Source of the DNA: Bremerella volcania
GTDB taxonomy: Bacteria > Planctomycetota > Planctomycetia > Pirellulales > Pirellulaceae
Direction of reading: 5' to 3'
Length of the DNA: 64,000 bases
Assembly (NCBI RefSeq): GCF_007748115.1
Contig: NZ_CP036289.1
Coordinates: 806,001 to 870,000, forward strand
Positions 1 to 64,000 of the stretch are shown piece after piece. The notes beneath the pieces were generated by a model. It was not told the origin of the DNA, did not search any database, and saw only the letters and a program-made list of their open reading frames with translations. Position 1 is the first letter of the stretch. Each line of letters begins with the position of its first letter. Both the position numbers and the translations under genes were made by a program.

Positions 1-2099
1 AACAGATTGCCGGCGACCTGTTGCCTGCCGCGACAGCCCAGGAGCGAAACCGATTGCTGGTTGCGACCGGCTTCTTGGCCATTGGCTCGAAGCCTGCATC
101 GGCGATGAACAAAGATTTCCCAATGGATATCGTTGACGATCAGATCAACACGGTCAGCACGGCCGTCATGGGGCTTAGTGTTGCGTGTGCCCGCTGCCAT
201 GACCATAAGCACGATCCTATTCCAACTCGCGACTATTATGCCTTGGCGGGCATTTTCAAGAGTAGTGAGACGCTCTACGGCGCCGCAGGCAACGAGAAAT
301 TGACCGCGCCTCCAACGGAACTGCATATCCTGCAATCCGAACTCCCCGACGCTGGCGCGAAGCTTGAACAGATGAAAGCTTCCCTCGATTTACCTGCCGA
401 ATACTTTGACCAGACCCAGCAGTTAAATCCAGCGGTAAACGTTCCGCTTGATCAATTGCCTGAAGGGTGGAAGGAAGTCGGCTCGTCGAAGTTTTCCCAA
501 GCCGAGTTTGCCCAGCTCAGAGAGTCTTACCTGGAAGGGAGCGCCGCCGATCTGACGGCGGACTATACCGTTTCGTTCTGGTTCAAGAACGAGATGGACA
601 ACAATGCACGGCCAATCACGACATACCTGTTTACCCGTGGTGAGCTTGGTAACAAAGAGATTCCTGGCGACCACCTGGGAATCGGAGGAACGCATGATCC
701 AAAACGAACCGGGCGGTTGTTCGTATTCAACGGCAACAAGAAGAAGGCTTCCCTGGGTGGATCGACCATCATTTCGCCAGGGACGTGGAATCACGTGGTC
801 ATGGTCCGCCAAGGGGATCGGATCCGTGTGTATCTCAATGGAGTACAAAAGCCGGAAATTGATGGCAAGCTCGAATCGACCTTTGGCAATGAGAGTCGTT
901 TCAGCTTCGGGGGAAGAAGCGAAGGCTTCGCACCCCTCACGGGAAACCTGGCTCACTTCAGCTTGTTTTCACAATCGCTTTCCGATACAGATGTCGTTTC
1001 TTTGCACGATGCCTCAGGCCGCCCTAAGGGGGTAACGCAACTTGGACTGGCAATGGGTGTTCGGGAAGCGACGAAGCCTGCGGACTGTAAGGTGCACATC
1101 AATGGCACCAGTGCTAAGTTGGGGGCTGAGGTGCCACGCGGTGCTCTCACCGCATGTTGGAAGGCAGTGCAGGGAGAAGCGTCCTCACCGATCGTCCCGG
1201 ACCTGACGATTCCCGACGCCGGTAGCGGACGACTTGAATTGGCCCATTGGTTAACCGATCCGCGGCAACCCCAAACGTGGCGCGTGATGGTGAATCGAGT
1301 CTGGCTGAAGTTGATGGGGGAAGGGCTGGTCGCAACGCCGGACGATTTCGGCGTGTATGGTGCCCGGCCGACACATCCGGAACTGCTCGATTGGCTCGCG
1401 CAGGACTTTATTGACCGTGGCGGGTCGATCAAAGGATTGATTCGCTCGATTGTGCTGAGTCGAACGTATCAGTTGTCTAGCGACTACGATTCCATTATTG
1501 CCGATCGCGACCCCGAGAACCGATTATTGACGCGGCATCGCAAGCGACGCCTAAGCGCCGAGCAGCTACGCGACTCGATTCTTCTGGCAAGCGGAGCACT
1601 GAACCTGGAGCCTGCCGCAGGGAGTTCTATCCAAGACATCGATGCGCTAATCAACAAGCCTCCGCATGAAGCATCGACGTTGCATCAGCCGAGCAATCAT
1701 CGCAGCATCTATCTTTGCTACATGCGAAATGCCCCGCCTGCTCAACTGGCGGCCTTCGATTTACCCGACGGACTGAAAGTAACCGGCAAACGCAATCAAA
1801 CCGTGTTGCCAGCGCAGTCGCTGTTTCTATTGAACAGTCCCTTCGTTATCGAGCAGGCAGAGAACTTAGCATCGAAGGTAACCGCGGATCCCAAGGCCAC
1901 GACCGAAGAAAAGGTCACGTTCGCCTTCCGGCAAACATTACAACGCGATCCCAACGAGTCCGAGTTACAACAAGCGGTTACGCTCATTGATCGGCTCGAA
2001 AGCGAAAACTCCAGTGCGTCCGATAGCCACCAAGTGCATCCCTGGGCCGTCTTGTGTCAGGGCTTGTTCGCCGCCAATGAGTTTCGCTATGTCGATTAA
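1..2099 (+). CDS. DUF1549/DUF1553 cytochrome-associated protein with LamG-like insert (5' truncated)
   Basis: The reading frame is open at the window edge, so the true start lies upstream. The first residues (QIAGDLLP) belong to the planctomycete DUF1549 domain, which continues to about residue 90 and holds a CARCH motif of the heme-binding type followed by DHK. A LamG/concanavalin-like segment sits at about residues 170-330 (VSFWFK, WNHVVMVRQGDRIRVYLNG). The C-terminal half is DUF1553 (LAHWLTDPRQP, MVNRVW, LSRTYQLS, LNSPFV). The family is common in Planctomycetota and is thought to act in the cell envelope with a DUF1501 partner; its biochemical role is not established. The DUF1501 gene follows 48 bp downstream, which is the standard pairing. 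Confidence 0.93.
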   Translation, partial: QIAGDLLPAATAQERNRLLVATGFLAIGSKPASAMNKDFPMDIVDDQINTVSTAVMGLSVACARCHDHKHDPIPTRDYYALAGIFKSSETLYGAAGNEKLTAPPTELHILQSELPDAGAKLEQMKASLDLPAEYFDQTQQLNPAVNVPLDQLPEGWKEVGSSKFSQAEFAQLRESYLEGSAADLTADYTVSFWFKNEMDNNARPITTYLFTRGELGNKEIPGDHLGIGGTHDPKRTGRLFVFNGNKKKASLGGSTIISPGTWNHVVMVRQGDRIRVYLNGVQKPEIDGKLESTFGNESRFSFGGRSEGFAPLTGNLAHFSLFSQSLSDTDVVSLHDASGRPKGVTQLGLAMGVREATKPADCKVHINGTSAKLGAEVPRGALTACWKAVQGEASSPIVPDLTIPDAGSGRLELAHWLTDPRQPQTWRVMVNRVWLKLMGEGLVATPDDFGVYGARPTHPELLDWLAQDFIDRGGSIKGLIRSIVLSRTYQLSSDYDSIIADRDPENRLLTRHRKRRLSAEQLRDSILLASGALNLEPAAGSSIQDIDALINKPPHEASTLHQPSNHRSIYLCYMRNAPPAQLAAFDLPDGLKVTGKRNQTVLPAQSLFLLNSPFVIEQAENLASKVTADPKATTEEKVTFAFRQTLQRDPNESELQQAVTLIDRLESENSSASDSHQVHPWAVLCQGLFAANEFRYVD

Positions 2100-2147
2100 A
2101 CCCCACAAATGACAATTGTTGGTACCCAGCCAAACACGAGGTCTCCC

Positions 2148-3494
2148 ATGATTCCATCTCGCAGAAACCTGTTGCAAGCAGCATCGTGCGGGTTCGGGTA
2201 CTTGGCCCTATCGGCACTATGTCAGCAGTCGACTTTGGCAGAATCTTCTGGTTCGTTGGAGCCGAAAGTACCGCCGCTGCGTCCGAGAGCCCGACGGGTC
2301 ATTTTTCTGTGCATGAGCGGCGGGCCGGCTCAATTGGATTTGTTCGACTACAAGCCGCAAACAGGTCAGAAGAAGCATCCCGGTTCGGTCTATCCATTCA
2401 GGCAGCGCGGCGAAAGCGGCCAATGGATTTCGGATCTCTTGCCGGAAACGTCGCGACATGCCGATAAGCTTTGCATGATCAACGGCATGCATGCCGATAC
2501 TGGCAACCACGCGCAATCGTTCCTGCAACTTCATACTGGCGAACGGCTCCGGCAGCGCCCCAGCATGGGCGCGTGGATCAACTATGGCCTGGGGACCGAG
2601 AACCAGAATTTGCCTGGCTTCATCAGTCTAAATACCTCGAAGCCCTCCGTTTTTTCAAGTGCGTTTCTCCCGCCTGTCTACGAGGGAACGCCGATCGGTA
2701 CCAACGGCGAGAACATGTCGAACGCCACAATCAACAACATCCGTGGCGATCATCTCTCCGACAAGGCCAAACGTCAACAGTTGGATTTCATCCAGGCTCT
2801 GAACCAGCAGCACCTCCAGCAGAATCCAGATGCGGGAAAGCTGGAAGGGGTGATCGAGTCGATGGAACTCGCCTATCGCATGCAGAGTACCGCACCGCAA
2901 TTGCTCGATACCAGCACCGAGTCGGAAGAAACGCTCCAGCGATATCGTGTTGGTAAGTCGCTTTCGGTTGGAACTTGTATGCCTTCTGATTTTGGCCGCC
3001 AATGCCTCTTGGCCCGACGGTTTGCGGAAGCAGGCGTCCGTTTCATCGAACTCAATCATGGAAGTTGGGACCAGCATAAGAACCATCGGCGCGACTTGGA
3101 AGCCAACTGCGAAGTCACCGATGCCCCCATCGCAGCGCTGCTGGACGACCTCGAGATGCGCGGAATGCTGGACGACACGCTGGTTGTCTGGGGAGGTGAG
3201 TTTGGCCGACCAGGCTTGACGCCGGACAACGGCAAGGACGAAAGTGGACACAACTACCGCGGCTTCACCTTCTGGATGGCTGGCGGCGGAGTGAAGGCCG
3301 GCTACACGCACGGCAAGACCGACGAGACTGGCTCACGCGCGGTGGAAGGGAAAGTTCATTTTCGCGATCTGCATGCGACTATTCTGCATGCCCTTGGGCT
3401 TGAGCACGACCGCCTGACGTTCTTTCACGAAGGAAGAGAACACCGCCTGACCGGACCAGAAGGTGGTAAGGTAGTCCACGAGATACTTGCCTGA
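2148..3494 (+). CDS. DUF1501 (sulfatase-like fold) Tat-exported protein
   Basis: A 448-residue DUF1501 protein. I choose the ATG at 2148, giving [15 protein letters not shown], because it produces a twin-arginine signal; an in-frame ATG at 2109 would add 13 residues of no apparent use. The core shows the family hallmarks: [24 protein letters not shown] near the start (deliberately read as consecutive blocks, first part [13 protein letters not shown]), [10 protein letters not shown], and VVWGGEFGR followed by GHN near the C-terminus. DUF1501 proteins resemble alkaline phosphatase/sulfatase folds and nearly always follow a DUF1549/DUF1553 gene, as here. The substrate is unknown. Folded export by Tat into the periplasm is inferred from the RR motif. 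Confidence 0.93.
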
Positions 3495-3733
3495 GTCTCT
3501 CGCTCTTGGTGGCAACTGCGTTGTACGCATCACGGCGAGAAAGGTCATCGGTAGTAAATAACCGTTGGAGGGAACAGCGTTTCGAACGGTTTTGGCGAAA
3601 GGATCAGGTCCCGACAGGTTACGCCGTCTTTGCCGAAGGCCCGCCACCTGTGCCAATCTCGCCAGTGGTCAAAGCTGCTGAGGGTCAAAGATGGACGTGT
3701 CCTGAGCACGTGATCGTGTTACTTCAATTTGCA

Positions 3734-3787
3734 TCGGCACGACGGACATTCCTGCTCCGATTCTTGTTCCAAGTAGTGCCGAGTTTT
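3734..3787 (+). terminator. Possible intrinsic terminator of the DUF1549-DUF1501 operon
   Basis: A 7-bp inverted repeat, TCGGCAC (3734-3740) and GTGCCGA (3776-3782), is followed by G and a run of five T. The loop is long (35 nt) but can form an inner GGACA/TGTTCC stem. It lies between the converging DUF1501 gene and the 1768-aa gene. The rest of 3495-3797 shows no gene. Confidence 0.45.
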
Positions 3788-3797
3788 TAATCTTGAA

Positions 3798-6700
3798 TTA
3801 CTCCCATGATCGAATCAGGGAGAGAGGCAATTCGATGTTCTTGATATGCAGTAGTGGCCGGTTTATGTCGGCCGGAACGATGCTGGCGTAAAGAAGCAGG
3901 TCGAAGACCAAGCGTCCATCCTGTGCAGGAGCGTGGGTGTCGTTCCAACTCGCCAGTTCCGTGACCAGCATATGAATCAAATCGCGTCTTTGATCGGGAT
4001 CGAGTTTGATCTCCGTTGGAGGAAGAAGTCTTTGGGCGGATGAAACGGGAATCTCTAGTATCGGTTGAGGGTTGCTGCTTCCTAAGTCTACTCGCCCTGA
4101 GGCATCAAAGGCATATCGCATTTCCAGGCGAGCCAGTCGTTCTGGCCGAATCACGTCGGGAGTATTGGCGAAGAAAGATGTGAATAGCTTCTCAAGATGT
4201 TCCGTCAGCGACCTGACTGTTGGGGGATCGGACAAGGGGATCGGATCGGTTACCAACAGGTGAGGAATCAGAGGATCTGCGAGCGTGACTTCTCCCGTTT
4301 TATAGACGAAATCACTACGCACTGCGTATTTTGGATCGCCCGGCGTTGCGGACGGCGGAACGAGTACCAGATTTCGCAACATGTGACTGCGCGGCTTGCT
4401 CGATTCAAAACGCAAGACGTCGATTCCCTGTACCTCGACCAGGCGACCTCGATAACCGTCCGTTTCCACGGGATCGGGTTCCAAAAATCTAGCGGTTGTA
4501 CTGTGAGGTTCCAACGTAACCTCAGCATCGGTGCTAGGAAAAGGTCCAATCAATGTGGCCAACTCGTCAATATCTTTCCAACGAATCCGAGCCAATCGAT
4601 TGTCAGGCGAATTGGGGACGCCGGGTGTAAAGTCGTCGATTTCGTATTCAAGGCGACGATCGCCCACCCTGCTCACAGCGGCGGAGGAAGGTGCAAGAGC
4701 CATGGTCGCCAGGGTTTCGGCGACTGCGGATGTTCGCTCGACGAAACGCTTCAAAAACTTTGGCCGGTAGGCTGGGTCGATGCCAGCGGTGCGAAGTGCC
4801 TTGAAGTACTGGTTGGGGTTGGGGAACGAAGTGTGAAACAGTAGTAACTCAGTCAGAAGGTCTCGGCTGACCGCCATTGCACGCAACGTCGAGGGAGCAA
4901 CGTTCAGGTCAACGGTTAGACGCATCGTATCTTGTTGTTCCATTCTCGCCTCGTAGACCAACTGATAGTCCCAAAAGCGCGCGTTCTGCAATGTCGGTGT
5001 CAGGTCACTGTCTTGGCGGTCGAGTGAAAGCTCGGCCGCATGACTGGTCAGTCGCGGCGTATCGGGATATACGCGTAGAGGAATCGGGATGTCGACCTGG
5101 TTACCGCCGGCGACGTCAATTGAAATAGGGTTGATCAATGTCAGCCAGCGCGAGTCTTGAAAGCTCGCTTCTACGCCGCACGGGGTCGATCCTTTTTTGA
5201 TGTCGTATTCGAGGTGCGTAAATTGGAACGTCAGCGAGCGCGATTCCGGTGGCCTACGGTCCGAAGATGGCTGATCGATTAGAACTGTCAGGCGGGGTGG
5301 CTGTTCTTCGAACGGGCTCTGAAAGCGAATCTTACTATTCTGGTAGTTTAAAGTAACGCTGGAGCGCTGCTTTTCGGCTATCTTTCCGAACCACGCGATT
5401 CCCCCTTGCTCGCGATGAGATTGCATTGCGACCGGAGGAATCGCGTCGAACTGCAGGATCACGTCCAGACCGTAGATCGCGTTTAGCGTACTCAACACGC
5501 GTTGACGAAATGCATTGCGAGCCGATGTCTGAGCACAAGTCTGAGGATCCGGAGCGTTCTGATAAAGCCCGACGATCAACTGTTCTGGAAGACCGTTGGA
5601 TATCTCTCGCTTCGCATCAATGATTCGTTGAAGACTGTCGCGTCCGAATTTCTTGTTGCCTGCCGTGGTGTCTTCCACGGTCAAAATCGAACGGACTGTG
5701 GGAGGCGCGAGGAATGATTCGACGGTACCCAGATATCGACGAGATTCAGCATCGATTTCTACTTCAGTGAACTTCTTGTCCAGTGGATCACCATCGCTGG
5801 CCCCGGGGAGTGGCATTGCCGCAGGGATGCCGTTCAATTCGCGACCTTCCAGCTTTGTCGTGAGAGGGCGGGGTGCAAATACAAGATCTGTTTGTTCCTC
5901 AGTGCGAGAAACCTGACGCAATTCTGGGACTAAACGTTTCTTGTCTAGAATCCAGCTTTGTGGGGTGCCGTCGTCGCGCACGCCCAGCGCGAAATGAAAT
6001 CCCTGAGATGCAAAAAGCGCCTCGAACTTCGTGGCGAATGCAAGCATGCTTTGATCATTGCTTTTAACCTCGTCTCCTGGCAGAGAGATTGGGACTTGGA
6101 CTTTCCTGGCGGAAGGAAACGCATAAGGGGCCGCATCCCAGGGCTCTTTAATTTTGGCGAAAAGGCTATCGTCGCCGTTTCGGAAAACGACCAGGGTGAC
6201 GTCGAGAGAATAGAAGTCGGCAGGAAAACTCAAGTCAGGTTTGCCTAACTTGATGACGACATCGGGCAAGGGAGTCGCTGGGGCGTCGGGCAGTGGAACT
6301 TGATCGACAAACTCCACAAGTTCCCCCTTGCATTCGTTAAGAATTTTCGCAGGATCTCCGGTCATGCCCTTCAGGCTAAGCTCGATTTGGGACTGTAAGC
6401 GGCGATCATTCAACTGCAATTTGATTTGCTGATACCGCTTCCATATCTCGACGCGTTGTTCCAGAGTTAAGCGGTGCTCGGCCTGGTTGTCGACAACTTC
6501 CACGTCATATGGATTGCACTCAAGACGAACCACAAACTGGCCGTCTTCAATATCAAAACGCGATCGCAGACCTGGCCACTGGCGGGGATGGATGAGCTTA
6601 TCAAAATATCGCAGCGAAAGGTCGATGCTTGATGGTGATCCGGTGGCCGCTGGGAACTGGTTGCCATAGACATCACAGAACCCGAAACTGACATGGATAG

Positions 6701-9104
6701 GGGGGCCGCCGATGCCTGCATAAGGTGTGGTGAAGGGTTGGGTAAGAACTTGTAGGACCCCATCCCATGTCCACGGCTCGGTTGTTGAGGCCCCCGAAGC
6801 CTGGACGTCCGAACTGTTGGCATTCGGATCGATCGCTCGTAAGGGAAGCGTTAACGGAAACTTACGATATTCCTCTGTATCGGGAGTGGTGACCTGGTAA
6901 GCGAGGCGGCTGAATAGGTTGTCCAGATAATGTCGGACTTCTTCATTGCTTAGATCCAGTCCGACACTGTCGGTTGGCGTCGCGATGCGGTCGCGTGTTA
7001 CGCGAAATCCGACGCTCCCCGGCGGCATGCGAGTATCGAATTCGTTGACGGGATGAAATTCTAGGGGACCGGCTGCCTTGGCACGATCCAACCGTGCGTA
7101 AACATACTGAGTCGCGTCGCCTGATGGCGCGTCTGGGATTGGTCCGCTGACCCCGTTGTAATACGGTCGGACCGCTGGATCCTCTGAGGTCTTCTTGAAG
7201 CGAACAAGGATCTGAAGTTGGACTTGATCGGTGTTCAAGACTTCGAACAGCTCAGATAGCGGATCGTCGCCTGGTGAAGGCTCGTAATACAGATAGTACC
7301 CACCACCATTGACCAGACAGGCATTCTCTACCAAGCGAAGAAAGCCCCGTTCCTGGCCGATCGACGCGACGTCCGGATCGGCGACTTCCCGGGCGAGCAA
7401 CGCGGCACCTGCTTCCCGGAAAGTAACCGAAGAAGGGGCCGTTTCCGTTGACAGGTTCGTACGTAGCAAAATGCACTGATTCGCGTCGACGTTGCTCGAC
7501 AGGCTATCGGACGCAAATCCGTTCTTGCTCTCGCCAGCACCAGTGGGATAGAGAACAAACACTTCCGCTTGATCGCTTTGGAAGTTTCCTAGCAGTTCCG
7601 TAAGCCGTCGGCGATTGTCTTCCGACATGCCGACCAGTTCGTAAAGGTTTTTCACCGGGGAAGGCGGATCCTCGCCGGATGTGCGTTCCGCGGTCGTATC
7701 GACGACTTGGCGGATCAACATCGGAATCAGTGTAATCCATCGCAGATCCGTTAGCTCCTGGTCGGGTGGATCCGCGCCGGCCTGGTTGTTCTGACTTGCC
7801 ACATCGGCGAAAAGCCGCAAACGAATCCTTTGGTCGACGTCGGTCGCGTCGGAATCTTTCAGATTATCACGAATCCGCTTCAGTTCCTGCTGAAGCCCTG
7901 ATGAAAACTTCAAGATCGCAGGATGCGTTTCAGCAACATCCCATTGATAGGCTTCCGTAAATGCGAAACGACGAGGATTCTTTTCGATGGGGTTGATCGG
8001 CGCGGCTGAGCGGATCTGCGTCGGGACCGAATTCGACATGAACTGCTGCATCTGCTGCCCATTGATCGTTTCGGTCGTTGGAGGAACCGTACCGAAATTC
8101 ACCCAACTTGCTGGCAGTGTGGCTGATCTGCCGAGAGCGACCTCGTAAGCACCAACTGGATCGTCAGGGTCAAATTCAGTGATCGAGAATTGTTGACCTG
8201 ACCAAACATAGTGTCCTTCGAATGTGGCGGACGTAGTCGCGAGATCGGCAAATTGATCCGGGATACGCAGTCCGCTTAGAAAGTCGTTCGTCAACATGGC
8301 GCCGATTCGTTCAAAATCTATCTTTTGCGCCTCTTCAACCTCAAAGTCCCCGTCTAACAATTCCCCCAACGTCAGTGACTCTTGGCCACTGGCGACAAAC
8401 GCATCGTGATAGGCGTCGTTGACTAACGAGACAAGTCGATCGAAGTACTGTTCAAAGAGCAGCGTTGCGTACGAAAGTTCGGATCGATCTTTCGCCGGAT
8501 GGGTGACCCCAGGCGCATCTTCGAAACGCACCAACAACGATTCCAGTACCTCGTCAAACTGGTCTTCAAATTCCGAACTGCGTGGCTGGTGCTGGTGGAA
8601 GTCGATAAGCAGCGACTGCTCGGCGGCGGTCAACTGGAGCCCTGGAATCATTGGAAAGAAGACGAAATCCTTGGATTGCTCATCCGCTTCCGCGAAGCCC
8701 GACAGAACGACGTTGAAGTTTTGTGATAGCAATCGGACGATCTGGGGGTAGTCGAGTCCACGGCCAGTGCTTGTCCGAGCCAAGGTCTTGGGCAGCAGCA
8801 ATCGCTCGCGCAGCCCTGAAGAATTATTGACGGAGGTTCCGTTGATTCGGATTTCATCATCGGGAACGCTCGGAAATCGCTTACCCAATTGGTCTGGAGT
8901 GAGCACCGTTGCGCGTGTCAGCGCAGGGGGTGCGAGATGGCACTGCAGGGCTGCCAGCCAAGCCACCTTGCAAAGTTGTTGAAAGCTGTCTCCCGACTCC
9001 CCCACTGGGATTCCTAAAGCGGCAACGTACTGCGGGACTGTTTCGGAGTCCACTTGACGTAGCGTCATCGCCGGGGTGAAGTAAAGTTCTAGTAGGGGCG
9101 CCAT
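3798..9104 (-). CDS. Giant hypothetical protein C (1768 aa), last gene of a three-gene unit
   Basis: I do not recognise this protein. The ATG at 9104 has a GAGG motif upstream and begins only 2 bp after the stop of the 1504-aa gene, so the two are almost certainly co-transcribed. It has no signal peptide, no evident membrane segment and no obvious catalytic motif. The N-terminal ~300 residues look helical (LLELYFTPAMTLRQVD, an acidic stretch around LGELLDGDFEVEEAQ). The remainder looks beta-rich and is full of short hydrophobic strands separated by Asp/Pro/Ser loops. Length and composition suggest a large structural or scaffold protein rather than an enzyme; that is inference. Long open frames on the opposite strand here are shadows. 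Confidence 0.85.
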   Translation of the reverse strand: MAPLLELYFTPAMTLRQVDSETVPQYVAALGIPVGESGDSFQQLCKVAWLAALQCHLAPPALTRATVLTPDQLGKRFPSVPDDEIRINGTSVNNSSGLRERLLLPKTLARTSTGRGLDYPQIVRLLSQNFNVVLSGFAEADEQSKDFVFFPMIPGLQLTAAEQSLLIDFHQHQPRSSEFEDQFDEVLESLLVRFEDAPGVTHPAKDRSELSYATLLFEQYFDRLVSLVNDAYHDAFVASGQESLTLGELLDGDFEVEEAQKIDFERIGAMLTNDFLSGLRIPDQFADLATTSATFEGHYVWSGQQFSITEFDPDDPVGAYEVALGRSATLPASWVNFGTVPPTTETINGQQMQQFMSNSVPTQIRSAAPINPIEKNPRRFAFTEAYQWDVAETHPAILKFSSGLQQELKRIRDNLKDSDATDVDQRIRLRLFADVASQNNQAGADPPDQELTDLRWITLIPMLIRQVVDTTAERTSGEDPPSPVKNLYELVGMSEDNRRRLTELLGNFQSDQAEVFVLYPTGAGESKNGFASDSLSSNVDANQCILLRTNLSTETAPSSVTFREAGAALLAREVADPDVASIGQERGFLRLVENACLVNGGGYYLYYEPSPGDDPLSELFEVLNTDQVQLQILVRFKKTSEDPAVRPYYNGVSGPIPDAPSGDATQYVYARLDRAKAAGPLEFHPVNEFDTRMPPGSVGFRVTRDRIATPTDSVGLDLSNEEVRHYLDNLFSRLAYQVTTPDTEEYRKFPLTLPLRAIDPNANSSDVQASGASTTEPWTWDGVLQVLTQPFTTPYAGIGGPPIHVSFGFCDVYGNQFPAATGSPSSIDLSLRYFDKLIHPRQWPGLRSRFDIEDGQFVVRLECNPYDVEVVDNQAEHRLTLEQRVEIWKRYQQIKLQLNDRRLQSQIELSLKGMTGDPAKILNECKGELVEFVDQVPLPDAPATPLPDVVIKLGKPDLSFPADFYSLDVTLVVFRNGDDSLFAKIKEPWDAAPYAFPSARKVQVPISLPGDEVKSNDQSMLAFATKFEALFASQGFHFALGVRDDGTPQSWILDKKRLVPELRQVSRTEEQTDLVFAPRPLTTKLEGRELNGIPAAMPLPGASDGDPLDKKFTEVEIDAESRRYLGTVESFLAPPTVRSILTVEDTTAGNKKFGRDSLQRIIDAKREISNGLPEQLIVGLYQNAPDPQTCAQTSARNAFRQRVLSTLNAIYGLDVILQFDAIPPVAMQSHREQGGIAWFGKIAEKQRSSVTLNYQNSKIRFQSPFEEQPPRLTVLIDQPSSDRRPPESRSLTFQFTHLEYDIKKGSTPCGVEASFQDSRWLTLINPISIDVAGGNQVDIPIPLRVYPDTPRLTSHAAELSLDRQDSDLTPTLQNARFWDYQLVYEARMEQQDTMRLTVDLNVAPSTLRAMAVSRDLLTELLLFHTSFPNPNQYFKALRTAGIDPAYRPKFLKRFVERTSAVAETLATMALAPSSAAVSRVGDRRLEYEIDDFTPGVPNSPDNRLARIRWKDIDELATLIGPFPSTDAEVTLEPHSTTARFLEPDPVETDGYRGRLVEVQGIDVLRFESSKPRSHMLRNLVLVPPSATPGDPKYAVRSDFVYKTGEVTLADPLIPHLLVTDPIPLSDPPTVRSLTEHLEKLFTSFFANTPDVIRPERLARLEMRYAFDASGRVDLGSSNPQPILEIPVSSAQRLLPPTEIKLDPDQRRDLIHMLVTELASWNDTHAPAQDGRLVFDLLLYASIVPADINRPLLHIKNIELPLSLIRSWE

Positions 9105-9106
9105 TG

Positions 9107-12100
9107 TTAAGCCTCAAGCAGGGTGAACAAATCGGTGAACAGGTCTTCATCCCAATCGATCTGAGAGTCGTCCTGAGCTTCAAGCATCGCCGGCTCACCA
9201 GCCATCGATGTCAAGCGGGCTTCCCTGGCAGTGCTACTGTCGGAGCCGATAGGGAAGTCGAGGCGAATGTGCATCTCGAATTTGAACGTGAAGGAGATCT
9301 TGATTTTCTTGCCGAAGATTTTGATCGTCTTGATCACCACCTCGACGCTAACTTTCACATTAGCCTCGATGCCCGGAACGGAGATCTCGAACGATTTGCC
9401 GGGCAACTGCTGAATTCGAAACGGCATACCGATTTCGATCGTGATATGGACCGCTGCCTTCACGATTCCAAAATCGACGGAGCCAAACAATATGCCAATA
9501 ATCCCAACCCGGCCCACAAGGGCATAGGCGTCCGGGGGCAGGATATCCGAGTTGTCTTTGTGGTAGCCTAAGGCGCCTTCCAAGATTCCATACACGGAGA
9601 CACTGACGCCAAAGCTGAAGATCCCCTTGGTAACCTCTTTCCCTAGGCCGATGCTAAGTCCCAGGCCAAATACGGCTACGCGGGCATCTGCCGGCAATCC
9701 AGGCAGCATGTTCGTGGAGACGCCCAGTAACCTCCCGACGTAGAAGCCCCCCTTGCCGATAAATGGGAATATCTGCAGATTGAAGCAGCGTTCAAAACTT
9801 AACTGCCAAGGGAATCCCAGATCGAGGCGGAAGTCACCATTGGTGTAGACCTCGATTCCGATGATCGGTAAGGTCAGCGATGCGGCCCCCAATTCAATCT
9901 GGCGTATCGCGTCGGGTAAGCGAATCTCGGCGGAATAGACTCCCAGTTCGTCGGTAATCTTGCGGTAGACTACTTGCAGGGCAAACAACTTGGCCACGTC
10001 GATCTTCAGCCCATACAAATGGGGATCGTTGAAGATCACGCCCAACTTGACGCTATCGACGACTTGCAGATCAAAGCCAGCGGTCCACTCGTTCTCACGC
10101 GAGTAGTGCATGACCGTGCGAAGCTTCTGACAAGGCTCGTCACCAAGCGCGGTACGGTAGTCTTTGAGTTGCTTGATAATGCTGTCGAAGTTTTGCGGTC
10201 CTCCACCGGAGGGTGCTTCGATTTGGACCCTTTGACCAGCGCCGACGAATTGCTTGTCACTGTCGAATGAGAGGCCGCCAAACCAGCCAACTCGGTCCCC
10301 TAGTGGGTCATCTGGATTTGGGAAGAGGTAGATGTTTAGCTTTTTGCCCTCGCCGGACTCGTCGGGAATCGAGATGCCGAGCAACTCCAGTGTGCAGTCT
10401 CTCATGGCAATCGCGAAGAATCGCTTCTCATTGCCCGCACCGAATCTCTCGATACATACCTGGAAGTCCTCGATCGTCAGCTTGATGACCCCCTGGATGC
10501 CCAGTTCCATGCGTCCGTTGGGAAGTTTCATCCCTAGTACGGGTAACTCAGGCTTCAGTTGCTGCCAACCGACGAAGATTTCCGCCTTCAAATCCTTCAA
10601 AGACGAGGTGAGCTCTCCAAGTGAACCCAGGTCGAGGGCGAAGCTGAAGCCGTAGTCAAACTTCACGTCAAAGTCGCCGGTGGCCGCAGACAAGGGCAGA
10701 AAGCCAAGGTCGGTCAAGTTGACGAGTTTGTCGCTTAAGCTGAAGAAAAACTCGCGCAGCTTCAGCGGTATGTGCGTCAGGAGCGAAGATTCACACTTAT
10801 TGTCGGTCAGATCGAACGACACGATGCCTGGGTCGAAGTCGACTGGCTGCAGGTCGCTGCCTCCCTCTCGAAAACGGAAAGTGGCGCTCAAGTCTTTGAA
10901 CTTCACGCCTTCGATGCATAGATAATCCTCGATCGTATCTCCGGATGAGATTTCCCCGTCAATCAAGAACTGTGTTTTTCGAAACCCGGAGGCATCCGGG
11001 GCGACCGTGACCATGGTGACCTTGCGTATGGTCACGTTTTCAATGAATTTGCTGACCGCGTCAAAGGTGATCTTCTGGTTTCCGGCATAGGCGAACGTAT
11101 ACGTATCCAGCCCATCCTTTTGCGCGTAGCTTCCCAGCAGAGTGACCGTATTCGTGTCGTCCTTCGTTTTCTGCTTGAACATCTCGGCTGAGGTCAATTC
11201 GACCTTGGCGTTGAATTGCCGCAGTTTCGATTGCTCGAAGAGTACTTGTAGTGACCTCACCAGGATCTTGTAGGCGGGGCCTCCCTCAGGCTTTTTCTCT
11301 TTGGGAGCGTTGTAATCTAGTAGGGCAAATGCGGATGTCCGCTCCGATTCGACCTGCCCGTTAGCGTTACCGGAGAAACGCGTGGCATTGAAGCCGACAT
11401 GGTCCCAACGAAGTTCTTTAAGATCGATCCCAATCGCCAGTCCCTGCAATTGGTCCGGTAGATTTTGGGAATCAAGGACCAAATTGATACCCAAAATCCC
11501 GTTCCAGTTGGGATCGTGGAGTTTCTGATAGATCCCCTTGTAGAGGTCAAGTTTCCGATCCTTGGAATTGAGTTCCTCTGTCCGCTTCTGTTGAATTCGT
11601 TTGACGTACGCACGAACGGCCTCTTTATCGTTGGCCGAGTGCAGGCCAGCGGCCCAAAGGGTCTCATCTTCTGCCAGTTCCGCGAACGACTTGCCTTCAT
11701 ACAACTTGAAAATCAAGAGTGGCCGATCCTCGGGCGGGGTCGTGCGATCGAATTTAAAAGCAAATGCCCAACTCAAGATTTTGAACGTGTCGTCGTCGAA
11801 TATGACGCCGGTAGGAATGCGCGAGAGTACCGCGAAGAGACGATTGCGCTGCAGTGCGTCGACGAGATTCTGATTCTCGAAGACGTTCTTCAGCGTGAGG
11901 AAGGCGTCCTCATTGGGCGGCTCGGACCTGGCCAATTGCAAGGTCTCATAGCGGAATCCTTGTTGCGGGTTGGTCTGTACGATCAAACCCTGTGGCGTGA
12001 CGGTGTCCTGCAGTTCTTCGTCCGTTCGCTCGGCAAAGGAGACCGGTGCGGGGGGCGCCGTTGCTTGAACTTGCCCGATGATCTCTCGTCGCGATGGCTG

Positions 12101-13621
12101 CAACACGAGCGACTCGAAGGCGACATATTCACGATTGAGCCAAGGAACCAGCGTTTTGAGGTGATGGGAACCGACTCGGTTTGAGATCGCGGGGCGAAAG
12201 CCGTCGACAGGAGCCAACGGAAAGGGGGGCTGGGTATCCGCCGGCAATGCTTTCACATTGATCTGTTGAAATTCGAAAATGGGCTTCCCAGACTCAGGCC
12301 ACTGACTTTGGTCGATGTCAGGATCTTTGGGGAGGGGTGTGTAGAGGGGTGCGTCGTCTGCTTGGGCTCGATAATTCGCCAGTTTGTCAATCTCATGGGG
12401 CAGGACTTGCAGCCACGAGGTTCGGGCTTCCCCCGAGAGTTTCCGAGCCGCGCCGTTAGAGGCGGGAGCCTCAGCCGGATCGAGCGGCGGCTGCGGCATC
12501 GTGTAAAAGGCATTCTGCAGTGGCAAAAATGAGATGCGATCGCGGGAACGAAAGCGAATATATTCGATCCCTGAATTTCCGCAGACCAGGCGGTTCGATC
12601 GGTTGCCGTCGATCGTCTGACCCTTTTCGTTCACGATTCGATCGATGTGAAATTCCCCGTCTGGGGCCAGATAGTACTGGTCGGCGGCCTGATTAAAAAA
12701 CTGCGGCTTGTCAATGAAAAGAAGCCGCGATGTCGTCTCGGGTTTGAGGATCAACCGCTGACCATGACTCGTGCGGAAGTACGTACCGATTTCCAACTCA
12801 TGACGCGGGTCAAACTCTAGGTAGGAGTCTGCGACGATTCGCGAATCCTCATCCAATTGAACGCCATGGTGGAAGAAATCGAGGTAGGCCCGCATGGGAG
12901 CGTTGCCAGAAGGGACAAAGGGAGGAGAAATATCGAATACCGCGAATCGCCGCGAAACGAGCGTATCGGGGTCGGCAATCTGTTCGATAGTCCTTTCCAC
13001 GTCAAAGATACGGCGGAAGTATCGCAAACCGATGTCGAGTCGATCGAAGTCATCCGGTTTGTCGACCGTCGCGGCGTTAGCCGACAAGGCGCACTCAAAT
13101 CGCGAAACATGTTTTGAATGATCGTCGACGACGGCCAACTGGAAGGAGTCTCCTTGAAGCTTTACGTGAAAGCGGTCCCGCTCCAGTTTGGGAGAAGACG
13201 GTTGCGAACCGAAAGCGAATAGAAAACCATTGGGACCAAAACCAAGTCGTGTTCCCTGAGGAATGTTCAACTTGTAATTGCGGATCCCCAACTCGACATC
13301 GTTAGTGATGGGAGCGTCTTGTGGGGCGGCCACAGGAACGCGGACTGTCTGGGTAAATACGCCGGGGGCTGCACTCCATCCAATTCGTATGTCCGGCTGC
13401 GACTGGAACATGTTCCAGATGGCTTCTCCAACACTCAGAAACTCGAGGGCCTTTCCCCTGGGAAAGAACACGTACCGCGCACTACCCCAGGTCTCGGCAA
13501 GTGTTTGAGGATTGGCCGAGGAATCGTCGGGATCGAGAACTACGGCAAATCGCGCTTGCGCGGGATCGATACCGGCCACCAAAAACAAATTGGTCGACTG
13601 ATGACGCTGTATGGCTACCAT
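9107..13621 (-). CDS. Giant hypothetical protein B (1504 aa), beta-rich
   Basis: Unrecognised. The ATG at 13621 overlaps the end of the upstream gene by 7 bp and has an AGGTGA motif upstream, which supports translational coupling. There is no signal peptide. The C-terminal ~600 residues are strikingly amphipathic and Gly-rich, with alternating hydrophobic strands such as FGLGLSIGLGKEV and FSFGVSVSVYGILEG, and near the end VKVSVEVVIKTIKIFGKKIK followed by a strongly acidic tail. This looks like an extended beta-sheet, groove or barrel-like structure. A relation to large DUF6603-type proteins is possible but I cannot confirm it. No nucleotide-binding or protease motif is visible. Its role is probably shared with protein C. 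Confidence 0.86.
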   Translation of the reverse strand: MVAIQRHQSTNLFLVAGIDPAQARFAVVLDPDDSSANPQTLAETWGSARYVFFPRGKALEFLSVGEAIWNMFQSQPDIRIGWSAAPGVFTQTVRVPVAAPQDAPITNDVELGIRNYKLNIPQGTRLGFGPNGFLFAFGSQPSSPKLERDRFHVKLQGDSFQLAVVDDHSKHVSRFECALSANAATVDKPDDFDRLDIGLRYFRRIFDVERTIEQIADPDTLVSRRFAVFDISPPFVPSGNAPMRAYLDFFHHGVQLDEDSRIVADSYLEFDPRHELEIGTYFRTSHGQRLILKPETTSRLLFIDKPQFFNQAADQYYLAPDGEFHIDRIVNEKGQTIDGNRSNRLVCGNSGIEYIRFRSRDRISFLPLQNAFYTMPQPPLDPAEAPASNGAARKLSGEARTSWLQVLPHEIDKLANYRAQADDAPLYTPLPKDPDIDQSQWPESGKPIFEFQQINVKALPADTQPPFPLAPVDGFRPAISNRVGSHHLKTLVPWLNREYVAFESLVLQPSRREIIGQVQATAPPAPVSFAERTDEELQDTVTPQGLIVQTNPQQGFRYETLQLARSEPPNEDAFLTLKNVFENQNLVDALQRNRLFAVLSRIPTGVIFDDDTFKILSWAFAFKFDRTTPPEDRPLLIFKLYEGKSFAELAEDETLWAAGLHSANDKEAVRAYVKRIQQKRTEELNSKDRKLDLYKGIYQKLHDPNWNGILGINLVLDSQNLPDQLQGLAIGIDLKELRWDHVGFNATRFSGNANGQVESERTSAFALLDYNAPKEKKPEGGPAYKILVRSLQVLFEQSKLRQFNAKVELTSAEMFKQKTKDDTNTVTLLGSYAQKDGLDTYTFAYAGNQKITFDAVSKFIENVTIRKVTMVTVAPDASGFRKTQFLIDGEISSGDTIEDYLCIEGVKFKDLSATFRFREGGSDLQPVDFDPGIVSFDLTDNKCESSLLTHIPLKLREFFFSLSDKLVNLTDLGFLPLSAATGDFDVKFDYGFSFALDLGSLGELTSSLKDLKAEIFVGWQQLKPELPVLGMKLPNGRMELGIQGVIKLTIEDFQVCIERFGAGNEKRFFAIAMRDCTLELLGISIPDESGEGKKLNIYLFPNPDDPLGDRVGWFGGLSFDSDKQFVGAGQRVQIEAPSGGGPQNFDSIIKQLKDYRTALGDEPCQKLRTVMHYSRENEWTAGFDLQVVDSVKLGVIFNDPHLYGLKIDVAKLFALQVVYRKITDELGVYSAEIRLPDAIRQIELGAASLTLPIIGIEVYTNGDFRLDLGFPWQLSFERCFNLQIFPFIGKGGFYVGRLLGVSTNMLPGLPADARVAVFGLGLSIGLGKEVTKGIFSFGVSVSVYGILEGALGYHKDNSDILPPDAYALVGRVGIIGILFGSVDFGIVKAAVHITIEIGMPFRIQQLPGKSFEISVPGIEANVKVSVEVVIKTIKIFGKKIKISFTFKFEMHIRLDFPIGSDSSTAREARLTSMAGEPAMLEAQDDSQIDWDEDLFTDLFTLLEA

Positions 13622-14842
13622 CGGATCTCGTCACCTTTCAGAAGGGGAATTTCAAAGCAGGCCGCGTCCAGGGGGCCTGCTACATGAAAAACGACGCGAT
13701 GAAGCCCTTGAGCGTCTCGTCGATATAGCTTTGCATTGGTCTTATAGTTCCCTCGCGGCCAATCTTCCCGCCGTTGGACGAGTTGTCGAAACCGAGTCGA
13801 TACCGATACGTACGTTGGTTCGCCATCAAACTTCACGGCGACTTCCGGAACGGCAAAGCTTCTTCCTCGAAACGTCAATAGCGTTCGTGAAAATCCCTCG
13901 CTTAAGAAGGGATCTTCTTGGATCGTCCAGTCAATTTCCCCTTCATTCAGCATGCGATACAGTGACCGACCCTCCAGATCCGCCCGATCATCGGAACCAA
14001 CGAGGACGACGTGGTTTTTCGGTTTGTCTTCGGCTGTCTGGCTGGCAAACCAAGTTTGGGGATAAACCAGCCGGTACTTGCTGACGGGGGTCTGCGAAGT
14101 ACTTAAATCGAGCGTGCCGGAAGCAACATTAGTGAAGTCGTTGGTTTGATCGTGCGGCAACGCCATCGACTCACGTAGATCTCCCAAGAACGGATCAAAG
14201 GAAAGGAACGGATTGGTCACACCCGCGACCCGCGTCGGTTGTTCGCTCACTTCCAGATAGGTAACCCCGCTGGCAACGTAGCCCCGAATCGTTCCCTTGT
14301 CGTCAGGAAAACCTCGGCCTTCGTTTTGCAGGGCCGCGTGCTCCACACGCAGACGCATTCCTGGTTTGAGATCGATGGCGGCAACAATAGGTGTCTGAGT
14401 AGGCTCCGGCGATATTCGAGGCCCCATCAAACCGAAGTTCCACCGCTTCAGTTCAGTAAATGTCTTAGGGCCTACGGCAACATATTGTTTCCAAAAATGA
14501 TCTCGGACCTTGTCGGCATGAAAGTACTTTTCTAGTTCGGATCGATTTCTTTCGAAGAAATCAACAAATGTCGAACCCGCTGCGGGATCGAAACAGCTTT
14601 GCGAAGCGTTGTTAGGATCGGAATAAGTATAGATAAGAGGTTGATAGATTGCTTCCGGCGATAGCGTTAGCCAGATGTAATACTCACGAACCCAAGAACC
14701 GTGGCGGCATACCCAATGGCAGTGAACTCCAGTACGCAGCCCATTGTCAAAGCCTTGGGCTGGATAGGCCCATGAACGAGTAATCCCCGGTTGAAGCATG
14801 TCTTCACCGGGATTCATGATAAAAAAAGACTTCTTGTGACCA

Positions 14843-14852
14843 GGGGGGCATG
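14843..14852. repeat. Target-site duplication, left copy (GGGGGGCATG)
   Basis: Identical to 16112-16121. It encodes part of the Thr-Cys-Pro-Pro run of the interrupted gene. Confidence 0.93.
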
Positions 14853-14871
14853 CACGGCGATTGCACCATAA
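14853..14871. repeat. Left terminal inverted repeat of the ISAs1 element
   Basis: Begins CACGGCGATTGCACCATAA and pairs with the complement of 16093-16111. The first 12 bp are identical. Confidence 0.9.
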
Positions 14872-14872
14872 C

Positions 14873-16000
14873 TCACCGTCCCAGCAGGACTTCCATGCGG
14901 TAGTCATCGCCCCAGCCGCATTTTAATCGTTTGTTCTTCACGCCGACCTTGGCTGTCTTGTTGTTCTTCAGCAGGCTCAGGCTCGTCCTTCGTAGCAGGC
15001 TAAAGTTGGCGTCGGCGTGCCCTTTGCGGATGCGAGATTGATCTTCACCGAACGTCACGTCCAGTTGCCAGTGCAGGCTGTTTTCAATGCCCCAATGACC
15101 GCGAACGGCCTCGGCGAAACGCTTGCCGGAAAGGTACTTGCTCAGGATATAGTATCGCACCTCGCTCGTCTCGTTCCCGCCTTGCTTCACGATATTGATC
15201 GTCATCCCGATCGCCCTCAAGTTCGACCAACGATCTCGTGTGATGATCTCGTCGTTCACAGGGCAGATATAATAGGAACGCGACTCCTCGCGACCATGCC
15301 CTTTCTCGTGCGTTTCGTGACGGTGTACTTTGGCTCGCTTGAAATTGCTTTCCTGCTGCGCGACAAAAAAATCTTCGATCGAATCGTGGAGGGTCGGCTG
15401 ATTGCGCTTCACGGCCAGGCAATAATCGGCTCCCTGGTCGACGATCTTCTGAGCGATGTCCTGTTGGCAACCTTGAGCGTCAATCGTCACTAAACTGCCG
15501 GAAACCTCGACGATTTCAAGCAGTTTGGGAATGGCGGTGATCTCGTTGCTCTTCGCGTCGGTTACTACCTGGCCGAGACTCACATGATTGGCAGTCGCCC
15601 AGGCACTGACCATGTGAATGGCCGCCTTGCTGCTGGCCTTGTCGAAACTCCGCCGCAGCGTCTTGCCGTCAATCGCGATGATCTGCCCGTCGGTGATTTC
15701 GTGTAAGGCGGTGATCCAAGTCAGCAAACACTTCTCAAACTCAGCCGGATTCAGCGAAGCCAAGATCGCATTAAAGCGATCGTGCGAAGGGATGCCGGAA
15801 CTCAAATCAAGGAACTTACCCAGCCACTCCTTCTTCATCTCGGCCCAGTCGGCGATAGCCACAAAATCATCCGCCCCACTCATCACCGCACACAGCGCGA
15901 TGGTCACGATATTCGTTAACGGATAAGTCACCTTGCGAGTCCGCGGATCGGTCAGATCGGCAAAGCACTCTTGAAGGGAAACAGGCGAACGTGACGACAT
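14873..16000 (-). CDS. ISAs1-family transposase
   Basis: A DDE transposase of 375 aa from the ATG at 16000, which has AGGTG about 10 bp upstream; an in-frame upstream ATG at 16039 is less likely. The N-terminus carries the DDE_Tnp_1-associated region (LQECFADLTDPRTRK). The catalytic core shows IAIDGKTLRRS (first Asp), VTIDAQGCQ followed by YCLAVKRNQP (second Asp region) and GHWGIENSLHWQLDVTF (Glu region with the ENxLHW motif typical of the family). The stop codon lies 20 bp inside the left end of the element. No frameshift or missing motif is seen, so it is probably active. Confidence 0.96.
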   Translation of the reverse strand: MSSRSPVSLQECFADLTDPRTRKVTYPLTNIVTIALCAVMSGADDFVAIADWAEMKKEWLGKFLDLSSGIPSHDRFNAILASLNPAEFEKCLLTWITALHEITDGQIIAIDGKTLRRSFDKASSKAAIHMVSAWATANHVSLGQVVTDAKSNEITAIPKLLEIVEVSGSLVTIDAQGCQQDIAQKIVDQGADYCLAVKRNQPTLHDSIEDFFVAQQESNFKRAKVHRHETHEKGHGREESRSYYICPVNDEIITRDRWSNLRAIGMTINIVKQGGNETSEVRYYILSKYLSGKRFAEAVRGHWGIENSLHWQLDVTFGEDQSRIRKGHADANFSLLRRTSLSLLKNNKTAKVGVKNKRLKCGWGDDYRMEVLLGR

Positions 16001-16092
16001 GAGAAAGGCACCTGAGAACACCGGATCAGGCCGCGACAACCTCCGTCACAAAATCGCCTGACCGCCATTGCCTCAGTGTCGCAGATAACCCA

Positions 16093-16111
16093 TCATGGCG
16101 CAATCGCCGTG
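16093..16111. repeat. Right terminal inverted repeat of the ISAs1 element
   Basis: The reverse complement begins CACGGCGATTGCGCCATGA and matches the left end at 17 of 19 positions. Confidence 0.9.
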
Positions 16112-16121
16112 GGGGGGCATG
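16112..16121. repeat. Target-site duplication, right copy (GGGGGGCATG)
   Basis: Identical to 14843-14852 and directly abuts the right inverted repeat. Confidence 0.93.
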
Positions 16122-16341
16122 TCGGGGTGTGCAGGTAAGGAACACGCATCAAATTCTGAGGCGGCGGGAGAAAGTTCTCCATTTGGTTGTACGGTGGATA
16201 TTCGTGCATCGCCACCACATAGTCAGTCGAACAAATGTCATGCGAGAAGAGCGGACTGGTTATCCAACTAAACGCAAGGCACGATAATAGCAAACACAAC
16301 CGTCTCATTGCTGTACACCTTCTATGCTTGTAGGGAAACAA

Positions 16342-17316
16342 CTGTGTGCTGAACTTCGTCCAACTTGAGGTAGACGCGAGTATATAAATGCAGATGCATG
16401 AATGCCAGGACTTTTCTTGTTAAGGAATGATGATAGAAGTGTTTTGATATGTAGGCTCTCTTGGTATCGAAAGTAACGTCAGGAAATGCAGATTATTGTC
16501 GTCCGCGCATCCAATCCGATAGGGGCGACCAACGGAAGTCCCGGAATTCGTGGCAAAATGGCTGGCAGAGGCATTCGATTTAGGGCGCAGACATCAATAG
16601 CTGCTCGTGATTGATTACGAACAAAACATGCGTCGATCATCTGTGCGTGCGATGCTGGGTATCCGTTAGAGCATCAAGGTGGTTGCCAGGCCGAATGGTA
16701 GCCAGGTTCATTCCTGATAGGGCTGAGTTTGGGGTTCGTTGGAGGACGAAGGCTTGGCTCCTCTTCTGAGCGAACTCGTGGAGAGCAGCATTGGTAAGCT
16801 GAGGTCAAAAGTGACAAGCACGTTCGTCCCACTGACAAGCCAGCCAGTGGTCTTTACCGATGGCGCATGCAACCTTAGCTCCGATGCCAACACCTGACGC
16901 CATCGAAGCCAAGTCGAAAGGTGATGAGCATGATCAAACGTCTCCCAGGCAACATCGTCCGAGGCAAAACGGACCAAAGATGCCACGAAGAATTGCTCCT
17001 GATGTCGCTGCCCCACCAAGTTATGATTCTCTGGTGGGCTTGAGTTTTTTACAGAGCCATGCCTGAACCATTTCATGGCGTTCGGGGAGCAGGCAGATAT
17101 TTTTCTGTCAACCGAATTCTGGTGTGATATGATGGGAATCGGTCCTGGGTTGATAATCCATGTCGGGCGATAAGTCACTCAATGCCGAGTATCGTTCCTC
17201 GATGTGGCCTAGTTGAAGTCGAATCAATGCTTCTTGCTCCATAGGGCCTCCCGCCAACTTCCCCCTTTGCCTCTCCATAATGACTGGGCGCTGCCCGCAT
17301 CTTTCAGGGTCTGACT
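16342..17316. other. Intergenic region without a recognisable gene
   Basis: About 1 kb between two divergent units (the interrupted gene A on the minus strand and the cytochrome-WD40 gene on the plus strand), so it should hold both promoters. Short open frames exist on both strands but none has a protein-like sequence or a convincing start. No repeat or IS remnant was recognised. Confidence 0.6.
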
Positions 17317-20106
17317 ATGCGACTCTTTGTACTCTGTTGTGCAATTCTCATTAGTTGTTGCACAGCGACTTTCGGTGAACCAATTACCGTGGCCGATATT
17401 CAGCGATCCAATCCAGTTTCATTCGAGAAAGAGATCCTTCCGATCTTCCGGCGCAGTTGTCTTGCCTGTCACAGTGCCAGCGAAGCGAATGGAGAATTGG
17501 TTTTGGAAACTCCGGCGACAATTCGCAAAGGAGGGGACTCTGGAGCGGCGGTCATTCCTGGTAAAGGGGCTGAAAGTTTGCTTGTCAAGCTGTCGGCGCA
17601 CCAGGAGGAGTCTTTCATGCCTCCTCCTGATAACGATGTGAACGCTCCCCAACTGACTTCGCAGGAACTTGGGCTTATCCGTCTATGGATCGACCAAGGT
17701 GCCGTAGGCGGATCGTCTGCTACATCGACAACACCGCGAGATTGGAGTTCGATTCCTAAGAATCTGGGCCCGGTCTACGCAGCGGCACTGAGCCCTGATG
17801 GACAATTCGTGGCGGTGAGCCGAGCTAACCGGCTATTCATTTACCACGCTGAGTCCGGGAAATTGGTCGGAAGTTTGGAGGATCCCTCGCTGAAACCTCC
17901 TGCGGCGCATCGTGATCTGGTCCAATCGCTTGCCTGGGGAAGCGATGGTTCGTTGCTCGTCTCAGGCGGATTTCGTGAGGCAAAGCTGTGGGAAAAGCCA
18001 CTCGACGCACGTGCGTTGTCATTCCCAACTAAATCGGCAACGACAGCGTTGGCTTTCAGCACCGATCGCAAGTGGATGGCTACCGCTGGTGATGACCATG
18101 TCATTCAGCTTTGGAGCCTTGAGACTTCAAAACGCGGTCCGAAAATGACTGGGCACGGGGATTTGATCACTGCCCTGCGGTTTACTTCAGACGGCAGGCA
18201 TTTGTTCTCGGCATCGCACGATAAGACGATCCGGGTGTGGAACTGTTCCGAAGGTACGCAAGCGGGGCTTGTTCAGGTTCCCACGCCGATCCACGCGATC
18301 GAATTGTTGTGGACTACCGCGGTGCCGGACAATGATGCACAGCCTCGGCAAATGCTAATTGCGGGAGGTGTCGATAAGGTACTACGGACTTGGCTGGTAG
18401 AACCCGACGCGACGGCACAGGCGTGGTCCATGATCGAAGCAGAAGAACTTCCAGGACACACAGAAGCTATCACTTCTCTTGCTGCGATATCCGGGCAGAC
18501 AATGCATGTCTATTCAGCGAGCCGCGACGGAACGGTACGCCACTGGGACCTGGAGAAAAAAAAGCAGCTTGGTCAATTCTCGCATGGCGCGCCGGTGCTG
18601 GCAGTTGCCGTCCGATCGGATGGGCAGCGAATCGCTTCAGTTAGTGAAAACAATACCGCAAAGCTGTGGGATAAGGGCGGCAAGCAGATCGCCGAGATGA
18701 AGGGAGACCCGCGATTACAGCAGCATGCACAGAGGAAAAAGCAGATCCTCGCCGCGGCGCAGCAGCGATTGGCAATTGTCAAGCAGCGACTTGCTACCGT
18801 TGAAGACGTGCTCAAGAAGCGGATCGAGGCGAAAGAAACTTCCGATAAGGAAGTTGCCGCAGCCGAAAAGGATCTCGCTCAGAGGAAAACGGCGCTGGAC
18901 AAATTAAATAATGAGCCACCCGCTTCAGAGCCTGCTGCTGCCGAAGACGCAGAGAAAGAAGAGAAGCCTGATGATGTTGAAACCATGAAAGAAGCGGCTC
19001 AAAAGAAGCTACAAGAGGCAATGTCAGCCCAGCAACTGGCGACCAAGAAACAAACTGCGGCCGAAGCAGCCGTAAAACAAGCGGAAGAAAGCGTCGCGTT
19101 GGTTAACCAGCTAGTAGAGCACGCTGCGGCGAGAGTAGAAGAAGCTCAGGCCAGATCCGATTTGGCGGTCAAGCAGTCAAGCGAGTCGGAATTACCTCTG
19201 CGTTCGGTTAGCTTCTCGCTCGATGGAACGAGACTGGCGACCGCGGGTGATTTTCCGACCGTGCAGATCTGGAATGCTGAAACAGGGATCGCGGTAGATG
19301 CCTTGGCGAAGCAACCAGGCTCCCTTTCCCCGATCGAATTTATCGGCAATGATCGTCTGCTTTCATCGTTCGGAACGACGGAAACGGTTGTTTGGGAACT
19401 GAATCCCGCTTGGCGGCTACGACAGACAATCGATTCCGCTGAGAGTGACGACCCGATCATGGGACGCGTCACGTCACTCGATATCGACGCGAATGACGCC
19501 CAACTGCTAATTGGTAGTGGCCTACCATCACGAAACGGCGAACTCAGTCTATTCCGTCTGGAAGACAGTGCCTGCATCCAGCATCTGCCGGATGCGCACT
19601 CCGACGTGGTTTATTCTGCGAGGTTCTCTCCCGATGGTACGCAGTTTATTTCCGGCGGCGCCGATAAGTACGTACGACTCTGGAACCTAACTGACCAGGA
19701 TCCATTGAAGCAGTTTGAAGGGCATTCCGATTATGTGTTGGGTGTGTCCTGGAAAGACGACGCGACATCCATTGCGACTGCATCGTCGGATAAAACCATC
19801 AAGGTCTGGGACGCGGAAACGGCTGATCAATTGAAGACGATTTCCGGCTTCGGAAAGGATGTCACGGCGGTACGATTCGTTGGGGCTACGAATCATGTGG
19901 TTTCGAGCTGTGGCGACGGAATCGTTCGTCTGCAGGATGCCGCCAGTGGTAAGTCGATCAGAACCTTTCAAGCTGGCGTCTGGCTGCACTGCGTCGATGC
20001 GACGGCAGACGAAAAGTTGGTGATCGCCGGGGGCGATGACGGACGGTTATTTATCTGGGACGGGACGAATGGGAAGCAGCTGAAGTCGATACTCGTGGGC
20101 GAATAA
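17317..20106 (+). CDS. Planctomycete cytochrome c - WD40 - coiled-coil - WD40 protein
   Basis: A 929-aa exported protein. Residues 1-20 form a signal peptide. Residues ~35-130 are a planctomycete cytochrome-type domain with a CLACH motif (C48, C51, H52) and the family signature FMPPP. A first WD40 propeller spans ~150-460 (repeats ending in LWSL, VWNC, HWDL, LWDK). A long Lys/Glu/Ala-rich coiled coil follows at ~465-625, then a second WD40 block to the C-terminus (IWNA, LWNL, VWDA, IWDG). Heme attachment is inferred from CxxCH. Propeller plus coiled coil suggests an envelope scaffold near the neighbouring DUF1549/DUF1501 proteins. It converges on that operon with 13 bp between stops. Confidence 0.93.
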   Translation: MRLFVLCCAILISCCTATFGEPITVADIQRSNPVSFEKEILPIFRRSCLACHSASEANGELVLETPATIRKGGDSGAAVIPGKGAESLLVKLSAHQEESFMPPPDNDVNAPQLTSQELGLIRLWIDQGAVGGSSATSTTPRDWSSIPKNLGPVYAAALSPDGQFVAVSRANRLFIYHAESGKLVGSLEDPSLKPPAAHRDLVQSLAWGSDGSLLVSGGFREAKLWEKPLDARALSFPTKSATTALAFSTDRKWMATAGDDHVIQLWSLETSKRGPKMTGHGDLITALRFTSDGRHLFSASHDKTIRVWNCSEGTQAGLVQVPTPIHAIELLWTTAVPDNDAQPRQMLIAGGVDKVLRTWLVEPDATAQAWSMIEAEELPGHTEAITSLAAISGQTMHVYSASRDGTVRHWDLEKKKQLGQFSHGAPVLAVAVRSDGQRIASVSENNTAKLWDKGGKQIAEMKGDPRLQQHAQRKKQILAAAQQRLAIVKQRLATVEDVLKKRIEAKETSDKEVAAAEKDLAQRKTALDKLNNEPPASEPAAAEDAEKEEKPDDVETMKEAAQKKLQEAMSAQQLATKKQTAAEAAVKQAEESVALVNQLVEHAAARVEEAQARSDLAVKQSSESELPLRSVSFSLDGTRLATAGDFPTVQIWNAETGIAVDALAKQPGSLSPIEFIGNDRLLSSFGTTETVVWELNPAWRLRQTIDSAESDDPIMGRVTSLDIDANDAQLLIGSGLPSRNGELSLFRLEDSACIQHLPDAHSDVVYSARFSPDGTQFISGGADKYVRLWNLTDQDPLKQFEGHSDYVLGVSWKDDATSIATASSDKTIKVWDAETADQLKTISGFGKDVTAVRFVGATNHVVSSCGDGIVRLQDAASGKSIRTFQAGVWLHCVDATADEKLVIAGGDDGRLFIWDGTNGKQLKSILVGE

Positions 20107-20121
20107 GTGCCCACGAGTATC
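20088..20121. terminator. Perfect 13-bp hairpin between convergent genes, probably bidirectional terminator
   Basis: GATACTCGTGGGC (20088-20100) and its exact complement GCCCACGAGTATC (20109-20121) are separated by 8 nt. The plus-strand stop codon lies in the loop, and the minus-strand stop overlaps the right arm. No T-run follows on either strand, so it is not a classical intrinsic terminator. Position and perfection still argue for 3'-end formation or protection. Confidence 0.65.
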
Positions 20122-21538
20122 AGGAAATCAGTTCCGGAATTGGTTCGCCATGATCGATGATCGGTGTTGGGCGGCCGTTGAAGTCTTTGATGAAGACCTT
20201 TCTGCCATCGATCCCCAGGTGATGGTAGATCGTTGAAAGAAAGTCTCCCGGTCCGCAGATTCTTTCAACGGAATCTTCTCCCAATTTGTCGGTAGCACCA
20301 ATGACGCGGCCCGTCTCGATGCCCCCTCCGGCCCAGATGTTTGAGAATGCGCGCGGCCAGTGGTCACGCCCCGGTTGCTTGGTGCCTGCCGCCGCACTCG
20401 CATTGCCGGCGCCAGTGCTCGGCTGATAATTGACCTTGGGGGTTCGGCCGAACTCGCCGGTCACTACCACAAGCACACGCTCTGACAGCCCACGCTGGTA
20501 AACATCTTCGATGAGTGCCGAGACTGCCTGATCGTAAGCCTGGGCCCTGAACTTCAGCGCGTCGAAAACGTGATGATTCACTGCGTGATCGTCCCAGTTA
20601 CTGACGCGACCGCAAAGCGGTCCATGCAAGCTGGTCGTCAGGATCTCAACACCTGCCTCGACCAATCGACGTGCTAGAAGCAACTGCTGCCCCCAGGTAT
20701 TTCTCCCGTACCGATCGCGAGTTTTGTCGTCTTCTTGGCTGAGATCGAAAGCTTCTTTGGCCTTGGGGTTCGTTAGCAGGGTCATCGCCTGTGTTTCGAA
20801 TTCGTCGAGTGCATCCATCTCTCCAGCCTTGTCGAAGGCTCGCTCGAGCGTGTCGAGTCTTTGCCGCAAAGAGGCTCGTCGTTCGAGATGGATGGCTTCA
20901 CCGGGATTCGCAACTCCGATATTCGGTACTGAAAAGCTCGGGCTGTTAGGGTCACCGGTCACGGCGAACGGCGCGTAGGCATCACCTAAATATGCAGGGC
21001 CGGTATAGTTCGTGGGTGGGTTTACTCCTGCGTAGATTGGTAGCGGATTGTTGCGCTCGGTATTTTGAGATCGCATGTAATTGGCAATCGACATCCAATC
21101 TGGCAGACGAGGCGCTGGTTTGTCCCGAGTATCAGGGTCTCCCGAGAGTAACTGCATCGACCCGGCCGGATGTCCGCCGGCGGTCTGACGCATGGAGCGT
21201 AAGACCGTGAACTTGTCGGCGATGGCGGCTTGCATCGGCAGCAACTCGGTGAAGTTCAGACCAGGCACTTTCGTCTGGATCGTACTGAACGGACCTCCGT
21301 ATTCAACCGGTGCGTTCGGCTTGGGATCGTACGTGTCGATATGAGAGCATCCGCCTGGTTGCCAGACCATGATGACGGCGTTCTTCTTGCGGCTTGGGTC
21401 GGCTGGGCTCTCGGCCCGGAGGCGAAGCATGCCAGGCAGGCTCAGCGAAGCGAATCCCGCTAGTCCCATGCGCATGAACCCACGGCGCGATGAAGGACCC
21501 GGGCAGATGGCATATGATGCGTTGAACGGGTGAGTCAT
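20120..21538 (-). CDS. DUF1501 (sulfatase-like fold) Tat-exported protein
   Basis: A 472-aa DUF1501 protein. The N-terminus has a twin-arginine signal (SRRGFMRMGLAGFASLSL at residues ~17-34) after a short polar lead. Core signatures include AVIMVWQPGGCSHIDTYDPK-type strand (residues ~54-73), LLLARRLVEAGV and VVVTGEFGRTPK, with GRDHWP replacing the GHN of other members. Its ATG overlaps the stop of the PPC-domain gene as ATGA, so it is translationally coupled as the third gene of an operon with the DUF1549/DUF1553 and PPC genes. The enzymatic activity, if any, is not known for the family. Export as a folded protein is inferred from the RR motif. Confidence 0.93.
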   Translation of the reverse strand: MTHPFNASYAICPGPSSRRGFMRMGLAGFASLSLPGMLRLRAESPADPSRKKNAVIMVWQPGGCSHIDTYDPKPNAPVEYGGPFSTIQTKVPGLNFTELLPMQAAIADKFTVLRSMRQTAGGHPAGSMQLLSGDPDTRDKPAPRLPDWMSIANYMRSQNTERNNPLPIYAGVNPPTNYTGPAYLGDAYAPFAVTGDPNSPSFSVPNIGVANPGEAIHLERRASLRQRLDTLERAFDKAGEMDALDEFETQAMTLLTNPKAKEAFDLSQEDDKTRDRYGRNTWGQQLLLARRLVEAGVEILTTSLHGPLCGRVSNWDDHAVNHHVFDALKFRAQAYDQAVSALIEDVYQRGLSERVLVVVTGEFGRTPKVNYQPSTGAGNASAAAGTKQPGRDHWPRAFSNIWAGGGIETGRVIGATDKLGEDSVERICGPGDFLSTIYHHLGIDGRKVFIKDFNGRPTPIIDHGEPIPELIS

Positions 21539-23733
21539 TTCGAAGTTACCTCAATGGCGGGAATGACACGAATCTGAATCGGTTTCGAGACGATGATGTC
21601 GACGATGTCTTTCGGAGCTGCTTCTTTCTTGACCTTTTGCAAACGTTTTTCCGCCGCGGTAACGGCCGCCTTTGCTTTTTGTTGTTCTTCTTCAGATGCT
21701 TGCTCGGCGGACTTCTTAACCGCTTCCAAGGCGAGTTCCGCTTCGGCCACCGCCGCGGTGTTGTACGAATACTTGGCAACGGCGCTTCCGTAGAATGCGA
21801 TGGTGTACAGGCCTGGGGCTGGTTTCAGCTTTGCCAAATCGAGTACGGCTTCGGAAGAATCTTCCTCGAGAGATACGTCAAACGCACCGTTCTTATCGAA
21901 GGGTTCGCCAAACGTCTTCATGCTCATCGTCGGGCCCGAGAACTCGCAGCGGCGCGTAAGAGTCAGCGGAATCGTCAAGGACTGGCCTGCTGTGACTTCC
22001 CAAACTTTGTCCTCGGTCGGGGCGACGCTCAAGGGAGTATTCTCGGAACCGCCAACGGAAACCGGCACATCGGCAAGGAGTCGCGGGCTGGGTATTTCGG
22101 ACCAGGCATTGGTCACCGGCCAGGCCATCGACGCGTAGCTTCCTTGTCGGGTAACCGGCTTACCATCGATTTCCGCGCGCCCGAACAAACTGGCACTTGT
22201 CAGGCCGCGCGGAGCGTTTTCTGCTGCGGTCACCAGCAAAGTTCCGCAGCACTTGCCAGACGGAATCGTCAAGCCGCTGGCGGTAACGCCTTCCGGCAAA
22301 TTTTCCATGCCTAGTTCGATTGGGCCGTCGAATCCATCTCGACGGACAACGACCACTTCGATTGGCATCGTTGCGCCACCCCGAAGTGCAATTGGCTTGG
22401 ATAAAGCATTGCGATCTCCATTGCGTAGATTCATATGGAGTGCCCATCCCACGATCGCAAAATCGGGCTGGGCTTTGCGGATAATCAGGCGATAGATGTT
22501 TCGCGCGTCGTTGCGTGTGCCACCGAACAGGTCAGTTAACCTCAGCCGATAGACGCCATCCTCCTTGATCTCGACCTTGCCAAGAATATCCGACGAACCG
22601 GCATTGTAAGGCGGGCCGTCGTAGCTATATCCATTGCTCGAAACCTTAACCGGGCTGGGAATATCCGAAAGCTGGGTGACGTCGACCTCCTCTTCTTGGT
22701 CACCGCTTTTCTTTACTTGATGTACGGTGATGGAAGGATCTGTCGGAAGTCCAAGTCTTTCCGATGCAACCTCGACCCACCAGACCTCTCCCTTCTTGGC
22801 GGTGAACTCGAAGGTATCGACATCTGCTGCTGGGAAGAAACTTCCCTCGATGTCACACGGAAGCGTGATCTGCTGGGCCTTGGTGGAGGCATTGTTGGGC
22901 TCGACTTCGGTCAATACAGCGGTTGTTGCCAGGTTGGTTGGCGGCCATGAAAATGCGTTGACATTGCGTGTTGATGCAGGCCGCGGGACGGCCGCATCGG
23001 CCGGGATCTCCTCCAGGGCCAGCCGATAGAAGTAATACGGACCGCCGCCATACGTCAAGTCGTGAACCTTAATGACGAACTTGCCGTCCGCTTCCGGGGT
23101 GAAATCAATCGCGCCGCCGCGTCGTTCGACTTGCAGGTCGTTGCCATCTTCATCAGCAACAATTAAGACCGACTTAAGCTTCGAGTCGATACCTTCCGCG
23201 GCACTGCTGATAACCAACCGTTGCCCTGCCTTTGCCTCGAATGTGTAGTAATCGATTGCCTTGGCTTTCATCTGTCCATTGCAGATCGAGTTAACTTGCA
23301 GAGGTATTGCCGTATCGAGCGTGTTGTGTGACTCGGTGGCTATAATCTCGGGCAAATTGCCGACGCTGAATACACGAGAACTGGAAAGCCCCAGGCGAGA
23401 CATGATGCGTGCTTCATGTACCCCGGTCGGACAATCAGGGGCAATCGTCACGGAGTATTGATTGGGTAGCGGAATCCCTTCTTCACCCACCTTCGCAGTC
23501 GCAGTGATCCCCGGATGCGAGAATCGCAACTCCCCCAGGTCGTCGAGGTTTTCGCCGCTGATCGTCACGTCCACGGTCGTTCCGGCCTGGCCACCCATCG
23601 GCAGCGTCGTCAGTAGTCTCGGTGCTGGCAAACAGACCGACTGTGCCGATCCAATAGACGGCCAGATGACCGCGAGGAACAATAGCTGAAGCACTCGGAG
23701 GCAGGTGGCCGCGCCTACGCGTTTGATATACAT
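21535..23733 (-). CDS. PPC (pre-peptidase C-terminal)-domain envelope protein
   Basis: I start the gene at the ATG at 23733, which has GAGGA upstream and lies 8 bp after the preceding stop. An in-frame extension to 24078 runs back through the neighbouring gene and is not used. The 732-aa product has a signal peptide (hydrophobic stretch ending IGSAQS), an IPT/Ig-like segment (LTTLPMGGQAGTTVDVTISG), and two PPC-like domains (DYYTFEAKAGQRLVISS and VDTFEFTAKKGEVWWVEV). A Lys/Glu-rich coiled segment lies near the C-terminus. It is likely a secreted binding protein that works with the cytochrome-like and DUF1501 products encoded on each side; this is inferred from gene order. Confidence 0.9.
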   Translation of the reverse strand: MYIKRVGAATCLRVLQLLFLAVIWPSIGSAQSVCLPAPRLLTTLPMGGQAGTTVDVTISGENLDDLGELRFSHPGITATAKVGEEGIPLPNQYSVTIAPDCPTGVHEARIMSRLGLSSSRVFSVGNLPEIIATESHNTLDTAIPLQVNSICNGQMKAKAIDYYTFEAKAGQRLVISSAAEGIDSKLKSVLIVADEDGNDLQVERRGGAIDFTPEADGKFVIKVHDLTYGGGPYYFYRLALEEIPADAAVPRPASTRNVNAFSWPPTNLATTAVLTEVEPNNASTKAQQITLPCDIEGSFFPAADVDTFEFTAKKGEVWWVEVASERLGLPTDPSITVHQVKKSGDQEEEVDVTQLSDIPSPVKVSSNGYSYDGPPYNAGSSDILGKVEIKEDGVYRLRLTDLFGGTRNDARNIYRLIIRKAQPDFAIVGWALHMNLRNGDRNALSKPIALRGGATMPIEVVVVRRDGFDGPIELGMENLPEGVTASGLTIPSGKCCGTLLVTAAENAPRGLTSASLFGRAEIDGKPVTRQGSYASMAWPVTNAWSEIPSPRLLADVPVSVGGSENTPLSVAPTEDKVWEVTAGQSLTIPLTLTRRCEFSGPTMSMKTFGEPFDKNGAFDVSLEEDSSEAVLDLAKLKPAPGLYTIAFYGSAVAKYSYNTAAVAEAELALEAVKKSAEQASEEEQQKAKAAVTAAEKRLQKVKKEAAPKDIVDIIVSKPIQIRVIPAIEVTSK

Positions 23734-23741
23734 CGCGTCCT

Positions 23742-25979
23742 CTAGTGGTTGAACAGGAATTCTTTGGAGTTCATCAACGCCCAGATCAAATCTTGATAGT
23801 TCTGTCGGGCAGCTTGGTTGGCATCGATTGGTTTTCCCTCCGCATCGGTGGGAATCTGCTTCACGTACTCGATCGCAATTTGCAGCTCTTCCGCAGTAGG
23901 TTCCCGGGAAAACGCGATTCGGTAGATCTCGCTTATCTTTGCTTCCACCGGTGTGTCTTGCCCGGCCAGATTGGCGGCACGACCTTTGGCCGCGCCCAGT
24001 TTCGATTTGATTTCCGAGGAATTGATCAGATGCAGGCTTTGAGCCAAGCTGGAAGACTGCACGCGTTCGCACTCGCATACACTGGAATTATCAGGACGTC
24101 CGAAGACTCGCAGAAAGGGGGAAGCCTTGTTGTAGCTGTTGTCTGGTAAGGCCACCGCACGAGTGCCTAGCGGAAGATTGGGAAAGTCGGTTGGGGAAGC
24201 CGTAAGGTCGTTCACGGCATCCAGCAGTACTTCCGCTTGAAGGCGACGCGGGTAATACCGTGAGTAGTTTTGCTCGTCGATCAGGTTGAATTCGTTGGGA
24301 ACCGAACTGAGTTGATAAGCTTTCGATTGCGTGATGACGCGGACCAATTCTTTCAGGTCAAAGCCGCTGGCGACGAAGTGCTCTTCCAATGCCGCCAATA
24401 ATTCAGGATTCGACGGAGGATTGGTATCTCGAATGTCGTCTTCCGGTTCGATCAGTCCCCGCTTGAAGAAATGTTTCCAATATCGGTTAACAACGGCCTT
24501 GGCAAAGAAGGGATTGTTCGGCTTGGAAATCCAATCGGCCAGCAGCAATCGTGGATCTTGTTCTGGAGGAATATCGCCGACCGAATCACCCAAAGCCGCA
24601 GGACGGAGCTTTTCTCCTGTCTTCATGTTTGTGGCGGCAGCGATCCCTCGTTTATGGAAGATCATATCCTCGCCGCGGATCTCTGTTGGTTTACGACCTA
24701 CCTGGCTAAAGAAAGCCGCGAGGCTGTAATAGTCGTCCTGACTCCAGCGTTCAAATGGATGATGATGACACTGGGCACACTGCAGACGAACGCCCAGAAA
24801 TAGCTGAGCGACATCCTCGAGTTGTTCTTTAGATTCCTTCACTCGCTTGTACCAGGCAACCGGTGGATTGGCCACGACCGTGCCTGTTGCAGCCAGAAGT
24901 TCACGAACTAGCTGATCGTACGGAACGTTATCTAAGAGGCTATCGCGGATCCAGGCATGGAATGCGAAGTTCGACGTAATGTCGCTGGCATCGTCCCGGC
25001 GATTCTTCAGCAGCGAAGTCCACTTGTTGGCAAAGAAGTCCGCATAGCCTGGGCTGCGTAACAAACGCTCGATGACTTGGTCTCTTTTGTCAGGGGCGCT
25101 GCTGCTCAAGAAGGATTCCGTTTCCTTGACGGTTGGGAGACGTCCAGTCATATCGAGGGTGACTCGACGGAGGAAGGTGGCATCGTCACTGACCGGTGAA
25201 GGAGGAATGCCGATTTCCTGCAGGTTGCCAAAGACCAGTTCGTCGACAAAATTGTTCGGTTTCGGCAATTCCCCGATCGGTGCACCCAGTGGGATCGCCG
25301 CTGTGAAAACGGCCGATTTGTCCTGGTATCTCAGCATGATTGCCACGCGTCCAGGGATCTGTTGGAACTTGACGAGGCCATCGGATGAAACCTCGGCCAT
25401 TGCTTCTGAATTCGACTCAAACAACGCGAATTCGGTGACATCGCGTTGGCTGCCATCAGAGAAAGTTGCCAGCGCCTGGAGCTGCTGCTGGGCACCCATT
25501 CCCACGACGCCACGGTTGGGCGAGACTTCAAAGGTTTCAAGCTGCGGGGTATTAGCGGTATGGAAAGGAGCTCCTTCACTGATCCAGCGGCGAATGATTT
25601 CGTACCCCTCAGAGTCCTTCGAAAGTCTTACGCCACCACCATGAGGTGTTTCACCGGAAGCCTTGCGAAGCAGCAGGCTCTCTTCGGGAATGGGAGGAAA
25701 CAAGCGACGGCCGCGTCCTTCACGAACAATGGCTTCGTAGTCTTCTGCGACCTCGAATCCCAGCAACGACAACTGAAATCCGTTTTGACCTCCTCCAGCT
25801 TTCGCGTGACAACCGCCTGTGTTACAGCTTGCTTTCGTCAGAACAGGGACAACATCATTGACGAAACTGACTGGCTGTTGGGCAACGTCCTCCGAATGGA
25901 CAACGGAAACTAGAAACAGCACGATTGCCAAGCCAACGATTTGCCGGCGACTTGCCCAAAGAGAGATAGGCAAAACCAT
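23742..25979 (-). CDS. DUF1549/DUF1553 protein with N-terminal cytochrome-like domain
   Basis: A 745-aa protein and the first gene of a three-gene operon. Residues ~1-29 are a signal peptide. Residues ~37-140 are a PSCyt1-type domain with SCNTGGCH (C52, C57, H58). An Ig/BIG2-like segment follows (~150-230), then DUF1549 (FVDELVFGNLQEIG, with LQCAQCHHHPF as a second CxxCH) and DUF1553 (LADWISKPNNPFFAKAVVNR, LSSVPNEFN, HLINSSEI). The family is typical of planctomycetes and is co-encoded with DUF1501 proteins. Electron transfer or polymer-processing roles have been suggested but not shown. The region upstream should carry the operon promoter. Confidence 0.93.
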   Translation of the reverse strand: MVLPISLWASRRQIVGLAIVLFLVSVVHSEDVAQQPVSFVNDVVPVLTKASCNTGGCHAKAGGGQNGFQLSLLGFEVAEDYEAIVREGRGRRLFPPIPEESLLLRKASGETPHGGGVRLSKDSEGYEIIRRWISEGAPFHTANTPQLETFEVSPNRGVVGMGAQQQLQALATFSDGSQRDVTEFALFESNSEAMAEVSSDGLVKFQQIPGRVAIMLRYQDKSAVFTAAIPLGAPIGELPKPNNFVDELVFGNLQEIGIPPSPVSDDATFLRRVTLDMTGRLPTVKETESFLSSSAPDKRDQVIERLLRSPGYADFFANKWTSLLKNRRDDASDITSNFAFHAWIRDSLLDNVPYDQLVRELLAATGTVVANPPVAWYKRVKESKEQLEDVAQLFLGVRLQCAQCHHHPFERWSQDDYYSLAAFFSQVGRKPTEIRGEDMIFHKRGIAAATNMKTGEKLRPAALGDSVGDIPPEQDPRLLLADWISKPNNPFFAKAVVNRYWKHFFKRGLIEPEDDIRDTNPPSNPELLAALEEHFVASGFDLKELVRVITQSKAYQLSSVPNEFNLIDEQNYSRYYPRRLQAEVLLDAVNDLTASPTDFPNLPLGTRAVALPDNSYNKASPFLRVFGRPDNSSVCECERVQSSSLAQSLHLINSSEIKSKLGAAKGRAANLAGQDTPVEAKISEIYRIAFSREPTAEELQIAIEYVKQIPTDAEGKPIDANQAARQNYQDLIWALMNSKEFLFNH

Positions 25980-26429
25980 AATTAATCGCCCTGAGGAAGG
26001 GGGGAGGGGATGAAACGCCAGGGGGCCAGCGTTCGGTGAGGTTGAGGGAGGGAGGAAGTCTCTAAGATACCAATCCTGGACGGTTCAGTCCAGTTTTATC
26101 TGACTAGCAAATGCTTTGTTAAGCGAAAAATAACTCGTGACATCATGGCTACGGGAAAGGCTTTCTTACTTACGGCAAACTAGAGAAGATAAAAAGGCGT
26201 CTCCTGTGCATAGCCCAGTGGGAATTAATAGGGCAATGGAAATGAATCCCATTACTCTTTATCCGTCAGCACTCACCGGAAGCGATTCACGATGCGGACC
26301 AGTAAACTTTCTGGTCGGTCTTCTGTAGCATCCACGACCTGGTGCTACAGTTCACTTCTAATGTTGTTGCCCGCCAAGCCCACAAGGCGCTTTTAAGAAA
26401 GTACGGCAAAGCGTTCCTCAAAACGGTGG
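25980..26429. other. Intergenic region holding a promoter and two small hairpins
   Basis: About 450 bp with no plausible gene. It should contain the promoter of the minus-strand DUF1549 operon. Two inverted repeats lie at 26297-26316 (GACCAG / CTGGTC, 8-nt loop) and 26323-26350 (CTGTAGCA / TGCTACAG, 12-nt loop). They are downstream of the response-regulator gene and may mark the 3' end of its transcript. Neither is followed by a clear T-run. Confidence 0.5.
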
Positions 26430-27791
26430 CTAATGCAGGCCGTAGCGACTCATCTTATAGTGCAATGTGCGAACACTGACCCCCAGCACTTTTGCGGTTT
26501 GCTCGCGGTGAAAATCATTGGCCGCAAGGGAAATCCGGATTGCTTCCTTCTCAGCCTCTTCCGTTACTTCTGCCAGTGAGCGTACTTCGCTTGCGGAAGC
26601 GTTTCTTGCAACCGAGCTTAATTCAGCAGGTAAATTTGCCGCTGTAATTCTGTCACTGCTTACGGTGACAACCAAGCGTTCGATGACATTGCGTAGTTGA
26701 CGAACATTGCCTGGCCAAGTCGCCGACATGAGAACCTGTAATGCCTCATTGTCTACGGTTTTGGGTGGTCGATGATGTCGAGTGCAAAAGAAATTCAGGA
26801 AATGGTCCACCAATAGAGCAATGTCCTCGCGCCGCTGCCGCAGTGACGGCACTTCAATTGGGATGATGTTCAGTCGATAGTAAAGATCCTCTCGAAAACT
26901 CGCTTCTTCTATTAATTGCGGGATGTCCCTGTTCGTGGCGGACACAATGCGAGCATCGGACGTAAGTGTTGTTTCGCCTCCGACTCTTGTGAACTGTCCC
27001 GTCTCAAGGACACGAAGCAAATCCACTTGGCACTTCATGGGGATTTCGGTAATTTCGTCGAGAAATAACGTTCCTCGCATGGACTGTTCGAAGCAGCCAG
27101 GTCTTTGGCGAGAGGCCCCCGTAAATGCTCCCTTTTCATGTCCAAATAACTCGCTTTCCAATAGATTCACCGGCAATGCACCGAGGTTGACGGGAATGAA
27201 CGGAAATGTGGAGCGTTTGCTCAAGTCGTGAATTGCCCTCGCAATCAACTCTTTTCCAGTCCCACTTTCGCCGTGAATCAAAATCGTGGCATCCGTATCA
27301 GCGACCTGTCGAATCTGTCGCAGTACATCATTGAGAGCTTGGCAATTTCCGATGATATTCGGCAATTCGCCTGCTTCCGCCAACCGATCCTTCAGGAAGC
27401 GGTTTTCGGTCTGCAACCGATGGTGTTCCACTGCCTTGGCAATTTGTTGTCGGATTAAGTTCAGATCAACCGGCTTGGTAATAAAATCGAACGCCCCACG
27501 GCGCATCGCGTCGACGGCCATCTCAACCGTGCCATGGGCAGTTATCATGATCATCGTCGTATTGGGTTCGCGCTGCTGGATCAGAGATAAAAGCTCCAGG
27601 CCATCGCGATCCCCTGGCAACCGAACATCGGCAATAACGATCTGAAAGCTCTCCGCATCGAACTTGTCCAATGCCTCATTAACGCTACTCGCCGTGTCGA
27701 CATGGTCGACCTCTTTCTCGAGGCCTTTAGCCAGCCCGGAGCGAATGTTGGGCTCGTCATCAACAATCAGAATGCGAAAAGCTTCGTCCAT
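26430..27791 (-). CDS. NtrC-family sigma54-dependent response regulator
   Basis: A 453-aa three-domain activator. Residues 1-~120 are a receiver domain with the acidic pair D11/D12, phospho-acceptor D55 (VIADVRLPG) and the conserved Lys in FITKPVD. Residues ~140-370 form the AAA+ domain with Walker A GESGTGKE, the sigma54-contact loop GAFTGA, Walker B GTLFLDEI and R-fingers. The C-terminus is a Fis-type helix-turn-helix (HREQTAKVLGVSVRTLHYKM). It should use ATP hydrolysis to open sigma54 promoters. It is encoded 4 bp after the histidine kinase. A near-consensus sigma54 promoter before the dabA operon (30166-30179) is the obvious local target (inference). Confidence 0.96.
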   Translation of the reverse strand: MDEAFRILIVDDEPNIRSGLAKGLEKEVDHVDTASSVNEALDKFDAESFQIVIADVRLPGDRDGLELLSLIQQREPNTTMIMITAHGTVEMAVDAMRRGAFDFITKPVDLNLIRQQIAKAVEHHRLQTENRFLKDRLAEAGELPNIIGNCQALNDVLRQIRQVADTDATILIHGESGTGKELIARAIHDLSKRSTFPFIPVNLGALPVNLLESELFGHEKGAFTGASRQRPGCFEQSMRGTLFLDEITEIPMKCQVDLLRVLETGQFTRVGGETTLTSDARIVSATNRDIPQLIEEASFREDLYYRLNIIPIEVPSLRQRREDIALLVDHFLNFFCTRHHRPPKTVDNEALQVLMSATWPGNVRQLRNVIERLVVTVSSDRITAANLPAELSSVARNASASEVRSLAEVTEEAEKEAIRISLAANDFHREQTAKVLGVSVRTLHYKMSRYGLH

Positions 27792-27795
27792 GACA

Positions 27796-29157
27796 CTAGT
27801 CCGAAGGTAAAGACACTTGTTGAATTGGCAACGTCATCACGAAGGTCGTGCCATCCTTGCTGCTAAAGAAGTCAAGGCTCCCATTGTGCTGTCGTACGAT
27901 TTTGTCGCACAAGGCTAGCCCTAAGCCTGTCCCATCGCTCTTGGTCGTAAAGTAGGCATCGAATACCTGATCACGGAGATCCTCCGGAATCCCAGATCCG
28001 GTATCCGAGATTTCGACACGTAACGCGTCGGAAGACTGAGTCACGGAAACGGAAAGTCTGCCCCCGTGGGGCATGGCTTGCATCGCGTTGAGGAACAGGT
28101 TTAGCAAAGTTTGTTCCAATCGGAGAAGATCTGCCGTTAAATTTGGCAAAGGCGATTCCGGCAACGCGAATTGAACCGCGATCCCCTGCTGGTTTGCTTG
28201 AGGAATTGCCAGATCCACTTGACGCTGTATGAGCTGGACAAGATTGACCTGTTCGAGCTTTAAATTGTCCATGGATGCAAAATCACGGAATCGCTCTAAC
28301 ACTTCTCCAATTCGCGTCATTTCCGACTTAATTACGGCTAGCATCGGTTGCACGTCCTCGGAATCCGCGCTTTCCTCAAGCTGTTCTTCGAGCAGTTGTA
28401 CATGTAGCGATAGAGCCGCGAGTGGATTTCGGATCTCATGATGAAGTCCCGCTGCCAAGGACCCAAGTCCCATGTAACGTTCCATTCGACGCATTCGCTC
28501 TTCCATTAAGACGCGTTCCGTTACATCGCGTAGTTGTAGAACTTTGCCGATTTCCTTTCCGCCGAAGTCATTCAATGATTGACATGTCGCACGGACGGTC
28601 CTTCCGGCTTTGCCGACATGAAAATCTCTTGTCACGGACGAGGACTTTTCCGTCTGCCAGTCACTTATGAACTGATCAAGGTCAAGGTCACTCGACAGTT
28701 CGTTCACATGCTTGCCGATACAGTCGAGTTTGGCCCCCAATAAATCCATGCCATGACGATTGATGCTGGTAACGATGCTGTTTCGATCGGTTGTGATTAC
28801 CGTCTGGTCCATGCTGCTGAGAATATGCCCCGCGAGCGCTTTGATGTCCCGAAGAGATTCTTGGGATGACCGATAGGCCCGGGAGAGCAATATAAGCGCC
28901 AAACCAGTCGCGATAAGATTAAGAACGACCAGGATGGAAAGCCGAAACTGCCAACGTAATTCGCTAGCCAAGTCCTTGGCCACAGCGGTTGAATCACGGG
29001 GCAGTTGTCGCGTCAGTTCTTCGACAATGGCTTGTTCTCGCAGAAAGTCAGCCATCATCCAAATGGTTATGACCAGGGCCGCCAAGCTGAGCAGTAGCAG
29101 CCCGGTAATGGAAAGCCGGTATCCCTTACCGGTAGCAACAGATTGAGTACGAAACAT
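27796..29157 (-). CDS. Membrane sensor histidine kinase
   Basis: A 453-aa kinase. Two transmembrane segments (~16-37 and ~73-92) enclose a short periplasmic loop of about 35 residues. A PAS domain follows (~105-210, ending in LRDVTERV). HisKA carries H240 in [14 protein letters not shown], and HATPase_c shows the N box (LLNLFLNAMQAM), G1 (ISDTGSGIPE) and G2 (GTGLGLAL) motifs. The periplasmic loop is too small for a known ligand domain, so sensing may occur in the membrane or through PAS. It is paired with the NtrC-type regulator downstream, and lies 125 bp downstream of a carbonic anhydrase gene, which suggests a CO2 or bicarbonate-related signal (inference). Confidence 0.95.
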   Translation of the reverse strand: MFRTQSVATGKGYRLSITGLLLLSLAALVITIWMMADFLREQAIVEELTRQLPRDSTAVAKDLASELRWQFRLSILVVLNLIATGLALILLSRAYRSSQESLRDIKALAGHILSSMDQTVITTDRNSIVTSINRHGMDLLGAKLDCIGKHVNELSSDLDLDQFISDWQTEKSSSVTRDFHVGKAGRTVRATCQSLNDFGGKEIGKVLQLRDVTERVLMEERMRRMERYMGLGSLAAGLHHEIRNPLAALSLHVQLLEEQLEESADSEDVQPMLAVIKSEMTRIGEVLERFRDFASMDNLKLEQVNLVQLIQRQVDLAIPQANQQGIAVQFALPESPLPNLTADLLRLEQTLLNLFLNAMQAMPHGGRLSVSVTQSSDALRVEISDTGSGIPEDLRDQVFDAYFTTKSDGTGLGLALCDKIVRQHNGSLDFFSSKDGTTFVMTLPIQQVSLPSD

Positions 29158-29282
29158 AAAAGCAGATGATCAAGGTGTCAAAGGACAGCCGCTCCAAAGA
29201 TTCACGCCAATTCCCTTGGTTGCGAGGTTGCCAACGTGCGCACTCAAACCTCTCGAATTCTCGTGTTTAGCAACATCAAGTC

Positions 29283-29948
29283 TTAGATCGGTGGAAGCGT
29301 CCGTTGTTTCTCGCTTACTGGTGAAGTGACGTCCTGGAGTGGTAAGAACTGATTCTGATCCGGATCAAAAGCAAATACGTCGCCAGTTTCAAATTTGTAG
29401 ACCCACCCATGTAATTTTAAATCGCCACGACCAATCGCTGCGGCCACGGCGGGATGGGTTCTCAGGCTCTCTAGTTGGACCAGGACATTCTCCTCCACCG
29501 TCAGGGTTAGTCTCTTGGCTGGATCGGTTAGGTGGGAATAGTTTTCTTCGACGATTCGCCGCGTCGCTTCAGCGTGTTGAAGGTAGGCACGAACCGCTGG
29601 CATTTTATCGACCATTTCCGGTGTCAGAAGACCGGCCATCGCTCCGCAGTGAGAATGTCCGCAAATGACGATGTCACGGACCTTTAACGCCGCTACCGCA
29701 TACTCGATTGTGGCGGCCTCACCGCCAAGAATAGATCCATAGGGAGGGACAATATTTCCCGCGGTGCGTTGAATAAATAGCTCACCAGGCTTCGTCTGAG
29801 TCAGGCGACTTGGATCAATCCGTGAATCCGAACAAGTGATAAACAATGCCAACGGATGCTGCCCATCGACGAGTGTCTCAAATAGCTTTTGATCCTGGCT
29901 GAACTGCTCGCGCTGAAATCGATGGATTCCTTGAACTAACTGCTGCAT
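29283..29948 (-). CDS. Beta-class carbonic anhydrase, canonical active site
   Basis: A 221-aa beta-carbonic anhydrase that interconverts CO2 and bicarbonate. All key residues are present: zinc ligands C39, H98 and C101, with the D41/R43 dyad in CSDSR and CGHSHCG. I start at the ATG at 29948 ([12 protein letters not shown]), where family similarity begins; in-frame codons extend further upstream but give no family-like sequence. It is divergent from the dabA operon across ~330 bp and upstream of the histidine kinase on the same strand. No signal peptide is seen, so it is probably cytoplasmic. Confidence 0.95.
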
Positions 29949-29981
29949 TGGTCGAATCCCGTTCGTCGAAGAAGATAATCC

Positions 29982-30093
29982 GTGCAAAAATCTGCACTGG
30001 ATCTGCAATAAATTGCGTGATTGATATCTCCAAATTCTATCCATTGGGAGGCCGATTGACCTCCTCGATTGTGTTTTTTGCGAACAAAAGTTC
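29982..30093. promoter_or_regulatory. Palindromes upstream of the sigma54 promoter, possible enhancer sites
   Basis: Three inverted repeats lie 70-190 bp upstream of the sigma54-like promoter: GTGCA-6 nt-TGCAC (29982-29997), GCAATAAATTGC (30005-30016) and GAACAAAAGTTC (30082-30093). Activators of the NtrC family bind palindromic sites at such distances. Which of these, if any, is bound by the neighbouring regulator is not shown. Confidence 0.4.
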
Positions 30094-30165
30094 TCTTCCA
30101 ACCCCGACTTTTCCGAAGTGCACCCCTTTTTGAACGCCTGGTAGCGAACTTGTTGCCCTGCTTCC

Positions 30166-30179
30166 GGCATGACGCTTGC
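30166..30179 (+). promoter_or_regulatory. Sigma54 (-24/-12) promoter for the dabA operon
   Basis: GGCATGACGCTTGC matches the consensus GGCACG-N4-TTGC at every position but one, with correct GG-to-GC spacing. Transcription would begin near 30190 and read into the dab operon about 90 nt downstream. A sigma54 activator and its kinase are encoded next door. Confidence 0.72.
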
Positions 30180-30195
30180 ATAAAGGTACACCTAC

Positions 30196-30251
30196 CCCTG
30201 CAATGACTCCCTCCCCATTTGAGGCAGGGAACACCTATCTCCTGCCTTTTT
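30196..30251 (+). terminator. Leader terminator with competing stem (attenuator-like)
   Basis: AGGCAGG (30222-30228) and CCTGCCT (30241-30247) form a 7-bp stem with a 12-nt loop, directly followed by a T-run, which is a classical intrinsic terminator. It lies between the sigma54-type promoter and the dabA start. An upstream CCCTGC (30196-30201) is exactly complementary to GCAGGG (30224-30229) and would compete with the left arm, as an anti-terminator does. No minus-strand gene ends here, so the terminator appears to act on the dab leader. Confidence 0.6.
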
Positions 30252-30282
30252 GTCTGAACGTTAGCCCTGGGCCAATTTCGCT

Positions 30283-33200
30283 TTGGAATGTACCACTGAA
30301 TCTGCGGCCGAGTCGGTCGATGACCACTGCGGATCTGACGCGATCCGCAAATTGGTTGAGCACGCTGCACACTTGTTGCCGTCCCAGGGGCCGATCGAAG
30401 TCTTTGTCCATCACAATACGCTGCATGCGTTTGAGGACTTGCCCTTTCACGAGGCCGTGAAGACGGGCCTGGCACGATATGGCGCTCACCCCTACTTGCC
30501 GGAGCAAGAGTATCGGCAATTGTTTCAGGAAGGTCGCATCACGGATGAGGATCTCCAGGCAGTCTTACAAGAAGCCCTGGGGCCTCAGGGTCACAAGCAA
30601 ATCAATGGTCTGGGAACACGAGGGCAAATTCGTTTGGCGATGCTTCGTCAGCCGATCCACGTCGGGCCTGATGCGGAATTGAGGTGGATCGTGGCGGAAA
30701 CTGATGCCCTCGATCGATTTCGCCCGGAAGTTCCCAACGACCTTCGCGACCGGGTTGTCGCTGGTACGCGACAGTGGCTGCAACACGAGCAAGCGTCTCT
30801 GAGTCCAGCCCTGGCAGATCTTGCCGAACTTGTTTCCAAGTTCGGCAGTAACTATCCGGAATGGAAAAAGGCTTCCTGGGAAGCATTCTCCTTGCATCTG
30901 CTGTGGCGAATCTGTCGCAGCGGTATTCAATCCGTTCCGCACCAAGGCGCCCCCAGTCGTTATGTCCGTCCGCGCGACCTATTGCTGAACGCACTTGGCA
31001 TCGACGTCGATCGCGATGTGCATGATCTATTAATTCGCTTTTGTGCGGCTTATATCGATCAAGGCTATTCCGACTGGGAAATGCCTTGTCGCGACAAGGG
31101 CTTTTATGACGCTTTTCTTACGTTGTATTCGCAATCGAATTGGTGTTCGGATCGTCGGTTACGCGGGCTCTCAGGAGAGTTGTGGCGACTGCAAAGTTCC
31201 GGCCTCTCGCCAGAAGCATCGATCCAAGAATCACTGGCGGAATTAGGAATCGCCAACGACGATCGCGAAGAATTCGTAATCCAAACACTCCTAAGCCTGC
31301 GTGGTTGGGCAGGAATGGTTTGGCAACTCGAAACCGGTGCGGGTCCGGTTGTCCATTCGATTCCCAAAGGATCCTTGCTCGGGCTATTGGCTGTTCAACT
31401 TATTCTTGAGCGATTTGCGATCATCGATGTTGGTCGAGAAGCCACCGGGAAGCGTGGCAGTGCGTCGGATGTATTGCAATTTGCTCGGACGAAGTTGTCT
31501 GAACCGCGGCCATTGAGTGTGGAACGCCGCGCGTTTCTCTTGTTTCAAGTAGCCCAAACACTTGGTTGGCAGCCGCAGCAGTTACTGGCATTGTCTGAGA
31601 TTCAATGGCAAGAGTTGTATGACGAAGCCGATGGGTTCTCTGCCGTCGAAAGACGTCGAATCTACCATGAGGCATTCGAGCGAAAGTATCGACGCGAAGC
31701 GCTCGATGCTTTCGTGAACCACACCAATGTCCTTAACGCATCTATTGCGGAGCGAAAACCGCGCCGTCCGGAGTTTCAAGTCCTAACTTGCATCGACGAT
31801 CGAGAGGAGTCGTTCCGGCGGCACCTGGAAGAAGTGCATCCTGAGTGCGAAACTTTGGGAGCGGCGGGCTTTTTTGCGGTGGCTATCTATTATCGTGGAG
31901 CAGCAGATAGCTTTTACAAGCCGCTATGTCCCAACGTAATTACTCCAGAGCACTATGTTCAAGAGGACGTTGGTTACACGTTCGAAGGAATGCACCGCGA
32001 GCGGGCCGAGTTAAGAAGGCGACTTGGATTGGTGAGTCACGCCTTCCATACCCGCAGCCGAACGTTTCTGGGGGGAATCTTTACTGGCATCGTCGGATCA
32101 TTGGCCACCGTGCCGCTCGTGGCCAGTGTGTTGTTTCCCCATCTGACGGCTCGCATTCGCAAGCACTTAGGAACGTTCGTCCAGCCGCCACCGGTAACGA
32201 CACTTCAGTTGGAACGATATGAGGAAAATCCTGGTCCGGAGAATGGCCACATCGGATTCACCTGTGATGAAATGGCCAATGTCGTCGTGCGACTAATGCA
32301 GGACATTGGCGTAACGAGCCCAGAATCGTTTTCACGCCTGTTTGTCGTTTGCGGACATGGTTCTTCGAGTCTCAACAACCCCCACGAATCCGCGTATTGT
32401 TGCGGGGCGTGCGCGGGAAAACGAGGCGGCCCGAATGCCAGAGCATTTGCCAAAATGGCCAACGATTGGCGAGTACGTGCCAAAGTCCGGCAGGCAGGAA
32501 TATCGATTCCAGACGACACCGTATTCGTTGGTGCTTACCACAATACGTGTGATGACTCGGTCGTGTTTTTTGATCTCGACATGCTGCCGGCATCCCATCA
32601 TGCCGACTTCGAAACCGCTCGAGATGCCATCGAGGAGGCACGTCGGCGAAATGCCCATGAACGTTGCCGACGGTTTGTTTCCGTGCCTCTGTCCATTTCT
32701 CCCAATGAAGCCATTCGGCACGTTGAAGCTCGTGCTCAAGATATTTCACAGGCCCGGCCAGAATACAATCACGCCACCAACGCACTCTGCATTGTCGGAC
32801 GACGCGACTGGTCACGTGGATTATTTCTAGATCGCCGAGCATTTCTCACGTCTTATGATCCGGCCCAGGACAACGACGACCATTCCGTCCTCGCACGAAT
32901 TCTGGCAGCGGCGATTCCCGTTTGTGCCGGCATCAATCTGGAGTACTACTTTTCACGTGTGGATCATGTGGTTTACGGTTCTGGATCAAAACTGCCACAT
33001 AACATTGTTTCTCTGCTGGGGGTCATGGATGGGACGGCAAGTGATTTGAGGACCGGACTTTACCAGCAAATGGTAGAGATACATGAACCACTGAGGATGT
33101 TGTTTGTGATTGAATCAACCCCTGAGGCTATCCTTTCCATCATGCAAAGTAATCCAACCATCGGTCGACTTTGTCGCGGCGGTTGGATCCATTTGGCAGT

Positions 33201-33369
33201 CATCAATCCGAAAACATCGACGGTTCAAGTCTACAGGAATGGACAATTCGATCCGTATGAAGTCTCAGGAAGGTACCTGCCGGAGGCTTCCTGCTCGCTG
33301 GAATGTTATCGAGGATCCCGTGAGAACTTGCCGTTTTACTCGATTGCGGGAACGGTGAGGCAGCAATGA
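30283..33369 (+). CDS. dabA: DabA1: DUF2309 (UPF0753) inorganic-carbon transporter subunit
   Basis: A 1028-aa DUF2309 protein. DabA is a beta-carbonic-anhydrase-like, membrane-associated protein that with DabB takes up inorganic carbon by energy-coupled, one-way CO2 hydration. The putative zinc site is intact: C503 and D505 in CIDDREES, H692 in VCGHGSS and C707 in YCCGAC, with the same 15-residue His-to-Cys spacing seen in the second copy. An in-frame stop at 30262 limits the start; TTG at 30283 is the first candidate and lacks a strong ribosome site, so the exact start is uncertain. It is the first gene of a coupled operon and overlaps dabB by 4 bp. It is longer than DabA2 (829 aa). Confidence 0.94.
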
Positions 33370-34754
33370 TCGTTGACTATGTCCTATATGTCCTGGGAGT
33401 TGCGGTCGTTGTCAGTCCAACGCTTTTGGTAATGGCCCTGGGACTGCCGCTGATGGCTGGGGTCCGACTGAGTGAAGTGGTTCAATCGAGACTGACAAAA
33501 CTCAGTGTCGTCACAGGGTTGATGGCCGCGATCGGCATTCTCGGAGTCATGCTTGCGTCGGGATCGCGTCATGTGCCAATCGAGTTTGGAAACTGGGTTT
33601 CCATCCCTCAGGAACACTTTCATTTTCATCTTAAGTTTGTTTTCGATAGGCTGTCTGTCCCGTTTGCGATTCTATCCTTCGTGCTGTGTGGGACTGTGGG
33701 AGCATTCGCTTCGGTTTATTTGCATCGTGATCGCGGCTATCGGCGTTTCTTCCTGCTCTATGCATTGTTCTTATTGGGAATGGTGGTTTCCTCGCTAGCT
33801 GGCACCATCGAGACGCTGTTCTTTGGTTGGGAACTGGTAGGTCTGTCGTCGGCGCTGCTTGTTGCTTATTTCCATGAGCGTACCGCTCCGGTTCGCAACG
33901 GACTTCGGGTCTGGGCCATCTATCGCATTGCGGATGCGGCATTCTTGATTGCCGCGTTAACGATGCACCATTTGACGGGAGCCGGGGATTTCGACGGACT
34001 GATGGGGTCAGGCCCTTGGCCCGACGGCGTCGCTGCAATCGATTCCACGTCGGCACTGATGGTTGGTCTTCTCCTGCTACTGGCTGCCGCAGGCAAGTCA
34101 GGGATGGTGCCGTTTTCCGGTTGGATTCCCCGTGCGATGGAGGGCCCTACGCCATCGAGTGCCGTGTTTTATGGAGCATTGTCGGTTCACCTCGGCGCGT
34201 TTCTGTTGCTGCGTGTGAGTCCATTATTGGATGTATCAGTTCCGCTGCGAATAGCGGTTATCGTGATGGGACTTGCCACGGCAATCTTTGGAGCCATCGC
34301 TTGCCGTGCCCAAAGCGATGTCAAGAACGCCTTGGCCTTTGCATCGTTGACTCAAGTTGGAATTATTACGGTCGAGATTGGGTTCGGCCTACAATACGTC
34401 GCTCTGGTCCATATGATTGGCCATGCCTGTTTGAGAACGTTGCAACTGCTACGAGCACCTTCCGTGCTGAAAGATTACAGGATGTTGGAAGATGCCGTGG
34501 GAAGCCCCTTGGGGGGCAATAAGTCCGTTGAGTCTCCCGCCATTTCTTCTCGTCAAATCTGGCTTTATCGATTTGCTCTCGAACGTGGCTATCTCGACGC
34601 ATTTCTCAATCGCTGGATTGTCGATCCGTTCGTGACCGCGTTTCGTAGCTTCGATGTCCTGGAGAGACGCTGGACCAGCTTCCTTTCTGGCGGCGAATCA
34701 CGCGAATCAGATCGTCTAACTCCGTACGGAGATTCGCTGGAGGACGTTGCATAA
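33366..34754 (+). CDS. dabB: DabB1a: NuoL-like membrane subunit of the Dab system
   Basis: A 462-aa polytopic membrane protein of the proton-conducting complex-I family (Proton_antipo_M). It keeps the two charged residues needed for proton movement in NuoL-type subunits: E156 in FFGWELVGL and K244 in [14 protein letters not shown], followed by GPTPSSA. DabB supplies the ion-coupled membrane half of the DabAB complex. Its ATG overlaps the dabA stop (ATGA) and its stop overlaps the next start (TAATG). The C-terminus is shorter than in NuoL, without the long lateral helix. The role is inferred from the family and the tight pairing with dabA. Confidence 0.92.
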
Positions 34755-36238
34755 TGTCGGAATTGCACTTGCCCTGGCTGGGTTTGACCGTGCTGTTGCC
34801 GCTGGCGGGTGCGATCGTGGTGTCGTTGATGAAGGATCGTGATCACGCGCGGCAAGTCAGCGTCGCGATAGGTGTCATGACGCTCATTTGCGCCTGTGGG
34901 GAATGGATCGATTTTACGATGCTGCATTCCTTCGAAGCACACGATCACTGGGACATCTTTCAATTATTCTTTGCAAACGATGCGTTCGTGGTAGACGAAC
35001 TTAGCGCCCCCCTCATCCCACTAGGGGCTTTGCTCTATCTCACGACCATTTTGACGACACTTCGAACCAAGGTGAATCGCTTTTCATTCGGGTGGACGTT
35101 GTTTTCGGAATCGGTGCTTTTGGCAACGCTCGGTTGTCGGGATTCTTGGTTGATTATCTTGCTGCTGGCCGTCGGCGTCGTTCCCCCTTGGATCGAGTTG
35201 CGCAAGCGTCATCAATCAACGCAGGTGTACTCGCTGCACATGGGGTTGTTCGTGGGACTGTTGGTCTTGGGGCAGTGGTTGGTGGGGCCTGATGCATCGG
35301 CTGCCAATCCGCCTATCCTTGCCGGTTGCCTATTGACTGCGGGCGCGTTGGTTCGAAGTGGTGTTTGCCCGTTGCATTGTTGGATGACCGATCTATTTGA
35401 GAAAGCAACCTTCGGCACCGCTTTGCTATTTGTCACTCCGATGGCAGGCGCCTACGCTGTAATGCGGCTGGTATTTCCGATTGCCCCCGACTGGGCTCTG
35501 CAAAGCATCGCCATTTTGTCGATGATGACGGCCGTTTACGCTGCCGGTATGGCCTTGGTTCAGCATGAATCACGACGATTCTTTTGCTACCTTTTTTTGA
35601 GCCACTCATCGCTGGTTTTGGTCGGACTGGAAATGGCGACCCCCATCGGTTTAACCGGGGCGCTGTACGTCTGGCTTTCTGTGGGGATCTCGTTGTTGGG
35701 ATTTGGTTTGGCGCTGCGATCGGTCGAGGCGCGAACGGGACGCCTCTCACTCGATGGGTTTCACGGGCTGTATGAACACACTCCGTTCCTCGCGAACATG
35801 TTTCTATTGACCGGCCTGGCTTCGATTGGATTCCCAGGGACGATTGGCTTTATCGGCACGGAGTTGCTCGTAGAGGGAGTCGTTGATATCTATCCCATGA
35901 TGGGCTTTGCCGTCGTACTAGCCGCCGCACTCAATGGTATTGCTGTGGTTAAAGCTTACTTTCACGTCTTCACTGGTACGCGTCATCTGGCCACCGTGTC
36001 ACTCGTATGCCGACCGCCCGAACGTGTGACGATCTTACTCATGGTGGTATTGATCATCGGCGGTGGGGTGTTTCCCGAGCCAGGAGTTCGATCGCGGTAT
36101 CACGCTGCAACTGCATTGATCAAGATGCGGGGAGTCGATGAAGCAATAGAGCATTCTGCTACTTCCCGCGCCAATGCACGCGGAATTAATCAGGGTCATT
36201 CCACCGGTGGTTTCTTATTTCCTCAATCGAATCGTTGA
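34754..36238 (+). CDS. DabB1b: second, divergent NuoL/NuoM-like membrane subunit
   Basis: A 494-aa polytopic membrane protein related to antiporter-like complex-I subunits but more divergent than its neighbour. The family core is visible ([49 protein letters not shown]-like segment at ~345-362). The lysine of the proton channel is Arg (R201), and the usual Trp-Glu site on the earlier helix reads A-V-G (about 139-141), with a Glu only at 148, so the register there is uncertain. A dab operon normally has one such subunit; here two are encoded head to tail with overlapping codons. It may extend the membrane arm or be a structural partner. The end overlaps the region preceding the SulP gene. Confidence 0.88.
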
Positions 36239-36243
36239 GTCTA

Positions 36244-38166
36244 ATGATGCCTAGCGACAAACTTGCCAGTGATATCCCACACGGAAACTCCGCTGGATTC
36301 CTTAAGTACTTTCAGTACGACTTTAACTCCGGCTTCTTGGTTTTTCTGATAGCGCTTCCGCTTTGTTTAGGCATCTCGCTTGCTTGCGGCTTTCCACCCA
36401 TCGCAGGCATCTTTACTGCGATCATCGGGGCGGTTGTAACGCCTTTGATCAGCAACAGTGAGTTGACCATCAAAGGGCCAGCGGCCGGGCTGATTGTGAT
36501 CGCCATCGGCTGTGTCCAGGACTTCGGTGGCGATGGCATGACAGGCGGTTGGACGGAGTCGGACATTGCTGCCTACCGGGCTGCTATCGCCGTAGGGGTC
36601 GTTGCAGGTGCTATTCAAATTGTGTTTGGGCTTTTTCGCGGCGGAATCCTGGGCGAGTTTTTCCCTGTATCCGTGGTTCACGGCATGCTGGCAGCAATCG
36701 GCGTCATCATCATCGTTAAGCAGATCCCGTTCGCGCTAGGGGTGTCGGCTGGAGGTGAACCGATGGAAATGCTTCGCGAGATCCCGCATTACCTGATGGA
36801 GGCGAATCCTGCCATCGCGGCAATTGGTGTCGTCAGTCTGCTAATAATGTTTCTGTGGCCTCTGATGGCCGCACGCCTGGGAGTTCTAAAAAAGATTCCT
36901 GCACCCGTCGTCGTGCTTTTATTTGCAGTTCCCATGGCCATGGCATTCGATCTGCTGCACGAACACTCCTACACGCTGCAAGGACATAAATATCAACTTA
37001 GTGAACAGTATCTCGTGAAGATGCCAGACAAGGTGTTCGGGATGTTCAATGACATTACGTTTCCGGAATTTGCAGTCTTGGTGCAACCCAAGGCTTGGAA
37101 ATGGATTCTGATGTTCTTCATCATCGGCAGCCTGGAGTCGGTGTTGAGTGCCAAAGCGATCGATCTACTCGATCCATGGAAACGTAAGACCAAGATGAAT
37201 CGCGACCTGATTGCGATTGGCGTTGGGAATCTTTGTGCATCCATGGTGGGCGGCTTGCCCATGATATCCGAAATCGTTCGCTCGAAGGCCAACATCGACA
37301 ATGGTGCAAGAACGCGATTTGCCAATTTCTGGCATGGTGTATTTTTGCTGGCGTGTGTTGCCTTGATTCCATTTTATCTGCATAGGATTCCACTGGCGGC
37401 CTTGGCTGCGATGCTTATCTATACTGGATATCGCCTCGCCCACCCGAACGAGTTCATTCACGTTTATCGAATCGGCAAAGAGCAGCTTGCCATCTTTGTC
37501 ACCACTTTGGTGGTCGTTCTGGCAACGGACTTGTTGGTTGGAGTTGCCGTTGGGATCTTGCTCAAGATGGTGATTCATCTCGCCAACGGCGTCTCGTTGC
37601 GATCGTTGTTCAAACCCTATATCGAAGTCCAGGAAATCAATGACGACACGAGTGTGATCCTGGCCCGAGAGTCGGCCGTTTTCAGTAACTGGCTCCCTTT
37701 TCGACGCCAGATTGAACAGATTGGTCTAGTTCAGAAGCGAAATCTGGTGATCGATGTATCGGGTACGAAGTTGATTGACCATAGTGTGATGGAGAAACTG
37801 GAAGAAGTTCAACGAGATTTTGAACAAGAAGGGCTGACATTTGAGGTTCGAGGATTGAACCAGCTAGAGTCATTCTCCGACAACGTTCATGCGACTCGAA
37901 AACGACGTCCGAAAATAATGCGACGCGTTGCTTTTACGATGGAGTCCGAGCACTTCCCGCGAATCGAAGAACGACTTCCTGAATTTGGGGCAAGCACCTT
38001 TTCAGTCGTCCCATCCAAGTCGCTAATTCGTATCGAACTCATTGTATCGCCACAGACGTGCGAAAACTTTCTCGATTTTATCCGGCGAGATGTCCTCACA
38101 GAGCAAAACGGACATGCTTGCGTGGATTCAATCGAAATCGTTCAACACGAATCGAGAGACGCATAA
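36244..38166 (+). CDS. SulP-family anion (probably bicarbonate) transporter
   Basis: A SulP/SLC26 transporter of 640 aa from the ATG at 36244; a TTG at 36235 and ATG at 36247 are alternatives. The membrane domain starts at [20 protein letters not shown] and includes the SulP signatures [14 protein letters not shown] and [19 protein letters not shown] (each read in place). After ~10-14 membrane spans comes a STAS-like domain ([18 protein letters not shown]) and a further C-terminal domain. SulP proteins carry sulfate, bicarbonate or other anions. Flanking DabAB and carbonic anhydrase genes favour bicarbonate, probably with Na+, but sulfate cannot be excluded. The gene follows dabB1b with almost no gap. 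Confidence 0.92.
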
Positions 38167-38198
38167 CCCTTCTTCAGCGGATCCGATAGGATGCGACT

Positions 38199-38804
38199 AT
38201 GAATAAGCTTGATTCCTCTCTGCACCGTTTTCCGGTCAAGCATTTTGGCACGGCAAGTGACTTTCTGTTGTCAGCAGAAAGCGAGGAGAGGGATACATTG
38301 ATGATTGCCTGTGCAGATCAGGGAGGCGCGCCTGATAGAGTTTCATTTGCGAAATCAGGTCGTTTTTTTGTGGTTCAGCACTTGGCATCGTCGATTCGTC
38401 CAGCAGGCGATCGTGACGAGAATTCAGAAATTTCGGACATCGAATTTGCATTTTCGAAATACAAAATCAAACACGTGATTATTTGTGGGCATACTGGATG
38501 CGGCGTAATCCGAAATTGGCTGCTTTATCCTGACGCTCCTGACGTAAGTGGAATCCGAGCTCGTTTTGAGCAGACCACTTTGGAGGCGGTGAATCAAGCA
38601 TATCCCGAATATTCTGCCGAGGATCGAATTGAGGCCCTGATTTGTGAACACACTCTGTTTCAGTTGGAGCATCTTTGTTCTCATGCGTTTATCCGCAACA
38701 AGCTTGAAGCCGGGACGTTGCAGCTGCACGCTTGGGTCGTCAATGACAACACCGCCCGTGTTCGTTCATACGATCCTGCCCGTGGTTGTTTTGCTATCAT
38801 TTAA
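38199..38804 (+). CDS. Beta-carbonic anhydrase homologue with altered catalytic dyad
   Basis: A 201-aa beta-carbonic anhydrase. The zinc ligands C38, H98 and C101 (ICGHTGCG) and D40 are present, but the motif CxDxR reads CADQG: the Arg that normally pairs with the Asp is Gly42. The Asp-Arg dyad keeps the Asp off the zinc, so the enzyme may be less active or gated differently. It is encoded 32 bp after the SulP gene with AGGATG upstream of the ATG, so it probably feeds or drains the bicarbonate pool of that transporter. A linked SulP and carbonic anhydrase pair is a common arrangement. Confidence 0.92.
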
Positions 38805-38869
38805 GCGATCTATATCACCGTTGCCTCGCAAATCCAGAAGCCATTCTTAGATCAATAGGTAATCAGTCC

Positions 38870-39202
38870 ATGAGCGAACTCCCCAACTGCCCCCAGTGCG
38901 ATAGCGAATTCACGTACGAGGACGGACCATTACTTGTGTGTCCGAACTGTGGCCACGAGTGGTCACAGGCCGACGAAGCGGCTGCCGCTGACAACGATGC
39001 GACGCGTGATGCAAACGGTAACTTGCTTCAGACCGGCGACACCGTCGTTGTTATAAAAGATCTAAAGTTCAAGGGAGGTGTCGTAAAAGGAGGTACGAAG
39101 GTGAAGAACATCCGCATCGTCGAAGGTGACCATGACATTGACTGTAAGATCGACGGTATTGGAGCAATGGCCTTGAAGTCTGAGTTTGTCAAGAAAGCGT
39201 GA
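38870..39202 (+). CDS. PhnA/YjdM-family zinc-ribbon protein
   Basis: A 110-aa PhnA (YjdM) homologue. Residues 1-30 are a zinc ribbon with C7, C10, C24 and C27. The rest is the PhnA domain ([40 protein letters not shown]). I use the ATG at 38870, which gives the normal family N-terminus. Despite the historical name it is not shown to act in phosphonate use, and its role is unknown. It is the last gene on this strand after the carbonic anhydrase, so it may be an operon passenger. Confidence 0.93.
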
Positions 39203-39517
39203 TCTACCCCCTTCAATCGCCTCCAGTCGGTAAACCAGTTTCTGCCCAATTTGACCTGCACATCAGGATGAACCGTCGTGAGGTTCTTAAAACCTGGGCC
39301 GGAAGTTGGGATATCTTGTCATTCGCGGCCGGGAAGCGAAGATGTGTTGCACATGTTAATAGAGTTCTGACCACCGCGTTCCCAACAAATTTGTGGATGT
39401 CGCAGAGGATAGACCGGGGCTCTGTAAGTGCTTTCGTCTAGAAGGCTTGGGTGGCGAAAAACGTGACGCGTTTTCGTCGAGTTCTGGTGGTTTGGTTTGA
39501 GATACCTTCGGCGTTTC
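39203..39517. other. Convergent intergenic region with a small inverted repeat
   Basis: 315 bp between convergent genes with no gene. An inverted repeat near 39455-39477 (CGAAAAACG and CGTTTTCG) could end transcripts from either side; the evidence is weak. Confidence 0.4.
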
Positions 39518-40762
39518 CTATTGGCCAAGATCCTCAATCACGGCCGCGGCAGCACGTCTCCCTGCGGCCATGGCTCCATTGATCGAAGCAGTATCGCAGT
39601 AGTCACCACAGCAGTAGATGCCGGTAGTGAGACGCGGACTTTTCTCTACCGGTTCGAGTGCTGGGGAAAACTGACGGGGCAGGGCATAGCGAATGGAATA
39701 GGTCTTCAAATGTCGCCAACTGTTGACCGGCGAGCCAAACCACTCGCGAAGTTGACTCAAAACGACATCTACGCGGGGTTCTTGCTCGGACTCAGGCAGA
39801 ACTGTGACAGAGATTAACGATTGCCCCGCCGGAGCATAGTTGCTTGCGACTTGGCTCGGCACACAAACGTTATTCACTACGCCCTGGCCTTCACCGTTGA
39901 GCATAAGAATCGGCTCCTCAATTGGAGGTTTGTCAGCAGCAAAGTACATGCAAACGACGCGATTTGCCTCGCTGTTAGAAGAGGTTCCGGTGAGTCTTTC
40001 CGCTGTCGGCTTGTCCGTCGCTACCACAATTTGCTTGGCGGTTAACTGCTGGCCAGATGAGAGTTGCACGACCCCCTCACGCACCTCGTTTACCGGCGAG
40101 TTTAGTCTTAGAACTCCTGCCGGTTGTCGACTGGCCAACTGCATGGGTATCGCTTGCATTCCATCAGCGGGCAATGCGGCATCACCGGTTGAGAACATCC
40201 GAAAAACGAATTCACAAAGTCGGCGTGACGTATTCAACTCTTGTTCCAGGAAAATGCCGCCCAGAAATGGGCGAAAGAATCTTTCGATAACAACCGGAGA
40301 AAAACCTCGTTGCTGGAGCATCTCAATGGTTGTCATCTCAGGACGCTCGTAGAGCCGGGCTACGTCGCCGGTTGTCGTATCACGACGAAACCTGGCAATA
40401 CGTACCTTGTCTAAGGTAGAGGCAACTGGTGAGAGAGCTGTCGCAAGTAAGTCGCCAGGTTTTCGCCATGGATCGGAAAAACGGTGAAACTTGCGATCGT
40501 GCCAGATTAGGGCCCCCGGCGCAAAGCGTTTTAGCTTGAGCTCGGCGTAGTTGAGTAACCTTTTGGCCTCTGGGTAGGCAGTCAAAAAAACTTGAAAACC
40601 TCGATCGAGAAGAAAGCCTTCGTATTCATCAGTTGCGATCCGTCCTCCTGGGGAATTGCTCGATTCCAGGACTAGTAATTCGAGACCCTGCGATCGGAGT
40701 TCTTCCGCACAGCTCAATCCAGCGATGCCAGCTCCGACGATGATCACGTCCCATTCCGCCAT
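39518..40762 (-). CDS. NAD(P)/FAD-dependent oxidoreductase (amine-oxidase/phytoene-desaturase-like)
   Basis: A 414-aa flavoprotein. The N-terminal Rossmann motif is clear (DVIIVGAGIAGLSCAEEL, then LVLESSNSPGGR, the second GGR motif of this superfamily). The C-terminus has the expected FAD-binding strand (GIYCCGDYCDTASINGAMAAGR). No signal peptide or membrane anchor is obvious. I start at the ATG at 40762, which has GGTGAG upstream, rather than the ATG at 40777 that overlaps the previous gene. It is probably co-transcribed with the DUF427 gene, 8 bp upstream. The substrate is unknown. Confidence 0.9.
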   Translation of the reverse strand: MAEWDVIIVGAGIAGLSCAEELRSQGLELLVLESSNSPGGRIATDEYEGFLLDRGFQVFLTAYPEAKRLLNYAELKLKRFAPGALIWHDRKFHRFSDPWRKPGDLLATALSPVASTLDKVRIARFRRDTTTGDVARLYERPEMTTIEMLQQRGFSPVVIERFFRPFLGGIFLEQELNTSRRLCEFVFRMFSTGDAALPADGMQAIPMQLASRQPAGVLRLNSPVNEVREGVVQLSSGQQLTAKQIVVATDKPTAERLTGTSSNSEANRVVCMYFAADKPPIEEPILMLNGEGQGVVNNVCVPSQVASNYAPAGQSLISVTVLPESEQEPRVDVVLSQLREWFGSPVNSWRHLKTYSIRYALPRQFSPALEPVEKSPRLTTGIYCCGDYCDTASINGAMAAGRRAAAAVIEDLGQ

Positions 40763-40770
40763 GACAATTC

Positions 40771-41325
40771 TCACCAACCAAAAGTACCTGGCTCGCCCTT
40801 AAAGGGACCGACAATTTCCGGAGTGATCCACCCGCCATAGAAATTACCGGCTTGGGGTAAGACCGCGTGGCCATCGACAAAGCAATCAATCCGACCAGGG
40901 TAAAATGAGAAGAATCCCTGAATCGGTTCAAATTCGACACTTGGCCGCTCATAAGACCAGCCAATATTTGCTTTTTCTAACTGTTCAGGTATCGCCAACG
41001 ACCAGTAAGTAGCTTGCCCCTTCCATTCACAAAAAGTTCGGCTTGCTGTTCGACTGAGATACTTTTGATCTACGTCCGAAGGTGGCAGATAGAACGTCGG
41101 AGGACTCGCGGTTTCACAGATTCGCAAGCTCCTTGTCGTGTGAGCAATAATGACCTGACCAGAGCGGACAATCACCTCGCGGTTGTCCTCTACAATCACC
41201 GGAGGTCTCGGGTAATCCCAAACCGATTCTTCACCTTCTTTCGGTTCTATCGCGAACGCCGGACGATTTTGTCCAGTGTTCTTCCAGCAACTCCTGGCAA
41301 GTTTGACCCTCTCTGAGTGATCCAT
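40771..41325 (-). CDS. DUF427 domain protein
   Basis: A 184-aa protein starting at MDHSERVKLARSCW (ATG at 41325); an upstream ATG at 41391 adds 22 residues with no family match. It contains the DUF427 beta-barrel-like domain (RPPVIVEDNREVIVRSGQVI, FYLPPSDVDQKYL, TFCEWKGQATYWS, and near the end NFYGGWITPEIVGPFKG). The family is widespread and of unknown biochemical function. The gene sits between the beta-propeller pseudogene and the FAD oxidoreductase on the same strand with short gaps, so the three are probably one operon. Confidence 0.9.
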   Translation of the reverse strand: MDHSERVKLARSCWKNTGQNRPAFAIEPKEGEESVWDYPRPPVIVEDNREVIVRSGQVIIAHTTRSLRICETASPPTFYLPPSDVDQKYLSRTASRTFCEWKGQATYWSLAIPEQLEKANIGWSYERPSVEFEPIQGFFSFYPGRIDCFVDGHAVLPQAGNFYGGWITPEIVGPFKGEPGTFGW

Positions 41326-41406
41326 GATTCTTATTTGCCTCGCATGTGTCTGCGGTTCACGTACTTCGCCCGATGAACGTGGCCGGCGCACTCATGGGGC
41401 GGACCG

Positions 41407-42769
41407 TCAGTTTTCATCAGTAATGCAATACAAGTGATCAACTGTGCGGAGATAGATTCGCCCTTCAGCAAGTGCGGGCGTTCCCCAAGCTTGTTGGTCA
41501 AGTACATTCACTGAGACCACTTCAAGATCATCGCCGGCGGAAATAACATGCGTGTTTCCGTTAGAATCCAGCGCATAAACATGTTGGCCATCAGACCATG
41601 GTGAAGCCCAGAATGCGGGAGCGCGACCGACTCGCCGTCTGTACTTCAGTCGCCCGGTTTCAGCATCTACACAGCGAACGATTCCAAGACGACGTTCGAA
41701 GAAGTACAAATTGCCATCCAAGTAAGTGGGGGATGCCATTTGAATGCCTGACTCATCCATCCTCCACTGGACAAACTCGCCACTATTGCGATTGTCGGGA
41801 GGCGTAATATCACCACTTCCACCTGGCATGACTGCATAAAGTCGTCCTCCTCCGTCGTCGTCGCCACCTCGATTTCGGAACTCATTTCCTATAAACAGTC
41901 GATCACCAATCGCCACAGGTGTTGCGGAAGATCGCCCTTTATTCATGTCAATTTGCCAAAGTAGTTTACCGGTGAAGGGATCATAAGAGCGATAAATCAT
42001 TCCACCGACAATCAATTCTTTCCGTAATGAATTCTCCCAAATAAATGGACTTGTACTGGGAAGACTCATCCCGATTCTCCCGCCAGATTTCCTTGCCTGT
42101 ATGCGTATCTAAGGCTAAGAGGAACGATTTCTCCTGATTGTCGACCTGCACGAACAAGCGGTTGCCCAGGAGGGTCGGAGAGCTAGCGGTACCCCAACCG
42201 GCACGCATTTCATAAATGCCTAGATCCTTTTGCCACAGCATGTTGCCTTCCATGTCCAGGCAATAGACACCATTCATACCAAAGTAGGCGTAGATACGTT
42301 CGCCGTCCGTCACAGGCGTCTCGGTCGCGTAGGTGTTCGTGCTGTGTCGCGGGAGTGGCGGCTTTCCTTTCTTAACGGTTTTACGCCAAATGACTTCTCC
42401 GTTTTCACAATCAATGCAGATGACGTCGTATCGATAAATGACATTTACCAAGTCCCTGCGATCACGTCCGTAGCCACCATTGTTGGACTCTGGGCGAGTC
42501 CTCTCTTTCTGGTTTGGGTCAGAGGGAACAGCAGCGGTCAAGTACACACGATTTTCCCAAACGATCGGCTGAGACCATCCTTCACCCTGTAGAGGAATCT
42601 TCCAGCGAATGTTCGTTTGATTTCCGTTTTCGTCTGACCAAGTGACCGGAAGTCGCGAAGCCGAAATAGCGTTCGATTCCGCACCTCGAAACTGAGGATA
42701 ATTCTCTGCGAAGCACACTTGCCATGCATACAGAAACAAGAGAATTGCGGCTGTTGCTTGTAGTTTCAT
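41407..42769 (-). pseudogene. PQQ-type beta-propeller protein gene with a frameshift
   Basis: Two overlapping frames encode the halves of one secreted PQQ-binding-like propeller. The first half starts at 42769 with a signal peptide (LQATAAILLFLYAWQVCFAE) and is PQQ-like up to IWRENRDESSQY. The second half resumes in another frame with SPFIWENSLRKELIVGG and runs to 41407. Skipping one A near 42051 rejoins them into a normal protein of about 453 aa. This is therefore a +1-base change, real or a sequencing error. An intact version would be a periplasmic propeller; in planctomycetes such proteins are frequent and mostly uncharacterised, and cofactor binding is not established. It is first in the unit with DUF427 and the FAD gene. 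Confidence 0.85.
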
Positions 42770-43090
42770 TCCCTTGATCCGTTCCTGAACTAGCTGGTGT
42801 TGACTGTTACTCGCAACGAGAGATCCATGGGAGCGTGATTCTCACACGTATTGTTGCCATTGAACAGTGAATTCAGGAATTTAGGGGTTGGACGAGAGCA
42901 CTTACCTAAACTAGATGAAGTACTGCCGAGGTTCTACCGATGCACTGCCTGGCCAAGTGAGCGCACCGAAAATCAGCCCTAGTGATAACTAATGATATGA
43001 GAAAAACCGTTCTTTAGTTCCAACGTCGAGTAAAGGCCCCTCATTTCCCCATGCTCAAACAAGCTCAAGCCCACCGAGTTCTTTAGCCTG
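42770..43090. other. Intergenic region, nothing recognised
   Basis: About 320 bp between two minus-strand genes. It probably holds the promoter of the beta-propeller unit and the 3' end of the regulator transcript. No gene, repeat or clear hairpin was seen. Confidence 0.5.
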
Positions 43091-43504
43091 CTAGGGGCCT
43101 ATGCCTTCTCGCAAGTTTGTGTCATCGGCAAGCAATTCCAACAGATCTTTGATCGATTTGTGTGCTTCGACGGGGTGTCTGAGCGGCTGATCCCCCATGA
43201 TGAAGTAATGATTCTGACGGCCGACTTTTTCTTTTCGAATCACTCCGCATTCTTCCAAGTCAGCGATAATTCTCTGGACAGCGCGTTCGGTAATACCAAC
43301 TTCGATGGCGACTTGCCGAAGCACCATGCTCGGATTTCTCGAGAGCAGAATTAAGACATGGGAATGATTGGTGAGGAAAGTCCACCGCGCGGGCGAATGC
43401 TCTTGTCCCACAGGCGATTGGGCTTTCTTCAGGCGGGTTTGAACAGCGCCAGATGACTTTGACGAGTTGCTGGCACGCGAAGTTTTTTTGCGATTCACCG
43501 CCAT
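43091..43504 (-). CDS. Winged-helix transcriptional regulator (MarR/ArsR-like)
   Basis: A 137-aa DNA-binding protein. A basic, Ser-rich N-terminal tail of about 40 residues precedes a winged helix ([40 protein letters not shown], then a wing [11 protein letters not shown]). There is no ligand or metal motif that I can name. The ATG at 43504 has AGAGGTGA upstream. It is transcribed divergently from the second dab operon, 268 bp away, and is the natural candidate to regulate it. The intergenic DNA contains phased repeats and an inverted repeat (43625-43711). Confidence 0.88.
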
Positions 43505-43624
43505 AAATTCACCTCTGCAGGGGAAGGCCTAGCCGGGGACTGGGTGGGACGCGTAAGGCCATGCTGTGAAAGAACTTATATTAGCCGAAGTGTCGTGATT
43601 CAGCAATCCGGAATTCTGTGTCGC

Positions 43625-43711
43625 AAGTCAACGGAATTCTTTTTCACTCAAGTCAAACAGCAAAATCTACCGAAAAGTCATGCGACATGGGATTGACGAC
43701 AAATAAGTCGT
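43625..43711. promoter_or_regulatory. Phased AAGTCA repeats and an inverted repeat upstream of dabB2
   Basis: AAGTCA occurs at 43625-43630, 43650-43655 and 43675-43680, spaced exactly 25 bp. An inverted repeat ACGAC-AAATAA-GTCGT follows at 43696-43711, overlapping a weak promoter-like TTGACG (43694). The layout suggests binding sites for a regulator, possibly the divergent winged-helix protein. Binding is not shown. Confidence 0.45.
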
Positions 43712-43772
43712 GCTTTAATCTTCGTGTGTCGTGGGCCTAGCCCGGAAAGTCGAACCGCACCAGGAATTCGCC

Positions 43773-45368
43773 ATGTTGGACACAGCCATGCTTTTGTTAG
43801 TCGCGCCTTTATGTCTTGTGTTGGCTATGACGTTCCCTACGTCGTGGGCGAACAGGTATCCACAGCAAGTTCGACGCTTCGCCTGCTTTGCTGTTGTAAC
43901 TGTTGCCGTTTTTTACTTGCTCGCCTCGCTGATGCTACTGAAAGTTGAAAGCATCAGTACGAGTATTTCATTATCACAGTCGAGCAGACTTTGGACTTTG
44001 TCTGTTTTCTACGATCCACTATCCGCAATGATGACGCTTCTGATCGCTTACGTCGCTTGGATCATCACGCGATTCTCGGTCAGATATCTCGACGGCGATT
44101 CAAACGAGGGCCGTTACTACAAGTGGCTTATGGTTTGTCTGGGTGCAATTCTCGGACTCGTGGTGAGCGGAAACCTCATTCAGATGTTCGGTTTCTGGAT
44201 ATTGACAAGTCTCGCGCTGCATCAGCTTTTGATCCACTACAGCAATCGCCCTTGGGCAATTTGGACTGCCCGCAAAAAGTTTCTAATCAGTCGACTAGGC
44301 GACGTGTTCTTGGCCGCGGCGATATATCTGACTCTCCAGATTTGGGGAACTGTCGAGATTGAAATGCTCTTTGCTAACGTGCACGCCACGGAAAGCCTAG
44401 GAATATATGACCCAAGAGTAACGATTGTTTGCCTCTTGTTTGTTCTCAGCGCCTTAACCAAGTCGGCCCAATTTCCGTTTCATACCTGGCTGCCAGATAC
44501 CTTGGAGACCCCAACTCCCGTTTCCGCTTTGATGCATGCGGGGATCATCAACGCAGGCGGCTTTCTACTCATCCGCTTGTACCCGATTATTGGACAATCG
44601 GCGACAGCTCTCTCTCTGTGCTTGTTGGTTGGCGGCGTTACCTGTCTGTTGGGCGGACTCATCATGATGACCCAGTCGAGCATCAAGAAGAAGCTGGCTT
44701 ACAGCACCATGTCACAAATGGGCTTCATGATGATGCAATGCGGCCTGGGAGCGTTTTCAGTGGCCTTTCTGCACATCATCTTTCATTCGCTCTACAAGTC
44801 GCATGCTTTCCTTAGATCTGGCAGCGCAGTTGCAAACCACTCGATCGGAAATCCGGAAGGTCAGATCGCATTCACCCAAAACGGTTGGGCGATGGTACTT
44901 GGAACGGCCGCATCTTTCGGGCTTCTGGCAGGCTCTGGATGGTTGCTGGGAATTGATGTTGTCAAACCAGATGGACGACTACTGCTCGGACTTATTCTGG
45001 CCCTGTCTCTGTCACAAATACTTGTGGAAGTGATTCGCACGCGGTCAACCAAAACAGTGCTAATCGGGCTGTCTGTCGTGCTGCTGCTGGTAGGTATCTA
45101 CTTGTTCAGCCACGAGGCAATGCACCGTTTAGCATTCGAGGCTTACGCTGGGGAAATGCCCGCGTTCGGTTCAGCAATGTGGGTTGTTGTTGGGATCGTA
45201 TCTTTGGGATTTGTGTGTCTGGCAGCATTTCAGATCGCGAGGGTCAAGTTCGGGAACTCACCGTTCGTGCAAGCAGCTTATGTCCATGCGTTAAACGGGT
45301 TCTACCTAGACATCGCTGCACGTCGTGTGACGGCTTTGCTGTGGGGGCGATCCGCTCCAACTCCTTAA
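43773..45368 (+). CDS. dabB: DabB2: NuoL-like membrane subunit of the second Dab system
   Basis: A 531-aa polytopic membrane protein starting at the ATG at 43773, with AGGA upstream; an in-frame codon at 43731 gives a non-family extension. The family core is clear: LTKSAQFPFHTWLPDTLETP holds the channel lysine K230, followed by TPVSALMHAG. The usual Trp-Glu position of NuoL reads W142-I143 (MFGFWILTSLALHQLL); I believe this is a feature of the DabB branch but cannot confirm it here. Next to dabA2 it would form the ion-coupled membrane half of an inorganic-carbon pump. Confidence 0.93.
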   Translation: MLDTAMLLLVAPLCLVLAMTFPTSWANRYPQQVRRFACFAVVTVAVFYLLASLMLLKVESISTSISLSQSSRLWTLSVFYDPLSAMMTLLIAYVAWIITRFSVRYLDGDSNEGRYYKWLMVCLGAILGLVVSGNLIQMFGFWILTSLALHQLLIHYSNRPWAIWTARKKFLISRLGDVFLAAAIYLTLQIWGTVEIEMLFANVHATESLGIYDPRVTIVCLLFVLSALTKSAQFPFHTWLPDTLETPTPVSALMHAGIINAGGFLLIRLYPIIGQSATALSLCLLVGGVTCLLGGLIMMTQSSIKKKLAYSTMSQMGFMMMQCGLGAFSVAFLHIIFHSLYKSHAFLRSGSAVANHSIGNPEGQIAFTQNGWAMVLGTAASFGLLAGSGWLLGIDVVKPDGRLLLGLILALSLSQILVEVIRTRSTKTVLIGLSVVLLLVGIYLFSHEAMHRLAFEAYAGEMPAFGSAMWVVVGIVSLGFVCLAAFQIARVKFGNSPFVQAAYVHALNGFYLDIAARRVTALLWGRSAPTP

Positions 45369-45414
45369 GCAATCATTCATCACTCATAAGTAAGATTATC
45401 GAAGGAACTCCGAC

Positions 45415-47904
45415 ATGATTTCATTAATAGAATCATCGAATCACTTGCTGAAGGATACCGACAAGCCGAATCGCACGAATGCCGATAAAAAATCGCAAGG
45501 CATTCAGCACGTCATCGAGAAACTTCACGAGTCGATTGCCCCGCTTTGGCCGCTAAAGGATTTTGTTGCCGTGAACCCATTTCTCGGATTCACCGGCAAG
45601 ACGCTTCTGGAAACTGACTCACTTTTGAAATCGATCAGTGATGTCGAACTACTCCCGTCACTGGAATTCTTCCGGGAATGCTATCGAAGTGAATCGATCT
45701 CCACGAGTGACGTGGAAACAGCTTACCTACAGATTGCCCGAGATGGTTCCGCCAGCCTCACAGACGTATCTCTAGCCGACGTGCTGGACTGGCTACAGAG
45801 CGACCTTAAGCCCGCAATACGCTGCCGTCGTAAGGTTTGGACGATGGCCGAAGTGTTGGATGGCGAGGGTGGAGGGGAGAGAAGCAATCAAATCATCAAT
45901 GATATCACTCGGTTCCTATCGGGATACTTCGACGAAGGCGAGGCTTCCTGGTTGATGCCATGGCAGGATGATTCGCCCTACGCGGCTTGGAAGCAGGTTA
46001 GCTCTACTAGCTATCGCATGGACCTGCTAGGAATGCGAGGCTTCAGGAAGTTTGTCCGCAGTTTGCCCGACGATTCTGATCAGGCAATTCCCCTTTTGCT
46101 CGAGAAGGCAGACGTACCGAATCGACTTCTCTCTTTGCTTTGTGTTTGCCAGCTCGCATCCATTTCGGGATGGGCGTCCTACGCACGGAACCAGTCGGGA
46201 CAGTCAGCGAAGCCGGAGTCAAGTTGCCTGAAAGATTTGCTTGCCATTCGACTGGCATACGATGTGTTTCTGATTGAGTCGAGTAAGCAAAGCATTTCAT
46301 GCTGTTTTCACGAAGACATCTGGAACGACCACGACTTCAATCGCCAAGTGTTGTCGCCCAGTCTCATAAGTGTCGTGCGGTATGTTCTACTTGTTGCGCA
46401 GGAGATGAAGTTCCAGCAGAGCCTGACTTCAGGTCTTTTGGACGGAATCAACGAGAAGACAGGACCGGTAAAAGCCCTGGCGCAAATGGTGTTCTGCATT
46501 GACGTGCGTTCCGAACCAATTCGTCGCCATCTAGAACGTGTCAATGAGCAAGTAGAGACATTCGGATTTGCTGGATTCTTCGGCATGCCGTTGCGTCATG
46601 TGACTGGGGGAGGCTCGGTCGGTAGCGCGCACTGTCCAGTGCTTCTCCAACCAGCGTTCCAGGTCAACTGGGATCAAGCGCATGAAAGTTCTGGGCAAGA
46701 GAGTTTGCAAAACGCTTGGAAAGCCTTTCGTTCCGGCCCGATTTCGAGCCTGGGATTCGTCGAGACTTTGGGCTGGCTTACGGCCGGAAAGTTGTTGTCC
46801 GATTCTTATGGATGGGTAAAAAGTCGATTTCAGCAACAATCGTGTGACAGCAAACCTCAAGTCTATCCTGAGGGAGAAACACACGTTGGGCATTGCGAAG
46901 AGCTTTCTCTGGAAAGCCGGATCACATTTTGCAAAGGCTTTCTTGCGAACCTTGGCCTGACCAAAGGATTTGCTCGCTTCGTCGTTGTGTGTGGGCATGC
47001 TTCGGACGTGCAAAACAACCTGTTTCAATCAGGTCTCGACTGTGGTGCCTGCGGAGGACACTCGGGAGAGCCCAACGCGCGTGTCGCGAGCTGGTGGTTG
47101 AACAGTTCTGAAGTTCGGGCTGGACTGGCGACGCTGGGGATTGCGATTCCAGATAGTACGTGGTTTGTACCGGCCGTTCATAACACGACTACCGAACAGA
47201 TTGTATTCACGGAGAAAGCTAATGTTCCTGATGAGTTTCAGGAAGAGTTTGCTCAGCTAATCTCGATTTGCAATGAAGCAAGTCAACAATGCGCTGGGAA
47301 TCGTCCTGAAAGATATGGTACATCGAAAAAAGAAGACTTAACGCGTAAGAGTCACGACTGGAGTGACGTGCGTCCCGAGTGGGGACTCGCTGGAAATGCC
47401 GCATTCGTTGTCGCACCTCGATCTAGAACGCAATCGCTGGATCTAAAAGGCCGTGTATTTCTGCATAGCTATGAGGCAGAGAAAGACTCTGATGGCAGTG
47501 TGCTCGAACTGATCATGACCGCACCGATGATCGTCACTAGCTGGATTAATTTGCAGTACTTTGCTTCAACGGTTGAGGCAGGCAAGTACGGAAGTGGGGA
47601 TAAGCTGATCCATAATGCGGTAGGTAAGTTCGGCGTGCTGGAAGGAAACGGAGGTGACTTGAAAACGGGACTGCCTTTGCAGTCCGTGCACAATGGAAAG
47701 CAATGGCAACATCAGCCACTGCGGCTAACAGTGATCATTGAAGCGCCGAAGGTACGCATTGAGCAAATTGTTCGCTCCCATACCGACGTTCGGCAACTTG
47801 TGTCTCATGGATGGATCACTTTGCTTTGCTTGGAAGGAGAGCGTTTCTCCCGATGGACCAGTCAAGGCGCTTGGGAGCCTTGGGATGATCAACCATCGAA
47901 CTAA
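45415..47904 (+). CDS. dabA: DabA2: DUF2309 inorganic-carbon transporter subunit
   Basis: An 829-aa DUF2309 protein, a normal length for DabA. The carbonic-anhydrase-like zinc site is complete: C361 and D363 in [10 protein letters not shown]528 in VCGHASD and C543 in DCGACGG. The N-terminus shows the family motif [11 protein letters not shown] and the C-terminus [12 protein letters not shown]. The ATG at 45415 has AAGGA upstream and follows dabB2 by 46 bp. It shares only the family core with DabA1, so the two loci look like old paralogues or separate acquisitions rather than a recent duplication. The downstream neighbours are sulfate-activation genes, which is unusual. Confidence 0.95.
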
Positions 47905-47942
47905 TTTTACTGTGTGATTTTTTGCTCAAGAGGACGAGCCTC

Positions 47943-48896
47943 ATGAACACTTCGGTAGTGGATAGAGAAGGACGACAGAATGTTGTCTCAGGCGACCTGA
48001 ACGCACACCTGAGAATGCTCGAGGAAGAGAGCATCTACATTTTCAGGGAAGTTGCCGAGTCATTTGAGAATCCCGTATTGCTCTACTCCATCGGGAAGGA
48101 TTCCAGTGTGCTCTTGCACCTGGCCCGGAAGGCCTTTTATCCGGAGAAGCCTCCATTTCCGCTGCTTCATATCGATTCGACATGGGAGTTCCGAGAAATG
48201 ATTGAGTTTCGCGAGCAACACGTTCGAGGGACGCTCGGAATGGAGGTCCTTGTGGAAATCAATCACGAGGGAGTCCGCCGCGGTATCAATCCGTTCGACT
48301 TTCCCAGTCCTGTTTACACCGACGTCATGCGAACAGAACCGTTGAAGAAGGCCCTGACACGGTATCGCTTTGATGCGGCGATTGGGGGAGGGCGTCGGGA
48401 AGAGGAACGATCGCGAGCAAAAGAAAGAATCTTTTCCTTTCGAGACAAGCATCACCGATGGGATCCGCGCAATCAGCGTCCAGAGCTTTGGCGACTTTAC
48501 AACACGTGGGTCCATCGTGGTCAAAGTATGCGTGTCTTTCCACTCTCAGATTGGACCGAAGAGGAGATCTGGCAATACATCCTGCTGGAAGAAATTCCGC
48601 TCGTGCCGCTCTATTTCGCCAAAGAGCGGCCAGTCGTTCAACGCGATGGCAATCTGATCATGGTAGATGATGAGCGAATGCCACTGAGGTCTGGGGAGCA
48701 GCCGGAAATGCGAAAGGTTCGATTTAGGACCCTGGGCTGCTATCCGGTCACGGGGGCCATCGAGTCTGAAGCGGAATCTGTCAGCCAGATTGTTCAAGAG
48801 TTACGGTTGACCCATCTTTCCGAAAGAGCAGGACGGGCAATCGATAAGGATGAAGAATCAGCAATGGAACGCAAGAAGCGACAAGGATACTTTTGA
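47943..48896 (+). CDS. cysD: Sulfate adenylyltransferase subunit 2 (CysD)
   Basis: A 317-aa CysD, the ATP-pyrophosphatase-type subunit that makes adenosine 5'-phosphosulfate from ATP and sulfate. The PP-loop is SIGKDSS (residues 49-55). Other family motifs are [26 protein letters not shown] and [15 protein letters not shown], followed by [10 protein letters not shown] use the ATG at 47943, which has AGAGGA upstream. The stop overlaps the cysN start by one base (TGATG). The gene is complete. It directly follows dabA2 with a 38-bp gap, suggesting one transcript. Confidence 0.96.
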
Positions 48897-50713
48897 TGAT
48901 TACGCAAAAAGACAGCACGATCGAAATCACGCCCCCAGCAGGTCAGACCATTGGAACTCGTTTGGGCATACTTAGATTGCTCACGTGCGGAAGCGTAGAC
49001 GATGGCAAGAGTACGTTAATTGGACGACTTCTACTCGAAACTGGCGCCGTATACGAAGATCATTTACAGTCGCTTCAACTTGAAACCAAGCGACACGGTA
49101 CCACGGAATTGGCAGTCGATCCTGCTCTGATCGTAGACGGGCTGGAAGACGAAAGAGCCCAGGGCATTACGATCGACGTCGCCTATCGCTACCTTCGGTC
49201 GCCTCGCCGAAAAATCATCATCGCGGATAGTCCCGGTCATGAGCAGTACACCAGGAACATGGTCACGGCTGCCTCGCGTTCCGACGTGGCATTATTACTA
49301 GTTGATGCGAGGAAAGGAATTGTTCAACAGACCAAACGTCATGCATTGATTGCCTCCATGTTAGGGATCAAGCGATTTATCTTAGCCACCAACAAGATGG
49401 ATCTTGTTGACTACAGGAGCAACGTCTTTCACGAGATTACCGGCGATTTTCATCGCTTTACGAAAGCCTTTGAGGAGTTGGATATCGTTTCGATTCCTCT
49501 CTCTGGTTTGTGTGGCGATAACGTATGTCGCCGTAGTGAAAATATGGATTGGTATCAGGGGCCGACCTTGATCGAGACACTGGAGTCATCTCAGGCGTCT
49601 CGTGGCAATCCCGCGGATGGTTTTCGGTTACCAATCCAGCGAGTCGTACGACCCGATTCCGAGTTTCGTGGTGTGAGCGGAACGATTGCTACAGGCAAGA
49701 TAAGGGTTCATGATCCGATCGAGATCCTTCCACAAAGAAGGACATCAAAGATTCAATCGATCATTACGATGGATGGAGAATATGAATCTGCCTGCGCAGG
49801 GCAAGCGGTAACCATCACGTTGGCAGATGAGATCGACGTGGCGCGAGGAGACTGGATCGTTTCGCCCGGTGTTTCGTCCGCGATGAGTAGTGAGCTCAAT
49901 GCGAGACTGGTTTGGATGTCAACCGAACCACTAGTTGTCGGAAAGATCTATTGGCTTAAGTGCGGTACGAAAACGGTAATGGCCGAAGTCGCTACAATGC
50001 AGTCGAAGATATGTATCGAAACGGGAGATAGCGAACCTGCTTCGATGCTTGAGTTGAATGAAATTGGCCAATGTCATCTACTGCTTCACGAACCGGTTGT
50101 TCATGAAAGCTACACTAGTATCCGTGAGATGGGATCGTTCATCCTGGTTGATCGAATTTCCCATGAGACGGTCGCGGCAGGAATTATTTCAAGCGAAGAC
50201 AATAGGAGTGTTGCTGCTTCGATACCGATTGCTACCGAGAGGCAATTCAGCCAAGTAACGGCAGCTCAACGGAAGTATCGAGTGGGACATGATTCGCTTT
50301 CTGTCGTGATTGCCGGTCGAACGAGTAACGAACTTTTGCGTGTCGCGTATGACCTGGAACTTCGTCTATTCAATGAGGGTTTCCATGTCGGCGTAATTAA
50401 TGCAGGCGACCTTCACGGAGAACATGAGAACGACGGATCTCATGCGGCGACAGGAAAGCCGAGCCATCTTTGGCCAGGCCTGCAGGTCACCCGATCGTTA
50501 AGTGACATGGGGCTAATTTGCATATCAGTATTCGAAGCTGGCAATCAAGAGCTCAAAAATGCGATCCGTCGAGAGTGTTCACGGAACGAGTTCCTGTATT
50601 TCGATCTCGACTCTCATGGAGATACAAGCAATTCCAGGGATCATTCAAAAGCTGAGGACATCGCTGAGAACATCTACAGCTTAGTCGTCTCAAAAGTATC
50701 CGGACCGAAGTAG
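48896..50713 (+). CDS. cysN: Sulfate adenylyltransferase subunit 1 (CysN) with a degenerate APS-kinase-like C-terminus
   Basis: A 605-aa protein. Residues ~25-440 are a normal CysN GTPase: G1 GSVDDGKST, G3 DSPGHEQYTRNM and G4 NKMD, followed by EF-Tu-like beta domains. Such GTPases drive CysD-catalysed APS synthesis. The C-terminal ~140 residues resemble CysC of CysNC fusions in layout (SVVIAGRTSNELLRVAYDLE, then LFNEGFHVGVINAGD) but the P-loop GxxGxGKS is gone, and the GDxxR motif reads AGDLHG. This domain is therefore unlikely to phosphorylate APS. The ATG at 48896 follows AAGGA; a TTG at 48893 is an alternative. Confidence 0.94.
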   Translation: MITQKDSTIEITPPAGQTIGTRLGILRLLTCGSVDDGKSTLIGRLLLETGAVYEDHLQSLQLETKRHGTTELAVDPALIVDGLEDERAQGITIDVAYRYLRSPRRKIIIADSPGHEQYTRNMVTAASRSDVALLLVDARKGIVQQTKRHALIASMLGIKRFILATNKMDLVDYRSNVFHEITGDFHRFTKAFEELDIVSIPLSGLCGDNVCRRSENMDWYQGPTLIETLESSQASRGNPADGFRLPIQRVVRPDSEFRGVSGTIATGKIRVHDPIEILPQRRTSKIQSIITMDGEYESACAGQAVTITLADEIDVARGDWIVSPGVSSAMSSELNARLVWMSTEPLVVGKIYWLKCGTKTVMAEVATMQSKICIETGDSEPASMLELNEIGQCHLLLHEPVVHESYTSIREMGSFILVDRISHETVAAGIISSEDNRSVAASIPIATERQFSQVTAAQRKYRVGHDSLSVVIAGRTSNELLRVAYDLELRLFNEGFHVGVINAGDLHGEHENDGSHAATGKPSHLWPGLQVTRSLSDMGLICISVFEAGNQELKNAIRRECSRNEFLYFDLDSHGDTSNSRDHSKAEDIAENIYSLVVSKVSGPK

Positions 50714-50759
50714 GTCAATAGAGCAAGCCAATTCTATAAACTCAAGAAGGGAGAGTGCT

Positions 50760-51320
50760 ATGGTATCTTCGCAGGGGTCTTTCTGGTGGATGGACGGAAA
50801 CTCATCACAGAGCTCTTCCGCCACGTCTCGATCGCAACGCAAGGCTACTCTTTGGCTTACCGATCAAGATGATTGCGTGAATCGACTTCTATCAAGAATT
50901 GTAAACACGTACGGTGATCCAATCGTTCGTGTTTCTGGCGAACTATTTGAATCGCCACTGCATCTTATCTCTGTGATTGAAGAAAATCTCAGAGACTATG
51001 CAATCGGCGAAGTTGTCATCTTAGGTCACTCTCACTTCTTGCCGCCCGGCCAGGCGTCCAATAACGTCAGTCCAGGCGATTGCATCGCGGAACCAAGCAG
51101 TCTGCTGCAGCGTATGGCCAAACGGCAGGAATCTAGCAAGCTGGCGGAACAGAGGTTACTTGAAGTGAATGTTCAACTCGCACAGCTGTGCGCAATTCAC
51201 AAGTATTCCACCGTTGCCGAAATCCAGGTGACCTCGCTGTTCTTTCGAGTCGAATCACACGCGGTCTATTCTTACAACGAAAGAACGATGCAGTTCGAGG
51301 CTTTGGGCAGTGAGTTGTAA
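50760..51320 (+). CDS. Carbonic-anhydrase-like protein lacking both zinc cysteines
   Basis: A 186-aa homologue of beta-carbonic anhydrase that appears catalytically dead. It aligns through TLWLTDQDD (family: LFITCSDSR) and EVVILGHSHF (family: [10 protein letters not shown]), then LLEVNVQLAQL (family: [11 protein letters not shown]). The two zinc cysteines are Asp35 and Phe93 and the dyad Arg is Cys39; D37 and H90 remain. It has a strong ribosome site (AAGAAGGGAGAG) and no stop codons, so it is probably expressed. It is the last gene of the dabB2-dabA2-cysDN operon. A structural or regulatory role is inferred. An IS630-type fragment begins directly after its stop, so the native C-terminus may have been altered. 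Confidence 0.8.
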   Translation: MVSSQGSFWWMDGNSSQSSSATSRSQRKATLWLTDQDDCVNRLLSRIVNTYGDPIVRVSGELFESPLHLISVIEENLRDYAIGEVVILGHSHFLPPGQASNNVSPGDCIAEPSSLLQRMAKRQESSKLAEQRLLEVNVQLAQLCAIHKYSTVAEIQVTSLFFRVESHAVYSYNERTMQFEALGSEL

Positions 51321-51328
51321 GTACGAGA

Positions 51329-51535
51329 TGGTTTAATCATGTTGACCGTTTCTTCGCTGAGATTGCGAAGAAGCGGGACCGTCTGGGTGCGTTTCGCGGC
51401 ATTCCCAAGCTCGAAGCGTTAGTTCACGATTTCCTCGTCGATAATAACGAGGACGCGAAACCATTAGGGTGGACAGCTGATGCCAACGATACCTTCCAAC
51501 TGATCGCAGGAGTTCTTGAACAATTTCGCGGCTAA
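51329..51535 (+). pseudogene. IS630-type transposase C-terminal fragment
   Basis: An open frame without a start encodes WFNHVDRFFAEIAKKRDR, then LGAFRGIPKLEALVHDFLVD and PLGWTADAND, ending in a stop at 51535. This matches the C-terminal end of IS630-family transposases (pattern: W-N-x-V-x-R-F-F, then G-x-F, then P-x-x-W-T). The rest of the transposase and the element ends are missing. It is a decayed trace of an insertion immediately downstream of the carbonic-anhydrase-like gene. Confidence 0.7.
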
Positions 51536-51588
51536 AAACACTCGAATGGCAGGAAAAAAAGATTTGCATCCGATTGCGAGAACAATTT

Positions 51589-52191
51589 CTAGCTGACGTG
51601 TACCGCCAAGTAGGATGCCCCTAAAAGTGCTCGTAGTTGCCGTGTGCCACGTCGCCACAGGTAATAGGTACGTTGATAGGATAAAGCCAGTCGATTAGCT
51701 ATGTCAGTCACAGAGAACCCTTCTGACCATAGGGTAAGAATCGTCCGCTCTGGATCATTCAACTGCTGGATCTTCAGGCTAATATCAATTTTCGCATCTA
51801 GGGGCAGGCGATCCATTTCTAATGGAACAATATCCGGCATAGACTGTTCTCGCATGAACTGTCTTCGCATTTGTCGAACGGCCTCTTGGCAATCTCGTGC
51901 AATGATTCTTGCCATCCAGCCGGCAAAGCATTCATGCACTTGATCCAAGTCGACACGAAGGTCTGCTCTATGCCGCAAGCTACGGGCTAGTAGCAACATG
52001 GCGTCTTGTTGTACATCCTCATGCCAGTTTATCGGAAGTCGCTGTTTCCGTAATACATTTTGAGCCTGGGTTTGAAGCGTTATCTGATACCAGGGATGCG
52101 AGATTAGTAGGTGCCACACTTTCTCCCACTGCCAACCATAATCGATAGCAGCGAGAAAGCGATGCTTAAGGTCTTCCTTGTCTAAGGTCAT
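51589..52191 (-). CDS. ECF-type RNA polymerase sigma factor
   Basis: A 200-aa sigma-70-family protein. A region-2-like part spans ~15-110 (WHEDVQQDAMLLLARSLRHR, CFAGWMARIIARDCQE) and region 4 spans ~135-185 with a helix-turn-helix (GFSVTDIANRLALSYQRTYYL). No anti-sigma factor gene is adjacent on the same strand. The ATG at 52191 has GGAG upstream. Such divergent ECF-like factors are numerous in planctomycetes; the target regulon cannot be read from the sequence. It is transcribed toward the IS630 fragment. Confidence 0.82.
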   Translation of the reverse strand: MTLDKEDLKHRFLAAIDYGWQWEKVWHLLISHPWYQITLQTQAQNVLRKQRLPINWHEDVQQDAMLLLARSLRHRADLRVDLDQVHECFAGWMARIIARDCQEAVRQMRRQFMREQSMPDIVPLEMDRLPLDAKIDISLKIQQLNDPERTILTLWSEGFSVTDIANRLALSYQRTYYLWRRGTRQLRALLGASYLAVHVS

Positions 52192-52197
52192 GGGAAA

Positions 52198-52536
52198 GTG
52201 ACTCCTGCTGTTGTTGCAAATCTCGAAATAACTCGAAATACTGATTCAAGATTCGATAGGGTGTTTCATGTTTCCGGGAATTACACGAAATTGTTTTTTT
52301 TGAACGGTTCATTTTCTGAATGGCCATTGACCGGCTCAGGGAATCATTGCTTTCAAGGGCATTTTCGCGATGAAAGCCTTGCACCCCAAATCGACCGAGA
52401 CCTTTTAGTGCGGCTCGTTCGAAAAGAACTTACTGAAGAAATTGCTGAATCGGTCTTTCGGCTAATTCACTCGTTTAAGAGTTGGCGTGATGCGCACGCT
52501 GACGTTCTAGCCGACGAGTTTGGCCAAGCACGTTGA
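52198..52536 (+). CDS. Small hypothetical protein divergent from the sigma factor
   Basis: A frame of up to 112 aa from a GTG at 52198. Only the second half looks like a real protein (IDRDLLVRLVRKELTEE, then VFRLIHSFKSWRDAHADVL), with a regular helical, charged pattern. The first half is less convincing, and starts at TTG 52327 or GTG near 52410 would leave room for a promoter from the sigma gene. I do not recognise the family. A partner of the sigma factor is possible. A hairpin follows at 52621. Confidence 0.4.
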   Translation: MTPAVVANLEITRNTDSRFDRVFHVSGNYTKLFFLNGSFSEWPLTGSGNHCFQGHFRDESLAPQIDRDLLVRLVRKELTEEIAESVFRLIHSFKSWRDAHADVLADEFGQAR

Positions 52537-52620
52537 CTTCAAATCCTCTCCGCACTAGCAAAGGGGATATGCGATTTTTGTCTCAAAGGCCGATCTAAAA
52601 GTTCATTTGCACTATTTAGA

Positions 52621-52649
52621 AAAGGATGCGTGAGATGCCGCATCCCTTT
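52621..52649 (+). terminator. Hairpin terminator after the small ORF
   Basis: GGATGCG (52624-52630) and CGCATCC (52639-52645) form a 7-bp stem with an 8-nt loop, flanked by AAA and CTTT. The stem extends outward with one bulge. It lies 85 bp after the small plus-strand ORF. Confidence 0.5.
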
Positions 52650-53593
52650 CCTGAATAGCGGACTTGTTATTGATTGATTCGATCCGCCAAATTCACAAAT
52701 CTTGCCCACCGAGTGTTCTATCCCTCTGTAAAATCTAACCGCTTCAATACCTTCACTTTGCACTTGTGATTTGAAGTGCACTTGTCGTCTTGCACTGCAT
52801 GGGGAGTAGACGATTTTTTCAACTTCAATGAAGCATCACAGGCGAACTCAACACTTACAACGTTTTGAAGAAGGCAGACATGGAGGACACGTGTTGAAAA
52901 GCAAATCTGCGGGTTGGGGAGCACTTGTAGAACAAGATCCCGATACCACTTCGAGATTGCAGCGAGTAGCTGTGGCCATACTAACAACAGAGTGTTCAGG
53001 GTTCTCGCCACGGTGAGAATATGGCCTCATCGTCTGTCGGTTGTTTTGTTATACCGCCTTCGATAGTTTCAACATAGTGCGCGCAAAAAAACTCAAAGGC
53101 ATTCGGCCTAAGAGAGGGTATTCCTATTGGGGCTACGATCGCTTTCATCGCCGCGTTGGCGTCCAGCGTTGTCACGCAAACCCAGATGAAATGTAGCACC
53201 AGCTGACCTGCCGAACGTACTGGATTGAACTGGGGAAACAAATGATTCGACAAACGAGTGGTCGCGGGACCAGGCTGGTCGTCAGCATGCGGAGTCGAGG
53301 CAAACTGCAAAATGAAGTCGTGATGGCGTTGGCCAATCACTGGGTTCGCTGCCGACACCAAGAATCGCGTCTTAAAAAGAACCAGACCGCCACCGCCGTG
53401 AACAAACCGTTTGAACTCAAGAAATCTCCACGATACAAAAGTAAAATCTGGGAGATACTTCGAGTGACGCAACTCGTCAAGCATTCACCTTTTTCTTCGG
53501 AAAGGTATACAGACGGTGCTCCTGGGCAAACGCTCGGATAGAGGAAGGGAACCACCGGTGAAACACTTGACAACATGTCGTTCTTTATCGCGA
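52650..53593. other. About 940 bp without a convincing gene
   Basis: Open frames here are short or lack protein-like sequence and ribosome sites. The longest, on the minus strand (52996-53484), has no recognisable domain. The region may be decayed DNA at the end of the glycosyltransferase operon. Confidence 0.5.
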
Positions 53594-54229
53594 TCACATT
53601 ACTTTTTGGCATTGATAGGATGAGAGAGCCCTCTGAAGTTGCAGATTTTCATCCTCGGTTAGAGGACGGCTAATTCTGGCTAAGCTCTGAAAATGTTTTC
53701 GATCCCAAGTATTCAGGCCATGCCAAAATCGAATATAGAGGGTTGGATTGTTGTTGAGATGGATTCGCCGAAAGGAATCCGCAAAAACGGAGTCTTCCCC
53801 TTTTCTTAGCGTTTCATATCTAGCAGTAGTTTGAGCCTCATGCAGAATAGAACCCGGAAAACCAACGGTGCAGACAAGGGCTTGTCCCGATGTCATGTCA
53901 CAAATGATTTCATGGTTGAGGATGACGGCATGCCCTGGTTTCCATGCTTCGGCTTGAACTCGTATTCGATCAGGGTGGTACCAGTCGTCATCATCCCATT
54001 GAATAATCAAATCTCCATCCGCGTTTGAAAGGCCTAGATTTCGTAATTCTCCCAGCGTTGCTCCCGTAGGAACTAACCGCTCGCCAGGCAAATTAAAGGG
54101 TTCTCCTTCATTGACGATAACCAGTTCGCGATCAGGCCAAGTCTGTTGATTGAAGCAGCCAATCGCGACTTCAGCGAGTCTTCTTCTTTCGGGCTTATGT
54201 CCTGTCACCATGATGCAGCTAACGCGCAT
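53594..54229 (-). CDS. Family 2 (GT-A) glycosyltransferase
   Basis: A 211-aa glycosyltransferase with a GT-A fold. VSCIMVTGHKPERRRLAE begins the nucleotide-sugar-binding strand, LGELRNLGLSNADGDLIIQW leads to the metal-binding acidic motif WDDDDW, and EDSVF is the probable catalytic acidic site. It is short for the family but complete. The ATG at 54229 has AGGAGA upstream. It is the last gene of a tightly packed operon and should transfer an unknown sugar, probably in the cytoplasm or at the inner membrane face. The operon context points to a surface glycan. Confidence 0.9.
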   Translation of the reverse strand: MRVSCIMVTGHKPERRRLAEVAIGCFNQQTWPDRELVIVNEGEPFNLPGERLVPTGATLGELRNLGLSNADGDLIIQWDDDDWYHPDRIRVQAEAWKPGHAVILNHEIICDMTSGQALVCTVGFPGSILHEAQTTARYETLRKGEDSVFADSFRRIHLNNNPTLYIRFWHGLNTWDRKHFQSLARISRPLTEDENLQLQRALSSYQCQKVM

Positions 54230-54239
54230 GGTAATTCTC

Positions 54240-54986
54240 CTAAAGGTTGTAAGAGTCTTTCAATCCGGCGGTATCCTGTTCCCGTATCATTAAAGAATTT
54301 CGTTCCCACCAGGCTTTTCCAGTTTGGACATTGCTAACGCCATCTAGGGAAACATCAAGCGTTGCGGCCATTCCCTGCCATTTAGTCGGCTTGTCTTGAT
54401 AGAAGACAAAGCAGGGGGCACAGGGAATTCGCAAGGCGATACAAAACAACAGAACATGGAGGGAGCCTGACAGGACAAACTCCGCAGTAAGTAATTTGTT
54501 CACACCGGCCGGAAAATCACGTCGATGAATCTTGACGTCGAAAATTTCCGTAATTCCCGGTAGTCGTTCCAAGATCTTTTGTTTGCCGAAGTGACTTAGT
54601 TCATGACAGTGGGGAGCATAGAGAACTCCCGAAAGATAAGAGGAGCGTAGCCAGATTTCATTTGACAAGAAGATTGGATCGCAAACTGGCACATGTAGGT
54701 GGGACCACTTGCGCGTCAGGAGGTCTCGTACTGCCCACACCTCCCAGTTCGAAAAATCCTTTACGGCGTATGCTTTTCCATAACCATTGGCCGCGCCCCA
54801 AACACACACCTTGGAAAATTGTCCTAAAGTCTTTGGGGTAAACTCGGAACTAATACTTAAGAATCCTACAGATGAGCGTTCGACGAATTTCGTCCCAAAG
54901 ATGGTTTGTGGGATATACTCTGCAAAATGCTCGCCAAAGTTCAAGATGGCGGAATCTTTTTGCCAATAGATCGACTCGACCTTCAT
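54240..54986 (-). CDS. Polysaccharide pyruvyltransferase-like protein
   Basis: A 248-aa protein beginning MKVESIYW at the ATG at 54986, which overlaps the upstream stop as ATGA. The start YWQKDSAILNFGEHFAEY resembles the W-x-x-NFGD-x-L motif of polysaccharide pyruvyltransferases (WcaK/CsaB type), and LTAEFVLSGSLHVLLFCIAL resembles the later S-x-LH-x(7)-A motif. Such enzymes add pyruvate ketals to glycan sugars. Pairing with an FrhB-like gene is typical of these loci. Divergence is high, so I assign the family rather than the reaction. Confidence 0.72.
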   Translation of the reverse strand: MKVESIYWQKDSAILNFGEHFAEYIPQTIFGTKFVERSSVGFLSISSEFTPKTLGQFSKVCVWGAANGYGKAYAVKDFSNWEVWAVRDLLTRKWSHLHVPVCDPIFLSNEIWLRSSYLSGVLYAPHCHELSHFGKQKILERLPGITEIFDVKIHRRDFPAGVNKLLTAEFVLSGSLHVLLFCIALRIPCAPCFVFYQDKPTKWQGMAATLDVSLDGVSNVQTGKAWWERNSLMIREQDTAGLKDSYNL

Positions 54987-55768
54987 TTTCTGACCGCCTT
55001 GCATGCGTAAAATCGTTGATTGTTTCGTTCCCACTCTTGCCGTGACACAGGGTGAGTCTCAATTTGTCCGTCTCTTTCAAGTTGGCGAATGATCGGCATC
55101 CATTTGGAAGATCGTACCGAAACCAGAGTAAAACCAATTGCACCGGATATTCTCCAAGGGTCGCAGCAGAGAACGTCACTCCCGCCATCGCGGAGAGCGC
55201 ATGACTTGCAAAAGCTGGGGAAGTGTTCTCGATCTTCATCCGGCCAACTAGGCCGAAAATCCTTCGTCAAGAGTTTGTTATCCCGCGTCCAGACGGTGAA
55301 TTTGCCTGGGGGTTCGCCATATCGGTAGGCATACTTGGAGACATTGCTTGGATCGACCTTCATCTGGGCGAGCATTTCCAAAGTCCAGCGTCTCGGTGGA
55401 ACCAACTTGCATAGCAACTCAACTTTGCAGGTGAGGTGAGGGAGGCTCTGGCGGTTTGCCGATTTCGCATGACAAGCAAGAAGCGTCGCAGCACATCTTC
55501 CTTGAACCCGAGCTATTGTCGGCAATGGGTTTACCGGATGATAAACGGAGCTTGTACAAGTGCTTGTAAGTATTTCACTAGGATCACTCGTTGTACGAAT
55601 GATGGGACGAAGTCCATTGGCGCTATTCCCAGTCGAAACGTAACACACGACATCGACCAATCGATATCGAAGCAGGCCAGCCAAAAACTCACGAGCAAAT
55701 CCTCCACTTGATGCACATAATCGGGTTTCAGGATTCTTGGATCTAATCAGAAAGTGAGACATGATCAT
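54983..55768 (-). CDS. FrhB-like (coenzyme F420 hydrogenase beta-subunit family) protein
   Basis: A 261-aa protein with the FrhB/WcaK-associated architecture. The N-terminus holds CASSGGFAREFLAGLLRYRL, the C-terminal part has CKSCALRDGGSDVLCCDPW, and both match the SSGG and C-x2-C...DPW signatures of FrhB-type flavin/iron-sulfur proteins. In polysaccharide loci these are redox partners of unknown substrate, often beside a pyruvyltransferase, as here. Start and stop codons overlap both neighbours as ATGA. An internal ATG at 55762 is an alternative start. Confidence 0.78.
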   Translation of the reverse strand: MIMSHFLIRSKNPETRLCASSGGFAREFLAGLLRYRLVDVVCYVSTGNSANGLRPIIRTTSDPSEILTSTCTSSVYHPVNPLPTIARVQGRCAATLLACHAKSANRQSLPHLTCKVELLCKLVPPRRWTLEMLAQMKVDPSNVSKYAYRYGEPPGKFTVWTRDNKLLTKDFRPSWPDEDREHFPSFCKSCALRDGGSDVLCCDPWRISGAIGFTLVSVRSSKWMPIIRQLERDGQIETHPVSRQEWERNNQRFYACKAVRK

Positions 55769-56580
55769 TCCATACTTGAAGCGATTGGGGAGTTTCCCCG
55801 GCTGCGACTTGAATCGCTGACGTGATGGTCGAGGCTGCGGACTTCTGATTCATAGTCTCTCTGCCAATACGGATGGATCGTAAAGTTGCCGGCGCGGATT
55901 GGCTGTGTTCCAATCGAATCGTAGTGGGCTTGCAAGCTGCTATCGCTGCCTTGTCGTTTACTAGAAAGATGTCGATCGGACGCACCCCAGCGGTAAACGT
56001 AGGTGACATCCTGGTACGAGATGCTCTTCTCGACGGAACGTGGAACGTTGTATTGGGAAAGATACTGATTGAACGTTTGGTCTTCCCAACCCGAGATCCT
56101 CTGTGGGTACTTGCCCTCGGGAAAGTACTTCAATACGTCTCTCCTCCAAAGGCTCATGACGTGCGTATTTCCCGGCTTGGAAATATGTCGATAGCTTCCT
56201 GGAGATGTCGACCAAACGTAGTTGTTGGGTCTCCATTCCAGACAATTGCCAGCCAGCAAATGATCGTGCGAGAGTGTCAGGCGATTGGGTAGGCTGATGT
56301 CGTCGTCATCCCATCGACAGAACATGTCGCAATCAGGGTTCTTATCGATCATTGCTTGGATCTTATCGGTCAGAAATGGAAATCGCCGTTCGAAGTTGAA
56401 GATGCGAATGCGTCGTCCGATCTCATCTTCGACTTGAATCTTCTGTCCAGGCGTATCGTTGCAGATCAAGAGAACGGCGTCCTGGTGCGTTTGACGTAGG
56501 AACGATTCAACCGATTCGCTAAGAAGGAACTGTCGGTCCCCGGAGAAGCGGTTGTAGGTCAATAAAATGCACCCGATCAT
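55765..56580 (-). CDS. Family 2 (GT-A) glycosyltransferase
   Basis: A 271-aa glycosyltransferase. I start at the ATG at 56580 (MIGCILLTYNRFSGDRQFLL), which overlaps the upstream stop as ATGA; a longer in-frame extension runs back through the preceding gene. The acidic motif CRWDDDDISLPNRL marks the metal/nucleotide-sugar site and GWEDQTFNQYL the C-terminal acidic motif. The product is soluble with no membrane segment. It is part of the same coupled operon and is only distantly related to the other GT2 enzyme here. Confidence 0.9.
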   Translation of the reverse strand: MIGCILLTYNRFSGDRQFLLSESVESFLRQTHQDAVLLICNDTPGQKIQVEDEIGRRIRIFNFERRFPFLTDKIQAMIDKNPDCDMFCRWDDDDISLPNRLTLSHDHLLAGNCLEWRPNNYVWSTSPGSYRHISKPGNTHVMSLWRRDVLKYFPEGKYPQRISGWEDQTFNQYLSQYNVPRSVEKSISYQDVTYVYRWGASDRHLSSKRQGSDSSLQAHYDSIGTQPIRAGNFTIHPYWQRDYESEVRSLDHHVSDSSRSRGNSPIASSME

Positions 56581-57191
56581 TTGGAGGTCTCCCAAGCAAT
56601 TCGTGGATTCCAACTGATAGCCCAGTGGTGAACGGCATAACTCTTTGGGTATTCGTTCGAACCTCGCAGGCTCAACTGGTTCCACAGATAAGGATAGAAA
56701 TGAGTGGTTGGGTAAAGTGAAACTTCGACTCCTTGCTTCACCATCTCCTTGTAAGCCTCGGTCGCTAGAAGTGGCCCCCAAGGCGGGCGTTTCTTTTTGT
56801 AGCGTGGAAGTGCTTCTAATTGCCAAAGGACCCAAGGATGTTGCGGAACAGATCCCATCACGGCGTTGCAGACTCTTCCGCGATACTCTTCCGCGGCAAA
56901 AGCATCTACCTGCAGCAGAGGATCGAATGACTTAAGCGGTTCCACGTCTGTGTCCACGTAGACGCCACCATACCGACTCAAGATCTCCAGACGAGCGGCG
57001 TTTGATCGAGACGCCTGGTTAGGCCAGGCATTCAATAACGCTTTGCAGTCAAGCTGCTGACAATCATCCTCGGTCCAGAATCGATGATCCCAGTCGGGAT
57101 GCAGATCGCGAAATTGATTCCGAAAGCGATCAAACAAGGTGGGCAAGGGTTTTCTTCCCAGCCAAACATGATGGAAAATTCGGGGAATCAT
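56577..57191 (-). CDS. DXD-type (OCH1/capsular) glycosyltransferase
   Basis: A 204-aa protein of the Gly_transf_sug family. Characteristic motifs are IPRIFHHVWLGRKPLP at the N-terminus, AARLEILSRYGGVYVDTDVE containing the DXD metal site, and GPLLAT later. Such enzymes transfer hexoses onto glycans or glycolipids. I start at the ATG at 57191 with GAGG upstream rather than the GTG at 57203. The gene opens the five-gene coupled block; a hairpin separates it from the GT2 fusion gene upstream. Confidence 0.9.
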   Translation of the reverse strand: MIPRIFHHVWLGRKPLPTLFDRFRNQFRDLHPDWDHRFWTEDDCQQLDCKALLNAWPNQASRSNAARLEILSRYGGVYVDTDVEPLKSFDPLLQVDAFAAEEYRGRVCNAVMGSVPQHPWVLWQLEALPRYKKKRPPWGPLLATEAYKEMVKQGVEVSLYPTTHFYPYLWNQLSLRGSNEYPKSYAVHHWAISWNPRIAWETSK

Positions 57192-57250
57192 TGTTGTCCT
57201 CACAAAAGAGCGTTTGCCCGCAATCGTCGGTACTCAATCACTTGCCAGGA

Positions 57251-57283
57251 TCTCCAGTGTTGCCGTCGGGCATACACTGGAGA
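57251..57283 (-). terminator. Strong intergenic hairpin within the glycosyltransferase region
   Basis: TCTCCAGTGTTGCC (57251-57264) pairs with GGCA-ACACTGGAGA (57269-57283), with one bulged T and a 4-nt loop. It lies between the GT2 fusion gene and the DXD glycosyltransferase. No T-run follows, so it may be a processing or stability element rather than an intrinsic terminator. Confidence 0.5.
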
Positions 57284-57322
57284 ATCAAAAGCATCCAGAG
57301 TCTGTCATCCCTTTATGCCTGG

Positions 57323-59263
57323 CTAACTGTTGAGAACGGCTTCGCTCGAGTCTTCCTTGACGACCTCAAAGTCGACGTGAGGACGTTTCGTTTCCTTGTC
57401 GTAGGTTGGCCATTTATCAAGCGGGCAGTTTTGTTCCAACCAACCAGCTTTCGCGGACAGACCACAGCCGCATACGGAGCAGCGGTTTCCATTTCGTTGT
57501 TCACAGAGCGTGCAAACCGCTAGTCTGGCTTCCAAAAGTTCCTGGGATGCGGCCTTAGCGCCATCTTTGATGTGCGCTAGTGATGCCTTCGCGAAATTCT
57601 TGGCCATCGTTATGGTGGAAGGGAGCGACTTTCGATCGGCTGGGTCCTTGGAGATAACCGTCAGGCCATATTGATCCTGGGTGTGATAGACGACTTGCCA
57701 AGACTGGTTTTGTTTCAAAAAAGGCAGCAGTGCACCGAATAGGCCTGCCCCGCCATCATCCCCTTTATTGCCGTGTAGCGCCGTATCATGCATGACGATG
57801 TAGCGTGCCACCGATCCGGAGAACTTCTTGAGTTCTTCGTTCAGTCGCTTAGCGTTGTGAGCCGTCGAATCAATGAACAGAAGATCGGTCGCTTCGATCT
57901 CCGATACATCCGGGGAGGCAGACTTTTCGTGAGTTACTTCAATGCCTTCGGTCCTGGCCAGCTCGGTCAGGTGGGCCATTTCTCGAGAAGCATCCACGTT
58001 ATACGAGACGATCTTCTTGGGCTGAGCGGCCGCAAAGGCAGTGAATCCTTCCGTGCGTTTGCCAAACTCCGTAACGTGCTCTACTTTCTCTGCCAGTTCA
58101 CGCAACTTGGGCATGTGCCGATTCAAATCTCGTTCTCGCTGGAGCATCCGTTTAAAGGCATCCTTCACGGTTTTTGTCTTCGTAATTTCATTGCTCTCAG
58201 CATTGCCGCAGCTATTGGCCGGAGGCGGACTAGAATGTCCGATGGGATCTTCAACGAGGTGATCCCATTGCTGCTGAGACAACAATCCAGGCTTGACGAA
58301 GTGGTCGTGAATTTCGTCCAGAGAAAAGCCAAGTTCCTGGAACTCCAGGACGTAATTTCGAACTTTCGAGTACCGCGGCAAAGGATAAGGGACGCCATCC
58401 GGTCGCGCGAATCGATGAACCCAACGCAGAAAGGGCAGGCACATGGCCTTTCGTCCTTCCTGGCGAAATTTCTCGTGGATATACAGTTCTTCACCCCCGA
58501 AGCCTGAGGCATGTTCATGGAAGCCAAGCCAGGCCTTTCGACGGCAGGAAAAGACTCCGAGGCCCATGCCTGGGATCTCAAAGGGTTCGTCGTCGACGTG
58601 CTCGCCAAGTGGCCGATAACCGGCTTCACGAAGCTTGTTCTCGTGGCCCGCCCATGAAATCCCCGTGGGTAACGGCTTGTTGCACTTGTGACAGCTTTGC
58701 ACGGGCGTCTTGCCGAGCGTAAGGTCGAAGTATTCGCACTCTTGGTTGTTTTGACGCGCGGAAAAATGCACGCCGCCGTCACAGCATTTCCAAGCCCGGG
58801 CCCAGATCCCCCACATCTCACCTCGCCAGACATTGTCGAAGTGAGTCGTGAAGTTGTGCAGATCGTCGTAAACCAACGGCCCGCTATAGATGTCCTCGGT
58901 ATCGGGATGGTCGTCGTACCATTCGATCAGCCGCTTAATGGTGCCTGGCGGATAAAGCACGTGGCAATCCATCGCCAGGACCGCGTCTCCGGTGGCCACT
59001 TTGAAAATCTGATCTCGGGGAGCGGACGTGCCGATGGTTCCTTGGAAGGGAACGTACTTCGCCCCGGCCGTTCCCTGACGAGCCCACCCTTCCACAAAAG
59101 GACGAAGCATCTGCGAATGCTTGGAATTGGGCGGCGAGTTATCGACCACCACGAACTCCACGTCCTTCATGACGTCCGGCTCGTTCAACCGCAGGGCTTG
59201 GATGGAAAAGTAAGCTCCATGAAAGTCATCGTAATGGGCCATTCCGATGGTTAGTTTGGGCAT
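57323..59263 (-). CDS. GT2 glycosyltransferase - methyltransferase-like - zinc-ribbon fusion
   Basis: A 646-aa multidomain protein. Residues ~1-290 are a GT2 glycosyltransferase (TIGMAHYDDFHGAYFSI, GDAVLAMDCHVLYPPG as the acidic motif). Residues ~395-560 resemble a class I methyltransferase of the cephalosporin-hydroxylase/Methyltransf_24 type (VEHVTEFGKRTEGFTAFAA, TDLLFIDSTAHNA, VMHDTALHGNKG). Residues ~590-625 are a zinc ribbon (CTLCEQRNGNRCSVCGCGL, then CPLDKW). It has the ATG at 59263 with GGAG upstream. It could glycosylate and methylate one acceptor, but no substrate is evident. It sits between the Thr-rich protein gene and the coupled block. Confidence 0.9.
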   Translation of the reverse strand: MPKLTIGMAHYDDFHGAYFSIQALRLNEPDVMKDVEFVVVDNSPPNSKHSQMLRPFVEGWARQGTAGAKYVPFQGTIGTSAPRDQIFKVATGDAVLAMDCHVLYPPGTIKRLIEWYDDHPDTEDIYSGPLVYDDLHNFTTHFDNVWRGEMWGIWARAWKCCDGGVHFSARQNNQECEYFDLTLGKTPVQSCHKCNKPLPTGISWAGHENKLREAGYRPLGEHVDDEPFEIPGMGLGVFSCRRKAWLGFHEHASGFGGEELYIHEKFRQEGRKAMCLPFLRWVHRFARPDGVPYPLPRYSKVRNYVLEFQELGFSLDEIHDHFVKPGLLSQQQWDHLVEDPIGHSSPPPANSCGNAESNEITKTKTVKDAFKRMLQRERDLNRHMPKLRELAEKVEHVTEFGKRTEGFTAFAAAQPKKIVSYNVDASREMAHLTELARTEGIEVTHEKSASPDVSEIEATDLLFIDSTAHNAKRLNEELKKFSGSVARYIVMHDTALHGNKGDDGGAGLFGALLPFLKQNQSWQVVYHTQDQYGLTVISKDPADRKSLPSTITMAKNFAKASLAHIKDGAKAASQELLEARLAVCTLCEQRNGNRCSVCGCGLSAKAGWLEQNCPLDKWPTYDKETKRPHVDFEVVKEDSSEAVLNS

Positions 59264-59324
59264 TAGTTATTGCTCCAATTGATTTGTCGTTTTGAAAAAG
59301 GTAGTCAGTAATGTGCAAGGGAAA

Positions 59325-59383
59325 TGCCGACCAAAGGGCTGGATCGCTAAGAATATTTGCTTGTTCACCAGCTTTGGTCGGCA
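59325..59383 (-). terminator. Long hairpin after the Thr-rich protein gene
   Basis: TGCCGACCAAAG (59325-59336) and its exact complement CTTTGGTCGGCA (59372-59383) form a 12-bp stem, with a further CTGG/CCAG pair inside. It lies 15 bp after the minus-strand stop of the Thr-rich gene, and ATTTCCC follows the stem on that strand. It probably ends or protects that transcript. Confidence 0.6.
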
Positions 59384-59397
59384 GAGACGAGAGTGAA

Positions 59398-62100
59398 TTA
59401 GGGAGCCTCGCCCAGGCAGGTGGTAGTCATTTGCTGGCCTACGTATGATCCCGGTCCAATCCCTTGGACTGTGTTGGGACTTGCGCCTGGGCAGCAATTG
59501 TTCTCAGCAACTTGCCAATTAGACCCATCCCAGACGAGTGTCGCCGTACCCAAGCCGCTAGAACAATCAGGCGTGGTTGATGTCAACGCCTGAGTTGTGG
59601 TGGTTAGCCCCGGCGTAGTCGAAGTTACCCCCGCTGTTGTTGAGGTTGCCCCAGGCGTCGTCGAAGTTAGGCCGGGAGTAGTCGAGGTAGGACCAGGTGT
59701 TGTCGTGGTTGGACCTGGTGTTGTCGTTGTAGTCGGAACCAAGGTTGTAGTAGGGCAACTATCTAAGCACGGCACTACTATCCATCCCGCGTCTTCCGGT
59801 CCATCACACCAATTGGTTTCACTTAGGGTAGACGGATCACAACAGGCGGAGTGCCCCCATGGCAAGCTCCCGCAATTGCTTACGCGCGAGTGCCAAAACC
59901 AACCAGCACCCTCATTAGTACACTCCCACGCGCACTCATCACAAAATCCTGTAGGCCCGCCATCTTCGAATTCATCGATACACGACCCCCCGTCACTAAT
60001 TGCTCCTATCGTTGCAGCGCTGCAATCGGAAGTGGGAATGCAGCATTCACAGGAAAGTTGCCCATTCGGTATCCAGTTATAGGAGCCCCCAGTATTAACG
60101 CAGATGTAATTGCAGGATGGACTAGGTGTCGTCGTAGTCGTCGTACTTGTAGTGGTTGAAGTAGTCGAAGAAGTCGTGGTCGAAGTTGTAGTACTCGTTG
60201 AAGTCGTTGTCGTGTACTTATCGCAACTCACCGCCACCGTTTCGCAATCATCCTGGCCCGCGTAACTCGGTGGGCTGCCGCAAGGGCAGTCGGATACGCA
60301 ATTGTCTTCGATCACCGACCACGATTCGGAAACGGTCGACCATTGATACTTGCAGAAAGAATCGCAAGGTTCTGGCGTGGTTGAGGTCGTCGAAGTGGTC
60401 GAGCTGGTATAGCACGCTTCACACGAACCGGGCGCTGGGGTGGTTGTGTTTTCGGGATAATCATCGTCATATCCCCCACACAAAACTCGCGCGGTATCGC
60501 AATCTGTACCACCTGGTGACGAGGGGGGCACGCAGCCGCAGCCCCCTGTTCCTCCACTGCAATTGCTGTCCGTTAGATTCCAAAATTCAAAATCGGGGAC
60601 CCAGGTGTAGTTACACACACCGGTACATGGGTTGGCTGGTGGTAAAGTCGTCGTGGTTGTCGTCACCTTGCAAGCCGTGTGGGCGGTTGCGCATTTGTTT
60701 TCACCCGGTTCATCAGGATAAGGGCAAGGGCACTTGGAGGTACAACCATCTTCCATCTTGACCCATCGCCAGCCTCCGCCCGAGGGAAGCCATTTCCACT
60801 TGCATCCCTTTGAGCATTCTGGTTCCGGCGTTGTGGTTGTTGTGGTGGTGGTATTGCAATCACACGTCGTCCCGCCTGAACCGGGATCGGGGGTCGTTGT
60901 GTTGGGGTCAAAGGAGGTGGTCGTCGTCGGAAGCAAGTGATCGCACTTTGGCTCCGTATTCATCCGATCTGAACAATAGGTAAAGGTACATTCGCCGTCC
61001 TCGGAACCACAAAATTCAGGATAAAGTGGCTGACACGGAGCGGCGGTGGTCGTCGTGTTGCCGGGGTCTTCCGTCGTTGACGTCGTACTTGTGGTTGTCT
61101 CCGCGGTCTGCCATGGGCAGCATGTAGGAGCAGGCGGAGCAGGCGGAGCAGGCGTCGTGCTGCTTGGCGTAGGGGAACTGGTAGTCGTCGTTACTTCCGT
61201 GCCGCAGTTGTTTTCTTCAAGAGACCAACTGGCCGAGTCGGCGGACCAGCGCCACTTGGCGTTTCCCGTGCACTGAGGACTGGGGGGTGAGCCACCTCCC
61301 GGCGCACTGGTTGTCGGGGTCGAATCGTCTTCGTCTTTCAGGTCGCTGACATTGCTCAAGCGAACGATCGCCCACTTCAATCCCATGCCCGATTCACGCC
61401 ACAGGATTTGAGCGGAACCGCTTTCGGCGGACGTCAGGTAAGACGTCTCTCCGACGGCAATATCCGCATATTGGTGTGTTTCATCGTTGATATAAACTTT
61501 GACTTGCGTTGTTCCACTAACAACAGCCAGGCCTGCTTCGCATTGGGGAATGGTTTCTCCCAAAATGGCAAACCGTGACTTGTGGTCGTTGGTTGGCACT
61601 ACGCCATCCAAAACGATTTGTCGTTCAAAAGCACTGCCCGGGAGGCTCGGATCGATGGCTGAGTCGTCGATCCCAAGAATGGAAAATGAGGAGAGCGTTT
61701 GACATCCGCCGTTACGGATTTTGACTCGATCAGGATCTCGTGTGCCGAGCTCTACGATTCGATAGCAGCTGGTGGCTTCCGCGGAGTCGGTCTTGTCCGC
61801 AAAGGAATCGTCCAGGCAAGCCAGGCCAATCTCTCCCGGAGATCCTGAGAACTGAAAGGTTTGATGAGGATCGGAGGTTGTGCTAGGACCACCGGTCGTC
61901 GTAGCCCAGTCAGGTGCCTCCAAGTTAAAGACGTCAAATCCTTCGTCATCGGGATCTGGGTCCTGGCCCTGCCAAAAATGGCGAAAGCCGCTTTTATCAA
62001 TGTAGATTTTTGCTTTGACCTTCTCGTCACCGGAAGTCAAAGGAGCATCAAGCCGAAACTTGATCCACATCGCTTTACAGCATTCACAAGAACTGCTCAT
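59398..62100 (-). CDS. Thr-rich, mucin-like protein with repeated Cys/Trp modules
   Basis: A 900-aa protein starting at the ATG at 62100 (MSSSCECCKAMW), with GGAGAG upstream; a TTG at 62124 is less likely. Residues 1-~255 are a unique N-terminal domain. The rest alternates Thr/Pro/Ser-rich linkers with ~50-residue modules at about 277-299 (partial), 428-476, 491-541, 578-626, 662-692 (variant) and 846-895. The shared pattern is C-x3-C-x-aromatic-x-W, W about 8 later, then N/D-x-C and C-x-C, ending in two Cys. Near the C-terminus is a seven-residue Thr-Pro-Gly repeat. There is no obvious signal peptide. The family is unrecognised; the linkers look like O-glycosylation targets, and glycosyltransferase genes follow. 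Confidence 0.85.
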   Translation of the reverse strand: MSSSCECCKAMWIKFRLDAPLTSGDEKVKAKIYIDKSGFRHFWQGQDPDPDDEGFDVFNLEAPDWATTTGGPSTTSDPHQTFQFSGSPGEIGLACLDDSFADKTDSAEATSCYRIVELGTRDPDRVKIRNGGCQTLSSFSILGIDDSAIDPSLPGSAFERQIVLDGVVPTNDHKSRFAILGETIPQCEAGLAVVSGTTQVKVYINDETHQYADIAVGETSYLTSAESGSAQILWRESGMGLKWAIVRLSNVSDLKDEDDSTPTTSAPGGGSPPSPQCTGNAKWRWSADSASWSLEENNCGTEVTTTTSSPTPSSTTPAPPAPPAPTCCPWQTAETTTSTTSTTEDPGNTTTTAAPCQPLYPEFCGSEDGECTFTYCSDRMNTEPKCDHLLPTTTTSFDPNTTTPDPGSGGTTCDCNTTTTTTTTPEPECSKGCKWKWLPSGGGWRWVKMEDGCTSKCPCPYPDEPGENKCATAHTACKVTTTTTTLPPANPCTGVCNYTWVPDFEFWNLTDSNCSGGTGGCGCVPPSSPGGTDCDTARVLCGGYDDDYPENTTTPAPGSCEACYTSSTTSTTSTTPEPCDSFCKYQWSTVSESWSVIEDNCVSDCPCGSPPSYAGQDDCETVAVSCDKYTTTTSTSTTTSTTTSSTTSTTTSTTTTTTPSPSCNYICVNTGGSYNWIPNGQLSCECCIPTSDCSAATIGAISDGGSCIDEFEDGGPTGFCDECAWECTNEGAGWFWHSRVSNCGSLPWGHSACCDPSTLSETNWCDGPEDAGWIVVPCLDSCPTTTLVPTTTTTPGPTTTTPGPTSTTPGLTSTTPGATSTTAGVTSTTPGLTTTTQALTSTTPDCSSGLGTATLVWDGSNWQVAENNCCPGASPNTVQGIGPGSYVGQQMTTTCLGEAP
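59585..59736 (-). repeat. 21-bp tandem repeat encoding Thr-Thr-Pro-Gly linkers
   Basis: About seven imperfect 21-bp units encode TSTTPGx heptads in the Thr-rich protein. They are in frame and coding, not a CRISPR array. Confidence 0.85.
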
Positions 62101-62124
62101 ATCGCTCTCCGTCTTGGACGACAA

Positions 62125-62718
62125 TGTTTTGTTTCGGGATCGAATGGATCCACGTGTAATGATTCGGATTGATTAGGAGACATGAAGCGTACGAGAGGCC
62201 GTAACACGGACTTCCATACTGCCTCCTGCTCCCCAGAGGCGCGGCGCAAACTAATAAACAAGCAAAACCGCGTGAGGACATATTTCACCTGCGTGCTTTC
62301 ACGAAGTCCTCGTCATGTGCTATGCATCCAAGAGCTGACAACTTGGAATCTTTTCCAAGACTTTTCTAGAACGGCGTCTTTTTGGCTTCTTGCCGAAGCG
62401 ATAGTCACAGCACAAATCGCTGGAATGCCTCACCGGACAGAGCGCGGAAAAGCTCTTGTAGCAAGGAGCAAAGCTGATTCCCGGTCATTATCGTGATTCG
62501 CCTGACCAGGCAGCGACGCTCGCCGGCGGTTCGTGAGGTGAATTCGAGAGGCGTTTTCATCGCAGCAAGAAGACGATGCGGATTGTCTAATGTGCAAATT
62601 GGCCAGTGCTTATCGCCGTGGAAAATTCTTGCCGCTAGTTTCAAACATTCTGCGTTTGGCTGCATAAGACTTCAGGCAAAAGTAATATCAACACGACCTG
62701 AAATCTGCGGAGTCGATA
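62125..62718. other. Divergent intergenic region without a gene
   Basis: About 600 bp between the Thr-rich gene (minus) and the RHS gene (plus), expected to hold both promoters. Short open frames are present but none looks protein-like. Confidence 0.5.
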
Positions 62719-64000
62719 ATGTCCGACCAAGCACTTTTGAAATATGGGGATTGTTTCCGTACGATCGATATCCCCTTCTTGGGTCTACCAGGAATCGACC
62801 AAGATGCTGCCGCCTGCTGTGGCGAGCAGCCCGTCGGCGAACCTCAACCTCGAATCTTTTCCCTTTCGGACTGTCCTGCTTGTCCTGGAGATCTTCCGGG
62901 ACCTTTGAACGAAACTGGGAAAGTACTTTGCGAGTTGAAGGACCATTTGCAGCTAAGCGTACCAGGAACGCTCGATGGCCCTGCTTCCATCAATCTGGCC
63001 AATCAAAATGCAGTCGTCAAAGTTCGTACGCCCAGCATTGGTCCGTTTGGTCCACAGGTCGTGCTGACTTACAACTCACGTAGTTCGTGTCGCCCGAGTC
63101 CCTATGGGGCAAAGTGGTCCAACCTGCTTCAGCCGAAGATTGAGAAGCACGGTGCGGATGCCGCGATTGTGACCAAAGGGGATGGTTCTTGCTGGCGGTA
63201 TACCGACCTAGATTACGGTTCAGGCTACTATCTTGCCCCGGATGGGGCTGTGAACTCTCTCGAGAGGACTGGCAGCGGTTGGATAGAAACACAACCGGAT
63301 GGCCTGCAACTCATCTACGATGAGCACCTCAGTGGTGTAGGCCGGCTCCAAAGCATCGAACGCCATAACGAAGAGTGGTACTTGAATTATCAAGGCAAAT
63401 TACTGGAATCCGTGAGGGACCCGCTCGATCGCCTTACTACGTTTACTTACGACTCGAATGAAAGATTGGCAAGTATCGTTGATCATGCCAACCGGACGAC
63501 GGAATTCCAGGTAAGCGACTGTGGTTGTCTGGAAAGCGTTACGCTGCCGGAAGATTGCACGACCTCGTTTGTTTATGACACCAGGGGCCGGATGCTGGCC
63601 TACGTTGATCCGGCAGGCCAGCGCACGAGCTACAGTTATGACAAATGCGGCCGTGTGCGTTCCGTCGTAACGCCAAAAGGAGAAACGACGACGTTTACTC
63701 CGCTCGACAAAACGACTACCCGAGTCGTCGACGCACGAGGCCATCTAACTACGGTTACATTTGACTCCGAGCGATTCATCACTTCCATCCAGGATCCTCT
63801 TGGACATACGACCAGCTATACCTGGCACGGCAATCACCTCAGTAGTCTGACCGACGCCAATGGCCATACGACACAATTGCAATACACGACTCTCCCGTCT
63901 CGCGTTCAGGCCGTAAGCCGCCTTGAATACGCCAACGGCGATGCCTTTTCATTCGACTACGACGGCAATGGTCGGGTGGAGCAAGTCGTCAACCCACGCG
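62719..64000 (+). CDS. RHS/YD-repeat protein (3' truncated by the window)
   Basis: An open frame of 427 codons from the ATG at 62719 (MSDQALLKYGD) to the window end, with no stop. The first ~110 residues are unique and Cys-containing (CPACPGDLPGPL). From about residue 115 the DUF6531-like start VRTPSIGPFGPQVVLTYNS leads into YD repeats: LLESVRDPLDRLTTFTYDSN, YVDPAGQRTSYSYDKCGRV, ITSIQDPLGHTTSYTW, LTDANGHTTQLQY. RHS proteins form large beta-cocoon shells, often ending in a variable toxic or enzymatic domain that lies outside this window. No signal peptide is seen. A small spurious frame overlaps on the other strand. Confidence 0.94.
   Translation, partial: MSDQALLKYGDCFRTIDIPFLGLPGIDQDAAACCGEQPVGEPQPRIFSLSDCPACPGDLPGPLNETGKVLCELKDHLQLSVPGTLDGPASINLANQNAVVKVRTPSIGPFGPQVVLTYNSRSSCRPSPYGAKWSNLLQPKIEKHGADAAIVTKGDGSCWRYTDLDYGSGYYLAPDGAVNSLERTGSGWIETQPDGLQLIYDEHLSGVGRLQSIERHNEEWYLNYQGKLLESVRDPLDRLTTFTYDSNERLASIVDHANRTTEFQVSDCGCLESVTLPEDCTTSFVYDTRGRMLAYVDPAGQRTSYSYDKCGRVRSVVTPKGETTTFTPLDKTTTRVVDARGHLTTVTFDSERFITSIQDPLGHTTSYTWHGNHLSSLTDANGHTTQLQYTTLPSRVQAVSRLEYANGDAFSFDYDGNGRVEQVVNPR

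Follow-up and report, generated by a model that had tools for sequence, protein, structure and literature searches.

Background

DAB/MpsAB-type transporters of inorganic carbon are composed of DabA and a NuoL/Mrp-type partner (PMC13144422, PMC8567241), and the DAB-like MpsAB supplies bicarbonate in a heterotroph, Staphylococcus aureus (PMC8567241). In Thioalkalivibrio, a sigma54 activator gene is located six genes from the RuBisCO/carboxysome operon, a possible parallel to the case described here (PMC5744179). Bicarbonate, inorganic carbon, DUF2309 and carbonic anhydrase are unmentioned in a 2025 cross-phylum survey of sigma54 (PMC12316311). A literature search, which covered few subscription journals, found no report that sigma54 controls DAB or any other inorganic-carbon transport; regulation of DAB transporters has been little studied, and the same holds for the sensing of CO2/bicarbonate scarcity in bacteria without RuBisCO. 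The DAB systems of chemoautotrophs are under LysR-type control. For the planctomycete Pirellula sp. strain 1, an in silico sigma54 regulon was reportedly described by Studholme and Dixon in 2004, with promoters predicted beside activator genes; the locus analysed here likewise has a predicted sigma54 promoter next to an activator gene.

Gene organization of the dab locus

The window, i.e. the whole stretch of 64,000 nucleotides of Bremerella volcania DNA that was analysed, contains the features listed in Table 1. A preliminary description had placed a GAFTGA-bearing activator, its kinase and a carbonic anhydrase on the minus strand next to dabA, and the domain matches agree with all of these assignments. 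DabA matched the PF10070 profile with E = 5e-236 and is encoded beside NuoL/Mrp-type subunits, the same pairing as in the DAB/MpsAB systems. The activator, with a receiver, an AAA domain carrying GAFTGA (residue 221) and a Fis-type HTH, has the domain composition of the NtrC type (group I). In the genus alignment, the ATG of the carbonic anhydrase gene at 29948 is kept. The second carbonic anhydrase gene of the dab operon is overlapped by a PhnA-domain gene. The C-terminal extension of the window SulP protein gave no P-II match, and the SulP proteins of three related loci (L119, L176, and L177) end in a P-II domain.

Table 1 Features of the dab locus (positions in the window)
Feature	Position	Strand	Basis or remark
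NtrC-type response regulator (receiver, sigma54-activating AAA with GAFTGA, Fis-type HTH)	26430..27791	-	Domain matches
Histidine kinase (PAS, HisKA, HATPase)	27796..29157	-	Domain matches; N-terminal membrane segments by eye
Beta-carbonic anhydrase	29283..29948	-	First gene of divergent group with kinase and activator
Putative activator site 1, dyad GTGCAA-N4-CTGCAC	29982..29997	+	Genus alignment; 0 mismatches to family pattern
Putative activator site 2, dyad CTGCAA-N4-TTGCGT	30003..30018	+	Genus alignment
TAGAAT, -10-like box	30034..30039	-	Conserved in genus; possible ordinary promoter of carbonic anhydrase-kinase-activator genes
Sigma54 -24/-12 promoter CGGCATGACGCTTGCA	30165..30180	+	Sequence and conservation; predicted transcript start ~30191
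Terminator-like hairpin AGGCAGG...CCTGCCT with T-run, dabA leader	30222..30251	+	Probably incidental
dabA	30283..33369	+	TTG start; start region conserved in five congeners
NuoL/Mrp-type membrane subunit, DabB-like	33366..34754	+	PF00361
Second NuoL/Mrp-type membrane subunit	34754..36238	+	PF00361
SulP-family transporter	36235..38166	+	Domain match
Second beta-carbonic anhydrase family protein	38199..38804	+	Domain match

Sigma54 promoter upstream of dabA

Positions 30166-30179 read GGCATGACGCTTGC. Both GG and GC are present and correctly spaced, 10 bases apart, and only one position departs from GGCACG-N4-TTGC (T for C), so that the single mismatch and exact spacing first claimed for this site were confirmed by reading the sequence; in addition, C instead of T directly precedes GG. 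With up to 2 mismatches allowed, TGGCACGN4TTGC, the bare consensus, matched at 24 places in the window versus 22.2 ± 4.4 expected; because this is no excess over chance, the consensus match of the dabA site is by itself no evidence. When the positions were weighted according to the published consensus, with weights assigned by hand, 30165-30180 scored 22.9 of 23.9 and was the sole site on the two strands of the window to reach 22; in the related loci, a site of comparable score is expected by chance in about 0.4% of 400-base stretches. A single rpoN gene is present in the genome. The commonness of the bare consensus would fit transcription of dabA mainly from an ordinary promoter, with the sigma54-like sequence a chance match, but scanning revealed no good sigma70-like site on the plus strand of the promoter region, and the sequence and position of the site are conserved, together with paired dyads upstream and co-occurrence with the activator (see below), making such a coincidence very improbable. 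The near-consensus sigma54 site before the dabA operon is thus considered real, being the best of the window by position weights and conserved in relatives. It belongs to a larger element, which includes the paired dyads; these dyads and the regulon had gone unnoticed in the preliminary description.

Between this promoter and dabA, the terminator-like hairpin with its T-run, together with a possible competing pair upstream of it, raises the possibility that expression of dabA is set by attenuation and that sigma54 is secondary. However, the hairpin is not conserved in five congeners, in which the promoter and the dyads are kept, and folding of the leader was no better than that of shuffled sequences (z = -0.58). 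The lack of conservation in the genus argues against the hairpin as an attenuator, and we assign very little weight to control of this kind.

Paired dyads upstream of the promoter

The two dyads are 21 bp apart, equal to two helical turns, and the second ends 146 bp before the sigma54 site. A row of TGCA half-sites is kept at 29982-30018 in the genus alignment; the dyad has the form STGCAA-N4-YTGCR in this window and [GC]TGCAA-N4-[TC]TGCA across the related loci. Within the 6.5-Mb genome (one contig), this is the only exact copy of the pair, and a search for further targets with up to 3 mismatches and 21-bp spacing did not yield more matches than the reversed pattern did. Enhancer-binding proteins usually have sites of this layout, with two dyads at such a distance on one face of the DNA. 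These observations support the view that the pair behaves like the putative site of the adjacent activator.

For the divergent group of genes, no minus-strand sigma54 promoter scored above 18.2 at this locus. A start from the TAGAAT box would place the dyads just downstream of it; the activator may thus act on the carbonic anhydrase-kinase-activator group, to which it belongs itself.

Conservation among relatives

About 60 dabA loci were gathered from relatives, the named ones being Planctomycetota, and 62 loci were scored. Since gaps upset the genus alignment, which misplaces the promoter when read by columns, conservation of the promoter was scored by position-independent scanning. A sigma54 site was found upstream of dabA in relatives whose DabA is 48-88% identical to that of the window. 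A composite detector, requiring the dyad pair and a sigma54 site, was then applied to the dabA loci and to further activator loci (1.6 Mb) and returned 86 elements, as opposed to 0 in reversed DNA. Scoring of both the dyad and the sigma54 site relied on hand-set values, and these loci had also served to derive the dyad; the whole-genome pattern search described below, with its targets, is the out-of-sample part of the comparison. The element precedes dabA in 43 of the 62 related loci, which bears out the expectation, raised with the initial description, that the motif would be conserved upstream of homologous dabA genes. In these 43 elements, the promoter bases GG, A, T, and GC are invariant and the dyad cores nearly so, the dyads are spaced 19-23 bp apart, and 96-202 bp (median 133) separate them from the promoter. 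When mapped on the DabA tree, presence of the element requires at least 6 changes and its distribution is therefore not a single split, the relatives being non-independent all the same.

Co-occurrence of the element with the activator

Orthologs of the activator were defined by an arbitrary cut of E <= 1e-130. The element at dabA and the ortholog were both present in 43 genomes and both missing from 13; no genome had the element alone, and 6 had the ortholog alone. Fisher's test gave p = 3e-9 for this association, a value that overstates independence because the genomes share ancestry. All six ortholog-only genomes have the paired site somewhere: G063 has it before dabA at a distance past the limit of the detector, and G014 at a second, divergent dabA next to the activator; in the other four it precedes SbtA (G019), SulP (G163), an RND efflux operon (G105), and the activator gene itself (G098).

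Whole genomes (n = 53) were also searched for the dyad pair by pattern alone, with no sigma54 site required. Exact paired sites were confined to genomes with an activator ortholog, and none was found in the 16 genomes lacking one. Across genomes, the conserved upstream dyads, as putative activator sites, follow the presence of the activator. Nearly all of 52 orthologs have the HTH segment RTLHYKM unchanged, and the L1 loop, GAFTGA here, reads G[AS]F[ST]GA among them.

The dyads might instead be bound by a different regulator, with the adjacent activator acting elsewhere; binding by the activator is predicted only, and in some genomes the element lies far from the activator gene. Against this, genomes without an ortholog have neither the dabA element nor an exact paired site, the HTH of the activator is highly conserved, and the distance of the dyads from the promoter is typical of enhancer sites. 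A different regulator is accordingly regarded as unlikely, and assignment of the dyads to the adjacent activator is preferred.

Other genes preceded by the element

Four exact sites found by pattern alone, with the genes disregarded, precede SulP (L176 and L177) and SbtA (L179 and L180), and each is followed, about 100-156 bp downstream of the dyads, by a sigma54 site scoring 22.4-23.0. The strongest evidence obtained comes from these blind targets and from the genomes that lack the activator. Two other exact paired sites (L178 and L182) have no sigma54 site above 18. The element also precedes SulP in L083-L088 and L119 and beta-carbonic anhydrase in L144 and L145; in L078 and L080, sigma54 sites flank shared dyads, and the divergent carbonic anhydrase-kinase group there has one of its own.

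Several further arrangements were observed. A transposase gene is located between the promoter of the element and SbtA in L180 (5563-6309). The operon behind the same element in L049 (2500-4753) encodes an HTH-PTS EIIA fusion and NADH-dehydrogenase-like subunits. The activators of L122, L124, L128, and L129 lie about 5 kb from an element of the same kind, which precedes RND efflux genes.

In the window, a second dab operon (43731-47904) was considered as another target and rejected, as the dyad and the sigma54 site are both absent. The region around it (43091-51320) contains a divergent winged-helix regulator, dabB, dabA, genes resembling cysD and cysN by sequence, and then a small protein, for which no Pfam match was found.

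Proposed mechanism and role

Comparison of genomes has established, at the level of sequence, the predicted promoter and the paired site, and has shown that the two are conserved together and occur along with the activator. On this basis, we consider it probable (about 0.8) that the kinase and the NtrC-type activator form a two-component system which controls inorganic-carbon acquisition via sigma54. A stimulus, most likely scarcity of CO2/bicarbonate, would lead the kinase to phosphorylate the activator encoded next to it; the phosphorylated activator would bind both dyads and loop to the sigma54 polymerase at the promoter, and transcription would start near 30191 and proceed through dabA, the two NuoL-like genes, SulP and the carbonic anhydrase gene. 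For relatives, this module is proposed also to drive SulP, SbtA, and carbonic anhydrase genes located elsewhere. The original proposal that the adjacent activator controls the dab operon through sigma54 is supported by the conserved promoter and dyads, by the co-occurrence with the activator, and by the presence of elements ahead of genes for SulP, SbtA, and carbonic anhydrase. The accompanying proposal of signal-dependent uptake holds in part: signal dependence follows from the presence of a histidine kinase and a receiver, but low inorganic carbon as the signal is inferred.

The sigma54 circuit could be real and the kinase could sense another cue, such as pH, sodium, membrane energy or envelope stress, carbon uptake being one output among others. 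The PAS domain of the kinase is generic, DAB-type complexes couple to membrane energy, and one related clade of activators lies beside RND efflux genes that carry a similar element, so the activator family is not exclusively carbon-related. However, DabA, SulP, SbtA, and carbonic anhydrase belong to four unrelated families, and what all have in common is only the chemistry of inorganic carbon; another cue is therefore possible, though rather unlikely. For the more specific reading, a dedicated inorganic-carbon-sensing two-component sigma54 system that coordinates DAB, SulP, SbtA, and carbonic anhydrase in heterotrophic planctomycetes, the chances appear about even.

A search of the genome gave no match to RuBisCO. 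In a genome without detectable RuBisCO, the dab operon probably supplies bicarbonate to the carboxylases of a heterotroph, which is the likely role here.

Comparison with known systems

The system offers a defined sensor, activator, putative binding site and promoter, all open to direct test, and the motif of the element finds more carbon-uptake genes in planctomycete genomes. As judged from the literature searched, the predicted regulon is new; its comparative support is unusually clear, and the type of mechanism is well known. Systems of the NtrB/NtrC and ZraS/ZraR types likewise consist of a kinase, a receiver-AAA-Fis activator, paired dyads 100-200 bp upstream and a -24/-12 promoter. The present locus differs from them in its dyad, TGCAA-N4-TTGCA, and in its targets, which are inorganic-carbon transporters and carbonic anhydrases, whereas the NtrC and ZraR regulons comprise nitrogen or metal-stress genes.
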